Source of the DNA: Gossypium raimondii
Taxonomy: Eukaryota; Streptophyta; Magnoliopsida; Malvales; Malvaceae
Direction: 5' to 3'
Assembly: GCF_025698545.1 (NCBI RefSeq)
Contig: NC_068576.1
Coordinates: 50,688,390-50,752,389, forward strand
DNA length: 64,000 nt
This document shows, one piece after another, positions 1 through 64,000 of the stretch. How positions within the stretch are numbered: position 1 is the first letter of the stretch; each line of letters begins with the position of its first letter. The notes beneath the pieces were generated by a model, which was not told the DNA's origin, did no database searches, and worked only from the letters and a program-made list of their open reading frames with translations. Position numbers and translations under genes: made by a program.

Positions 1-204
1 CTAAAACTTGGTTTGGCGTGGCTGACTCGTTTTACTATTTAAAATAATAAAAACATATATAAAAATATATCAATATTAATTTGATAATTAAATTTAAATA
101 TAAAATAAATTATTATTTTTAAGCAAAGAAAGGATCCATTTGGGAAAAATGAAGTTGAAGCTGGAATTTTTTTTGAAATAGAGATTTCGCCTAGCCTCGC
201 CCGT
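1..204. other. AT-rich intergenic, repeat fragment
   Basis: No gene seen. The first 120 bases resemble the stretch near 3660-3780 (a short GC-richer opening followed by AT-rich text with AATAATAAAA), so they may be an edge of the same dispersed repeat family. The similarity is judged by eye. Confidence 0.35.
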
Positions 205-278
205 GAACAATTTTGATGGTAATAAGATCTCTCCAAACTTTGAGCTATTCATTTGGGCCATACTAAATTAAATTTGAA

Positions 279-531
279 CAAGTTTTTTTTTAAATAAGAT
301 TAATTATAAATCAAAATTATTTTATGTAAATTTAATTATAAAGTATATGAAAAATATTATAAAATAATTTCTAAACAAGCAAAAAAAGTTATATTAAATT
401 TAATCTCAACTGGTTAAGAGTTCGTATCCTTATCTAAAAGTTATTTTATACTAATATTGAATGTACTTTATAATTAAATTTACATAAAAATTATATATAA
501 TTAATCTGATTTAAAATTTTAAAAAAACTTG
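279..531. mobile_element. MITE-like element nested in the left arm
   Basis: The element begins CAAGTTTTTTTTTAAATAAG and ends with its approximate complement AAAAAAACTTG. Its two halves are imperfect inverted repeats (ATAAATTTAATTATAAAG-like text near 340 and 470). It is flanked by TTGAA at 274-278 and TTGAA at 532-536, a 5-bp target duplication. The reverse-complement arm at about 2660-2682 lacks it, which gives an empty-site comparison within the same window. Superfamily unresolved. Confidence 0.65.
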
Positions 532-1017
532 TTGAAATTGTAATGACCCAAAATTCACAAGCATTGGAAAAGTACATTATCGGGCTTCCGTCTTAGTAAA
601 TTGAGTCAAAAATAATAATAATAATATTTAAAGTCATTATGAGTTTAGTTGAGTGCTTAATTGGGTATTAATTGGGTGAATTTAGTTTAATTAAGAGAAA
701 TTAAGAAAAGGACTAAATTGAACTAAGGGTAAAAGTTGAATTATAGATTAATAGAACATAAAAAGGATTAAAATAGAAATTAAGCCATTAACAAGAAATG
801 GGACGGTATAAGTGATAAAATCTTAGATTTTTATGTTTTATATTATATTATATTATATTATATTGTATTATATTATATAAATTAAATAGATGACAAATGT
901 ATGGTAAAGATTAAGACAAGTGTAATAGTAATAATTACATAGGTACACTTGTAATAAAAATAAATATATGCTTAAATAATAAGCAAAAGATTTATATATA
1001 TATATATATATATTTAC

Positions 1018-2658
1018 ATACTAATTCAATTTATAATTTAACTCATACATTCTTTCTCGTATTTTTCTATAGTGTCAAATCAACCAATTTCATTTTCAAA
1101 TTTTCATTTCAATTATTTACCCTATTAATAAGGCTCGGACTCTGACAGATACGAGGATTCCACCCAAATACACCAGAATATCCAACCTAAACACACCCGG
1201 AATTATTTAAATCCTCCATAACACACCAATAAGGCATTAAATGCCTCTTCGGATAAATCGAAGCATATAATAAAATAATCATCTTCTCGGCCGAACTACA
1301 AATCTCATCATCACATCACAAATCCAATGGCATGCTATTTGTATCCAATATAGTCCGATAAGTTAATAGGGTATTATTTTACTTTTCCAATTTCGAATTC
1401 ATTTCCACAACAATCTCAAATACTCAAACAATTCAAAACATCTATTATTTCAATTCAGATATATTTCAATATAGTATTTAGTAAATAGTTTAAGTTATAG
1501 TAATACAAACCCGAAATACGCGTTTACTCCTCAACGATCTTTTCTTTTCCTTTAGATGTCAATGCCTCGTTTTCCTTGTTAGCTACGAAAATAATAATTA
1601 TTTTCACTATTAATTACAGCATTAAAAAATATTATTATTAATTAAATTTTATTCAATTCCTACTTATTCCCAATTTAATTCTAACTAAACTTACTTATTT
1701 TTCTAACTTAATTCATACTTCTTTTCTACTTAATGTCTTGCCATATTTAACTCTACTATTCAATATTCATAATTAAGCCCTAATTTAAGGCTTTTTATAA
1801 CTTAATCCCAACTATGTAAAATTTATAACTTAGTTTACAAATAAATCTTTTATCTATTCTAACTAGAAATTCTATCAACTAAACCCTAATTTAACAACTT
1901 ATTCAAAAATGAATCATATTCAAAACCTATGAACTTCCATAACCTCCACTTGATTTCAACAAAACTTTGTTTTAAAGCTTCTAAAACATTAAAATGAAGA
2001 GAAAATGACTAAATTTAGCTTACCAATTAAACTGAAGCTTTAAAATCTCAATTTCCCTTTTCTTTTCTTTCCTTTTTCTTCCCCTGTTTTCGTCTCTTTC
2101 TTTCTAGTGTGTTCTTCTATTGTTTCTTTGTCTTTTATTTTACTTACTTTACTTTATTTCTTTTATTTTAACTAGTAATATTAATAATATATATTATATA
2201 AAAATCTTTTACTTATTATTTAAGCATATATTTATTTTTATTACAAGTGTACCTATGTAATTATTACTATTACACTTGTCTTAATCTTTACCATACATTT
2301 GTCATCTATTTAATTTATATAATATAATACAATATAATATAATAAAATAATATATATAAAACATAAAATGTAAGATTTTTATCACTTATACCGTCCCATT
2401 TCTTGTTAACGGCTTAATTTCCATTTTAATCCTTTTTATTTTCTATTAATCTATAATTCAACTTTTACCCTAGTTCAATTTAGTCCTTTTCCTAATTTCT
2501 CTTAATTAAACTAAATTCACCCAATTAATACCTAATTAAGCACTCAACTAAACTCATAATGACTTCAAATATTATTATTATATTTTTTTGACTCATTTTA
2601 CTAAGACGGAGGCCCGATAATGTACTTTTCTGATGCTTGTGAATTTTGGGTCATTATA
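1018..2658 (-). mobile_element. LTR-derived fossil (Ty3/gypsy-like LTR, partial)
   Basis: Read on the minus strand from 2658, the sequence opens with a TATAATGACCC start and has the long, gene-free, AT-rich make-up of plant gypsy LTRs, including a polypurine-like leader near 2030-2130. No coding domain is visible. It looks like a broken LTR copy without its internal region. A second partial copy of the same start faces it at 539-1010. Family assignment is from general appearance only. Confidence 0.4.
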
Positions 2659-2730
2659 GAAGTTTGATTTAATATGAACTGAATAAGTAGCTCAAAGTTT
2701 GGAGAGACCTTATGACCATTCATAAAGTAA

Positions 2731-4746
2731 TTAACACATTGTTTAAAATTTTGAAAATTTTTATTTTTTCATATTAAAAAAAAGTATTTTTATTTTTATT
2801 TTTATTTTAAAGAGTTTTCATTTTCAATAATTTGTATATTGTATTGAAAATACGAAAAGAAATGAATTTTTGTAATTGTTGATGTGCTTTTATAGACAAA
2901 AAAAATATAAATGTCTAGGACTAAAAAGTTATTTTATCTTTTTATATTAGTCGCATCAACAAATAATAGTAAAATTGATGGAGGGACCAAGATTTTGAAA
3001 TAAGAAAGAGTATAGGGACTCAAGTCTCAGAATTAAAAGTTTAGAAGAGTATAAGGGCTACTTTTAGTAGTAAACATATCATGGAGTAACATATTAGATT
3101 TGATGATTTGATTAGCAAGTAATATTTTTAAAAGAATATAAATGATGTATTTAGAATGCGTAGAAATTTAAAATTATCCTAATAATTAGGTCTTATATTA
3201 AAGAAATTAAACCCCTACCAAACAATGATAATGTTTTCCAGGACTTGTTTACATTGGCCGTGGAAAACATTTTCTTTGGTTGCCTTTCCTAAAACGTGCT
3301 TTTGTTTCTATTTCGAAAGAGAGAGAATTATTGATGAATTTCATGAAATTCGGTTCCAACAAATGCCTTATCAGCTCCTCAAACTTTGAGTACAAAACAA
3401 TACAATTTTAACAATTTTGATCAAATTTACTATAACTTATAAATATATTATAATGTTTTCAATATGTAAAAAATTACTAAAACTTTTATTTTTCATCAAT
3501 TCAGTCCTTTCATAGATAACAAAACGATCATTAATTAGTTTGACTATTAAATCTTGCTGACGTGATTTTATTTTTTTACATATGGCAATTTACTTTAGAG
3601 GGTGTTAATGAATTGGGCAACTCGTCTAGTTCATTTTGGGTCGGATTTGGGCTTAGATCCTCCGATTTCAAGTTAGCTCAACCTGACATGTTTTTTTATT
3701 TAAAAATAATAAAATAATTTCATATTAGTATTTATATATTTTAAAGTTAATTTTAAATAAAAATATTAATTTTTAAACAGTAAAATATAACATTTGGATG
3801 AACTACACTTGACTGGCCTTGGACTCATGTTTAAATCTTTTTAGAATCAAACCTAGGCCTAACCCCACTTATAAGCACCAAGTACAATAATTTATTTGAA
3901 TTAGTATGTTAGTATGAATTATTTGTGTTATATGTCACGCTAATAAAATATTAAAAGTGTTAAAAATTATAAAAATATTTATAAATTCAAAAAATCATAA
4001 AAATTTCAAAGATACAAAAGAAAGAGAAAACTTTTAAGTTTTTTTTATAAGAATTATAAAAGGAAAAATATCCATTAAATTAAGAAAGTTAAGAATAGTT
4101 TTTTAAATTTTAAAAATTAAAAAATATAAAAAAACTATAAGTTCTTTTATAAGAAGCATAAATAGCAAAAAATCCATAAAATAAAGAAAAAGTTAATGAA
4201 AGTTTTCTTAAAATTAAAAATTAAATTAAATTTTGGAAAAGATTATATAAAATTAAATAACTATATTAATTTTGAAAAAATCAAAACATTCAAAAATAAT
4301 AAATTTGAAATTTTAGTTCTTTTTTGCATTGAGATATAAGAGTTTATATTGCTTGAAATTATCCAATTTTGATTGTATTAATCACGTAAACTAGTCGACA
4401 GACGTTTTCATCGCAAAAGTACTTATTTAATGAAAGTGAAATCTCTTCATGCACACCACGCCATAGTTCTTAAAGTATACTGTATTCTTATTTTGGGTTT
4501 AAAATTTTTTTTTTAATTTAGTCATTAACATTATCAAAGTTCTCAATTTATCTAATAACTTTAGGGACTGAAGTGAGAATTTTTTTTAAGAATCAAAATG
4601 AAAAAAACAATATACTTTAAGAATTAAAGTGCGCATTAAGTCTTCTTTAGAGGTTTTTTCAAGTTTGCTATCTTTTTCCTTTACTAAAAAAGGCTTAGGT
4701 ACAAAGGGTCCTAAGAGAAAACGAAAACAAAAAATAATTAAGTCCT
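2731..4746. other. intergenic, AT-rich
   Basis: No gene, RNA gene or complete element recognised. About 3600-3870 carries a degenerate dispersed repeat with GGGTCGGATTTGGGC-type text followed by AT-rich sequence, resembling copies elsewhere in the window (about 9640, 18230, 52020). Confidence 0.5.
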
Positions 4747-6295
4747 TACACTAAATTTGCACGCAATCAAAAAAAATCAATTAATCTCCTCCATTAATGA
4801 TTTTTATCTTTGATTATGTTGATCATTAAAATCAATTGACAGATCAATCAAACGGCAACACATGAAAACTTTTGATTTAATCTTATATTTTTCTCATAAA
4901 AATTATTATAAAACTATATAAATAATTTTAAATAATTAAATTGATATGAACTTATGATTATTATAAAATATTATAAAACTTATAAAAATCATAAATTTAT
5001 AAAAAGACTATAATAAATTAATTTTTTATAAAATTAATAAAATATATTTAAAATATTTAAAACTTATAACTGATATAAAAAATTTAGAAATTCCAATAAA
5101 AGATATTTAAGCCCTAAATAAAAATAAACACATGACATCTTTTGCCAGTTAATGGGAATAATTTTTAGATTGTTAGGTCATTTTCATGTTGAATAAAATG
5201 TTCTCGATCTTAAACAAATAATCTTTATATAATTAATGAAACATATTTAAAATATTTAAAAACTTATAAATGATATAAAAATCTAATAAATTATTACATT
5301 TAGAAAGTACAATAAAAGACATTGAATCCCTAAATAATATTGAACATATGGCATCTACCCAATAGTTAATGGGAATAGTTTTTAGATCGTTAGGGTCATT
5401 TTCATGTTGAATAAAATGTTCTCGATCTTCTACAAATAATTTTATAAAATTAATAAAACATATTTAAAATATTTAAAACTTATAAATGATATAAAAAATT
5501 TAGAAATTATAATAAAAAGACATTTAAGCCCTAAATAATAATGAACACATGACATCTATCTAACAGTTAATGAGAATGATTTTCAAATCATTAGGGTCAT
5601 TTTCATATTGAATAAAATGTTCTCAATCTTCCACAAATAAAGTGATAATTGTGGGACCCTCTCCTTTTATTGACAAATTATTGTTTTTATTTTAAAAACT
5701 TTTATCTCCAGTTTTTAATTACAATGCAATAGTTTGGACATTGAGAAGTTTAAAATTGTTTGGTAAATATTGTATGGCAAAGAATTTTTAGTATGTTTAG
5801 ATACAATAAAACCAAAATTTTGTTATCCAATGGTTACCAATATTAGCAAATGTCGGTATGAAATATTAGGATGGCTATTCTCATTATTCAACTGGTAGTC
5901 TAATGTCACATGTTCATTTTATTTTAGGGACTTAATTTCTAAAATAAGGAAATGAATGAATTTTTATATTTTATAAATTTTAATACTTTTTATAAGTTTA
6001 TAGAAAGTTTTAAATATTTTAAATATGTTTTATGTTTTATGTTTTTATAATTTACTAGAACTATTATAAGTTTTATATTTTTATAATTTATATGATTTTA
6101 TATATATTTAATAATATTTTATGCTTTTTTAAGATAAAAATATAAGATTAAATTATAAGGTGCCATGTGTCGCTATCTAATTGGTTCTTCGATTGATTTT
6201 AACGATCAACTTGATTAAAGACTGAAACCATTAACACGGGAAACTTAATTGATTTTTCTAACGGCAAGAACTCAATTGAGTGCGAATTTAGTGTA
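4747..6295. mobile_element. foldback element with about 180-bp inverted arms
   Basis: The left arm (about 4747-4925) contains TACACTAAATTTGC, then AAAATCAATTGA, then TTTGATTTAATCTTATATTT. The right arm (about 6113-6295) carries the complements in the opposite order: AATATAAGATTAAATTATAA, TTGATTTTAACGATCAAC, and GCGAATTTAGTGTA ending at 6295. No transposase is present and no target duplication was identified, so the exact ends are uncertain. The interior holds a three-unit tandem repeat. Confidence 0.55.
5033..5645. repeat. three tandem units of about 200-217 bp
   Basis: Units start at about 5033, 5232 and 5449, each opening with ATTAATRAAAYATATTTAAA. Each contains the phrases GACAT..., AGTTAATGRGAAT and TCATTTTCATRTTGAATAAA, then TGTTCTCRATCTT. 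Units differ by scattered substitutions and short indels, so they are not a recent expansion. They lie inside the 4747-6295 foldback element. Confidence 0.75.
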
Positions 6296-6944
6296 CGGGT
6301 TCAAACAAATTTTTATTTATTTTTTTAAAATAAGCCGAAGAAAAAATCGGTTTAAAGGGCAGAGATTATTAAAAGGTTGAAATTGCAATATTATTATTAT
6401 TTTCATAAAAAAATTAAAAAACAAATGTATAAATTTTGGGTATATTTTTCCCTACTTGGTAAGAAAGATGAAGATTGAAGCCCTAATTTGGTAGTGTAAA
6501 AAAGGGAAAAAAAACAGTTAAAAAAGCAGAGTAAAATGGGGACAAATTGAATTAAGACCAAGTCATTAGCGTTCAACATTTGATTCCATGTTGATAAAGA
6601 AACATTGAATTCCATGGAAAGTATACCTGAAGAGTTTCATCTTCGTCAACATTCAACCTTTGAAAACTTGACACTCGAATAATGTATATTTTTGTTCTTT
6701 TTCCTTTTCTGTCATTTTCTAACCCAAAGATTCTTTTTTTATTTGTTTCATTGGTTAAAATAATGGCGTCCACAGAACTTCACATACGTAACTTTCGACC
6801 ACCCACCCAAATTACTGCGCCCACCGCGTTTGTTTTTTTCCGTCAAGCCCACACACCTCGAAACCCATAGTTATTCTGTATTCTTATAATTCATTCATTT
6901 CTTTCTCGATATGTTTTTTATTTAAGAGAATGGATGCTAAAAAA
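6296..6944. other. intergenic
   Basis: No gene supported. Short open frames on both strands between 6403 and 6870 overlap each other, have no recognisable domain and no codon signal; I regard them as chance. Confidence 0.5.
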
Positions 6945-7714
6945 GGCAAAATACCAAAAAAAGTCACTTTTTTTTTAAATTTATTGAAATGGGCCCGGTA
7001 TTTTATTATTTACCGGAATGGGCTCTTTTCCCCTAAATCGCAGACACGTCAGCACGAAGTCCCCTGGGGACGTGATTTCCCCGCGCATGAACAGTGCAAC
7101 GGTCATTTTTTTGACCGTTGCCCCCCCAACGGGTCAAAAAAAATCTATAAATACCCCCACCCTTTATTTTTTTTCACAAACTAATCCTCTCTCAAATTTG
7201 CTCTCAATTTGCTCTCAATTTGCTCTCAAATTCCTTCCAAATTTCTCTCAAATCCATATTTAATCTCAATTTGCTCTTAAACTTCTCTTAAATCTCTATT
7301 TTTAAATAGTAAAAATTTGTACGATTTCAGCAATTGCCGGAGAATTGACTCGTCTTGATAAGCAACACATATCCGTCGAACAAATGAAAGGGCAAAATAC
7401 CAAAAAAAGCCATTTTTTTGAAATTTACCGAAATGGGCCCGGTATTTTATTATTTACCAGAATGAGCCATTTTCCCCTAAATCGCGTCCATGTCAGCGCG
7501 CTTTGCTGATGTGGACACAAATAGCGCTAATGTGGATGCTATTTGTGTCCACATCGACAAAACGCTTCGACGTGACGCCATTCTTCGATATGTCCCCGAC
7601 TTCACATGCGACGTTGGCGATTTAGGGGAAAATGGTCAATTCCGGTAAATAATAAAATATCGGGCCCATTTCGATAAATTTTTTAAAAAAGTGGCTTTTT
7701 TTGGTATTTTACCC
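6945..7714. mobile_element. small MULE carrying a PMD-gene leader (Pack-MULE-like)
   Basis: It starts GGCAAAATACCAAAAAAAG and ends with the complement, GGTATTTTACCC. Flanks are GCTAAAAAA (936-944 of 6.9 kb) and GCTAAAAAC (7715-7723), a 9-bp target duplication with one mismatch, as expected for Mutator-like elements. Both ends share about 100 bp of inverted sequence including GGGCCCGGTATTTTATTATT. A third terminal copy lies internally at 7390 in the same direction as the first. Between 7147 and 7389 lie a TATA-like TCTATAAATA, a leader with repeated CTCTCAATTTG, and a frame reading GELTRLDKQHISVEQMK, which matches the start of plant-mobile-domain proteins as I remember them; the expected ATG reads ATT here. 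No transposase is present. Confidence 0.65.
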
Positions 7715-9401
7715 GCTAAAAACTTGTGATTTCACGTTATCCCTATCTCTTTCTAATAGAAGAATGATAAATTAAATTTTTTCTCCTGATTTTTAGTATT
7801 TTTAGTTGGATTTTAATTTGTTCATAAGAAAAAATTTAATTTGTTATTCTCCTATTAGAAAGGGATAAGGATGTTGTGGTATCACAATTTCATACAATCC
7901 ATTCTCCTTTATTTAATATCAAATTAGTGTGAGTTTGGATAGACGATGCATTTACCTATGGTTAGTGTAAAAATAGCTATGACAGTGAGCTTAAATGCTA
8001 TAGCGTGAAACAAAAATTAAACTAAATACACCACACCACACCATCCATTTAAACCCACATTTAATCGGGAGAAATCTTACCACTAATGTAGACTGCTATC
8101 CCTGCCAACCTAATCACTTATTTTGTTTCATTAAATAATCATCTTCAATGAAAGTAAAAAAAACATATATATATATATATATATATATACGATGAAGTCA
8201 TTATTATTAATTTTATATTTTTATGATTTTTATCCACGTTCCATATTGAATTAAATATTTATTTATTAATTATATATAGAATAAAAATTAAAGATTGTAA
8301 TATGTTTTAAGTTATTGTACTATTCATATATTTGAAATTTAATCTTCATACTTTTATTTTTAAAAATTTAATCTTTCTATTTTAAGATTTTAAAAATGTA
8401 AGTTTATTTGTTAATGTAGAAACAAGAAGGTATTTGCTTCGCAATCAGAAACTATGGCTGAAACAGAATTGTGACCACTGTTTCAACCACGAAACCAAAA
8501 GTGCATAAATGTAAAGATGAATATTGAAATTGTTTACTTAGTTCAACCTCTGCCTACATCTGTGGAATCTTACTCAGAGTAATGATCCACTATCTTTCTC
8601 ACAGTACAATAAATGATTTAAGTCTTAACATCATCCTAACTCTCACCAATTTAGCGGCCTCACCGTTGTATAAAAACTAAATTACTCCCCCACTATGCTT
8701 CTTCCTCAAAAGCTTAGTCTTACAATATAAGAGACTCTCTTGATTGCTTACAAAAATAATGCACACATAAAATGTTCTTAACTTGAACAAATTTGTGCTC
8801 TCTCTATCTCTCGATCTCTTTAACCTAGACAAAATTTAAGTTTATATACTACTTAAGCTTTGCTTACATAAGAGTCATAGTCTAATCATTTTTTTTATAA
8901 AGTAGAACTAAAAATCAGCATATGATAATCTTGACATAATCCCATAAGAGTCTCAGTGTAATCTAAGGCCTTTAAATATGGAAAGTGACTTTACTTGACC
9001 TGCAAGTAACCATTCTTCAAGTATTCAATTTTAACTCAATCGATTTTCATGCTTTGGGCTCTAACTCTTCTAAAAATCTCTACACCAAATATCTCAATAC
9101 TTTGTTCTAAAATAACAGTGCATCAAGTTGTGGCCATAGAGGAATCACATAAATTTTCCCTGCTTTCAAATGTGGGAACAGTTAACACGGTTAAAACTCT
9201 TTTATTAAATTTGTTGGTGTAACATTTTGAAATTAAAAAAGAATAATCACTTAATATTCATGTAACAAATAACATTGTAATGGACCTCAATTTAATAGAG
9301 AATTTTTATAGTGTTGAGGTGCCAAATTATTTCAAAATTTAAGTATAGAGATTAAATTTGAAATTTGAGCGCAATATGGATCAAAATTGAAAATTAACTA
9401 A
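7715..9401. other. intergenic, AT-rich, with AT microsatellite
   Basis: An (AT)n tract lies at about 8165-8189. About 8410-9225 is less AT-rich and gene-free; its ends (TGTTAATG and GTGTAACA) hint at another LTR but I found no target duplication. No coding gene recognised. Confidence 0.45.
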
Positions 9402-9620
9402 CCTTTTATAATCTAAAAAAAATAGAGGGATTAGAATTGAAATTTATCCACTATATTATTATGTCAAAAAAAATGGAAAATGGACAAGTGTCAAGTAAAG
9501 AAGGCCCTAAGCCTTTTATAATCTAAAAAAAATAGAGGGATTAGAATTGAAATTTATCCATTATATTATTATGTCAAAAAATGGAAAATGGACAAGTGTC
9601 AAGTAAAGAAGGCCCTAAGC
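9402..9620. repeat. 110-bp tandem duplication
   Basis: Two adjacent units start with CCTTTTATAATCTAAAAAAA at 9402 and 9512 and end GGCCCTAAGCC. They are nearly identical, differing mainly by one base and a 2-base A-run change, so the duplication is recent. Confidence 0.9.
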
Positions 9621-9639
9621 CCTTCTTTTATATATAGCA

Positions 9640-11560
9640 GTGTAGATTAGACCTAATCATGAGTTAGGCCGAGTTGATGCCAACCAAAAAATGGGCTTAA
9701 AATTTTATCCAAGCCCGACCCGATCCGCCTATATTCAAATTTTTTATATTATTTTTATATAAAAATTTAAAAATATAATATATCAAATACACTAAAAGCA
9801 TTTAAATAAATGTTTCTCAACAAATTGAAAGTACATTAAAAAATGTCTCTATACTTAATAATACTAATATAGTTGCAACTTAGCAAGCAAATGCCTTTAA
9901 AATAGTAGCAAAATTAATAAAACAAGAGTTATACAATATCCAAACTGATAAGTGTCGAAAGTAACATATTTTAGCCTCATTCTTAGTACATTTTTGGGAG
10001 ATTAAGTGGTATTAATTGTGAATTATATACTCCTAATCGGTTAAATTCATATTTTGAAGCTTTATGGAGCACTTAGGAACCATAGGAGCAAAAAACGAGT
10101 GACAATCAGAACATTACTGGAGCAGTTTGGAAGCTACACACGGTCAACAGTTTTTCATAGGGCCGAACCACAAGGCCGTGTGAGCCACACGGGTGTGTGG
10201 ACAGGGCGTGTAACTCACTAGACTCCTGTACGACACCAACATGGATTTTTTATTTTTAGGTTTTTGACACTTTGAGAAGGTATATATAAGGAAATAAAAA
10301 GGGAGAACAATAGTCGTCTTATTTTTGCACAAAAATTACCCAAAAGAACACCCCTGAAGTTGATTTTGAAACAGTTCTCCATCAAGATTGAAGATTCCAA
10401 GCTAATTTGGAAGCTATACACAGTCAACAGTGTTCTACACGGGCGTGTAACTCGCTGGACTCATGTACGACACCAGTAAGGATTTTCGGATTTTAGGTTT
10501 TCGACACTTTGAGAAGGCATATATAAGGAAATGAGAAGGGAGAATAGTAGTCCTCTTGTTCTTGCACGAAAATTACCCAAAAGAACATCCTTGAAGTTGA
10601 TTCTGAGGTAGATCTCCATCAAGATTAAAGATTCCAAGCTGATTTCTGAGGAAGTTATCATGAGTTTCTTTTATTTATTGGTTATACTGTATTTTTGGTT
10701 TTTCTTCTTACGAGTATGAACTAATTTTCTAAATACCTAGAGGAGATGAATCATATGATGAATTCTATTATTTTATTTCCAATTTTAAGCAATAAAATCT
10801 TAGTTTCTTTGTTTTCGACTATGAATTCTGAATTGTTATTGGGTTATTATTTCTAGGGTTTTAACCCATGTTTGATGTGCATGAGTTTGAGGTTGAATAG
10901 ACCCGTCTTATGATTAGATATTGCATAATCGAATGGAGTTGCATGCAATCCTAGAAATAAGGCGGCATAAATTTACCGGATTAGAGTCAAATCTAATATG
11001 GAAATCTATAGAACGAATTAATGCAACAATATGGATTTTAATTAGAAAGAAATGCAAATTAATCAACCTAGAGTTAGTTGTTTTTATGCTCGAAAGAGAT
11101 ATTATGATAAGTTAGGGGATTTCTACGAATCAAGGAAACTAAGGAAATAAATTGCATAAATTGGATTGAGAATTTTAGATGAATTCTAGGTGGATTCTTA
11201 CCTGTGTATTGTTTAGTTTTGATTGATATTTTATTATTTTCATGTTTATTTGTTTGACGCATTTGTAGTTAATTTTAGTTTTAATTAATCTTTTGAATTG
11301 TTAGGTTAAATAATAAAAGACGATAATTACTAGTAATTGCGTCTTCAAGGGAACAATACATGTGATCACCATAGTTGTATTGTTAATTGATAGGTGCACC
11401 TACCTTAGTTGATTTATTAGTTAGTTTAGTAGACATCACAAACAATAACAACAAAATAGTAGTAATATAATAGTAAAATGGTGACAAAACAACAACAAAA
11501 TAGCAACAATCAAACTGCTTGGTTAATCTTTCTATTTCATTACCAATCTATTTGACTTAA
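9640..11560 (-). repeat. dispersed repeat, interrupted by a solo LTR
   Basis: The outer parts (9640-9945 and 11439-11560) are the reverse complement of the repeat at about 18230-18725: phrases such as TAGTTGCAACTTAGCAAGCA and AGTAGTAATATAATAGTAAA occur in both. The copy at 18 kb is uninterrupted at the point where the LTR sits here. The repeat has GC-richer ends with AGCCCGACCCGATCC-type text and an AT-rich middle. Class unknown. Confidence 0.7.
9946..11438. mobile_element. solo LTR (1,493 bp) of an LTR retrotransposon
   Basis: It starts TGATAAGTG and ends GACATCA (TGAT...ATCA inverted ends) and is flanked on both sides by CAAAC (9941-9945 and 11439-11443), a 5-bp target duplication. No internal region is present, so it is a solo LTR fossil. 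The uninterrupted repeat copy near 18.35 kb confirms the insertion site. An internal tandem duplication with a period near 237 bp spans about 10127-10660. Superfamily not determined. Confidence 0.8.
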
Positions 11561-14500
11561 ATATTAGTTAAACACTAGCCAAGTCTGAAATTACAGTATT
11601 GCTAAAATAAACCTGTGATGTATTTGAAAGTAGTTAATATTAAATATTGTGTATATCTTTCTCTATAAATCACCAAATTTATGAATGATATTAAATGCCT
11701 TTGTTACAAATGTAGATCATATCATACATATCCTATAGTTATTTTATGAAAAACTGTATAATTTTATATAACCATATATTAATTAACGCATATTGTCATC
11801 ATCATATGATTGTTTTTAAAATGAATGGTTATTATATACATTATTTATTTTATCACAAGCATTCTATTCACTTATTTAAATGAAATTTTTAAAATTAAAA
11901 TGATAATTTTAAAATAAACAAAAATTCGTTCATTCAATTAAAATAATATGTAAAATGAACTTTTAAGGTAAAATAGAGATTTATAGCTTTCGGAATGGCT
12001 AAATTCCTTTTAAACCCATTCATGTTTGTTAAATTGTGTAAAGGCCTCAACATTATTCTTTAATCACAATTCAAGTCTTCATTGTTTTGAACTTTTCTAG
12101 AATTAAGAAATCCTTTTACTAAAATCAATCAACTTTCAATAAAAATCGAATAAAATATTTAAGTAATTATAAAATTTATTTTGTTGAAAATAATTATTAT
12201 TGTTATGTTCCAAAGTCCAATTTCATAAATAAATATGATAATAGAAAATATATTTTTAATTTTGATTACAATATTAGTAAATTTATATATATATATATAT
12301 TTACAAAAAAGAATTAAATAATACGTACAACAAACCTATGCTATGCATCACACATGAAGAAAACTAGTTTTATATATCTTAAAAGACAAAGAGAGAGAGA
12401 CAGCGGTCCAACTGAAAAGCCACGGATTGCATCATGAAAACATGTTTGGTTCGAGTTATCAAATTGAATTCGAGTATTTTAGTAAATGTAGATTCTTTTA
12501 AATCATTTAAAAATGAGAAGAAATAATTAAGTTATAGTGGAAGAAAATTGATGTTTAAATAAAAACAAGGTTGGGAAATTGAATTTGGGTTTGGAGAAAT
12601 GGGAGCATAGCTTTTTGATTTTGGGGTTGGGGATGTACAACTTAGTCAACAATTCAAAACACATGGATTTGAATTCAAGCTGTTTGATCAGTCAAAGACA
12701 TATAATATTAAATCCGTTGAATTCAGTGCAACATCTTATTTGCATTTCATCCCCTAATCCCCCATCAACACTTATTAATTGTTTCACCCACAGTCTACTC
12801 AATCTTCTCCAAAAAAGGAAATCTGAAATTCTTCCTCAATTCGTACGTTATAACCATTTAAATAATAGGAGAGTGTTAATTTACAAGTTCCATTTCATCA
12901 GTAGACCAAATAACCAATTTCCCCACTAACATATAAATTGTTCTTTTAGAAAATACATGTCTAAGCCTAATCTCTTCATCTCAATGTGTCATATTCTTCT
13001 TCCAATCACAATCTTAACTAAAATATTTATTGTTAACTATGTTGGTGTTGGTGTGGCAATGCGCGAGTGTTTAAAAACTTAACATTTTAGTTAAAAAATA
13101 ACAATACTCAATTCTTTTTGAAAGATTATTAGTTAAATTCAACTCTTTTAAAAGGATAACCGAATTTAACTCAAAAATAAGAATGGGTAAATTTATCATT
13201 ACGCAATTGTTAAATTGGTTTCTAACAGTTTAAGAAAAACAGCTACAAAAATGAAGAGTTAATTGTCAAACTATGACTCTAATTTTAAAATATTCTAATT
13301 ATGCCTTCAAACTATTAATGTTATATCAATAAGGTTATTTCATTATGAAAATCGTTAATTTAACCGATGAAATGACATGTCAAATCTTATACACTAAAAT
13401 TAAAATAAAATTATAAAGAAATAGAGCTTTACCACACACATTTTAAAAGTAAAAGAATGATAAAGCATTTGTAGGAGCTTGAAAACCTTAAATTATGCTG
13501 TGTAAAATTTGATGTAACATTGATAATTAAATTAATAATTTGAATTGAAAAGGAAGTAAAAATATAGTTATATATACATAAAATAAAGAAAAGGAATGGA
13601 AAAATGAAGTGAGGTGAGGTGAATATACTCATACAAGTTGTTTATTGACTTTTAGAAACAACGTGGTCGAAATCCAATATTATTGAGTCAAAAAAGTACT
13701 ATTATTTATCTTATAATTTAACTAATCAAGCTTCAACGTGAAACTAGATTCACTCATTTTAAATACACCAATTTGATACACAACCTCTAACATCATTTCT
13801 TTTTCTAACTAAAACATTTTTTCGGTGCAACCCTTTTTTTCTTTCTTTCTACTGATTTTAACGTAAAAATTTGACTTCGCATATCTACCACTCATTTCAA
13901 CTTGGGAATCTTATTCTTATATATGCATTATAACCTCCAATTAAAATCAAGTGATTGGTAGATTGGTGGTAATTTTTTTTTATTCCACAATAAATTCTTA
14001 ATCTTTATTTTTTAACATTTTACTATATTTCTATAGAACACTTGTCAACCCCCTAACTCTAGTTATGGAGTCTAAAAATTCTACCGGTAGTATACCAATT
14101 ACCAAATATTTTCTCATACTTTAAGGGTGCATTTAGATGGACAATAAGATTGGCTCGGATGAGAGATGAAATTAAAATGTATTTGAATTCAAACGCAATT
14201 GCGGCGAGAAAAAATTAGAATAAAATTGGCAAATAATGCATATTTGGATCATTTGAAATTATTAACAATATATTATATTTATAATAAAATAATAGTATAG
14301 TACAACACTTTTATCTTTACCTTTATTGTTTTATTTTTCTAAAACATTAATAACTATTTTGGAATGATATTGGACGTATATAAACTAATTGTTTTATAAG
14401 TATTTATTATGTTAAATAATATTTTTATTGAATAAATTATTAAGATGTAAAGTGCACAAAACATAGACATTTCACTAATCCTGCACGTAAAAAAACCAGA

Positions 14501-15094
14501 AAGAAAGGGACAAAGTCGTAAAATGGGTGTGGTCCAGTGATACTGTAACTGTTACCACAGATAAATTGAGAAGCGATTGCTCAAACACACCACACTCGTG
14601 TCATCTAAAGGTTAAAATTTAGCATAAAAAATTGGAGGGGAAAGCCAATTCCCTGCCCCCTCTGCATGCCATTTTTTAATTTGTGTAACCAACTTAGCAT
14701 TGATATTAGAAACAGGTTGAGGGTGTAATATATATCATATAATAAAAGAATGAAGAACAAATAAATTGATATATAAATAAATGATACACTTAGAAGATTT
14801 TATTATCAAAACTTAACTTAATTTGCACAATCTTCTGCCATTTTTATTTTTATATTTTAATTTCTTAATTATTATTATATCAATTTTAGTTGTACGATTA
14901 AGCATGTGATGTAGGGGGCACGGAGGGGGGCAGAAGATTTGCATTCATCCGAAACTGTTAACATTGCCAATGATTTGGGAGCAGAGACTCTAATGTAATG
15001 GATTAAGTGCTGATTGGTTGTTTAGTTACTGGGGCGTGGAATGTTTATAAAATCTAAGGGGCCCTCCTCCACTATAATCTTCCCTTTTTACTTT
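11561..15094. other. intergenic, no gene supported
   Basis: Long AT-rich stretch. An open frame of 116 codons at 12579-12929 (+) has no recognisable domain and lies in ordinary AT-rich sequence, so I do not call it a gene. Around 14127 a GGGTGCATTTAGATGG phrase suggests a MITE end, but no partner end was found. Confidence 0.45.
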
Positions 15095-16402
15095 GGGTAA
15101 ACTATCAAAATAGTCACTTTTGTTTGCCTTAGGTTACATTTTAGTCACTTATGTTTGAAATGTTACGTTTTAGTCACTTACGTTATCATGTTGTAACATT
15201 TTAGTCACTGGGTTGTTAATTATCGACAATGGTGTAACGGTAAGTTGATGTGGCACGTTAAATCATCATTTCAAACCAAAATTTTAGGTTAAATTCTACA
15301 ATTGGTCCCTATATTTTTTCATTTTCAACAATTTAAAATTTTTCTTTTATGTTCTTCTAATTTTTTTTCCATTCTCCTATGCTTCTCCCTCTATTTTCCT
15401 CCCTTCTTCATTTCTTTTAACATAGTTTTTCTATGCTTTCCATCTATAACTAGTCCACAAGCTCGCCTCACTCGAAATATTTAACTTGTTCAAAAAAATA
15501 AAACATAGAAAAACTACGTTGAAAGAAATGGAGAAGGAGGAAAACAAAGGAGAAGCATAAGAGAATGGAAAAGAAAGAAAGTTAAAAACCATAAAAGAAA
15601 AAATTAATTGCCGATAAAATATTTTACGTAAAATGATTTACGGAAAATGTTTTACTTTTCGTAAAATGATTTCTTGGAAAATATTTTACGGTGTTTGATT
15701 GAATCATGTAAAATATTTTCTGCGCTTAGCGATTTTTTGAAAATATTTTTCGGAAAAGTTGTTTTACATATATTAATATATATTAATAAATTTTATATTT
15801 TAAATTATTTTTACATATATTGCAATGATTTATTTATAATAATACTCAATTATTAAGCTACAATATTAATCGTTATAAATTGAAAAAACTAATATCAAAT
15901 AAATTATTTGTAATTGTGTTAAAAAACAAGTATTGAATAATTAAAAAACAAGTTCTTGGAAAATCGATAAATGTAGCGGTTTTCTCTAGGAAATGAAGGA
16001 AGGAATGAAGGAGGCGATAGAGAGGAGAGCACGGAAAATGTAACCCATTTTCCCTTGTTTTGGAGTTCATTTTCCAAATGGAAAATGTTTTCCTCCAATC
16101 AAATGCTGGAAAAGTTGGAAATGATTTTCCGGAAAATCAATTCCGTCAATCAAACAGACCCTAAATTGCTCCAAATGAAAAAATATAGGGATCGATTGTA
16201 TAAATTAACCTAGAATTTTTGTTTGAAATGATGATTTAACGTGCCACATCGGTTCTTCATTACACCGCTTAATGAAACTAACGGCTCAGTGACTAAAATG
16301 TTACAACGTGATAACATAAGTGACTAAAACGTAACATTTCAAACATAAGTGACTAAAATGTAACCTAAGCCAAACAAAAGTGACTATTTTGGTAGTTTAC
16401 CC
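15095..16402. mobile_element. foldback MULE (non-autonomous), 1.3 kb
   Basis: It begins GGGTAAACTATCAAAATAGT and ends with the near-perfect complement ACTATTTTGGTAGTTTACCC. Flanking TTTTACTTT at 15086-15094 and at 16403-16411 is a perfect 9-bp target duplication, diagnostic of Mutator-like elements. Inverted arms of about 240 bp contain repeated TTTTAGTCACTTA phrases. The arms continue inward (15330-15440 against about 15500-15605), so the original element was almost all palindrome; the right arm was later split by another insertion. No transposase. Confidence 0.85.
15612..16163. mobile_element. insertion inside the right arm of the foldback MULE
   Basis: The left MULE arm runs continuously through TTGGTCCCTATATTTTTTCA into CAACAATTTAAAATTTTTC, but its complement in the right arm is broken between about 15611 and 16163. 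Short AATTG repeats lie at both breakpoints. The insert is rich in GGAAAAT/ATTTTCC phrases and ends with TCAATCAAACAGACCC, a pattern common in plant hAT-like MITEs. The class is a guess; the interruption itself is clear. Confidence 0.6.
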
Positions 16403-16542
16403 TTTTACTTTTTCCTAAAAATAATAGAATTATGGCTACAATGAAAGTATATGTAAAGATGAGGGGCCAAATATAAATTTGTTAGACAATCCGCTTTGGA
16501 AGCTTATATTGTTTATCCTGGAAGCTCTGCTTCTTCTTCCCT

Positions 16543-16550
16543 TATAAATA
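16543..16550 (+). promoter_or_regulatory. TATA box of the ERF gene
   Basis: TATAAATA lies about 105 bp before the ERF start codon, leaving room for a 5' leader of roughly 75-80 bases. Confidence 0.6.
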
Positions 16551-16655
16551 CGAATCCACCACGCTCCCCATTTTCCACTCAAATCCATCAGTTTCCCCTT
16601 TTTTTAGTCTCCAACTTCCATTTCTCTTGTCGGTGTTGATATCATAAATACCAAA

Positions 16656-17366
16656 ATGGCATGTTCTGAAGAAACATCAGCCCAGTTAGAACTTATCAGG
16701 CAACATCTCTTTACTGATTTTGCTTCCATGGAAACTCCACCACCCTTCTATCAACTCTCAAATTCCGAGTCATCTCATGTTTATAGCCCGACCCGGTTAA
16801 AACAATCGAGTCTCAGCCAACGTCGTCCTTCTATTAACGTTATGATCCCACCCACAAGTTTTAACATAGGCCCAAACCCGGTTCCAGATTCGGCTGCGGT
16901 GGCGGTTGAATCATACGAGAAAAGTCATTATAGAGGTGTCAGAAGACGACCATGGGGGAAGTTTGCGGCTGAAATTAGAGACCCTAACAAGAAAGGGGCA
17001 AGGGTTTGGCTTGGAACATTTGACACCGCCATAGAAGCGGCAAAAGCATATGATAGAGCTGCCTTTAAGCTACGCGGTAGCAAAGCTATACTGAATTTTC
17101 CTCATGAAGCTGGAAAATCAAATTTCTCAGAGTCAGGGAAAAGGAGGAGAAATGAAGAGGAAGGAGAAGGAGAAAAGAGAGTGAGCCTGTTGGAGTCCAA
17201 AGCAGGGAGAAGAGAGGAGGAGGTAACGGTGGCAGAATGTGGAACGCCGTCGAATCAGACGGGGATCGGGGATAATGAAGATATAAATGAAATATTCGGC
17301 GGCCCACTCTTATCACCCTTATCATCGTTTCCATGGTTCGGGTATTCCAGGCTTGAGGTTATGTAA
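16656..17366 (+). CDS. AP2/ERF transcription factor, group IX-like
   Basis: A 236-residue, intronless nuclear transcription factor of the ERF subfamily, expected to bind GCC-box promoters in ethylene, jasmonate or defence responses. One AP2 domain spans residues about 91-149 ([19 protein letters not shown], then [20 protein letters not shown], ending LNFPHE). The AEIRD and WLGTFDTA segments carry the alanine and aspartate typical of ERF rather than DREB proteins. The N-terminus has the [12 protein letters not shown] motif seen in group IX members (ERF1/ERF2/ERF13/ERF5 kin). A basic, glutamate-rich linker (162-190) may hold the nuclear signal, and an acidic segment (206-213) may activate. Lack of introns is usual in this family. 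Start chosen at the first ATG after the TATA box. A polyadenylation-like AATAAATAAA lies at 17488. The exact orthologue is not assigned. Confidence 0.93.
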
Positions 17367-17487
17367 AAGCTTAGCAAGGAATGTGGCTGTGTTTACTTTT
17401 TAAGTGTTTAGTAATGAGTAGGGATGGGATGCCTAAAGCCTAAGCATTTTCAGATCAAATTGCATTTGTTCTTTCTTCTGTTTACTT

Positions 17488-17497
17488 AATAAATAAA
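17488..17497 (+). terminator. polyadenylation signal of the ERF gene
   Basis: AATAAATAAA lies 122 bases after the stop codon, a normal distance for a plant near-upstream element. Confidence 0.5.
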
Positions 17498-19888
17498 ATT
17501 GTCTTCTCCTCTTCTTTGCCCATTGCTTTAACATTAAAGATTAGAATCCATTTCCTGATATTTTTGGACTACTACCTTCTTCAATGCAGTGTGTTTCACA
17601 AATTTAGGCTGTGGATGACACTAGTGTAGTGTAGTGTAGTGTGTTTGACCAATTGAGTGCCGTAATTTTTCAAATGCTGCTATAAGGCCCAGTTTGTTGA
17701 CTGGACCACCCATTTTAAGATTTGTTTTCCTTCTATCTTCTATTAAAAAAACATTATTTTAGTTTATTGATTAAATAAATATAAAACTAACATTATTACA
17801 AGGAAATTAAATGTACTCATGAGTAATATTTATAGGAACCGACAAAGGCATGTAACTATTGTATACCAAAAAGAAGATGTTTAAATTCATCACTTTTTAA
17901 GACCACTGAATTTTGTGAATTTACGCTTGACTTGGATGAATGTGTTACTCATCACTAACTGATTTTTTTTTTTGTAAGTTAACGTGTTCTTTAGGGATTG
18001 TGTAGATAATGGTTAAAATAAAATAAATACTAAAGAGGTAGGAGAATGAATCTGCTTTCTACAAATCTCAGGAGAAACCCATAATTCTAATTTCATAAAA
18101 AGTTGCAAAAGAAAAATCATATTTTAGATGGGATACAAATTCTAGAGGTAGTTGCCTTTTCTTAAAAAATTCACTACTAAGTTATACAGTTTGGGTGAAA
18201 ATATGAGTTCGAAAAATAAGTTTTAGAAAAATAATAAGGCTTATTTTTTAAATGGGCCAACCCTTGAATAGGATATTTTGTTTGCCCAATTCAAATCAAC
18301 CTATTTTTTTTTACTGTTTTGTCACCATTTCATTATTATATTGCTACTATTTTGTTGTTATTGTTTGGATATTTTATAACTCTTCTTTTATTGTTAATTT
18401 TGCTACTATTTGAGTCATTTGCTTGCTAAGTTGCAATTATATTAGTGTTAATTAAGTATAAAAACTTTTTTAATTTATTTTTAATTTGTTGAGAAACATT
18501 TATTTTAATATTTTTAGTGTATTTGATGTATTATGTTTTTTAAATTTATTTTTATATAAAAAATTAATACAAGTGGGTTGTATCGGACTCAGGTTTAGTA
18601 TTTTTAATCTAGGTCGGACTTGGGTGAAATTTCAGGTCCATTATTTGGGTTAGACTGGATTCGGGCCTAGAAAACGAGCCTAAAATTTTACATTGACCCA
18701 ATCCGACCTAGGTTCAGTTCTTATGTTGTCCTAAAGGGGGAAAATGTATCAGCATTCCGCCCCCCCCCCCAAATGAAAAAATCTTCATTTAGACCCTTTA
18801 TAATTTATAAAATTTTAAACTAATAGTGGTAAAAATTATACTTTAACTTCCCAAAAATGATAAAAATTTGATTTAATCCCCTAAAAATTATAAAGATATA
18901 GACTATTAAAATGATGAAATTACAATTTAATTCCAGCCAAAATTTTTTTGACTCTACCATTGACGGGAGGATGTAAAAATCTAGGTTGGCAAATGTGAAG
19001 GATGTTTATTGTTTAGCTTATTAAAGTCCTTGGAAAGCTACTAAATCGTATCTATAAAGAAAGAGAGCATATAATTTTATGTAGGTAAAAAGAAGACAGA
19101 TTGGTCTTAAAATGTAGTAAAATACAATAAGAGGGAAAATGTAGTGTTCCTTGAATTTTGTGTGGGTTTGTTGTTAGGGTTTTAAATAACAAAGGAAATA
19201 TGATTTATGTATTATTGATTTGAAAATATACAATTACCATTGCTTGCATATTAATGGCTATAAAATTACTTTGGAAAAATTATTGCCAGACTATATATTG
19301 AAAACGTTTTGCAGATTGCTTGCCTTCTTTTTAGATAATATTAGTGTAAGTTACTGTTTGAAAATGTTGTAATATTTTTAAAAATAACTTCAAATAATTT
19401 AAATATGCATATATTTACAAATTTTATTCAATATTTTTAATCCAAACACATAAATTTTGATGTCAATGCGATGATAATTAATCTCATCAAAAGGCGCATA
19501 GATGGACCAAAAATAGAAACTATCAAGAAATTAGTAACCAGAAGCTTCAAAGTTCCAATTATTGACTAATTTGGTCCAAAGAAACAGTAATTTGTTAACA
19601 TGGAAAAAAGAAACTAGAAAGTGATAAAATGGTTATAAATCTTAACCATTAAATCAACGGGCTTTTCATTTTTATCCGTATTCATCCTTCTTAGGGGAGA
19701 GAATTAATGAATGAACTGCTGACTTAATTGCCCTTGTCATAGCCATCTTTACCAACCAATGTGAGTACTGATCCATTCAACTGCAACCAATGGGAATTCG
19801 AGCAATAACTTAACAGTCGACAAATACAGTGAGGTAGCGCATTAATCTTCTTTGCTCATATGATGTGTATCTCAAACACCAAAAGGTT
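17498..19888. other. intergenic with dispersed repeat copy
   Basis: About 18230-18725 is a plus-strand copy of the dispersed repeat that is also seen, reverse-complemented and split, at 9640-11560 and again at 52020-52440. A C10 run lies near 18763. No gene recognised. Confidence 0.6.
18230..18725 (+). repeat. dispersed repeat, uninterrupted copy
   Basis: Shares TTTACTGTTTTGTCACCATT..., TATTGCTACTATTTTGTTGT, TTGCTTGCTAAGTTGCAA and AAACATTTATTTTAATATTT (as local phrases) with the 9640-11560 copy in reverse complement. It ends in GC-richer GGTCGGACTTGGGT-type text. It serves as the empty-site reference for the solo LTR at 9946. Confidence 0.7.
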
Positions 19889-22679
19889 TCATGTAAGAAA
19901 ATGGTCAATCATATGTTGGATGACATCTGAACCTTCTATATGCATAACTTCATCTTTAACCTGCAAAACTCCGCTCAGTAAGAACTTCTGACTGCATATA
20001 TGACCGGATAAACTTTTATCAACTCCAGAAAGAGAGAGAACCTGTATAACACTATGAGCAGCAAATCTCTGTCTACTGCTCTGAAAACTAACATCTATTT
20101 TTTCCCATGAAACTCGGGATAGGCCTCTCACAAGTTCCTCTGCACAACATTATCCAATTAACGGAATTATGAAAACCACTAAAAGAAAGTAAACTTAGCA
20201 AAAGTATAATTTCTATTTTCTTCACAATCAAAAGTTATGCACATATACCTTCTAGCTTGTCGGATGAGCCATCATCCTCTATTGAAATAGTTGCATGCTG
20301 ATCAGCATCACAGGCCTTGCAGTGTTCTTCATACACGATATGTGGATATGTTTCATTTAGAGACTCCTCCCACTAATAACAATACAGGTTTTTGCTCATC
20401 AGCTTCAACCCCAAAAAGTAGCAAACGTGAAGTCAAATGAAAAGCTTCACAAAGATGATAATACCTTTGGCAGTTCACTGTCTCGTCTTATTGATGAGGT
20501 TCTCCAGCCCACAATATCTTTACAATATTTCATTAATGGAAACAAATAAAATCAAATTAACCAAAATCTGGAGAAGTTATTAAAGTCACACAGAAAATGT
20601 AAATTGGATACGGTCATAGGCCACATTGGAATACAGAACACGGCGTTTGAATGTACGTAATGCAGACCTGCATAGATGAATTCACTACTATTTCAGTCAT
20701 TCTACAGATTCAGAACAAAAAAGTATGACATTTCGAGTAACTTTACATAAAAAGAAATCTAGACATCAGGGAAAGTTGCATACATGAAATAGAACTCATC
20801 ATAATCATCCAGCATCCGCTTAAGCAGCGGTGGCTTTCCTTCATCATCATCAGTAAGAAAAAGGTGTCGACCTGTTCTCCTAAATATCCAATGAATAACA
20901 CAACTAGCAGCTTTCTCAAAAGCAGGTACTCCAAAAAGAAATGGTACCTGGAAACAAATATTTTAGTGACCAATAAGCAAAGACAATCCAACAACAGCTA
21001 CTATCCTTGACATACTGAAATGGATGACAGATAGTGTGTTGCATAGAAAGCAACGCAAGTCAACAAATGAAAGCATCTTATCTTACAACAAATAAACTAC
21101 TGCAGTAAAGAAAACTCATCTACTAAACTAAAATTCATTCAGAAGCAACAAATAAGTTACACTCTGAAATCACCATATAGGCATATACAAAAGCCTGTAA
21201 TGTTGGAATAAACTCCTGCGACATAGCAATCTTTGAGTGAGTGCAAGTACTTGCACCTGATACATAGCAAAAGAGAAGAATAATTTATTTTGGCTATTAT
21301 ATGCATAAACATTTGTCAATACAAAAAACATACCTGCTTATTACCCCTTGAACCAAGATGAGGAGATACAACTGTGATAAAGTTCATAGCCTCCAAGCCA
21401 CCAATTGTACCCCTCTGTTCCTCCTTGCATCCATCACCTGATTTATCCTCTTTAACTTCTTCCTTAGGTGGTCTATAGAGCCTCCCAATTGCGTATCTTG
21501 CCACCAATCCTCCAACAGAATGTGCAACAAAAGAGATCTTGCACAAATTTGGTTTTTCTTGAATTACCTCAAGGACCTAGCATTCAAACATTTTTTCTCG
21601 ATAACATATTGGAATATGAAACTGATAGTCCTGTAATATAATAAATTTCACTGGTTTCGATGACCTAAATAGGACATTATCAAATATTGCTAACCTCCTT
21701 TGCTAGTCGTTCACCCATTACATCCACACCATCTAAAGTCAGCTTAGACATATTCCGTTCACTGCCTGCAGAACACATTAATCAACAAAGTGAAATCAAG
21801 CAGAAGTACTCTAGCTAGAAACTTAGATATCATCATTGTTGATCTCAAAAACTTCAAAATGAATAAAACAATTTCTAAAAAAACATGTATAAAAGTGAGG
21901 TTTTGGAGCAATGAAGAAAATAAAATTAATGGTGTTTGATGCCACTATGAATGCATTAATGGACTCATCATCCCCGGCAATCTAAGGGGATATGAACAAT
22001 TGGAAGGAAAGGGGAAAGCCTTTTTTTTTTTTTTCCCTCTGTTAAAAAAAGGTGCCTAAAAGAATGCTACTTACAATGGACAAATACTTTATCCGGTAGC
22101 CTTTTAACAAATTGCTCAGCTCCGAATTTCCAATCTGAAGAACTGCACAAGCAACCATAAAACCAGGGCCAAAACCATTTCAGTAGAATTTTTAATACTA
22201 ATAATCCTATAAAAATCACTAATAGAACTTAAACACAATTTATCATCACAGAATTGAAAACAAAGATATTGGTGCTACAGGCAAAAGTCAAACACTGCCA
22301 AATTTTCAATTCAAATCCAACATTTGTTGAGTTAATCTCAAAATCACGAAATTTTAATTTAATCACTTCAAATCAGACCGATCACAATCAAACCAAGCTC
22401 AAAAACATGTGTATAATACAAAGTTAAGCATCCACTAAACTAATTCAAGCCTCCAAAATCCAACTCAGGAGAAGGAAGGTAAATTAAATTAAATATCTCA
22501 AAATTCTTAACAAAAAAAGTTTAAGAAGAAAAAGAAAGGCACCTGCCGAGGATCCCGTGGACCATGATAACAAGATGATCAGCTGATGAAGAATCGGAAC
22601 CTTTACAACTCCAAACATCTCGACTCCCATTCGCGGACTCCGAGGAGCAAACTCCGTCGGCGGCGACGCCGTTTTGCAT
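19889..22679 (-). CDS. DUF676 lipase/serine esterase-like protein
   Basis: Alpha/beta-hydrolase of the plant DUF676 (ROG1/YOR059C-like) group; substrate unknown, lipid or ester hydrolysis inferred from the fold. Exons on the minus strand: 22679-22543, 22142-22075, 21765-21695, 21576-21334, 20947-20784, 20667-20612, 20517-20465, 20372-20249, 20139-20042, 19960-19889. All junctions are GT-AG, phases agree, and the product is 361 residues. Visible landmarks: LVIMVHGILG (36-45, oxyanion HG), FVAHSVGGLVARYAIGR (108-124) with the presumed nucleophile S112 in an AHSVG elbow, VVSPHLGSRG, and a C-terminal MIDHFLT. The first ATG before MQNGVAADG was chosen. No signal peptide or transmembrane span is obvious. 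The last intron (19961-20041) is 81 nt, divisible by three and open, so retention would add 27 residues without a stop. Confidence 0.9.
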
Positions 22680-23458
22680 CTTTAATTACTTTAAATTATA
22701 TATATTCTCAGCCCCGTTCAACGGCGGCTAATAATAAGTAAAAAAACTAACGACAAAAATCAAGCATTTGAAGAATCTCGAGAAAAGAAGTTGAGAAAGA
22801 GAGAGAAAGCGCTAGAACAAAACAGATGAGAGATGTGAGAGTTACTATGAAATTAAAAATAAAAAGAAAATTTATGAGTGCAAAAGAAAGAAGGAAAAAC
22901 CTTAACGCGAAGGAAAGCGTAGTAGCGATGGACTCTACCAATAGGAAAACTTTCAAACGCTAGCAACCAAATTTATGATTCTACAAATATGAGAAACAAA
23001 TCCTATTTAACCTCAAATTATCTAAGTAAAATCACAAAATTTAAAGTTTGTGTTAGTTAATATTGAAGCAATCTTCTCTCCAAATTAGGAGAACTTGGTG
23101 ATGTAGAATACTTCTAAGGCAGCCAAGTGGCAAATTAATTTTTTGACATATTTTTAATCCTAACCCTATTTAAAAAAATTTCCATTGCTTCATTCCTTCT
23201 AAAAGATTCATGGTTTCATCTCTTCCAATTTTTTATTAAAATTTATCTTCCAACATTACCTACTATATTTATAATATTTTATTATTTAGTTTTTAAATAA
23301 TAATAATACTTATATAATCAAATATAATATAATTTATTTATGTTGCATCTTTTGAAATTACATCCGATTAAAGATTCTACTAAATCTAAATAAAGATTCA
23401 TATTATGATGTGAAGCAAGAAAGTTGGACTGTCACATTGTTGTTCAAATCAAGTTTAG
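22680..23458. other. promoter side of the lipase gene and intergenic
   Basis: 22680-22960 is probably the 5' leader and promoter of the minus-strand lipase gene. 22960-23458 is AT-rich with no gene; its right end runs into the Helitron helicase relic. Confidence 0.5.
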
Positions 23459-23837
23459 TCATTTGGAGGAAGAACATTTCTATTAGGGGTGATTTTCGTC
23501 AAATTCTTCTAATTGTGCCATGAGGTAGTAGATCTAACCTTGTCTCATAGAACTATTCATATGAGGTTGGGTGGTGGTATAATGATTCTTCATCGGATGA
23601 ATATTCAAATATTAGAATACCATACAGTTCTTTTATTAGAAGAAATTTCAATTCATTTCATGACAACATATCTTAAAAGATCATGCTATACTGTCAACTA
23701 CAAATGAAATTGTCGACGAACTCAATAATTACATGCTTATTAGTATTCTAGGTGAATCTTAAACACATCTAGGTATAGATAGAATTGCACCATCGAATTC
23801 AAATGTTGAACAAGAATCTATTTTTACTACACCAGAA

Positions 23838-24290
23838 CAGGTTTTTAGTGGCGTTTTTTTAGGCCTTTAGCGGCGCTTTTTAACGCCACTAAAGGCATTT
23901 GCGGCGCTTTAAGAAGCGCCACAAAAAATGCCGCTAACGACAACGTCGCTAACTTTTGCGGCGCTTACAAAAAAAACGCCGCTAAAGATCATGTTCTTTA
24001 GTGGCGCTAAGGAAATAAACGCCGCTAAAGATCATGTTCTTTAGCGGCGCTTATGAAAAAACGCCGCTATAGATTATGTTCTTTAGCGGCGCTTAGGAAA
24101 AACGCCGTTAAAGATCATGTTCTTTAGCGGCGCTTAGGAAAAAAACGCCGCTAAAAGTAATGTTCTATAGCGGCGCTTGGTCAAAAAAGCCGCTAATAGT
24201 AGTGTTCTTTAGCGGCGCTTATTTCACAAACGCCACTATTTGATATGACTTTTAGCGACGCTTTTTTAAAAAACGCCACTAATTTTGGAA
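23838..24290. repeat. left subterminal GCGGCG/CGCCGC array
   Basis: About eight cycles of TTTAGCGGCGCTT...AAACGCCGCTAAAG, each a hairpin-like pair of inverted 10-mers a few bases apart, spaced about 60-65 bp. Such arrays bind TNPA-like proteins in En/Spm elements; binding here is inferred. Confidence 0.85.
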
Positions 24291-24541
24291 TTTTTTTAAA
24301 ATAAAATTTTCTGTTTTTTTCAGCCCTCCTGCAACAACAAATCAAAAGCAACCAGATCTAAACTAACCAAAAACAATAAATGTATATAATATTTCAAATT
24401 AAATGACTAAAATAATATTAATTGATATAAATAAAAGTGAATTCATACTTTTCTTTACAAAATGTTAAAAGTTAAAATGATAAAATATTTATGCAATATA
24501 CACTATGATTGGCGGAAGTTATGATCTTTGAAACATCTTCA

Positions 24542-25290
24542 TCATAATCTGAAGTCATTGTTGAAGTTCGTCGTACTTTTTGCTCTACTCGCTTCTCTCG
24601 ATGCCGCATCTTTTGAAGTCGAATGTAGTTCTTCATATTTCTTTTGAACCTCTGCTTCTATCGCTGCTTCTCTCGCTGTAGCCTCTGCTTCCCTCGCTGT
24701 CGCCTCTGCTTCCCTCGCTGTCGCCTCTGCTTTAAGTTGTTGCTGAAGTTCTTCATATTTCCTTTGAACCTCAAATGTGGTCGCTTGCATCTGAGCCATC
24801 TGGTCTTTTAACCTCTGAACTTCAGCTTGAGATTGACTCCCCAAAGCCATGTATTGGTGCGAGCTAGATCCAAAATATTGGGTTGGGCTGATAAAGATCC
24901 TTGAAATCGAACCCACCATACTTTTCAGACCCAAAACTTGATAATAATCCGGTTATCAATGTCTTCAAGATGAACAGAACTATCACTAGAAGCAATCGCT
25001 TCAGACTCAATCTTTTTCCTTTAGTTTTCCTAATAAATAAATCACATAGTTAGGAACATAATATATATTAAAAAAACAAATGCAATATAACAATAGTCGC
25101 ATTACAAGCAATGAATTAAACCATTAGAAAATAAACACTATAAATAACTAAAACAAGTCAAATCGTATTAAGTAAACGTACCATAATTTCACCGACTTGA
25201 GAGTCACAATGAGATCCATCTTTCTTCTTATGTCTAATTTCAAAAAGTTGAAGGCGTCCAACTTTTTGACCGGACGACCGTTCCTACAAT
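24542..25290 (-). pseudogene. Ptta/En/Spm transposase C-terminus relic
   Basis: On the minus strand an exon-like stretch (about 25290-25182) contains RPVKKL and, in a neighbouring frame, HKKKDGSHCDSQVGEIM ending at a GT donor. Downstream, 25030-24950 reads KKIESEAIASSDSSVHLEDI, and 24934-24542 reads SPTQYFGSSSHQYM, QSQAEVQRLKDQMAQMQ and a coiled coil. This order is that of plant Ptta/En/Spm transposase C-termini. A seven-residue unit (EATAREA) is repeated three times at the protein level through a 21-bp minisatellite near 24670-24735. Frame breaks between the parts suggest decay. It belongs to the CACTA element, not to a host gene. Confidence 0.65.
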
Positions 25291-27179
25291 TTTTGTTATT
25301 AAATAAATAATACTTTGAATTGCCATTACAAAATAAATATATTTGAAAAAATATTTTTATTTTAATAGAAAATATAAATAAATATACAAATTTATTTGTA
25401 TGTAAAAGATTATTAATCATTAACATAAAACCAAGTTGCAAATATAAGATCGATAATTAATCATTAATTTGAAGTAAAATTTATAATTGCAACACATAAT
25501 ATCGAAATCGATGATTTATAAATGCTAAACCGATTAAACGATTAGCCCATAATTTATTCAATTACTCAAATATATAAAGTTGTTTAAGAGTTGTATTCAA
25601 TTTTAATAGTTTAAAACAATTGCCTTTGCCAAATAGCAATTCTTAAATTTAAACATCAAATAATGTAATAAGCTGCAAAGTCAAATGCAAATTTAGCTAA
25701 AATGGTAATTAAAACTCCTTCTAAAAATGAAAATAATAATTAAATTATACAACTAAAATATAACAAAATTTTTTTAACAATTTGACTTTTTTATAAGAAA
25801 ACTAAATAGAGAAACATAGGAATAAATACCTTAAATTTCCTCAATTTGAAGCAAATCTCGGAAAAAAAAAAAGAAATACATTAGTCTTGAAAAAGCGAAG
25901 TAATTAAAGCCAAAAACTAAAAAAAGGAGTTTATACTCACAAAGTTAGCTAAACTAAAAAACTAAAAAACCTAAATGTATAAATGATTTAAAGCCATATC
26001 ATATACATTGTTTCTTTTAAATAAGCCTAAATGCATCCATGTGCAAACCGGCACATATAAAAACTATTACATTATTTATCAGCTTATAACCTATCATCAA
26101 AACTGATCAGCTTGGTACCTTAAAAAACACCATGACAGTGAATTAGATGATATTAGAGGTTTAAAATTGAACATATATATGAATATATGTTGAAACCTAA
26201 CCTAACCAAATCATGCGGGAGAAATCACATTTTCTTCCAAATTAAACATAAAAAAAAAGTATGTTAACTGACAATTTGTTTCAGTAATTGACCCATCAAT
26301 AATATAGAATGCAAATGAATTCAAGAAATAATACATTTCCCCTTAAATGGATGCTGGAATAACTCCATAGCCAAGGATATTAAAGAAATCATGATTAAAA
26401 CAATACGAAAAACATAATTTTAATAATGATTTCTCAAAATAAATCATGATTAACTATATTTAATATTGTGTTTTGTATTTAAACGCAGCACATATAAAAA
26501 GCAATTGTACGATTCAATCAATTGCAGTGAATAAATCGGAGGTTGTTCCAAGGTTATTGTTTCAACTCTCCAGTAACAAAGAAACTCACAAAATCCACAA
26601 TTTCCTATCAACACTGCTATACACGAGTTATTTATCAACCACCAATCGAAACAACTTAATGCAGATATAAGAAATCTAAAACGGATTACTACATTGATAC
26701 CACAAATCAAGATTCTCACCTTAGTTTCTAATTTGTAAAAGACTTTGCCGACTGACACCAGAAATCCACAAATCGGGTCGGATAGGGGTTTAAGGAAGGA
26801 GATGAAGAAGCAGCAACAATGCATCAAGGCAACACGGAAAGAAACCCTAAATTTTTTTTCGCTTTTATCTAATGATTCACCATATTTCTGATGTTGTTTA
26901 ATCGAAACCCTAAAACCCCAAATAACTTAGACTGACCTAAAACCCAAAAAATTTAATCGAAAAAGAACAGAAACGGCTTACCTATTCAATCGACAAATCT
27001 CGCAGCTGTGCCCACCTTGTTTCAAGATCGACTCCGACCACCTTTCTTTCCTTTGTATTTTTCGTGAAAAGCTTTCTCCCCTTTCGACACTTAGAAAATT
27101 TCTCTCCTAATTTCTCTGCAATTTCCCTCATGCTGTAATTGGAGGACGACACAGATCTAAGTTAATTTGTCCTCTGAAG

Positions 27180-28072
27180 AAACGGCGCCGTTTAAGTAAA
27201 GTTATGTAAGTTTTGCGGCGCTTTGTGGAAAAACGCCGCTACTGATTCCCTAACACGTAACGACGTCGTATATTGCAATATTTGTGGCGTTTTTGACTAA
27301 AACGCCGGTAAAGGATACCTTTTGCGGCGTTTTTATATAGAAACGCCGCTAAAACTCTCATTTTTTTTGTCTTACATTTAAATAATTAATTACCAATTTA
27401 TTTAACAAATAAATAATTACTTACTTATTTATTTGTTTATTTATTTATACCAATATTATTTTGGTCCTATATATACAGATTAAATAATTAATAACTATAT
27501 ATATATATATATATATATCCATATATATCAAAAATATATCAAATGGCCGTTAATTTGGGTTAAATGTTTTAAATATATAACTATTATTAGTTATATTGTA
27601 TCATTTAACAAGTCTCAAATTATAAATTAACCTTGTAATCTTCATATTAACCAATCAATTTATGTAGCTACATGCATAAAGTGATCATCTACCTATTATA
27701 CTAAAAACTTATCTTAATATTAAATTTATTCTGGATCTATATTTTACAAATATATAAGAACATATATATTTACCTCCAAAGTTAATCAAACTAATATTAA
27801 CCTCTTAAGAAACCCTAAACCCCGGCCAAACCCCTAAAACCTCTCTAACCCTTAAATCTCCCTAAACCCTAATTAACCCTATCCCTAACCCCTAAATTCA
27901 CGTCTGTAACCCCTAAAGCATAACCCAACCCCTAAACCCTAAGCCATAAATACCAAACCTTAAATTCATATATACCGGCCCGTACTCCTTAAAATACCAT
28001 GCATCGACCAAAATATTCCCTAAATATTCTTTAATAATAAAAAATATAGTGAAAATCTATTAAACAACAAGT

Positions 28073-28114
<42 letters not shown>

Positions 28115-29055
28115 AAAATGTTGTATAAAGTTGAAATAAGGTAGCAATATTATCTTTATGACAAATTTTCGTATGAAGCTTCAAATGTCCTTTTAACAAA
28201 TGGATGAAATTTGTTATAATAAACTTGGTACAACAAATTTTGTCTCTTTATATAAAAACAATTTTTTTATAAAATTTGGTATAGAAAATGCATTTTTTCC
28301 GATAATAAATTAAGTAAAGGATGAGGACACGGGTTAAATGGCCTTTAAAGAAACGGCGCCGTTTAAATTAATTTTAAGTCACATTTGCGGCGTTTTTGCG
28401 TAAAAACGCCGCTATTGCATGCCCTTTTGCGGCGCTAGGGGAAAAAACGCCACTAAATTTTCAATTACACAAAGAAATGGTGACGTTTTCACAAAATTGT
28501 AGACATATTTGCGGCGTTTTCCCGAAAAACGCCAGTAATAGAGTACGTCATTCAACTGAAACGACGCCGTTCTGACAGAGTTTCAAGAATATTAGTGGTG
28601 CTTCCCTATAAAACGCCACAATAGAAACTGATTCTCTAACACGTAACGACGTCGTATATTGCAATATTTGTGGCGTTTTTGACTAAAACGCCGGTAAAGG
28701 CTACCTTTTATGGCGTTTTTATATAGAAACGCCGCTAAATTTCTCTTCTTTTTTTTGTGTCTTACATTTAAATAATTAATTACCTATTTATTTAACAAAT
28801 ACATAATTACCTACTTATTTATTTGTTTATTTATTTATACCAAGATTATTTTGGTCCTATATATACAAATTAAATAATTAATAACTATATATATATATAT
28901 ATATATATCCATATATATCAAAAATATCAAATGGCCGTTAATTTGGGTTAAATGTTTTAAATAAACAACTATTATTAGTTAATTGTATCATTTAACAATC
29001 TTCAAATTATAAATTAACATGCATCCATAAAATGATCATCTAAGTACCACACACC

Positions 29056-29101
<46 letters not shown>

Positions 29102-29880
29102 ATTAATTATAATATAAACTATACTAAACTTCAATATATTAAATTTATTGATCTGGATTTATTTTACAAATATATAAGAACATATATATATTTACCGTAA
29201 AATTAATCAATCTAATATTAACCTCTTAAGAAACCCTATCATGACCGTCTAAACCCCGACCAAACCCAAACAATTCCCTAAATTAATATTCTTTAATAAT
29301 CAAAAATATAGTGAAAATCAATTAAACAACAAGTTATATATAGTTAAAAATGTTGTACAAAGTTGAAATATGCTAGCAATATTATCTTTATGACAAAAAT
29401 TTTCGTATGGATCTAAATATAAGTTTTATCATTTTGAACTTAAGTATCGATATTTTTGCATCGGTATTGCTATAGCCATATATATAAAAAAATCAAATGG
29501 TTAAGGTTAAATGTTTTAAATATACAAGATAATTAATTGTATCATTTAACAAGTCTCAAATTATAAATTAACCAATCAATCGACATGCATAAAGTGATCA
29601 TGATCTACCTATTATAATATTCAATAAATTAAATTTATTCGGATCTATTTTACAAATATATAAGAACATATATATTTACCATAAAAAATAATCAAAAACT
29701 AATATTAATCTAAATTAAACCCTAACATGACTGTGAAACCCTAAATCTCAAACCCTAAATTAACCTTAAATCCCAAACCTTGAATCTATACCCGTACTCC
29801 TTAAAATCATCCCATACAAAAATTCCTTAAATCTTTAATATATACAATCATAAAATATAGTCAAAATCGATTATACAATA
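27180..29880. repeat. internal segmental duplications of the CACTA element
   Basis: A block at about 27240-28150 recurs at about 28626-29420 (offset about 1,386 bp; shared CTAACACGTAACGACGTCG and TTGTGGCGTTTTTGACTAAA) and partly at about 29470-29880 (shared CAAATATATAAGAACATATA and CTAATATTAA). Each copy has an AT microsatellite and a CCCTAAA-rich stretch. AAACGGCGCCGTTT palindromes start at 27180 and 28351. The blocks carry extra GCGGCG/CGCCGC motifs in the middle of the element. Confidence 0.75.
29057..29099. repeat. AT microsatellite
   Basis: An uninterrupted (TA)n run of about 20 units inside the CACTA interior. Similar runs occur at about 27497, 28075 and 28885 in the other internal copies. 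Confidence 0.85.
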
Positions 29881-30252
29881 ATTAATTGTTAAAATATATT
29901 TTGTATAAATTGGTGTTTTATATTAATTCCTTTGATTTATTTAGTCGAACAAGACTACCAAAATTTATTACTCTTATAAAAGTTAATTCTATTTTTAATT
30001 TATTCTTTACAATACAAAATTTAAGTTTTATTATATTTTATTTTATTCATAATTTAATATATTTTCTCTCGTAAAGTAGTTTAAATCAATTGTGATTGAA
30101 AATTAGTAATAAATAGTTAGTCATTATATATATATCGACTTCTCTTTAATAAAAACTTTTGTATTAATCAATATTATTTGTTAATTATAATTTAAATGTA
30201 AATTGTACCACTATATAATAAATAGAACAAAATATTAATTATTTTTGTTACT

Positions 30253-30655
30253 ATTAGCGGCGCTTCGGCAAAAACGCCGCTAAAGGTAAATGCATTAGCG
30301 GCGCTTAGATACAAACGCCGCTAAAGGCCAGAGAATTAGTGGCGCTCAGATAAAAACGCCGCTAAATATCCGAGCATTAGCGGTGCTTAGATAAAAACGC
30401 CGCTAAAGGCCAGAGAATTAGCGGCGCTCAGATAAAAACGCCGCTAAATATCCGAGCATTAGCGGCGCTTAGGTAAAAACGCCGCTAAAGGTTTAAAAAT
30501 CGCAAAAACGACGCAGTTGGTCTTAGGTTTTTTGCGGCGCTTTATATAAAACGCCGCTAATTCCTATTTTTAGCGGCGCTTCTGGGAAATCGCCGCTAAT
30601 GCTCGATTTTTTGTGGCGCTTTTGTTCTAAACGCCGCTAAAAGTGCCGCTAAAAG
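30253..30655. repeat. right subterminal GCGGCG/CGCCGC array
   Basis: About seven cycles of TTAGCGGCGCTTAG...AAACGCCGCTAAA with short spacers. A roughly 120-bp unit (AAAGGCCAGAGAATTAG..., ATATCCGAGCATTAG...) is itself tandemly repeated at about 30320-30480. Confidence 0.85.
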
Positions 30656-30712
30656 CCTAATCTGGTGTAGTGTTTATACCCTAAACTTTTAAACTCATTA
30701 CCAAATCATGAG

Positions 30713-31648
30713 ATTCAGTCTATTGAAGAGTTGAACCAAAGTTTTGGTGTTTGTAACGGTCAGTTTGATAATGATCGAGTGACATTGCTTCTTTGGTCCG
30801 AGCCGGAGAATCCCTTATAAATGATGCAAAATGGATCTTATTCTATCGTTGATCAGAGAAATCTCTATAAAAAATGCGAATCGGAGTTTGAAGAAGGGGA
30901 AGGAGAAGGAGTACTCGACCCGCAACAGATAGAGGAGGATTTATTCAATCGCATAGTTTGAGCTCCTAGGATATGGCGCCCTTGAGGCTTTCTATTTGAT
31001 TGTATCGAAAGGCCAAATGAATTGGGATTTCTCTATTGGGCCGGGTCATTTCAGGGCAAGCGGATTATTTATGATGAAAAGGATGAGCTTCAAGAGAATG
31101 ATAGATCTCCCAAAGAACAATGCTTTTTTCGAATAAGCCAATTCATTTGGGATCCTGCGGATCCACTCTTTTTCCTATTCAAAGATCAACCCTTTGTCTT
31201 TGTGTTTTCACACTGAGAATTCTTTGCAGATGAAGAGATGTCAAAGGGGCTTCTTACTTCCCAAACAGATCCTCCTACATCTGTATATAAACGCTGTTTT
31301 ATCAAGAATACGTAAGAAAAACACTTCGAATTATTGATTCATCGCCAAAGATGGCTTAGAACCAATAGTTCATTATCTAATGGGTTTTTCCGTTCTAATA
31401 CTCCATCCGAGAGTTATAAGTATTTATCAAATCTATTCCTATCTAACGGAAGGCTATTGGATCAAATGACAAAGACATTGTTAAGAAAAAGATGGCTTTT
31501 CTAGGATGAAATGAAAATTGGATTCATGTAAGAGGAGAAAGGTTTCCCATTACTTAGCCAGAAAGATATGTGGTAATGAAATAGGGATTAAGTGGAACGG
31601 AATTGACTGGGTGGTAGAGTTGTGGAAACACCTATTTCTTCCATATTT
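30713..31648 (+). pseudogene. ycf2: plastid ycf2-derived nuclear insert (NUPT)
   Basis: The plus strand reads as the C-terminal part of chloroplast Ycf2: [95 protein letters not shown] and DEMKIGFM followed by a stop at about 31533, then plastid-like downstream sequence. Several in-frame stops (for example after NRIV, after FVFSH and within KNT*EKHFELL) and frame changes show it is not expressed as Ycf2. Relative to the plastid protein as I remember it, a stretch of about 14 residues is missing between QEND and RS. Ends are estimated from where helicase similarity stops and resumes. Confidence 0.85.
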
Positions 31649-31829
31649 TGGACCGGTTACAAGTTAAATGGATTGATGGTTACATGTTAATTGAAGTTGA
31701 GAGAAGTAACATTGGTGAAGAGTTTTTCATCCCACGGGTGAAAATTTCTCTAAGGGATACAAAATGGCCTTTCACTTTTTATCGCAGACAGTTCTCCATA
31801 AAAGTATATTTTGGCATGACAAATTAAGA

Positions 31830-34396
31830 AGATTAAAGTAAAATTTTATTATTGTATTGATTTATTAGTTTAGAATTTTTAGAGAGAAATTTTATCATCT
31901 TAAAAATTAGAATATAATTTTATCATTTTATTTACTTATAATTACAAAATTTGAAAGAGAATAAAATTAAAATTTACCATTTGACTGTCTGCGATCTTGA
32001 CCCATCTCTGAATGCTACATTTTTTTTTGAATTTTTTGAAAACTGAAATTCCAAACACAAATCATAGTTTTAATGATTCTTTTGGAAAACTTTAGAGTTT
32101 TTTTTTGCTAGAATTACAGTCCACGTGATATTTGGAGCAATAGATGAGTGAATATCTATTTATTAGCCAAAAACAACAAAGAAAAGACATTAAACAAATT
32201 TGTACAAAAACATTAAGATGAACACTCATTTGACCTATTTTTATTGTCCTTTTCTTTTTCTCTTATTATCCTCACAAATAAATCTATAGTCCCTACAAGT
32301 TTCTTTTTTTTTTTTTTTTTGATAAAAAGTCCCTACAATTAAACATTCATCTCCATTGTTTGCATGTCTTGGCTCCTACCCTTTTTTTTTATATCTAGTG
32401 TTTTGTATTTCAATAAAATGGATTAGATAGAAACCTGTAAATGATTATCATATTCGTATTTTTCTACAACTTAGTATGTATACCACAATTTTAAATACAA
32501 ATAGGAAACATAAATATATTTTGAAATGACAATTACATTAGTAGTTTCTACCAGAATAAATCCATACAAATACTGAATCTAAATTGAATAATTATTTAAA
32601 CTAGAAACAACCCACGTATTTAACTCGTCATGTTAATCTAATTATAATCATATAATAGAAACTCTTAATCTCCTACTCCATTGGAGCTTAGCTTATCCCC
32701 AATGGCTAGTGATGGTAATAAAGAAACCACCAAAAAAAGGAAGTGGTGCTCCACTTCACTGATCTGTGTGGACGACTGCGAGTTTAGAACCAAGAAAGGA
32801 AGCCCACTACTTATAAATTAGTGCAAAGTCACCCTCTTCCACAATGTGCAAAGGCATGTCTGGGTTTACTAAAAAGATTGGTCCTCCGGGACCTCAACTG
32901 TAATGTGTTGGCTTTAATATATTCCAATCAACTCCACCAACCTTGTGCTGGGATTGCAATATTGGAAGCAAAGTGAGACCACCAACAAATTTGGTGCCTT
33001 AGATGCCATTTCCCATTCAATCATATCCCCCCGGGTTTCTTAAACCATCTTTTTCTTCCACTTAGAACCTCTTCCACAACAACAAAAAAACCACCCTTTC
33101 TTTTTTGTTAAGTGTAAATATAAATAATTAATACGTGTAATAAAATTTTAACCTTTTCTTTTTCCATTTATTACATTGCTTTTGTCTCGTGACTGTGTTG
33201 TCCAAACGAAAACAATCAATAATAATGATGATGATGATTAATCCTGGATGAGGGCAAATGTAATTATACCTCTAGTCTTTACATTTCATTAATCCTGGGA
33301 TTTCCGTGTAGGTAGGTATCCGCTAAAAGAAAGAAAGAAAGTGAAAACAAAGTTACATTTGGGCAAGCACGCATGTACCTAATTGGAGCATGCTTGCTTC
33401 AGCTCATGTAATCATCTAACCTTATCAAAACAAAAATGCCTTGAACAAGGCTTGCACGCTAAACATCCTAAGCACGCTTCCAACCTCAGCAACCTCTGTT
33501 TTTGGATTTCTTAATGTTCTAAGATACAAACATCACACTTCTCAAAAACTAAAATGAATAGAAAGGAGCCATCCAGGCCAGCCTGAGGAGTTTTAAAGGT
33601 AAGATATAATGATCAATATCGTACAGAAAATAACTGAATAAAATGGAAAACTTTGAGCTAGATTATTCTGCAGATTATAGAAAGCTGTTTGCTATTAGCA
33701 ATACATGCGCACATATATATACGTTCATTACCAAACTGACGCAAAACATAAACTGAAAAAGTTGAGCGAAACCTATCAAATACTTAACTAAAAAATATAT
33801 GTATATAAATCCAAATAATGAAAAAACACTACAAATTATATGTGTATATATAAGATTTATCTCTTCTACAGCATTATTCCCTACCCCTACCCCTTTTCCA
33901 TTTTTTGTTTTTCCAGGAAGAAATAGAAAATGAGGTGTTAAGAGGGAAAGGAAAATGACCTTCCTGTGTATCAAGACTCTGCTACACTTCATTATCTTCA
34001 GTGTAATGATCTCAACTAACATGCCAAAAAACAGTTGACAAAAAGAAGCGATAATATCACAAGAATCATAAATAAAACAAACACACAACTGAGATATTGC
34101 CATCTTAAGGGTTGGGTACAATTTCCTGCCGAAAACCTAGCAAACTGTACTTAATCTGGTATCCCTCTAGAAGCTTTTGTTCTTTTCCTAGAACTATGAA
34201 CGAAATGGGAAAAGAATGGCATAATACAGAGAATTTTCATAGCTTGATAACTCTTCATTGAAGTCTCAAACACACAAGAGCATATTACAACAGTGAGTGA
34301 GTGAGAGAGAGGAATCCATATTAAAAAACTAAAGGTACCTATTTATATTTCTGTTTCTCTAGATAACAGCAAGACAAATTACAAGAGAAATTTGTT
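31830..34396. other. intergenic and 3' side of the WRAP73 gene
   Basis: 31830-33600 is AT-rich with no gene. About 33650-34396 is probably the 3' untranslated region and downstream flank of the minus-strand WD40 gene; a 148-codon open frame there (33675-34121, -) has no domain and is not called. Confidence 0.5.
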
Positions 34397-37300
34397 TCAC
34401 TCATCTGAGCTATAGTCACTGGATTCTGGCAGTAGAGGCACAGCTGCACAGCAGAATGACTCCTTGTCTTTGAGAAGAAGACAGCTCCCATCTGAATTCC
34501 ATTTCAAATCAGTTATAGAAAACTGTGGTAGCGGATTACTTACACAGTACGCACCGGAAGGGGTCCACATATACAAATGAGAGCTGCCAGTGCAAAGAAC
34601 AAGACGAGTGCTTATCGGATCCCAAGCTGCTGCACGAATAGGATCCTTTTGCACCAAGATGGCAGCCAACTCCAAATGGCGAATGTCCCAAATCCAAAGT
34701 GCAGTTGGCATGCTATCATTGCGAGTACAAATATATTGGCTATCATTGCTCCATGAAAGAAGACCTAGAATAAAATTAAATTTTGTTGGTAACAGCATTG
34801 AAGGGAGGAAAATCAAAGTTAATTTGGTCAACTATTTCTGATTAGTTTATAGAGTAGCTTAATGCAGCCTTAAACTTGAGTGTACATAGCATGATTAATC
34901 CCTAGAAAAATATTTTGAAACCAAATCATTATATCCAATAAGATTACATCTTCTGAAATCCTAGTGTGGCACTGGCCACGCTAGTTGGTAATTGTCATAT
35001 TTAAGTGGCGGTATCCTACATTTATTAAGTATTGGGCCTCATCCTCTTCAAAAAAAAAAAAAGCTTGACCTCTCAACATAATGCCAATTGGTTTTAGGTT
35101 AGATGCTTAACATGATATCAAAGTCCAGGAGTGTTAAGTTTTCTTGCCTAACCGCATGTGAGGTTGTCTATGCATGGACCCTTGCTAAGTACACAAGGGG
35201 AAGTGTTAAGTTGTCACAACCCCAATTGACTCGTGATGCATAATCTAGAAGTTTTCTTTTTGGGTGCCCACAGGTCCTCAAGGTTTTACCACCCTCAAAT
35301 GCGCCTCCACAAACTTGAACCCATATCCTCACACACAAAGAAGTGCACACTATAGCACAAATACCAATTGATCTAGTGGTATCCATTCTACACTTTTTAT
35401 GTCACTGCCCGGCCTGCCAGGCCATCTGTCATAATCAGAAATTGTCCTCTTTAGGTATTCATAGGTCCCTCAAAGTTTTGACAACCTTAGATGCGCCACC
35501 ACATTTTTGAACCCACAATCTCACACACAAAGGAGTGCACTCTATAGAATGAATACCAATGATCTACTAGATGAATAGGACAATTCTAAAATATGACACA
35601 CGACCTGCAAATCGAGTAGTGACATGGGTGGTACTATCCCACATTATTAAAAGTATTAGGTTTCCTATGGTCCTATATTAAGTTTGGCCTCGCCAGTCAT
35701 TAGAAATTGGTTTTAAATTGGATGCCTTAATAGTCACCAAGGGCATTCATCAAGCAGAAGGGCTGACACGTCTAGTGGTAGGGGTAACGTGGAAAGGAGA
35801 GAGATTATTTCCATATTAAACAATATTTCTCGAATAAAATAAAATGTACTGCAAGATCATTATGCTAATATTAGAAATAGAGCATACTAAATTCGTTGTA
35901 CTCATATTTTGTGTCACTTATTATATGGTATGAAAAACATAAAATGTTTAGTAAATCTACATCAATTTGGTAAGACTTACCAATTCCTTGTTTAGGGTTA
36001 GGTTTGTCTGCAGGAGGCTTTTGGAAAGGAAAAGTAATGGGTACTTCCATAACCTCATATCTAACTTTGAAGTGTCCGCCTGGGGCATCTGTTAGTGGGG
36101 CATATGAACCATATTAAATAACTGAAGGGCTGCAATTCACGTATTGAAAATGACTGGAAAGGCAGGCATGCAAAAGCATTTAAGCTTAATAAACTGTATA
36201 CAAAAGAACAGAGCACTCAGGTCCTAAACAGTCGAGCACAATTTCATATCAAGGTCATGTATCAAGCAGTACATCAAATTAATGAAAAGTCAATAATAAG
36301 AGATATAGAATCTCACTATCCTTACCAGAGCCTCCCATAAAGTCATCGTCCAAACATAATTCAGACATATCAAGTTGCAACGGCTCATCTACCTCCTGCC
36401 AATATCAAATACAAAGTTAATAGATGCTTCTCACAGAATGAATCATCATAACAATGAAAACAAATTACCTTGAAAACGGCAGCACAACAAGGAGCACGAA
36501 CGGTTGATAGGTGCATAAACTCAGCAAAAGTTTTCCAAGTAAGGTGGTTTAGAACTCGTAGCATCTGATCATAACTACCCACAGCAAGAAACTGGCCACA
36601 GGGAGACCATGAAACACTTTTTACTCCCAGTCCACTTTCATATGCTTGATACTTAAAGAGACACCTTCCATCTGGAGAATATATTAGAACCTGTCTCAAA
36701 TTAAATAAGGAACCATGAACACTTTAATATTTCCAACTATATCAGCTCCAAGAGAAAGTATTGGCACACAAAAAGAAATGCATGCTTATACATCACTAAA
36801 ACCATAAACATAACTATGTGCTAATAGATGGTTAAGTAGAAATGCAACCATCAGGGCCATGTAAATTCTCATTTGGAGATATCTTACATAAGATACCATT
36901 TTCACCACAAATTTCTTGTTCTTTTCTTTTTTTAAATCAATAAAGAAGAGAAGAAACGGTTCTTCCCAATATACACATCGTATATCATCTAGGAACCAGA
37001 AAGGGGCAATTTGGCGACTGAAAGGAAAACAAAGTTCACATACTTTGTATTCAAGAGGTGAATCCCCGATCACTATTGCACTGTCATCCGGTGACCACTG
37101 AATATCAGTCATATCCAATGTGTCAACGGCGAAAACACCCATTATCTCCCAAGAGTGACAGGACAACAAATTTATATAGTCCTTACAATCACGCCTTGTG
37201 CAGATAGCAGCAAACTTTCCATCTTTAGTAAATGAAACTCCTTTGGAACCATGCTTTGGCCATTGTACATGAACGCAAGCTGTGTTCACTAAGGACCAAA

Positions 37301-38217
37301 CTGTTAATCGCAGCTGAAACTCCGAGGTGGTCAGTATGTGACGGCTATCTGGGCTCCATCTTGCATAAGCAATACCAGCAGGACCTTCATCTATTTTGCA
37401 TGTCCATTCGGGTTGGGTGAGTGACCATGCCTGTATCATGGGTCTTTTATAGAGACCACAAAGAATGTACTCAGAATCAAGTGCCCATTCAATATAGCTT
37501 ATCTTGTCCAAGCAAGAAAACAACTGCACAACCTGCAGCAATTTGAGTAAATTTACCATTTAGAAATACAGGAAATGTAAGCTGTGAACCTCAAAAATGA
37601 CCTTTGCATGAAAATAAATGCTTAAGCAAATTCGTAAATCAAAGAAACGAGACAAAACATAGAAGATTAATTTGCAAGTTTTTTTCATTGAGAGGAGTGT
37701 TTCAATGCTAAAAGATAAATTTTGCTCAAGTAGTTTGTGATTTCACAACAGACACAATGCCCAAAGAAACAGAACAAACATCAAATCTATTAGCTTGGTC
37801 TAAAGAGTGAAGCAATACAAAGCAAATAGGAAGCATTAGTAATCGAATCTGACTAAAATGTTGTCTAAATAAGCACAAGAAGATCTAATCAGAAACTAAA
37901 ATGAGGTGAATCTACATACCTAAAATTTGAATCAAGCATACAATTCATTCAAAAAAACCAAATCAAAACGCACCCAAAAGAAAAAGAGAAAAGCATTTTA
38001 TCATATCAGTCGTCTCCTTCCTCGCATTTCATCAGCAAACAAAGAAAGCAAATGAATTGGGAATTAGAAGAAAAAGAAGGAAATATTGAAAATATTTTAC
38101 CTTGAAGGAGAGTGTATCCCGAATCATAAGACGGTAATCGACAGCAACCGCAATGTAACGAGCATTCGGTGAAAAACAGCAAGGACCCGTTTGTTTATAA
38201 GCTTCAGTGAACTCCAT
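34397..38217 (-). CDS. WRAP73: WD40 protein, WRAP73 (WDR8)-like
   Basis: WD-repeat scaffold related to animal WRAP73/WDR8, which acts in centrosome and spindle-pole complexes with SSX2IP; in plants a microtubule-related role is inferred only. Exons (-): 38217-38101, 37532-37044, 36690-36469, 36395-36326, 36088-35981, 34764-34397. Junctions are GT-AG with agreeing phases and the product is 457 residues, about the usual family length. It starts MEFTEAYKQTGPCCFSPNAR, continues through WD-like blades (DKISYIEWALDSEYILCGLY, YARWSPDSRHILTT, IQWSPDDSAIVIGDSP, VSWSPCGQFLAVGSYDQMLR) and ends LLPESSDYSSDE. The blade ending VIGDSPLEYK has G where I recall W in relatives. The last intron (34765-35980) holds two SINE-like copies. 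Confidence 0.93.
35225..35392 (-). mobile_element. tRNA-derived SINE-like copy 1
   Basis: On the minus strand from 35392 the sequence reads CCACTAGATCAATTGGTATT (A-box-like) and about 54 bases later GGGTTCAAGTTTG (B-box-like), followed by a body with GAGGCGCATTTGAGG. It lies in the last intron of the WRAP73 gene, in the gene's own orientation. Confidence 0.55.
35440..35563 (-). mobile_element. tRNA-derived SINE-like copy 2
   Basis: It is diverged from copy 1 but collinear: ATTGGTATTCATTC, GAGTGCACTCC, GTGTGAGATTGTGGGTTCAA, then GTGGTGGCGCATCTAAGG. It sits about 50 bases from copy 1, in the same orientation, in the same intron. Confidence 0.5.
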
Positions 38218-38619
38218 TTTTACCAAAAGAATCCTAGAATTTTTTCCAGATTTAGATTGAATAAAATTCAATGAAGGCGAAATCCCTATTTCCTTGGTTT
38301 TTCCATCGCAAAAAACAATAATAATAATAATAATAAGTGGAAAATTCAGTTGAGAGTGGGGAGAGTGGTTTAAAATTTGAAGGAGATACGACTCCCTTTT
38401 CACTTTTTCTTTCAGCAAAACGAGCACGACAAAAATCGCTTTGACTGAATAAAATAGTATAATGGGCTTGTTACGTTTTTATCAGGTCAGACCCATTTAT
38501 TTCCGCATGAAGGAATATATTCACTAAATCCGCTTATCAATGGGCCATGATCTGGGATTGGGTCAACCACTTTTGTTTCCTTTCGGAGACTACGATGGAT
38601 GTGCAAGAGGGATAGCTTA

Positions 38620-39010
38620 TCCTTTGGTAATCATGATTTAGGGAGTGTTGAGGAGCTACTTGAATTGCATTTTACTTGGACAAACAACAAATTTGGGGAA
38701 AGGTTTGATGGAGGTTTTTAGAAAATGATGTTTTATGTTCCAAGCACTCCTTTAATCTCTCAGTAACAGTTTAGGATCATGGGCCTATGATGCTTTATAT
38801 ATCGTGTATAGATTTGTAATGACATCAAATAGGCATTGAAAGTACAAATTTCAGGGGTTTGCTTTAAAGAGGAAGTTGAATATCACAAAAGACAGGCTTT
38901 TGATTTGGAAAGGAGTTAGGTGAGATCCAAAGTTCTTTGTCTTCAATTCAACAATGCAGGAGGAAATTGATTATGCCAGAGGAGAATACGTCCGAAACAA
39001 ACACCTAGTA
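38620..39010 (+). pseudogene. possible LINE endonuclease relic
   Basis: The plus strand reads NHDLGSVEELLELHFTWTNN, then KFGERFDGG, resembling the FTW-x-N...ER-D segment of plant L1 LINE endonucleases. Stops follow within a few codons. It is a short, heavily decayed match judged by eye; chance similarity is possible. Confidence 0.35.
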
Positions 39011-39132
39011 AAGGGTTCTTAAGGGTTATCGTAATACAAAATCTTTTTTACACCACCATCATCAATACATTTTAGAGTTGCTAATGGAACAAGTACAATA
39101 TTTCACTCATATTTATGATGCTTTGTTGGTGG

Positions 39133-39198
39133 TTTGTTTTCTAACACGATCACCTGACTAGTGTCTTTGTTTTCTAACACGATCACCTGACTAGTGTC
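39133..39198. repeat. 33-bp perfect tandem duplication
   Basis: TTTGTTTTCTAACACGATCA... is repeated head to tail at 39133-39165 and 39166-39198 without a difference, so it is a very young duplication. Confidence 0.95.
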
Positions 39199-39459
39199 AA
39201 CCACTTGAATCTCTCATTCATATCTGTTGGACCATGATACATGAAGAATGGGTGGTTGATATTTGACATATTCTTTGAGAAGGCAATAGATGTACGGATC
39301 ATTTGAAGAAATTGACTTAAAGTTATGATTTGGGTTCAACTTAGCTTCTTTTTTCTCTCGCAAGTCTCCTACCTCTTCTACAAGTTGATTCTTGTCGAAA
39401 GGTGTAGTTAGAGTTTAGTCTATGTTTTCTTCTTTTTGTACCAAAAATTTATCACTAGA

Positions 39460-40004
39460 AGTCTTCATGGGTCAGGTTGAGTCGAGTTTAAGTATAATAT
39501 TAACATATTTTATGTTTGTTTAAATTCGATTCGGCCCGAACCATATTTTACTCAAATTTGCCTATATTTGTAAATAGTTAATTCAAGTCTATTTTAGGCT
39601 TGCTCATATTATTTTTAATTTTTAAAAAATATATTTATATTATTTTAAATTTAATATTTAATAAATTTAGATAAATTTCATTTATCAAAATTTTATATAT
39701 AAGCAATTTAACATTTTTTAGTATGCTTACATTATAGTATTATTTATTATTATAGATTTAATTTTTGTGTTAAAAATTATTTAGTATATAAAATAACATA
39801 ATATAATACAAATTTTTAAAAAATATATGTCGAGCTAGACTCAAACCTTACATGCTTGAATTCGAATATGTTCATATTTTAAATAGATTACTTTTTTTTT
39901 GTTTAAACTAATTTTTCAAGTCTAATATTAAATTTCAAAATGAGTTCCCAAAATTGGGCAGTGTAGTTATAACAGTTGATGTAAAGTTTGTGATAATATT
40001 AAGG
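39460..40004. repeat. AT-rich dispersed repeat-like stretch
   Basis: It opens with GGGTCAGGTTGAGTCGAG and GATTCGGCCCGAACC, followed by AT-rich sequence and GTCGAGCTAGACTC, resembling the general layout of the 18-kb dispersed repeat. No gene. Confidence 0.4.
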
Positions 40005-40009
40005 GCTAC

Positions 40010-42773
40010 TGTAACACTCCTAACCCGTATCCATCGCCAGAATAGGGTTACGAAGCATTACCGGAGTTTTCATTTCAAAACAAACAAAATTTATAAACAT
40101 TATATCAATAATCATAACAAAATCAATCCATAACATGCATATCGTCCCTTATATGAGCCCTCGAGGCCCTGAAAATACATTAGAAACAAGCCGAGACTAA
40201 ATCAAAAACTTATAGAATTTTTCAGAAAACAATGAAAATTTTCAAAACTATAGGGGTCACACGGCCTTGTGGCCATTCGAAGTAGGGACACATGGTCGTG
40301 TCCCAGCTCGTGTAACTCACTGACTTGGGTTACACGACCAAGCCACACACTCGTGTGTCAAGCCGTGTACCCTTCGAAATGACCTCACACGCTCGTGTGC
40401 TAAACCGTGTAACAGCCTGACTTGCAACCCTTTGAAAGTTACAGGGGACACACAGCCGTGTCACCAGGCTGTGTGACACACACAGCTGAGACACATGCTC
40501 GTGTCTCTACCCGTGTGGACGAAAAATGGGCCAATTCCAAGCCATTTTTCTCACCCATTCATGCATGTACCTACAATCACTTTTGCACATATAAACAAGC
40601 ATCCAAAATGCACCAAAACCATGCATAATCAAATTATTCAAATAAGGTCAATAATCCTACAACCAATATGCCCAAAAGCACCTCAATGACAACATATAAA
40701 TATACATAACCATGTGCATCATTTAACCAAAAATTATCACTTGGTTTACATATCAAATTCACATCCACAAAATACCAAATTTACCATTTAGCAATTAGCA
40801 TCATAACCCATATATGCCAACTACATTTTCATGCCAAAATGACTATATTCACTTCCACCATCTAAACCTTCATAAATTATAAATTCAACCATTATAAGGC
40901 CACATTCACATAACAACATATTCAACCATTTCAAACATTCAAAATACCAAACTCACAAGCCAAACCACATTGGCCAAAACAAATGGCTACTTCACCAACC
41001 AAAATACTTATACATGTCATTATAACCAAACTTAGAAACACTGAAATCTACTGATTTAACCGATGGATAGTGTGATAAGTCTCTGACAACTTTCCAACCC
41101 GAACGAGCTTCCGATTAACTACAAAACATAGAAAATAAATACAAAGCATGTCATGCTTAGTAAGTTCATAGTATACAAATTATGCTTATTTATACATTGC
41201 ATAATCTTAAATTACATATGTATCAATCCAACATAAGAATAAAAGATTCATAAACTTAAATCAAGTGAATTATACTTCTCATTGTCATGGCTAACACATA
41301 CTTCCTACTTTTCATAGTAATAAGGTAAATTGCATCAATAGTCCTTACCGAAGCTCACACAAGTAAAATTATGATAAGTATCCCAACCCTTTTCATAGCT
41401 CAATAACCGAAGCTATCCTTTTTCATTGTCCGATAGTCGTCACCATTCATTTCCATTGTTGATGGTCGTCACCATCCCTTTTCATAATTTGATAGCCGAA
41501 GTTATCCCTTTTCATAATTCGATAGTCATATCTATCCCTTTTCATTGTTCGATAATCGTCACCATCCTTTTTCATTATTGATGGTAGTCACCATCCCTTT
41601 TCATAATTTGATAGCCGAAGCTATCCCTTTCCATTAGTCGATGATTGTCGATACGCCGTTAGATTTTTCCACCGAGACACAATTTGATATTATATAAAAC
41701 AATAGCATTTAAAACATAATTTGAAACACTATTTAAATGTACGAACTTACCTCGACGATAAACATAAAAATGGAGTCTATTAATTCGAAGCTTTTTCTTT
41801 GCCTCGATCTAGAGCCGTACGTAGTCTATCTTGATCTAAATTAATAAATTCGATCAATTTAATAAATATTCTATTCAATTCAGTCCAAATTCACATTTTA
41901 GAAAAAATACACTTTTGTCCCTATAATTTTGATTTCATTACAATTTAGTCATTAGCTCATAAAAATGAAAATTCATGCAATTCACCCTCAACCCACCATA
42001 GCCGAATTTCATGTAGGTCCCTAGCAAGTCTTACATTTCATTTAATTCACAATTTCACAATGTATATTTTTTTCTATTTTTCATTTAATCCTGAAATGAC
42101 AATTTTATCAAAAATCACTTAATAAAAGTTGTTTATCTAACAACAACTAACCATTTCTTTCATCAAACATAAAAAAAACATGGATTCATTCATGGCAAAA
42201 CCCTAACCTTTTAAAAATTTTGCAAATTAGTCCCTGAGCTAGCTAGATTGAGCTACAACAACTCCAAAAACATAGAAATCATTAAAATCGGGACCAAAAA
42301 TCACTTACAGAAGCAATGGCCGAATGTAATAACCCTAAAAATGGCTTCTCTTCTTCTAATTTTCGGTCAAACATCACAAGCTTGAAGATGATACAACCAT
42401 TATACACATTTTAATTTAGACATAATTATTTAATTACTTATTTAACCTTTTAATTAACCTTTGAAAACACAAGTATAACGTCCATAAATGTCCACTCAAA
42501 TTTCAAATGGTCTAATTACCTCATAAACCCTCCAATCATTTAATATCATAGTCAAAAGATCCCTTTAGCATATAGAACTTAAGTTTTGCACATTTTATAA
42601 TTTAGTCCTTTTTATCAAATTAAGCATGCAAACGATAAAAATTCTTAACGAAATTTTTATACAATACTACTAACTTGTTGTAGAAATTAAAACAATAATA
42701 AATTAAAAATTTTCACATCATATTTGTGGTTTCAAAATCACTGTTTCAATTTTACTAAAAACAGGCTGTTACA
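40010..42773. mobile_element. solo LTR (2,764 bp) of an LTR retrotransposon
   Basis: It starts TGTAACACTCC and ends GGCTGTTACA (TGTAACA/TGTTACA inverted ends) with GCTAC on both sides (40005-40009 and 42774-42778), a perfect 5-bp target duplication. No internal region is present. Gypsy-like by length and make-up; the exact family is not identified. Parts include CACACGG/CCGTGTG motif clusters (40258-40520) and a short-unit array (41385-41650). Confidence 0.78.
41385..41650. repeat. minisatellite inside the solo LTR
   Basis: About eight imperfect units of roughly 30-35 bp built on GATAGYCGWMRCYATCCCTTT followed by TCATAATT. Units alternate between GCCGAAGCTATCC and GTCGTCACCATCC forms. Confidence 0.75.
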
Positions 42774-42778
42774 GCTAC

Positions 42779-43556
42779 TTTAGCAATGCTTTTGAAAAGT
42801 GCTTCTAAAAAGTGTTGTGGAAAAATGCTTTCGAGAAGTGCTTCTAAAAAAGTTTAGTTTAAGATTTGAGTATTTAGCATTACTGTCAAAAAATATTTTT
42901 GAGAAATAAAATGTCAATTTTAAACATGGTATTATCAAGTAACAAATATGAATTTAAATAATGTTTAAATTAATTAATATTATTATATTTTAGTAAGAAT
43001 ATAAAAAATTTATTATAACTTGGCGTTAATATATTAATATATGAAATATAAATTTTAAATTTTTAAGCAATAAATATTAATTATTTATAAAATTTAATTA
43101 GAATATAAAATTATATTTTAAATATTTAAATATAACTATCAAATATTTGTAATTAAATATTAACATATTTGTATTATTTTAAAAATATTTTCTTTATTTT
43201 TAATTAATGATTTTAACAAATTTGTAATTAAACACCAACAAACAAAAAAATTACAAGTACTATTAATAAAAAATAGTTTTAGGAGAGAAGAAAATAAAAA
43301 TTTAAACCAAAAACAATTTGTGTACCACAACTTATTTTAAGCAAAATACTAAACAAGCAGTAATTTAAGTTGAGGCTTTGAATCTAAACAATACTATCTT
43401 GAAGTGAATGGTTAATCACACAGTGCAGTGGAAGTAAATGAGCATCCAATGAAGCCTACTCCGGAATCCCACAATAGGTTAGGTGGTTAACTAATGAGTA
43501 ATAAAGAAGTGTTTAATTTGGTGGAAATAGAAAACTAAGCCATCTTTTTTGCCGGA
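42779..43556. other. intergenic and promoter side of F-box gene 1
   Basis: 42779-42910 has repeated GAAAAGTGCTTCTAAAAA-type text, a common plant MITE end pattern. The rest is AT-rich, becoming promoter-like near 43400. No gene. Confidence 0.5.
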
Positions 43557-43736
43557 ATGTCAACTCTCAAGCGTGCTCGGGAATCATCTTCAGCTGTCTT
43601 ACACTGTAATCTTCCTACAAACAATAAAACCCAGACACCAGAAGCTATAGATTTCTCAACTCAAGATGCTTTCCACCAAGAAAATCAAGGCATCCCCTCA
43701 AAGTCCTACCCAGCTTGTATCATCGTCATCAGCTGA
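43557..43736 (+). other. overlapping upstream open frame of F-box gene 1
   Basis: An ATG at 43557 opens 59 codons (MSTLKRARESSSAVLHC...) ending at 43736, in a different frame from the F-box coding region, whose ATG is at 43666. If both are on the mRNA, scanning ribosomes meet this ATG first. It could be a regulatory upstream frame, a transcript that begins later, or the trace of an indel at the N-terminus. Confidence 0.4.
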
Positions 43737-44886
43737 TATGATAGCCAGCAACGATGACATCTTAACTCTAATCCTTCATCGCCTGCCCCTAAAATCCCTC
43801 CTCAAATTCAAGACAGTGTCTAAACACTGGCTTTGTCTCATCACCCATCCCACCTTTCGTCCCCACCACAATTCTAGAGCCATTTCCGGCCTTTTTGTGT
43901 GTCGTCTTTCAGATATTACCAATCCAAAATACGACTTCCTCAATCTAACTCCCCATTCCTCTCGTGCCCCCTTTAAGTCCCTCAATTTTATTGACGACCC
44001 ATCTGGGATCAAAATCTTGCAATCTTGTAATGGCTTGTTGCTTTGTTGTAGCTTTCGTTCTAATCGTCTCGGCACACCTTATTACACTTACAATCCCACT
44101 ACAAAGCATTACACAGTACTCCCACCACCACGCCACAGTTCTTCCGGGTACTACAGTTTTGGTGTCAGTTTAGCCTTTGATCCTTCAAAGTCACCTCATT
44201 ACAAAGTCATTTGCATTAGGAATTACGACCCCGAGTTGCTAGATCATTACCAGGTAGAGATTTACTCGTCGAAAACCGGTCCCTGGAGGCCTTCAGGTCG
44301 TCCATTCGTAGCACCAAGTAATGTGCAATTCGAAAACGGTGTTTTCTGGAACGGTGCTATTCACTGGGTCAGTGACTGGGGAGATTCGCTATGTTTCGAC
44401 GTTGAAGAAGAGCAAATGAGGGATATCCCAATGCCCTCCAGCGATGGTGACGTAAGGTTGTACCGGTATTTCGGAGAATCCGGAGACCATTTGCATCTCG
44501 TTGAAGTTTATGGTTCAGACAATTTACAGTTTGATGTGTATGAGATGGAGAGAGACCGTTCTGGGTGGTTTGTGAAGTACCAAGTTGATCTAAATCCAGT
44601 TGCAGCAGCATTTCCTGAGATGGTTAGGGGCTATGCCGATCCAATAGACTTCCATTTTTACGCGTTTTCAATACTCTGTGTTGTTCATGAAGAAACCGAT
44701 GAGGGCTCATTCATGGTGCTGCATTTACCTAACAAAGCCATAAGGTATAATTTCAAGGACAACAGTTTCAGAAAGTTGCATGATTTTGCTCCACTTCGTT
44801 CTAGAGTTGGGGTTGGGGGAGATAGTTCATTAGAGTTTGAATATTTTGATGCTTATCAATTCATTGAGAGCTTTGCTTGTGTGTGA
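43666..44886 (+). CDS. F-box protein (At5g07610-like), copy 1
   Basis: 406 residues, intronless. Probable substrate-recruiting subunit of an SCF ubiquitin ligase. An F-box spans about residues 28-67 (NDDILTLILHRLPLKSLLKF, then VSKHWLCLITHPTF), which would bind a SKP1/ASK protein. The rest is an F-box-associated beta-rich domain with ILQSCNGLLLCCS, YTYNPTTKHYTVLPPP and FGVSLAFDPSKSPHYKVICI blocks typical of plant FBA proteins. It is followed 837 bp downstream by a second, similar gene in the same direction. Target unknown. The N-terminus is uncertain because of the overlapping upstream frame. Confidence 0.9.
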   Translation: MLSTKKIKASPQSPTQLVSSSSADMIASNDDILTLILHRLPLKSLLKFKTVSKHWLCLITHPTFRPHHNSRAISGLFVCRLSDITNPKYDFLNLTPHSSRAPFKSLNFIDDPSGIKILQSCNGLLLCCSFRSNRLGTPYYTYNPTTKHYTVLPPPRHSSSGYYSFGVSLAFDPSKSPHYKVICIRNYDPELLDHYQVEIYSSKTGPWRPSGRPFVAPSNVQFENGVFWNGAIHWVSDWGDSLCFDVEEEQMRDIPMPSSDGDVRLYRYFGESGDHLHLVEVYGSDNLQFDVYEMERDRSGWFVKYQVDLNPVAAAFPEMVRGYADPIDFHFYAFSILCVVHEETDEGSFMVLHLPNKAIRYNFKDNSFRKLHDFAPLRSRVGVGGDSSLEFEYFDAYQFIESFACV

Positions 44887-45646
44887 GGATGAGGTAAAAG
44901 TAAATGTATCATTTGTACTAGTAATTAGATTGTATTTTATTTTATTTTATCTAAAAAATAGGTAAATTAGTCGATGTTAAAAATTTCAACTAGATAGAGT
45001 ATACCTTATTGTGATGTACAAAGATTAATTTTTAGTGATATAAATGAATGGAATTTTTAATAAAAATATCAATTTACACTTTGATCTAACATATAGAAAT
45101 TAATTTATTCATTTTTTTTAAGTAGCGGGAACAAAATATGATCTAACTTTAAAGTGAAAGCGACTATCTCTATGTTGGAAAATTCTGAATGTTCCTTGAT
45201 GCTACATGTTTTTTCTCAATGTAAGGTGTGGGTCCACATATAGGAAAAATGTACCCAGCGATTTGGGTTTGATTAGTAAAAATATGATATTTCACATTAT
45301 GTTGAACCTTCTGAGTTGCTGCTGTACATGAAAGTTCTCCACAACTTCATATCTAATTTAATCAGGCTCCTTGCAGACCTTGAGGTCAATGATTTTCCTT
45401 TAAAATATAACAGATAATTCCGAGTCCAAAATTTTTACGTATACAATGTCTGGTCTGTTTTTCATGTAAGAACCTCATGGTCAAAGGATCCAAGATGCTG
45501 ATGTATGAATGCTGAGTTTTCCTTTCCGAAAAAAACCATACCAAGATGCTATGTAATCTTCCAAGAATTGCTTGGCAATTGCAGAACAGCTTCCAATGAC
45601 TTTTCTTGTACTAACCTTTTAGATAATTCAACCAGAATCCAGCTCA

Positions 45647-45654
45647 TATAAAGG
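45647..45654 (+). promoter_or_regulatory. TATA box of F-box gene 2
   Basis: TATAAAGG lies about 70 bp before the ATG of the second F-box gene, implying a short leader of about 40 bases. Confidence 0.5.
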
Positions 45655-45723
45655 GGACGTATGGAATAGGCTTATGAGAATTTCAGGGTCTAGCACAACA
45701 TACTGTGTACAAAAATAATCTCC

Positions 45724-46935
45724 ATGGAAAAACTAGAGTTTTCGAACTCATACACGGAATCAACCGAGTTGATAGGCTACAACGATGATATTCTCATTAA
45801 CGTTCTCATTCGTCTCCCAGGAAAATCTCTCATGAGATTCAGAAACGTATCGAAACACTGGCTCTCTCTGATTTCTAGCCCCTACTTCTCTCGTTGTCTT
45901 AATCAAATCCCGATATTTCCCTCTGCCATCTTCTTGCGGATGCAGCCATCTTTAAACAAGCTCAAGTACCACTTCCTTTCACTAGATAGAAACCCGGTTC
46001 GGGAGCCATCAGTTCGATCTTTCACTTTTGTTGATGACCCTGCAGGCATTAGGATTCTGCAATCCTGCAATGGCTTGTTATTGTGCTGTAGCAACAACCG
46101 GTTAGGAGAATACAACCGGAACTATTACATCTACAATCCTACCACACACCAATACACTACCCTTCCCAAGCCAGATAACAGAACTCAAAGTCCAAACACT
46201 ATTTTCGGTGTTATTTTAGCTTTTGACCCCTTGAAATCGGCACATTACAAAGTCATTTTTGTTCGAAGTTCAGAGACATCTCCTCATCTTTATCAGCTGG
46301 AGATATACTCATCTGAAACTCATCAATGGAGTTTCTCCAGTGAAATTTCCAAGGTTAATAATTTCAGTCAAGGGGTCTATTGTTGTGGTGGTATTCATTG
46401 GAGGAACAACTATGGGCCTTTCCTACGCTTTGATGTTCATCAAGAGAGATTTCAAGAGATCCCAATGCCTAAAATTCCAGATGATTGGGACCAACAGACC
46501 AAGTGCAGATACTTTGGGGAATGCGGAGGTCGCCTGCATCTTATCTTAACAAGTTGCAAGCATAGTACCAGGCAGTTTGATGTTTACGAGATGAAAAATG
46601 ACTTCTCCGGATGGTTTGTGAAGTGTCGAGTCGACCTTAATGCGCTGATTTCAGCAAATCCGAAGATGACCCAAAGCAACTGTCACGCATCAGATCATTG
46701 GGATTATCATGCATTTACAGTACTAGCCATTGTTGTTGGTGAAGGAAGCGGACAAGGGTCGTCATTGCCTTTCATGGTGTTGCATGTACCCGGAAAGGTC
46801 ATTACCTACAGTTTCAAAGACAAAACTTTCACATTGCTCCATGATTTTGCTCCTGATTGCACAGACATTGAAGGTTGTACAACCTTCGAATATGACGATG
46901 CTTATCCCTATATTACAACTTTAGCCATTGTTTGA
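45724..46935 (+). CDS. F-box protein (At5g07610-like), copy 2
   Basis: 403 residues, intronless, tandem paralogue of the gene ending at 44886. The F-box is at about 18-57 (YNDDILINVLIRLPGKSLMR, then VSKHWLSLISSPYF), followed by the FBA-type region: FVDDPAGIRILQSCNGLLLC, YYIYNPTTHQYTTLPKP, ILAFDPLKSAHYKVIFVRSS and a C-terminal PFMVLHVPGKVITYSFKDK. Copy 1 has the same blocks in the same order, so they arose by duplication, but they differ at many positions and so are not recent. Expected role: SCF adaptor; substrate unknown. Confidence 0.92.
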   Translation: MEKLEFSNSYTESTELIGYNDDILINVLIRLPGKSLMRFRNVSKHWLSLISSPYFSRCLNQIPIFPSAIFLRMQPSLNKLKYHFLSLDRNPVREPSVRSFTFVDDPAGIRILQSCNGLLLCCSNNRLGEYNRNYYIYNPTTHQYTTLPKPDNRTQSPNTIFGVILAFDPLKSAHYKVIFVRSSETSPHLYQLEIYSSETHQWSFSSEISKVNNFSQGVYCCGGIHWRNNYGPFLRFDVHQERFQEIPMPKIPDDWDQQTKCRYFGECGGRLHLILTSCKHSTRQFDVYEMKNDFSGWFVKCRVDLNALISANPKMTQSNCHASDHWDYHAFTVLAIVVGEGSGQGSSLPFMVLHVPGKVITYSFKDKTFTLLHDFAPDCTDIEGCTTFEYDDAYPYITTLAIV

Positions 46936-48085
46936 AAGTTTCAGGATTTAGCTAGGTTTTTAGTTACCAGATAACCCCAAGGGTGTGAGCCTGGATGTTG
47001 TTTTGTGAAAATAGTGTTAAGTTTAATGTCAGTTTTAACTACCAAATAATATAAATGTTCATTACCGTTGTTTGCGGCACCAACTATGGAATAACCACAG
47101 GCCCGTAAGGCTACAATTGTCTGATTGTTTGGCAAGAAAAGGGAAAAAAAAAGGAAAAAGAAGGGGTCCACGAAATTTCATATCGACCCAGATAACAATT
47201 TAGTGCAGAAATCAAGGGTTGACCAAAGGTGACAACAATCCCCCCCCCCCCCAAAAAAAAGGAAAAAAAAAGTGATTGGAGCTCTTCTGGGAATAAGTCG
47301 AATGAATGGATCTCCATCACAGCTATATCTACATAAATAATATATATATATGTATATAGAATTCTCACCTACCAACCACCTATTGTCAATTGTCATTAAC
47401 TACTGTGCCAGCTAAAACGATTGCAACACTACAACACACACACAGAGTTATGCAACAAAGATTTTGATTGAATGTAAATTGACCTATGTAGCTACTTGAA
47501 TATACAATTAGAATATTTGATAATATTTGAGTTCATTCAGAGCAAGATTCTTTTTTCTTACAAAAAAAAGGAGAAATTTAGTCAACTATAACAATGACAA
47601 TGGTGTTGCTGTTCAAGAAAGTACAGAATGAACAACAACCCACCAAACAATCACGAATTCTTGGAAATGGGTGGAAACTAACCCGCAATGAATGACCAGA
47701 AATCACCTATGGTTGTAGCTCATAAGTATTCTGGTATTCGGTTGGTCACTTCATCAAGATGAAACATCTTTCGTATTACATGCCTTCGTGTCTCGTAACT
47801 GAATTAGATCAGATACCAATCACAAATTCTATGACCTTCAGTCGGATGCTTGAAAGATCACCACTCTAGGTTCCGGGGAGCACCCTGAGAGAAGGCACTT
47901 TCTCCACAAGTATCAACACAATGTTCTATCTTTTTAGCTTCAAAAGATTACCCTACTCTTGCTATTCCGGTATAAATCATTGTTTTTGTTGTTAACATTA
48001 TTACCATGACCGTCAAAGGTGATTAACAAAATGTAAATTTAGAAACTCCGACCAAGACCAATGAAGAATGAACTACTACCAGTTC
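46936..48085. other. 3' flanks between convergent genes
   Basis: Between the plus-strand F-box gene 2 and the minus-strand kinase-like gene. It contains a C11 run near 47240 and an AT microsatellite near 47340. No gene seen; parts near both ends are probably 3' untranslated regions. Confidence 0.5.
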
Positions 48086-49955
48086 CTACTTCCCGATTTC
48101 TTCGAGCATCATGAGCACTCGTCTGCTATTCGGTCTAAGAGTAGGAGAAGGAGAACAACAAGTCATGGCAAGCTGAAAGAATTTAAGAATGGATTCTTCA
48201 GTAACCGGATTTCCCTTATCATTGTTGTTCCTCAGAAGTAGGTCTGGATGATACAGATCGCTGATTCTATGATCAAGAACTGCATTCCGCATGAAGTTTG
48301 GCAGATAAAAATCCTCATCAGGTGTTGGCTTTTCATTTATCGGTTCTTTCCCCGAAAGTAGTTCAAGAAAGATCACCCCAAGACTGTATATATCAGTCTC
48401 CGGACTTGCATCCCTCATTTTGATGAGCTCAGGAGCTTTATAGCCCTCAGCTGCTGAAGCTTCAAGTATTTCTTGACCAGAGGTAGGATTCAAGAGTAGG
48501 TGTATGCCGAAATCTGAGAGAGAGGGCAGATAATTTCGATCCAAAAGTACGTTCTTAGACTTAAGGTTTCCATGGACTATTGGCTTTTGCAATCCTGTAT
48601 GTAGATGATCTAACCCTCTAGCCATACCAATGGAAATCTTGTAAACCACTGCCCATCTATGAGATTCCACATTCCCATCTGCCCAAATAAACAGTCCATT
48701 CAAAATCTTAAAACATTCAAACTCATCCAACATAAACATTATCCTAACTTGTCTGTTAAACATTATCAGATAAGATTTGCAAGAGAAAAACATAGCCATA
48801 AAACTCAAAACAGTATTTCCCATTGAAATGTAGTTATGGAAAAGTGAAGGGAAAAGGACAGAGGTAGGTGCCGACAATCAAATTATGCAGGTAATAGCGT
48901 AATTTCGACATACAATATATCTACACACAAAACAAAAGTTAACCCACAATGAATACATGTTGGACCTTTTCTTTACAGAAAAGAAACACCCCCCCCCCCA
49001 TATCTAACAATTGGAAATGAAACTGAATAACAAGAACTTAAGGACAAAATTTAACAATTTTCATTCTTTTAGTGTCATTTTGAGATTTGGAAAATGTCAA
49101 AAACGTACAAGAAAAACATAAATATCAATTTAATTAAGCCAACAAGACTGGTTAGCTACTTTTTTCAATTTTTCCTTCAGGGTTTTCTGTTTGGGGGAAT
49201 CGAAAGGAGAATCTATCTTCCTTTGTCTTCCTTTCTTCCTAGAAAATGAGTAAATTTGACAATAAAAAAAAAGAGAGAGAATCTTGAGCTTCAAAAGATT
49301 TGAAGCTCAGTTCAGCTAAGCCAATAAACAGAATTTAACATTCAATCAATGTTTTTTATTATTATTATTATTATCATCATCATCATCATCATCTACATTT
49401 TCAGCATTTTCTTCCAAACCAAACACAAAATAAGACGATCAGGAAAAAGAAAAAAAGGAAGAGATTACCTCTGATTAACTGAGCCAAATTGCCATGCCAA
49501 TAAAAAGGTTGAACAAGAAGCTTCTCTCCTCTAGGCCCAGCATAAAATCCCAAAAGAGGCACCAAATTGGGATGTCTAATGCACCCCAACATCTGAACCA
49601 CATCACCAAACTCTTCACCTCTCAAGGCACACACAGGCCTCAAGAACCGAAGCAATCTCACCACGTTACTCCTCTGCAACAAGGCCTTATACACGGTCCC
49701 ATAGTTGGATTTGCCAATCACTTCACCGGGAGCATCGAGAATGTCACATATGGTGAGGTCTTCTCCACCGTTGAAAGTGATCACGTCCTCCATTTCTGAC
49801 CCATCATCTTCTTCTTCATCATGCTTCTGCCCTTTGCTTTCAATGTCATCCAGCTGATCATTTGTCGCTGCCCTCTTTTGGTAAAAGAAGAAGACAAGTA
49901 CGAGAATGAAGAAGAAAGCTATTGAAGATAATGAAAGGAGGAGTTTTAACATCAT
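48086..49955 (-). CDS. TMKL1-like membrane pseudokinase, no LRR ectodomain
   Basis: Two exons (-): 49955-49469 and 48678-48086, GT-AG, 359 residues. The N-terminus MMLKLLLSLSSIAFFFILVL is a hydrophobic anchor (about 3-25), followed by an acidic linker (35-58) and a protein-kinase-like domain (about 75-355). It is most like the kinase part of LRR receptor kinase subfamily III / TMKL1. Motifs are degenerate: glycine loop reduced to GKSNYG (81-86), beta-3 VVRLLRF (98-104) has no VAVK-type lysine, and the HRD site is HGN (198-200), while the DFG motif (218-220) is kept. Catalysis is therefore unlikely; a scaffold or allosteric role is inferred. TMKL1 itself has leucine-rich repeats before the membrane span; none are present here and none were seen upstream to 50.6 kb. 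Either ATG of the initial MM pair could be used. Confidence 0.85.
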
Positions 49956-50479
49956 TTCACCGAAATTTTGATTCTTTTAGCAAAGAAAGATTGCAGCTTG
50001 TTAGAGAATGAAGATCAAGGTGATGTAGTGAAAATAGGAAGTTTGGGTTTTTTTTGTTGTTGTTGTTGGGGGGCTGTGGAACCCAAGATTCTAGCGAACT
50101 ACTGATTTTTAGGACCAAAAAGAAAGAATTTAACTCAAAAACACATTATTTTGGATCTGTAATGTGAAAGGTTTATAATCTTGTTTGACCCTTTTTCTTA
50201 TTAAACTAGCTCAACTACCCCATTTGTCTTTGTTGCTGCTCCCAATTTTACCGTTTCCTTCAAATATTTTTGGACAATTGAGCAAAAGAAGGGACTAAAA
50301 TTATAAATTTACCCATATAATTTTGAATTCCAACATTTTTATTTTCTAAAAGTTTATTATTACCACATTAACCAACTGTGCAATCAATATATTAATAAAA
50401 GATTGATATAAATAATAAATCACACTTTAGTTTATTGGTAAAGTATAAAGGTTTGAGTTTCAATCTATTTATATTTTTC

Positions 50480-50960
50480 TCATGTTTAATCATAAATTTA
50501 GTCATTAATGTCTACATATTTTGTCAAAATGGTCTTAATTGTATTTTTGAGTTTTTTATAAATTTTGTTCTTTTTTCAAATTGTTCTTTTAGCGATTTGA
50601 TGAAAATACCTTTAAAAAATTAACGGGATGATGTAGAATTCGTCGTAGAATATTTGTAATGAGATATAATTTATTACTTAGATAACCTAACAAAATAATT
50701 ACATGTGGAAAATAATAAAATAAATAATTCATGAAGTTAAAAAGCAACTCTTAATTTAAATAAAATAAATGTAATTATCTAAAAAATTTAAAATAATATT
50801 ATTGGGTTATTTAAGTAATAAATTACATCATCCCGTTAGTTTTTTATGGTACTTTCATCAAATCATTAAAAAAACAAAGATTGATGGCCAAAAAGACTCA
50901 ATAATACAATTAAGGCTATTTTAATAAAACATATAAATGTTAATGGTGAAATATACAATA
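50480..50960. repeat. inverted repeat, MITE-like
   Basis: The left arm has GGTCTTAATTGTATTTTTGA, then GATTTGATGAAAATACC, then TTAACGGGATGATGTA. The right arm carries the complements in reverse order (TACATCATCCCGTTAG, GGTACTTTCATCAAATC, TACAATTAAGGCTATTT). The loop is about 100 bp and AT-rich. Ends and target duplication unresolved. Confidence 0.65.
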
Positions 50961-52019
50961 ATAAAAATTATTTTATAAAATAAAGATATTTTGATGGTTA
51001 CACAATAAAGTTATTGCTACATTGACTGGAAAATAATAATAATATTATTTCAACTGAGTTAAAAATTGAAAAGCAAAAATTAAAGTGAGTAGGATTGCAA
51101 AAAGAAAGAAAAGGTTACATAGCTACTACCATTGATATGCTAAGATTGCTTTTTCCTTCCCATTTAACTTATTCACAACATTTAATAATTCATATCAATT
51201 AAGATTTCAAATTAAAAGAAATGTTTATCGTTCAAACGTTGGCTTGCTTCATATGTTGGAATCTAAAGGTTTCCTAAATTTAGTTTCTGTTTTTTTTTTA
51301 TATAACATAAAACATGAAAAGAGATATATATATATTTACATAATTAAACAAAAGAAGCAATGTGTTGTCAAATTTGTAAATGTTTGATTCTAATTTCATT
51401 TCTCCAGAAATTCAACCATATAATGATTTTTATTCCATTGGTGGCCCATTTGCTATCATGCATGGGAATACAAATATGGTTATCCGTCTTAGTTGTGGAC
51501 TTAATGATAAAGCTGTTGTAAATTATTACTTGTAATTAATATAAATTGTTATTTTTTGGTAAATTATAAGACCTCAGGTTATTCATATTAACACATAAAA
51601 TCGTAATTTATTGTTATTAAGTTTATTTTTGTTATACACCAAATTCAGAAAACCAAATCATCCACCCCAACATCTCAAATCAATCTGAAATCATCATTTT
51701 GATGGTTTTGCAAGAATCATAACAGAGTTCAATGATTGTAAAAGAAGAATTAAGGAATACGATTTTAGAAAGATAAAACTAATTTTTAATGAATAGTTAC
51801 GTATCAAGTAAGAAATAAAAATAGCGTGGTCGTGGATTATAATATCTGTCAACTGAAAAGTAACACGTGTGAGTAAAAGCGACGGAATGCTTGATGCTGA
51901 TTGAAGGGGGAATCAGAATGCAAATCAACGGCGTAGATTGATGAGTTGTGTTGGGACCCACGCAATGCAAACCAAACTAATGATGATTACTTCCAGTTAC
52001 TCCTTATTTAGGTAAAAAA

Positions 52020-52440
52020 TAAGATATTTTTTTAAACGGGTCGAGCCTCGAGTAAATTTTTTTTAGCCTAGGCTCGGTCTGGCCCAAATCAACTGTTTTG
52101 CTGTTGTTTCATTATTATATTGTTACTATTTTGTTGTTATTATTTTAGATATTACATAATTGTTGATTTATTATTAATGTTGCTACTATTTTAAAGATAT
52201 TTGTTTGTTAAGTTACAACTATATTATATTATTTAAGTATAAAGATTTTTATTTTTTATTTTTATTTATTTTTAATTTGTTAAAAAATATTTTTTTAGTG
52301 TATTTGATACAATACATTTTTTAAATTTATTTTTATATAAAAGATTTAAAAAAGTTAGACTTGGACAGAATTTTGAGTCTATTTTTTAAATAGGACTAAA
52401 CGTTTTATATTAATCTGAATCTATGATAAAGTGTAATGGT
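52020..52440 (+). repeat. dispersed repeat, third copy
   Basis: Shares GTTTCATTATTATATTGTTA, CTATTTTGTTGTTATTATTT and TTGTTAAGTTACAACTATAT-type phrases with the copy at 18230-18725, in the same orientation, and has GGCTCGGTCTGGCCC at its start. Confidence 0.6.
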
Positions 52441-55014
52441 GATGGGTTATTACTTTGTGCCGAGCCAACTAACTTATAAAATAAAAATTTGATGGGAGGG
52501 ATTGGGATTTGAGTTTCTAGCCATTGGCAGGCTTATCCCTTCCCTTCAATCATATATAGTATGTAAATCTTTTCATAGTGGTTAATCAGGCAGGGTCAAG
52601 CTATCTCACCCTTATATTCTTTATCCAAAACATTTTAACTTTGAAATTTTACTTAAAACCATCAAATTCTTTTCTATTTGACTTAATCATCCTTGCTTCA
52701 ATTTAATAATTTTATCTACCACAAGTTGAGCCATTAACTTTTCATTTAATTATCTTACCTCAATTTATTGTTTAATCATAAAAGTTGTCAAGAGTATTAG
52801 TGAGCGGTAGATAAAATAATTTATGTAAATTTAATGAAGGCATCAACGTGTATCACTACTTTTTTTAATGTTCTATTTACCTTCACTTATACAAACGAGT
52901 TATTTGAAAATAAACCTTCATGATACAATGAAACCCAATAATTGTTTTATATTTTACATTGACGAAAATAGTTCTCTAAGCACCGAGCAAAGCATAGCAA
53001 GAATATCAATTTTATAAAAGAATTCTACACCAATTCTATATAGAAAATCTAAGAATATAAAATATGGAGGAGAATATAAAGAAACATTGTTTCTATGTTT
53101 TTTTCTTTTACGTACTATACAAATGAAATTTCACTCGTTCTTATACATAATTATCCAATGGATAGTCACATCTTTAAACAATAAACATAATTATTCAATG
53201 AATATTTAGTTGAATAATCATAACTCTTAATTAATAATTGATATAACTTATCACTATAAAAGTGACAACTCTTGGTTAATAATCATTTAACATAATTTTG
53301 GATCACTTATAATTTTTCAATTATAATTTATATCTTTTGAAATTTTATAAATATTTTAAAAATGTTACAATAAAACCCTTTTTTTAAGTATTGTTGACTA
53401 GATTTGGTCCTCCTATTCATCTTCTCTCCCACTCAATTAACCTTAACAAAATGATATTATTTTATTTAAATTTAATTACAAATTTATATAAATATTAATA
53501 TAATTTTTACCCAATTCTAAATGAAATGAATATATTTGGAGCCCCATGTAACTGTTTCATTTTCAGATTTTTTTTTTGCTCTCAGCTACATTAATTAAGC
53601 TATAATCTCTATTTTCTTTTCTTAATTCAAAAGTTGAGGAATATTGTGGATGTTGTTTCCATTTTTCTTAAATATTGATCTGTTTTTGTTGAGAAAGAAT
53701 GATGAATATAGTACTAAGACAACCCAGACGAACGGATGTGAATTAATTGTAGAATACGATGATAAGTTCAATTTTTTTTTTTTAAAAAAACATTCGACTG
53801 AACTTTTTGGCCAAGTGGATATGATTAAAAATAACAAAAAGAAGCACATGACATGTGATAACGGGACATTATAATTCTATGTTTCAACACTATGCCTAAA
53901 TGAAAATTAAGAGAGCCATCCAGTGAATTACAACTCATTCTTCGGTTTCATATTTGTCTGACCAACAGCACAATATCACATGAACTCTCTCACTTTAATT
54001 TAAAAAGAATGGGAATTTGTAACTTTTGGCATCTGAAAATGAAGCACATTGCACATGCAAATCTAATTTAGATTTGAAGACCAAAGGAAAGAGTAAATGA
54101 AATATATATTGCTTCATTTTTTTTTCCAAATTTCACTTAGATTTAATAGTTCAGCAACACATTTTCTTTAATATTAGAATATCAGTCAAGAGTTGGGGAC
54201 AAATTTTTGAAAACATATTAATTAAAGTTCACATAAATATTAAAAATTGTTTTTGGTTTAAATGGTAAAAACAAAAATTTATATGCATCATTATGGTAAA
54301 TATTTTTATTGATTTAATTGAAAAAGACAAACTCACCCTCTCAACCATTTAAGTATAGATAGATATAGTTCATTATAGTATAAAAATATCTTAAGATTTT
54401 ATAGCCTAATGATTTGGATTATTGGGAACGTTACTTTCAGTTGCTAGACTAAACACATATGCTGCCCCTGTGTTAAGGCAACAGTGGAAGTGGAAATTCC
54501 TGCTACGAATTTAAAGTTCAATATTTTTATCCTAAAACAATTGTTTGTTTTGAATGATGAAGGGGGGGAGAGAGAAAGAGAGATTCCTCACAGTTTGATG
54601 GGGGCTAGTTGTAAGGCAGGGACCAATGAAGCGACTGAATGGTAAAGCCGAAGGGTGGCTTTGGCGATGTGGTCCTCATAAAATAATGGAACACTATATG
54701 TAATCATCTGCAGACACTTGTGGGAGAAAGGTAAGGAAACAGTAACTTTGGATTCAGGTCACTGTCAGAATGAAGATGACAATAGATTCCATGGAAAAAC
54801 TAATAGATGGAAGTTAATGGTTTTCAATCAACAAACTATCAATCCATCACTTCTTCTTAATTAATTGTCAGTTTCAGCATCTTGCAGTTAATGAGTTTTT
54901 GAAACGAAACTGGGTCATTGCTATAGTTCGCCTTGTGTTAACAGAAAAGATACCAATAATCTGGCACAACTTTGATTTTTATTTGGTTGTTTATTACTTA
55001 ATGATTTAAATACT

Positions 55015-55584
55015 TGTTATACCTCCACCGATTGAAGACACAATAGGCTACCTGAGGAGTGACCTCCACCCGCTATAGATTGGGCAGTTATTAGAAGCTT
55101 TGCCTTCCGTTTCAACTATCCAACCAAATGGGATGAAGCTGCTCAAAGAAGCTACCCACCCATTCCCTAGAAGGATGCCACCACTCGTTCCTCTAGGCAC
55201 CCGATCTCCTATTAAGAACATGACTCTTGAGGCCACCGAACCCCATGTGGGCTCAATTACTCCCTACCATAATTCAAAGGGAATGGCAATATGTCCCATC
55301 ACGGACATCCTTTCCACGCATCTCACAATGATGACCTGATAGCGGGTCTGACATGTTAATGCCATCTAACATGGGACCTCTCCTGTAAATAACCCCCAGA
55401 ACGAGGAGGAAGGGATTGACTCTTCAACATTCTAACCTACACTCTGCTACTCTGCTCTCAGCGTTCACCTCCACCACCTTCACTTTCAATATTCTCTGGC
55501 TCTCCGCCCAGACAAGGTGAACCGACCTCCATCAACACCAGTACATCCTCCTCCATGTCTTCTCGTTGATCCCACACATCAACA
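55015..55584. mobile_element. solo LTR (570 bp) of an LTR retrotransposon
   Basis: It starts TGTTATACC and ends CATCAACA (TGTT...AACA) with ATACT on both sides (55010-55014 and 55585-55589). It is distinctly GC-richer than its surroundings. No internal region is present, so it is a solo LTR fossil; probably gypsy type. The flanking match is perfect but only 5 bp, so the end calls carry some uncertainty. Confidence 0.6.
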
Positions 55585-55589
55585 ATACT

Positions 55590-56976
55590 ATATCCCTCTT
55601 CTACCATTTTAGTCCTCTTCTTCTATTTAAACACTGTTTCTGGCTTGCCGTGGACTTCGGAGTCTCTGTATGGAATGAAAATATGGGAATTAGTTGGCAA
55701 TTGAAGCATCCGTAATTTAAAGCGTGAAGACGGCATTAAATATTTCTATGAGCAGATATAGATGACAGAAAACCAAAGAACAAAATGAATTGAGGTCTGG
55801 AGGTAACAAAAGAATCCAGGGAATGATTTTGCACCTTTGGAACTTTCAAAGGATGGGATTTAAAGCTAAATGATTCAGTTAATAACAGCATTATTACATA
55901 GTTAATGCCATGTTTCAAACAAGTCAAAGAACCGTTCATATCCTTGTAAAAAAAGAGTGATGATGTCCCTCCCAAGCAGGTGAACCCGGAAAGAACAATG
56001 TTTTCAAGCACCAAAGCAGATGTAAGGAAGATCAATCGCGTTTTAAGTTCCATTTTGAAAGTTATTGTGGTGCACATGTATGCGTTCTATGGAAAACTGT
56101 TTTCCTCAATGAACAATACTATTCCCTGCTCTACAACATGGTTTCCTTTCCTATCAAAGGCACGACTTAGGAAACCATCATTCATGTTAGAGAAAAATCC
56201 CACTGTTTCGAGGCATGCTATAAGCTCGACCAAAGTTGATCTACAAGCTTCCCTTATATACACTTGGAGAAACTAGAAAATTTACGCATTCATAAGTTGG
56301 CAAAGAAGATAATGACAGATAAACCGAATGTATTCTCCCATACAAGAGAACAATTTCATTTTTCTCCTTTATTCTTCCTTGATTTCACTCCATACAGGAG
56401 GTATAAACAGATAGCATGACAGCACACAATCAGCACAACATAAGTAATGTCTACACCTAGGGCATAAAAGAATACAGCGAAGACAAGTTTAGATTGAAAA
56501 GAAAATTAAGAAACTCTAGGACCAAAGCCTATCATGGCATAGAAACTAGTGACATTTACCTACTCCATCATATAGATAGTGCCTACTGTTGTAAAATTGT
56601 GGTGCAAGAAAGAAAAATTGAGGGAAATAAAATATAAACTTGAAAGTGTGATACACTGTCCTTAAAACCTTATATTTTTAAAGCAGTGAATCTATGTTTC
56701 ATCATTAGAAGTCTTTTCCGAAAACCCAATTGGTAAGCACACAATGGGCTAGCCACCCAACTTAATTACCTAAATTATACTTTATATATGTTAGCAATGC
56801 GGGATTACTAACTTTGCAAACTATTAACACCAACTTCCAATAACAAGGCGTTTATGAAAAATCCGAGAAAAATATCCTTGCAGTCCAACATATGTCATTT
56901 AATAGGATATATAAGTAACAAATAACCAAATCCACATACGTCAAACGAAGGAGTACTAATGAGTAATGATGCTCAC
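55590..56976. other. no gene assigned; coding-like stretch of unknown origin
   Basis: About 56105-56270 read on the minus strand gives REACRSTLVELIACLETVGFF and SRAFDRKGNHVVEQG, which looks coding-like, but I do not recognise it and it lacks clear start, stop and splice context. The remainder is unremarkable. Confidence 0.35.
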
Positions 56977-57920
56977 CTTAAAATAAGCTTGTTCCAGCTC
57001 CGAAACCCTGCTTTAGTCAAATTTTCAATAGTCGTAGATCTTTGCTTTTCACTTCTCCCAGTCAGCAAGAAAACTTTAGAGCCCAAATTTAAAACCTTCT
57101 TCAAAAAGTTTCAGGCTAGGGTGGGCTAGGCTCTATTGCTGGTGCCATCTCCTCTATACCCACTTATTGAACTCAACAGGATCGAAAATCTCCAAGCTGC
57201 AAATTCACAATGAAACCCGCCCGCATTAGAAATTAAGCAATTTCAGTCCCACAAGAGAGCAACAATTAAAAAGAACAAGTTTGTAAACTTCCCAAAGCCA
57301 TATTAATATGAATGTTATTCTCCTGCAAGAATGGTGAGAAAAATGATAGAATTATAAAAAGCACAAAAATTTGTTTCTGCCTAACCTTTTGCATCAAACT
57401 ATCAAATCCAGTGCATGTCTATTTATATTTCTCATATTCCCAAACAGCTTCCAATATACAAAACAGCTCAAGATTACAGACAAAGGGATACATAAATTTC
57501 AAGCAAATTTCTTTCCTGAAATCAACCAGTTGTTTCGTGTGAAATGTGAATGGTGCTTGATTCTCTCTTCTTCTTTTTTTTTTATTATAAATTTATTAGT
57601 AAGATTCCCAAGGCAATGTATACGTCTCAAAATTCTAAATCCTAGCTCCCATACAAGATACCCAAATTCCATATTTCTTCTACTTTCCCGCGTTTTCTTA
57701 GCAACCAAACAAAATTATGAAAAATGAAAAACCCTTACCCATAACCATGCTCAACGTAGTGGAGAACAAAGTTTCATCAATGTCAAAAACTCAAACGTGT
57801 TTCCCCATCTCCGCTCAGATGCAGGCTCATTGCAAAAACCCTAAACTCAGCCTCAGTCAAAATCCTTTCGAGATCCACCTTATAACCTCGACCCATCATG
57901 CAATCTTTAACACAGAGGAA
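56977..57920 (-). pseudogene. HAD acid phosphatase (VSP/APase-like) pseudogene
   Basis: Two exon-like pieces on the minus strand. The first (about 57920-57730) reads CVKDCMMGRGYKVDLERI, LTEAEF, AMSLHLSGDG, then VFDIDETLFSTT in another frame; this is the DxDxT nucleophile motif of class III acid phosphatases and vegetative storage proteins. The second (57196-56977, preceded by GCAG and followed by GTGAGC) reads LEIFDPVEFNKWV, EEMAPAIEPS, then KVFLLTGRSEKQRSTTIENL and KAGFRSWNKLILR. At least three frame changes and stops interrupt it, and the final exon with the GNSGDQWSD-type motif is not found downstream. The N-terminal signal-peptide region is also not recognisable. Family identification is strong; function is lost. 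Confidence 0.8.
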
Positions 57921-58811
57921 AATAAAATTTGGGAATTGAATGGAAATGAAATAGAGAGAAAAGAGAAGGAAAAGAAAATGCTTTTGTAACATAACGATTG
58001 CTGGTGTGAAGAGGAAGAAAGAAAGGAAACACTTTTGGCGAAGAATTTGAGAGCATGCAGTGCAGACAGTGGAGGGAAAGTCCGGTTGGAGGATGATTCT
58101 ATGAAGGACTGACCGCACCATGTTATCTGGACCCATTTGGTCAGCTCAGTCTGGTCAATCCTTTTCTTTTTTCTTTTTTTAAATTACAAAATATTTTTAT
58201 ATAATTTAATAATAAAACATCTTTTACACTATAAAATTATTTAAAAAACATTGTTTTATTCTTTTTCAATCTTCTCTATTTTTTAGTTTATTTATAATTT
58301 TAATCCTCTATTGTATTAAAAGTTGAGATTTAATCTATACATTAATTCTCATATTTTTTATAATATTATTAGTTTACTAAAACATTTTAAAATTATTAAA
58401 TATTTACATTAATGCAAACTACTCTTTAGAAAAATTGGTCAAATGATTTAAATTTAATACAAAATTTGTATGGCAATTAAATACTCAAAAATAAATTTAA
58501 ATCAGCAAAATATATAAATTATATTAGATTAAAGCTATTAATATTAAATTTTAATTTGATATAATTATACACATTAAACTTAAATTGTGATTCATAAATG
58601 CATATATTTAAAATATATATACATACATGTATATTCATATTAGATTCATATAATTGATTGTGTATGTAATATATTATGCTAATTCAATAATGTTACTTAT
58701 AATTAGTGAAAATCAAATTAAAATAAAATTTTATTTATAAAATCGTACAAAATCAAAATCCAACCTTACATATCAAAATATAACATAGTCAACCAACTAA
58801 AACCATAAAAG
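57921..58811. other. intergenic
   Basis: Upstream side of the phosphatase pseudogene and 3' flank of the Derlin gene; strongly AT-rich from 58160 to 58760. No gene. Confidence 0.5.
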
Positions 58812-60444
58812 TTAATGCCCACTAAGACGGTAACTTTTCCCCCGAAATGCAACGCCCTCGTCTGAATTAGGCTGCCTTGCTGAATTATCGGTCTGGTTCT
58901 GCTCTGACGGCGCCGTAGTTGTTCTTGCTCGATTACCATCGAGTCGGTAGCTTCTTCCTCGGAAAGCAACTCCGGCAGAAGGGTCACGCTGCACTGGAGA
59001 GTTAACTTGGATTCCCTCCCCCCAGTACGCTACTAGTTTGTGTCTGCAAACGCTCATTAAGGACTATACCACACAGTTCAACATCCCACTAAAATTTGGT
59101 TAATCCATAAACATACATTTACTTCATGCCAAGCGGTTTAAGTTCCATCACGAGTGAGTTTGTTTCGATTATATTCATTGAAATTTATATCGTAAGCTGA
59201 AAAATAAACAATGGAAAGTAAGGATACACCCAAAGAGGGGTCTTGAGAACGTATTTGCCACCAGCAAGAGGATGAAGCACTGTTAGAAAGTAATAAAGAT
59301 GCCCTGCAACCATCCCTATTATATCTTCCATTAAAGAAGCCCCAAATATTAGATCCAAAGCTAGCAATGCCCATGGTAGATAAAATCCCTGCTTTGCCAA
59401 TATCCAACATTTAGAACCAGTTCTAAAAATAGCAATTCCAACTCCATACTACAGTTGTTATTTTGCAGTTTCGGCTCTTATCAACGTACCTTCAATGTTA
59501 CTACACCATAGATGCTAATTTGTGCATTTGGGAACTCACGGCTCCAAACGTAGACGATCATGAAAACCAGTGAACCGGCCATGAAAGGTGTCCATAGAAA
59601 TGGAATAGCAGCCATCACCTAAAGAATCAACCAGTAGTATGAAATTATTTTCAGTTTTTATATTTATATGTAGGTAAAGGTCGATTGGTATGCTAAATTC
59701 ACTTGTTACTAACCAAAAGTGACAGTGCTCCAAACATCAGCATCCAGACATAGTCTGCTGTTCTCTTGTCAAAAGGCCCTCTCTCTAGTAACACACCATA
59801 TCTTGCTCTGTCAAATTAAACTTTAAATGTTTTACACTATTTTCTTCTCCAACTAAATATGATACTGCAAGGTTTGTATCTTGATCTTGTGTCTGGATTA
59901 TTTGTCCATATATGGATAGAGAGGTATGATTCTTTAAATATGGAAAAGGTTAAGCATACTCGTATTAGACATATACTTGAGCCCACTAATTCTAGATAAC
60001 ATAGAAGAGAAGAGCCAAAAGATTTAGGTACTGACATCATTATAAGACGGATGGCGAAAAAGGGTGAAAATGGCCCAAGGAAGAAGAAGTTGGTGATGAG
60101 CCTCCAAACCTGCAACAAAAGAATATCAATGATGAACCACAAAAAAAAAAAAAAAAAAGAGCTCTCCAAGTTGTAAATTTGATTAAAAAAAAAGCTTACA
60201 AGTTTACCTGGAAACGTTTAAATACATCTTGGTAAGAGAGAGCTATGTTCCAGGGATCATAAAGGCCAAGATAGAGGGCGGAGGTGGTCATCGAACAGGC
60301 CACTCCATAGAACTTGCTCACAGGCGGCAACGATTGATAATATCTGATTATATTTGAAGCTAACACACAATTAGAACCAAAATATTAAAAGAAAAGTATC
60401 TAAATCAGACAAAGGAAGAAAGGTTACTGTGCTGGTGTAGACAT
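58812..60444 (-). CDS. DER1: Derlin-1-like ERAD membrane protein
   Basis: Rhomboid-fold pseudoprotease of the ER membrane that helps move misfolded proteins to the cytosol for degradation with the HRD1/CDC48 machinery. Exons (-): 60444-60428, 60343-60208, 60109-60036, 59807-59714, 59618-59490, 59388-59228, 59043-58812; GT-AG, phases agree, 280 residues. It starts MSTPAQYYQSLPPVSKFYGV, with SALYLGLYDPWNIAL, VWRLITNFFFLGPFS, FYLPWALLALDLIFG and AGHLYYFLTVLHPLAGGKYV segments typical of the Der1 family and several hydrophobic spans. The first exon codes only 17 nt. The C-terminal tail carries two copies of an AFRG-SYRL motif (AGVAFRGRSYRL and EGVAFRGKSYRL), resembling CDC48-binding SHP boxes. The exon-3 donor GTCAGT is the only nearby choice that keeps the frame. 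Confidence 0.95.
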
Positions 60445-61158
60445 TGCAGGAACAATTAATAATGCCTTGGGTTGTGCAAGATCATAAGAACATGATCATG
60501 GACTTGTAGTAGTGGTGGTGGAAATACCAATGGCGTGACTTTTGAGTTTGGCAATGATCAAGTCAAGATAAAAACCATAATATTCCAAGTCTTCTCTTTT
60601 AATTGTCCCAGCTTATTGGACCAACCATTCTATTGCAATACCCGATTGGTTCAGTGTTTGAAAATTTCTTGGTCTGACGAAGCCCACATAAATGACCAAT
60701 CATGGTCAATATTTATTGGTGGAATTCGTTATCTGGTCCATTTTTTATACACCATCGATATAATTTTTAAAATTCTAAGAGATTTTTTTTATACTAGGAA
60801 GCAATTAAATTATAATGGAAAAGGGGTTTACCGATCGAAATTTTAACTTCGTGTCAATTAACTTGAAACACAGACAAATTTGCTTCTGAGCCAATAACTT
60901 AATTGGTGGATTGAAGAGAATTAAAGGTAGATATCATGGAAAATCGAGAATTTATTATAAAACAAACTTTCGAGATAATATACAGTGCTCCATATTCATT
61001 CATAACTATATCAAATTCTTGTCCTATGATACCTTAAAAGCCCTGTTGATGTATATCAGCAATAACTAGACTAAATTTTGTTAATACAAAACGGTGTTGG
61101 TAGAATGTAAATTACTCAACTACTGCATGCTTTGATGAGAGCATGTTCCCTTTGTATC
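60445..61158. other. promoter side of Derlin, 3' side of ceramide kinase
   Basis: No gene recognised. A 103-codon open frame on the plus strand (60535-60846) has no domain and lies where the Derlin promoter is expected. Confidence 0.5.
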
Positions 61159-64000
61159 CTAAACTTCAGGACCAGATGCGAATAAGCAAATAAGGCCCCG
61201 AAATACTTGCGCTGAAAGTTTATGTGCTTGAAAAAGCTCACCATCCAGATTCCAGATACTCTCTTTGCCGATTGAAGTGAATGTAAATGCCGGGGTCTAG
61301 AAATAACATCAATAATGGGTTCAGAAAGAATTTCAGGGAACAACAGAAGACAAAAACATGGGAAGAACATATACCTTATGATGTTCCACAAAGTCGAAAT
61401 TCAGGGGGTTTCCACCTTTCCTTGCCAGCTGCGTAAGATGCCTGCAGGTATTGATTAAGAGCCATTACAGAAAAATGGTTTTCTAGACAATGAAGAACTA
61501 TGCAGAAACAGTACAAAATTTGCAAATGCACTGATGTAAAAGGAAATGAAAGGACCAAATAGAGATCCCAAAAATCCTTATTGAGAAAAGCAAATGCGGC
61601 AAATTACCAGAGATATAATGCATGAGGGCAGTCTTTAATTAATAAAAGATGTAGGAAACCATCTGAAAGGTGTGCATCAGCCACTAAACCGTCAGGTGCC
61701 CTTTCATTTCGGTTAGACATTATGGCAGCCCCAACACTAAGAAAACGCCCTTTAGATTTCAACCATCTTGCTTCTGGCGAACTTATTGCAGGCGGGCTTC
61801 TTATTGAAGAATAAACTGGCTTTGTATTACACACATCGCAATTAGCTTGGCAAATATTTCTTTCAGATTTTTTTCGTTTCAAGCTCCGCACCCTACTAAG
61901 CATCCTACTTCCATCTAAAATTGAACTATCTTTTTCTGATTCAACTTCCAGGTATCCTACTTCTGCTTCATATGACCTTTATGAAGAAAAGAGGTTATCA
62001 TGACTTTGCATAGTCAGCTAAATATCAAATATTAAAAGGTGGCATTTGCAATAATAATATTGCTCAGACATGCCCTGGGAAAGGGAAATCTCAAGCTGAA
62101 AATTAATGACAGACATTAACAAGCTAAAATGAAAATGAGATCTCTAGAAAGGTGAAGTTGTTTGAAGACTTCAAGTCAAATAATAGCAGCCAAATCCAGC
62201 TCAAATTTCTTACTAAAAAGGGGACAAAAATCTCGTCCTAAAGCAAAGCAAGGAGGTGAAGGGAAAATTCTTCCACGATGCATTATATACAAACAAAAAG
62301 AACCAGCTTCAAAGGCCTCACATAACTGAAGGGGAACTTATTGTAAATTTCAGACTTAACTGCAATTCTTCTATAACTAAATTGGAACAAATGCTTGAAG
62401 CTGATTACCTTATTGAATGCTATTGCCACCAAAACCTAACATCATTAATCTACAAACTCATTAAGTCTAGATGAAGAGAAATACCTGTGTTTCAAAAACA
62501 CTTTAGTTCCAGCATAATCATAACGTTTGGGGCCCATCCAGCGGTATTTTTCACTCTCTGTAATGACATCTCCATAAAATCCATACCTGATAAATTTCAC
62601 TGATGAGTTGCAAAGTGACAATGAGGGTAATTGTTAGAGCAACAAAAGAACACAAGCACACTAAAATGCCTTTCAATTATCATGACTGTGCTTGAAAGGT
62701 TATTAACCAGCAAACATGCATGCATTCAACAACATTTAAGACATTTATATGCCAATACTCTCACAAAACCATAACACTAGTTATGACAAGAAACTACCCA
62801 GCAAAAGAAGCCGCATAGCGTACACAAGGTTCAATCTTTGAGGTAGATGTAGTTTTCCATCTTACAACTTGAGCAACATCAAGGCACAACTTTTTACCCA
62901 GGATAATGTGCAGTGCAGACGTTATAGGATCTCGAGCACCAGTGGTGCTGCAATAAAGAAATCAACAAAACAATATAAGTAGAAAACAAATGACATCCAT
63001 GATTAGCTCCAACAATTTTCAGTTAGATATATGTTTTAAGCATGTCAGCACTACAAATCACATGCCATTTCCTCAAAGAGATGTGATACCTAACGAAAGT
63101 TGTTATTAGTTATTACCTTGGCTATAATTACATCAAAGCAAGGTTGTGGGGCGGATAATCTGGATAAAAATCCTAACATTTAGTACTTAGCATAACAGAT
63201 AGTTCCTAAGACTTAAATCCTTAGCATAAGGGGCAGCTCTTAAGAATTGGACCCTCAAGTCTATTTGCCACCCAAGACATAAACCACCCATGGAACCAGG
63301 GGCCCTACACTTGTAGACTAGGTGAGCTTAACATGTGAGGCATATAATACCAGAGGCAGAAAGAAACCACAACAGCAAAGAACTTTTTCAAATGCTATAA
63401 AATCCAATATTCCATCTAACATCATGTAAAACATCACATCTAAAACAAGAAAAAGGAAGAGAGACTTTTAGATCACATTTAGTTATATACGAGTATTTGA
63501 CAAGAAGAGGCCTTTTGATAGAAATCAATGTAACTTGAAGCCACCCAGTAATAATATTCAATTATTTCTTTAATGTTTTTCCCTCCCAATTTATCACCAC
63601 TTGCCACAGTGAGCAGCCACTTGGTGCAAAAATGTAAAAGCTTAGGGCAGTATCCATATCAGAAGGACAATTCAAAGTTAGGCAGGTGGACTGTATCCTG
63701 ATATTACAAATAGTCGCCCAAAATGCCTGCTGCATGCATCCACATGCAAGCTACAGACCTAGCCTTACTATGTTGAGCCCTAAAGAAGGAATATTCATAA
63801 GGATGGAAGAATATACCATATAACAATAGCATCTGTTGAACCTGCAGGAATTATTCCAAATCTAAGCCTTTGGTTAGGGAGTGGATTCTCAATTTGTTGA
63901 TCTGAATATCAAAAAATTTGTTTAGGTTTCAAGCATTGAAAATATGTAAACAATATAAAGAGACCATTTCCGCCACTGTATAGAGAGTTGCAAACAGAGT
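61159..64000 (-). CDS. ceramide kinase (ACD5-like), 3' part
   Basis: Phosphorylates ceramide to ceramide-1-phosphate at Golgi/endosomal membranes; the Arabidopsis counterpart ACD5 restrains cell death. Only the C-terminal half is in the window. Exons (-): a probable one from the window edge to 63965, then 63901-63817, 62947-62798, 62586-62485, 61976-61608, 61441-61375, 61296-61159 (TAG). Phases agree throughout. Landmarks: FGIIPAGSTDAIVICTTGAR (end of the diacylglycerol-kinase-type catalytic fold), YGFYGDVITESEKYRWMGPK, a cysteine motif in ICQANCDVCNTKP, GRFLSVGAAIMSNRNERAPD, GLVADAHLSDGFLHLLLI and the C-terminus GLICLFASGPEV. The CxxxCxxC-type cluster is a known ceramide-kinase feature. The exon at the edge uses a weak donor (GTCTCT). 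Confidence 0.92.

Follow-up and report, generated by a model that had tools for sequence, protein, structure and literature searches.

Plastid ycf2 DNA within a Helitron-type helicase remnant of Gossypium raimondii

Results

The locus lies within a window of 64,000 nucleotides (the whole stretch of DNA that was analysed) on C12, a 57.7-Mb contig of the 750.8-Mb, 281-contig G. raimondii assembly, which was also the genome searched throughout. A Helitron-type helicase remnant is interrupted there both by a CACTA-type transposon and by plastid-derived nuclear DNA (NUPT), and a dispersed repeat follows its truncated end:

23383..23824, + strand: left piece of the helicase remnant, from the GDFRQ region to ...EQESI, interrupted by stops and shortened by internal deletions; from a PIF1 match, tblastn and DNA similarity
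23825..30672, no strand assigned: CACTA-type DNA transposon of 6848 bp (6.85 kb), nested in the same helicase fragment; from termini shared with other copies
30676..30760, + strand: middle piece of the helicase remnant (LYPKLLNSLPNHEI...LNQSFGVCNG), ending in 3-4 bases, (C)GGT, that are compatible with the plastid sequence as well; from Helraiser and paralog alignments
30757..31654, + strand: NUPT comprising the plastid ycf2 C-terminus, the spacer and the first ycf15 codons, with a 45-bp internal deletion near 31109; from the Ycf2 match, genome copies and boundary alignments
31655..31821, + strand: right piece of the helicase remnant (RLQVKWIDGYMLIEVERSNIGEEFFIPR...YFGMT), with base 31654 perhaps common to it and the plastid end; from tblastn and the Helraiser alignment
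31824..31982, no strand assigned: short dispersed repeat, AT-rich, adjoining the point where the helicase is cut off; from genome match rows

The DNA between 30757 and 31654 is plastid-derived and interrupts the helicase remnant. Its length, by DNA comparison with other copies in the genome, is 898 bp and not the approximately 935 bp first estimated. The preliminary description had placed plastid ycf2 DNA inside a helicase, and this is borne out both by the genome copies and at the protein level: the frame of 30758-31528, read with X at its six internal stops, matches residues 2023-2294 of the Ycf2 chain 8XKU_D (which we take to be from Arabidopsis) at E 2.2e-138, the sole PDB match for this reading. 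Scanned against Pfam and NCBIfam, the ycf2 piece gave unrelated families only (E 0.23 and 0.13), so the identification rests on the PDB chain together with the DNA copies. The last codons of the plastid piece, up to 31654, are presumably the start of ycf15; no NCBIfam model matched the 22-residue piece on that side. A DNA search of the genome with window positions 30700-31830 gave at least 43 rows (best 40 of 69 candidates), one being the window itself, and five others span query positions 58-61 to 955, corresponding to about 30757-31654. In the hunt for a plastid outgroup, one relative was found among 24 pattern matches in genome_contigs, while viral_contigs held no relative and plasmids no match; a plastid contig within a Frankia genome assembly aligns with the right-hand part of the NUPT.

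The boundaries of the plastid piece are a direct observation, as is the identity of the parts on either side of them. The NUPT is embedded in nuclear chromosome DNA, with non-plastid helicase flanks beyond 30757 and 31654. To the left of 30757, all six compared copies (L002-L007) carry on with mutually common sequence unlike that of the window, where plastid homology begins only at (C)GGTCAG; to the right of 31654, five of the six carry on with common sequence, and L006 reads N. The right end also agrees with the plastid contig of the Frankia assembly. Plastid similarity ends at 31654, and none was found past 31700, a limit set in the preliminary description.

The host is a helicase fragment of about 0.7 kb carrying stops and small deletions. 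The left piece, whose approximate start at 23383 is a reading of the frame only and lies before 23459, has a Pfam PIF1 match at 23473-23550 (E 2.5e-4; 21.2 bits, below the curated cut-off of 25.9 bits) and a tblastn match to the C7 paralog at 23673-23867 (E 7e-11); when this piece alone is compared with the PDB, Helraiser comes only fifth, at E 1.6, after unrelated chains. The middle piece alone reaches Pfam Pif1_2B_dom at E 0.078 only. The right piece alone matches no Pfam family, and the C7 paralog matches it by tblastn at 31678-31821 (E 5e-10). Despite these weak single-piece scores, and despite the joined helicase peptide matching no Pfam family, the joined flanks align along 132 residues with the RepHel helicase of Helraiser (PDB 7LCC; E 6.3e-7). 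No other PDB chain matches them at E<=10, and it is by the Helraiser match that the host is recognised as carrying a Helitron-type Pif1-like helicase domain. The earlier claim that both flanks are helicase is upheld by the same alignment. The hallmarks of a Helitron are a Rep (HUH) domain and 5' TC and 3' CTRR-hairpin ends; in contrast to Helraiser, what was found here is limited to a broken piece of the helicase domain. Thus, of the proposal that the plastid DNA lies within a transposon gene, the helicase sequence stands, but what is present is a remnant with stops, small deletions and a CACTA insertion. The helicase ends at FGMT (31821), and a paralog query extending beyond FGMT found no later helicase piece within the window. 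The AT-rich repeat next to it has at least 40 further match rows in the genome, at 69-88% identity (best 40 of 68 candidates).

Paralogous remnants in the same genome allow the helicase to be read across both inserts. The joined helicase peptide gave nine rows (all 30 candidates scored), three of which are the window and six of which fall at five other places. Left-flank DNA was matched at four other places at 70-73%, one of them (C7:21748725) outside the joined-peptide list, and the host flank gave one 74-bp match at 81% (both candidates scored); to judge by these matches, no close duplicate of the host flanks is present in the genome. Four remnants of 47-51% amino-acid identity were aligned as DNA, leaving out the weaker matches C7:21748725 and C12:55728396, the latter covering the right-hand part only. 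All four read straight through the CACTA insertion point and the plastid one, neither insert being present, and the helicase sides of the window are collinear with them. The collinearity and the absence of the inserts are likewise observed directly, and, as the Helraiser alignment also indicates, the helicase sides do rejoin in order, as had been claimed. The residues absent around NHEI prove in the paralog DNA alignment to be separate small deletions of the helicase, apart from the plastid join.

The details of the joins differ from those first given. Helicase reading had been said to stop at NHEI (30712); it continues for about 45 bp to LNQSFGVCNG (30760). Because the helicase runs on to CNG, the loss of about 20 residues that had been proposed at the join is rejected. 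In the Helraiser alignment of the joined pieces, the plastid join coincides with a one-residue gap (CNG, then RLQV), whereas the DNA alignment with paralogs has 11 nt of target missing; the target loss would thus be about 3-11 nt, according to which alignment is used. No clear target duplication was seen around the plastid piece. At the left join, there is a possible overlap of 3-4 bp, (C)GGT, between the helicase end and the plastid sequence, and at the right join one of 0-1 base, in that base 31654 may belong to both the plastid end and the helicase. The chance of an overlap of at least 4 bp is about 0.016 per join and that of at least 3 bp about 0.05 (same formula, by hand); the C of CGGT is present in only three of six plastid-derived copies. 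The comparison having been made with paralogs, the exact target bases and any microhomology are given as we infer them. The left overlap presumes a conserved Gly codon in the helicase; the best-aligned paralog has CNC.

The interval 23459..31829 had been described without reference to a CACTA element; 23825-30672 is such an element, and the helicase begins before the interval, at about 23383. The element lies 84 bp from the NUPT and has subterminal GCGGCG-type repeats and termini of the form (T/C)ACTACACCAGA, its own 5' end reading TACTACACCAGA. Of the related copies, L042 stops at the same base, 6848 of the element, with CACTACACCAGA, and L043 at 6847; a 5' terminus of similar form is present in L045, and the match to L044 begins at element base 5. 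By pattern, no CACTA terminus was seen in L040, L041 or L044. The TTT at 23822-23824 and 30673-30675 is a possible target duplication, a weak one in that its left copy lies within a T run. Searching the genome with 24300-27190 of the element gave at least 43 rows (best 40 of 1341 candidates). These form two blocks, one running to about query position 991 and the other from about 987, and none of those listed crosses between them, the window itself excepted; the split is seen both in the listed rows and in the copies that were retrieved. The blocks on C8 are separated by about 2.7 kb, so the element in the window would seem to derive from a longer one by internal deletion. In their longest blocks the retrieved CACTA relatives show about 93-95% likeness, and single blocks reach 98%. 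The plastid piece departs from the copy consensus by 2.6-4%, a measure not closely comparable with the CACTA likeness.

The NUPT has decayed in the manner of a pseudogene, and this too is directly observed. Against the majority of seven copies, 35 of 886 sites differ, 20 of them by C>T or G>A; 23 of the differences are private to the window copy and 12 are common to other copies. To these are added six stops that interrupt the ycf2 frame, as well as the 45-bp deletion, which lies between short GAT repeats and is absent from all seven compared copies. Taking nuclear substitution rates of 2.6-7e-9 per site per year, the 23 private substitutions over 886 sites would put the insert at about 4-10 million years, a rough estimate; all 35 differences would give about 6-16 million years, equally roughly.

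Discussion

We consider it highly probable that the locus holds an ordinary NUPT, captured by end joining at a break in Helitron helicase sequence and decayed since. A linear plastid fragment, extending from the end of ycf2 to the start of ycf15, would have been captured at a chromosome break within that sequence; the ends would have been joined with little or no homology, only a few target bases being lost, and the resulting NUPT would have decayed afterwards. The CACTA transposon would have entered the same helicase remnant in a separate event. We infer the break and its joining from the small loss, the want of a clear target duplication and the possible 3-4 bp overlap on the left, which together favour break capture by end joining. 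That organelle DNA served as filler in break repair had been suggested at the outset; the contiguous fragment, the target loss of about 3-11 nt, the possible overlap and the empty paralogs all fit this suggestion, but they do not prove it. A passage of PMC7037861 treats organelle DNA capture at breaks as a general route, with 1-7 bp of microhomology or blunt joins.

Three other origins were weighed. The juxtaposition could be an assembly chimera, with plastid reads misjoined into a nuclear contig, and plastid-like reads were indeed present in the assembly: the short, indel-rich unplaced contigs C135 and C159 are only about 0.5% in substitutions from the copy consensus. The window copy, however, has 23 substitutions of its own, a ycf2 frame broken by six stops, and a deletion found in none of the seven copies compared with it; on these grounds, a chimera is rejected as exceedingly improbable. 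Nor is it at all likely that the plastid-derived DNA was picked up by a Helitron as it transposed. Helitrons capture host fragments, but here the plastid piece interrupts conserved helicase sequence rather than lying between a gene and the element end, and no second composite copy was seen in the genome (best 40 of 69, 2 of 2 and 30 of 30 candidates in the respective searches); the position and the missing second copy led us to reject gene capture.

An indirect route, in which the plastid piece came to the nucleus by way of mitochondrial DNA, has a precedent of sorts in chloroplast insertions in cotton mitochondrial genomes, reported in a passage of PMC6852956. Both immediate flanks of the present piece, however, are helicase, with no mitochondrial sequence recognised there, and we regard this route as very improbable. 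Of the origins weighed, direct insertion of the plastid fragment into broken helicase sequence by end joining is best supported.

So read, the locus is a well-resolved new example of an already known process. Published passages on organellar filler-DNA NUPTs describe a similar combination of plastid fragment within nuclear DNA, small target loss and decay, and nothing here differs from them in kind; what distinguishes this case is that both flanks are recognisable helicase, and the insertion point can thus be placed to within a few bases. In some species, according to such passages, NUPTs and transposable elements are co-localised. For G. raimondii, a passage of PMC6852956 gives 2072 kb of NUPT DNA, 0.27% of 761.57 Mb. 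PMC12572781, in the passages available, is a statistical survey of NUPT position relative to transposon classes, Helitrons included, in 30 angiosperms, and mentions NUPTs that entered coding regions; Gossypium has no occurrence in its text. The locus is not described in the available passages of PMC7037861, PMC6852956 or PMC12572781, which is no proof of its being unpublished. General ideas on how such insertions arise are unchanged by this locus, which is of use as a worked case of a chromosome break that was probably patched with plastid DNA.

An additional reading concerns the ycf2-ycf15 spacer. Here the window shares a state with L004, with L007 and, in part, with L008, and the plastid of the Frankia assembly, that of a distant plant, has it too; L002, L003 and L005 are without it. 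The window differs from most of L002, L003, L005 and L006 at 17 right-hand sites; of these, the outgroup agrees with the window at three, all in that spacer stretch, and with the other state at 14. The spacer state kept by the plastid piece is probably ancestral, and its presence in the outgroup suggests an insert older than a plastid change, although L002 and L003, two of the copies that are without it, are indel-rich unplaced contigs. Whether the insert is a fossil of an older plastid genome, having entered the nucleus before that change took place in the cotton lineage and perhaps disabling a then-intact Helitron helicase, is to our minds evenly balanced. For the relative dating of plastid DNA transfers within the cotton lineage, the spacer state could be a useful marker.

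The nested CACTA element

The CACTA-type transposon nested in the helicase remnant (window 23825-30672, 6848 bp) looks like an internal-deletion derivative, since the two blocks that are matched by its relatives, and that among the matches listed meet at window 25286-25290 with an overlap of about 5 bases, lie about 2.7 kb apart on contig C8 of the same assembly. Its two longest open frames were scanned against Pfam, and neither matched a family above that family's own cut-off:

24542-24952, minus strand, open frame
26450-26926, minus strand, open frame

Plastid copies used for comparison

Two of the same-genome copies aligned with the plastid piece, L002 (C159) and L003 (C135), are unplaced contigs of small size. 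They differ from the plastid-copy consensus by about 0.5% in substitutions but have lost many single bases, a pattern that assembly of uncorrected reads would give. The plastid comparison for the right-hand part, L029, is an 18.9-kb contig (NZ_CADDZT010000058.1) of the Candidatus Frankia meridionalis assembly that contains plant plastid ycf2, with 96% identity across query residues 189-271, and is presumably contamination from the host plant.

Other open frames and domain matches in the window

Further coding features were found in the window:

16608-17363, plus strand, open frame encoding an AP2 domain (E 5e-17)
34400-38478, minus strand, open frames read as candidate exons of a WD-repeat protein
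43651-44883, plus strand, F-box/beta-propeller gene (domain match)
45694-46932, plus strand, F-box/beta-propeller gene (domain match)
48089-48877, minus strand, protein kinase domain (E 4e-20)

The 34400-38478 frames look like WD-repeat exons, and the sole one scanned (36789-37559, minus strand) matches beta-propeller models below their cut-offs. The two adjoining F-box/beta-propeller genes are perhaps a tandem pair.
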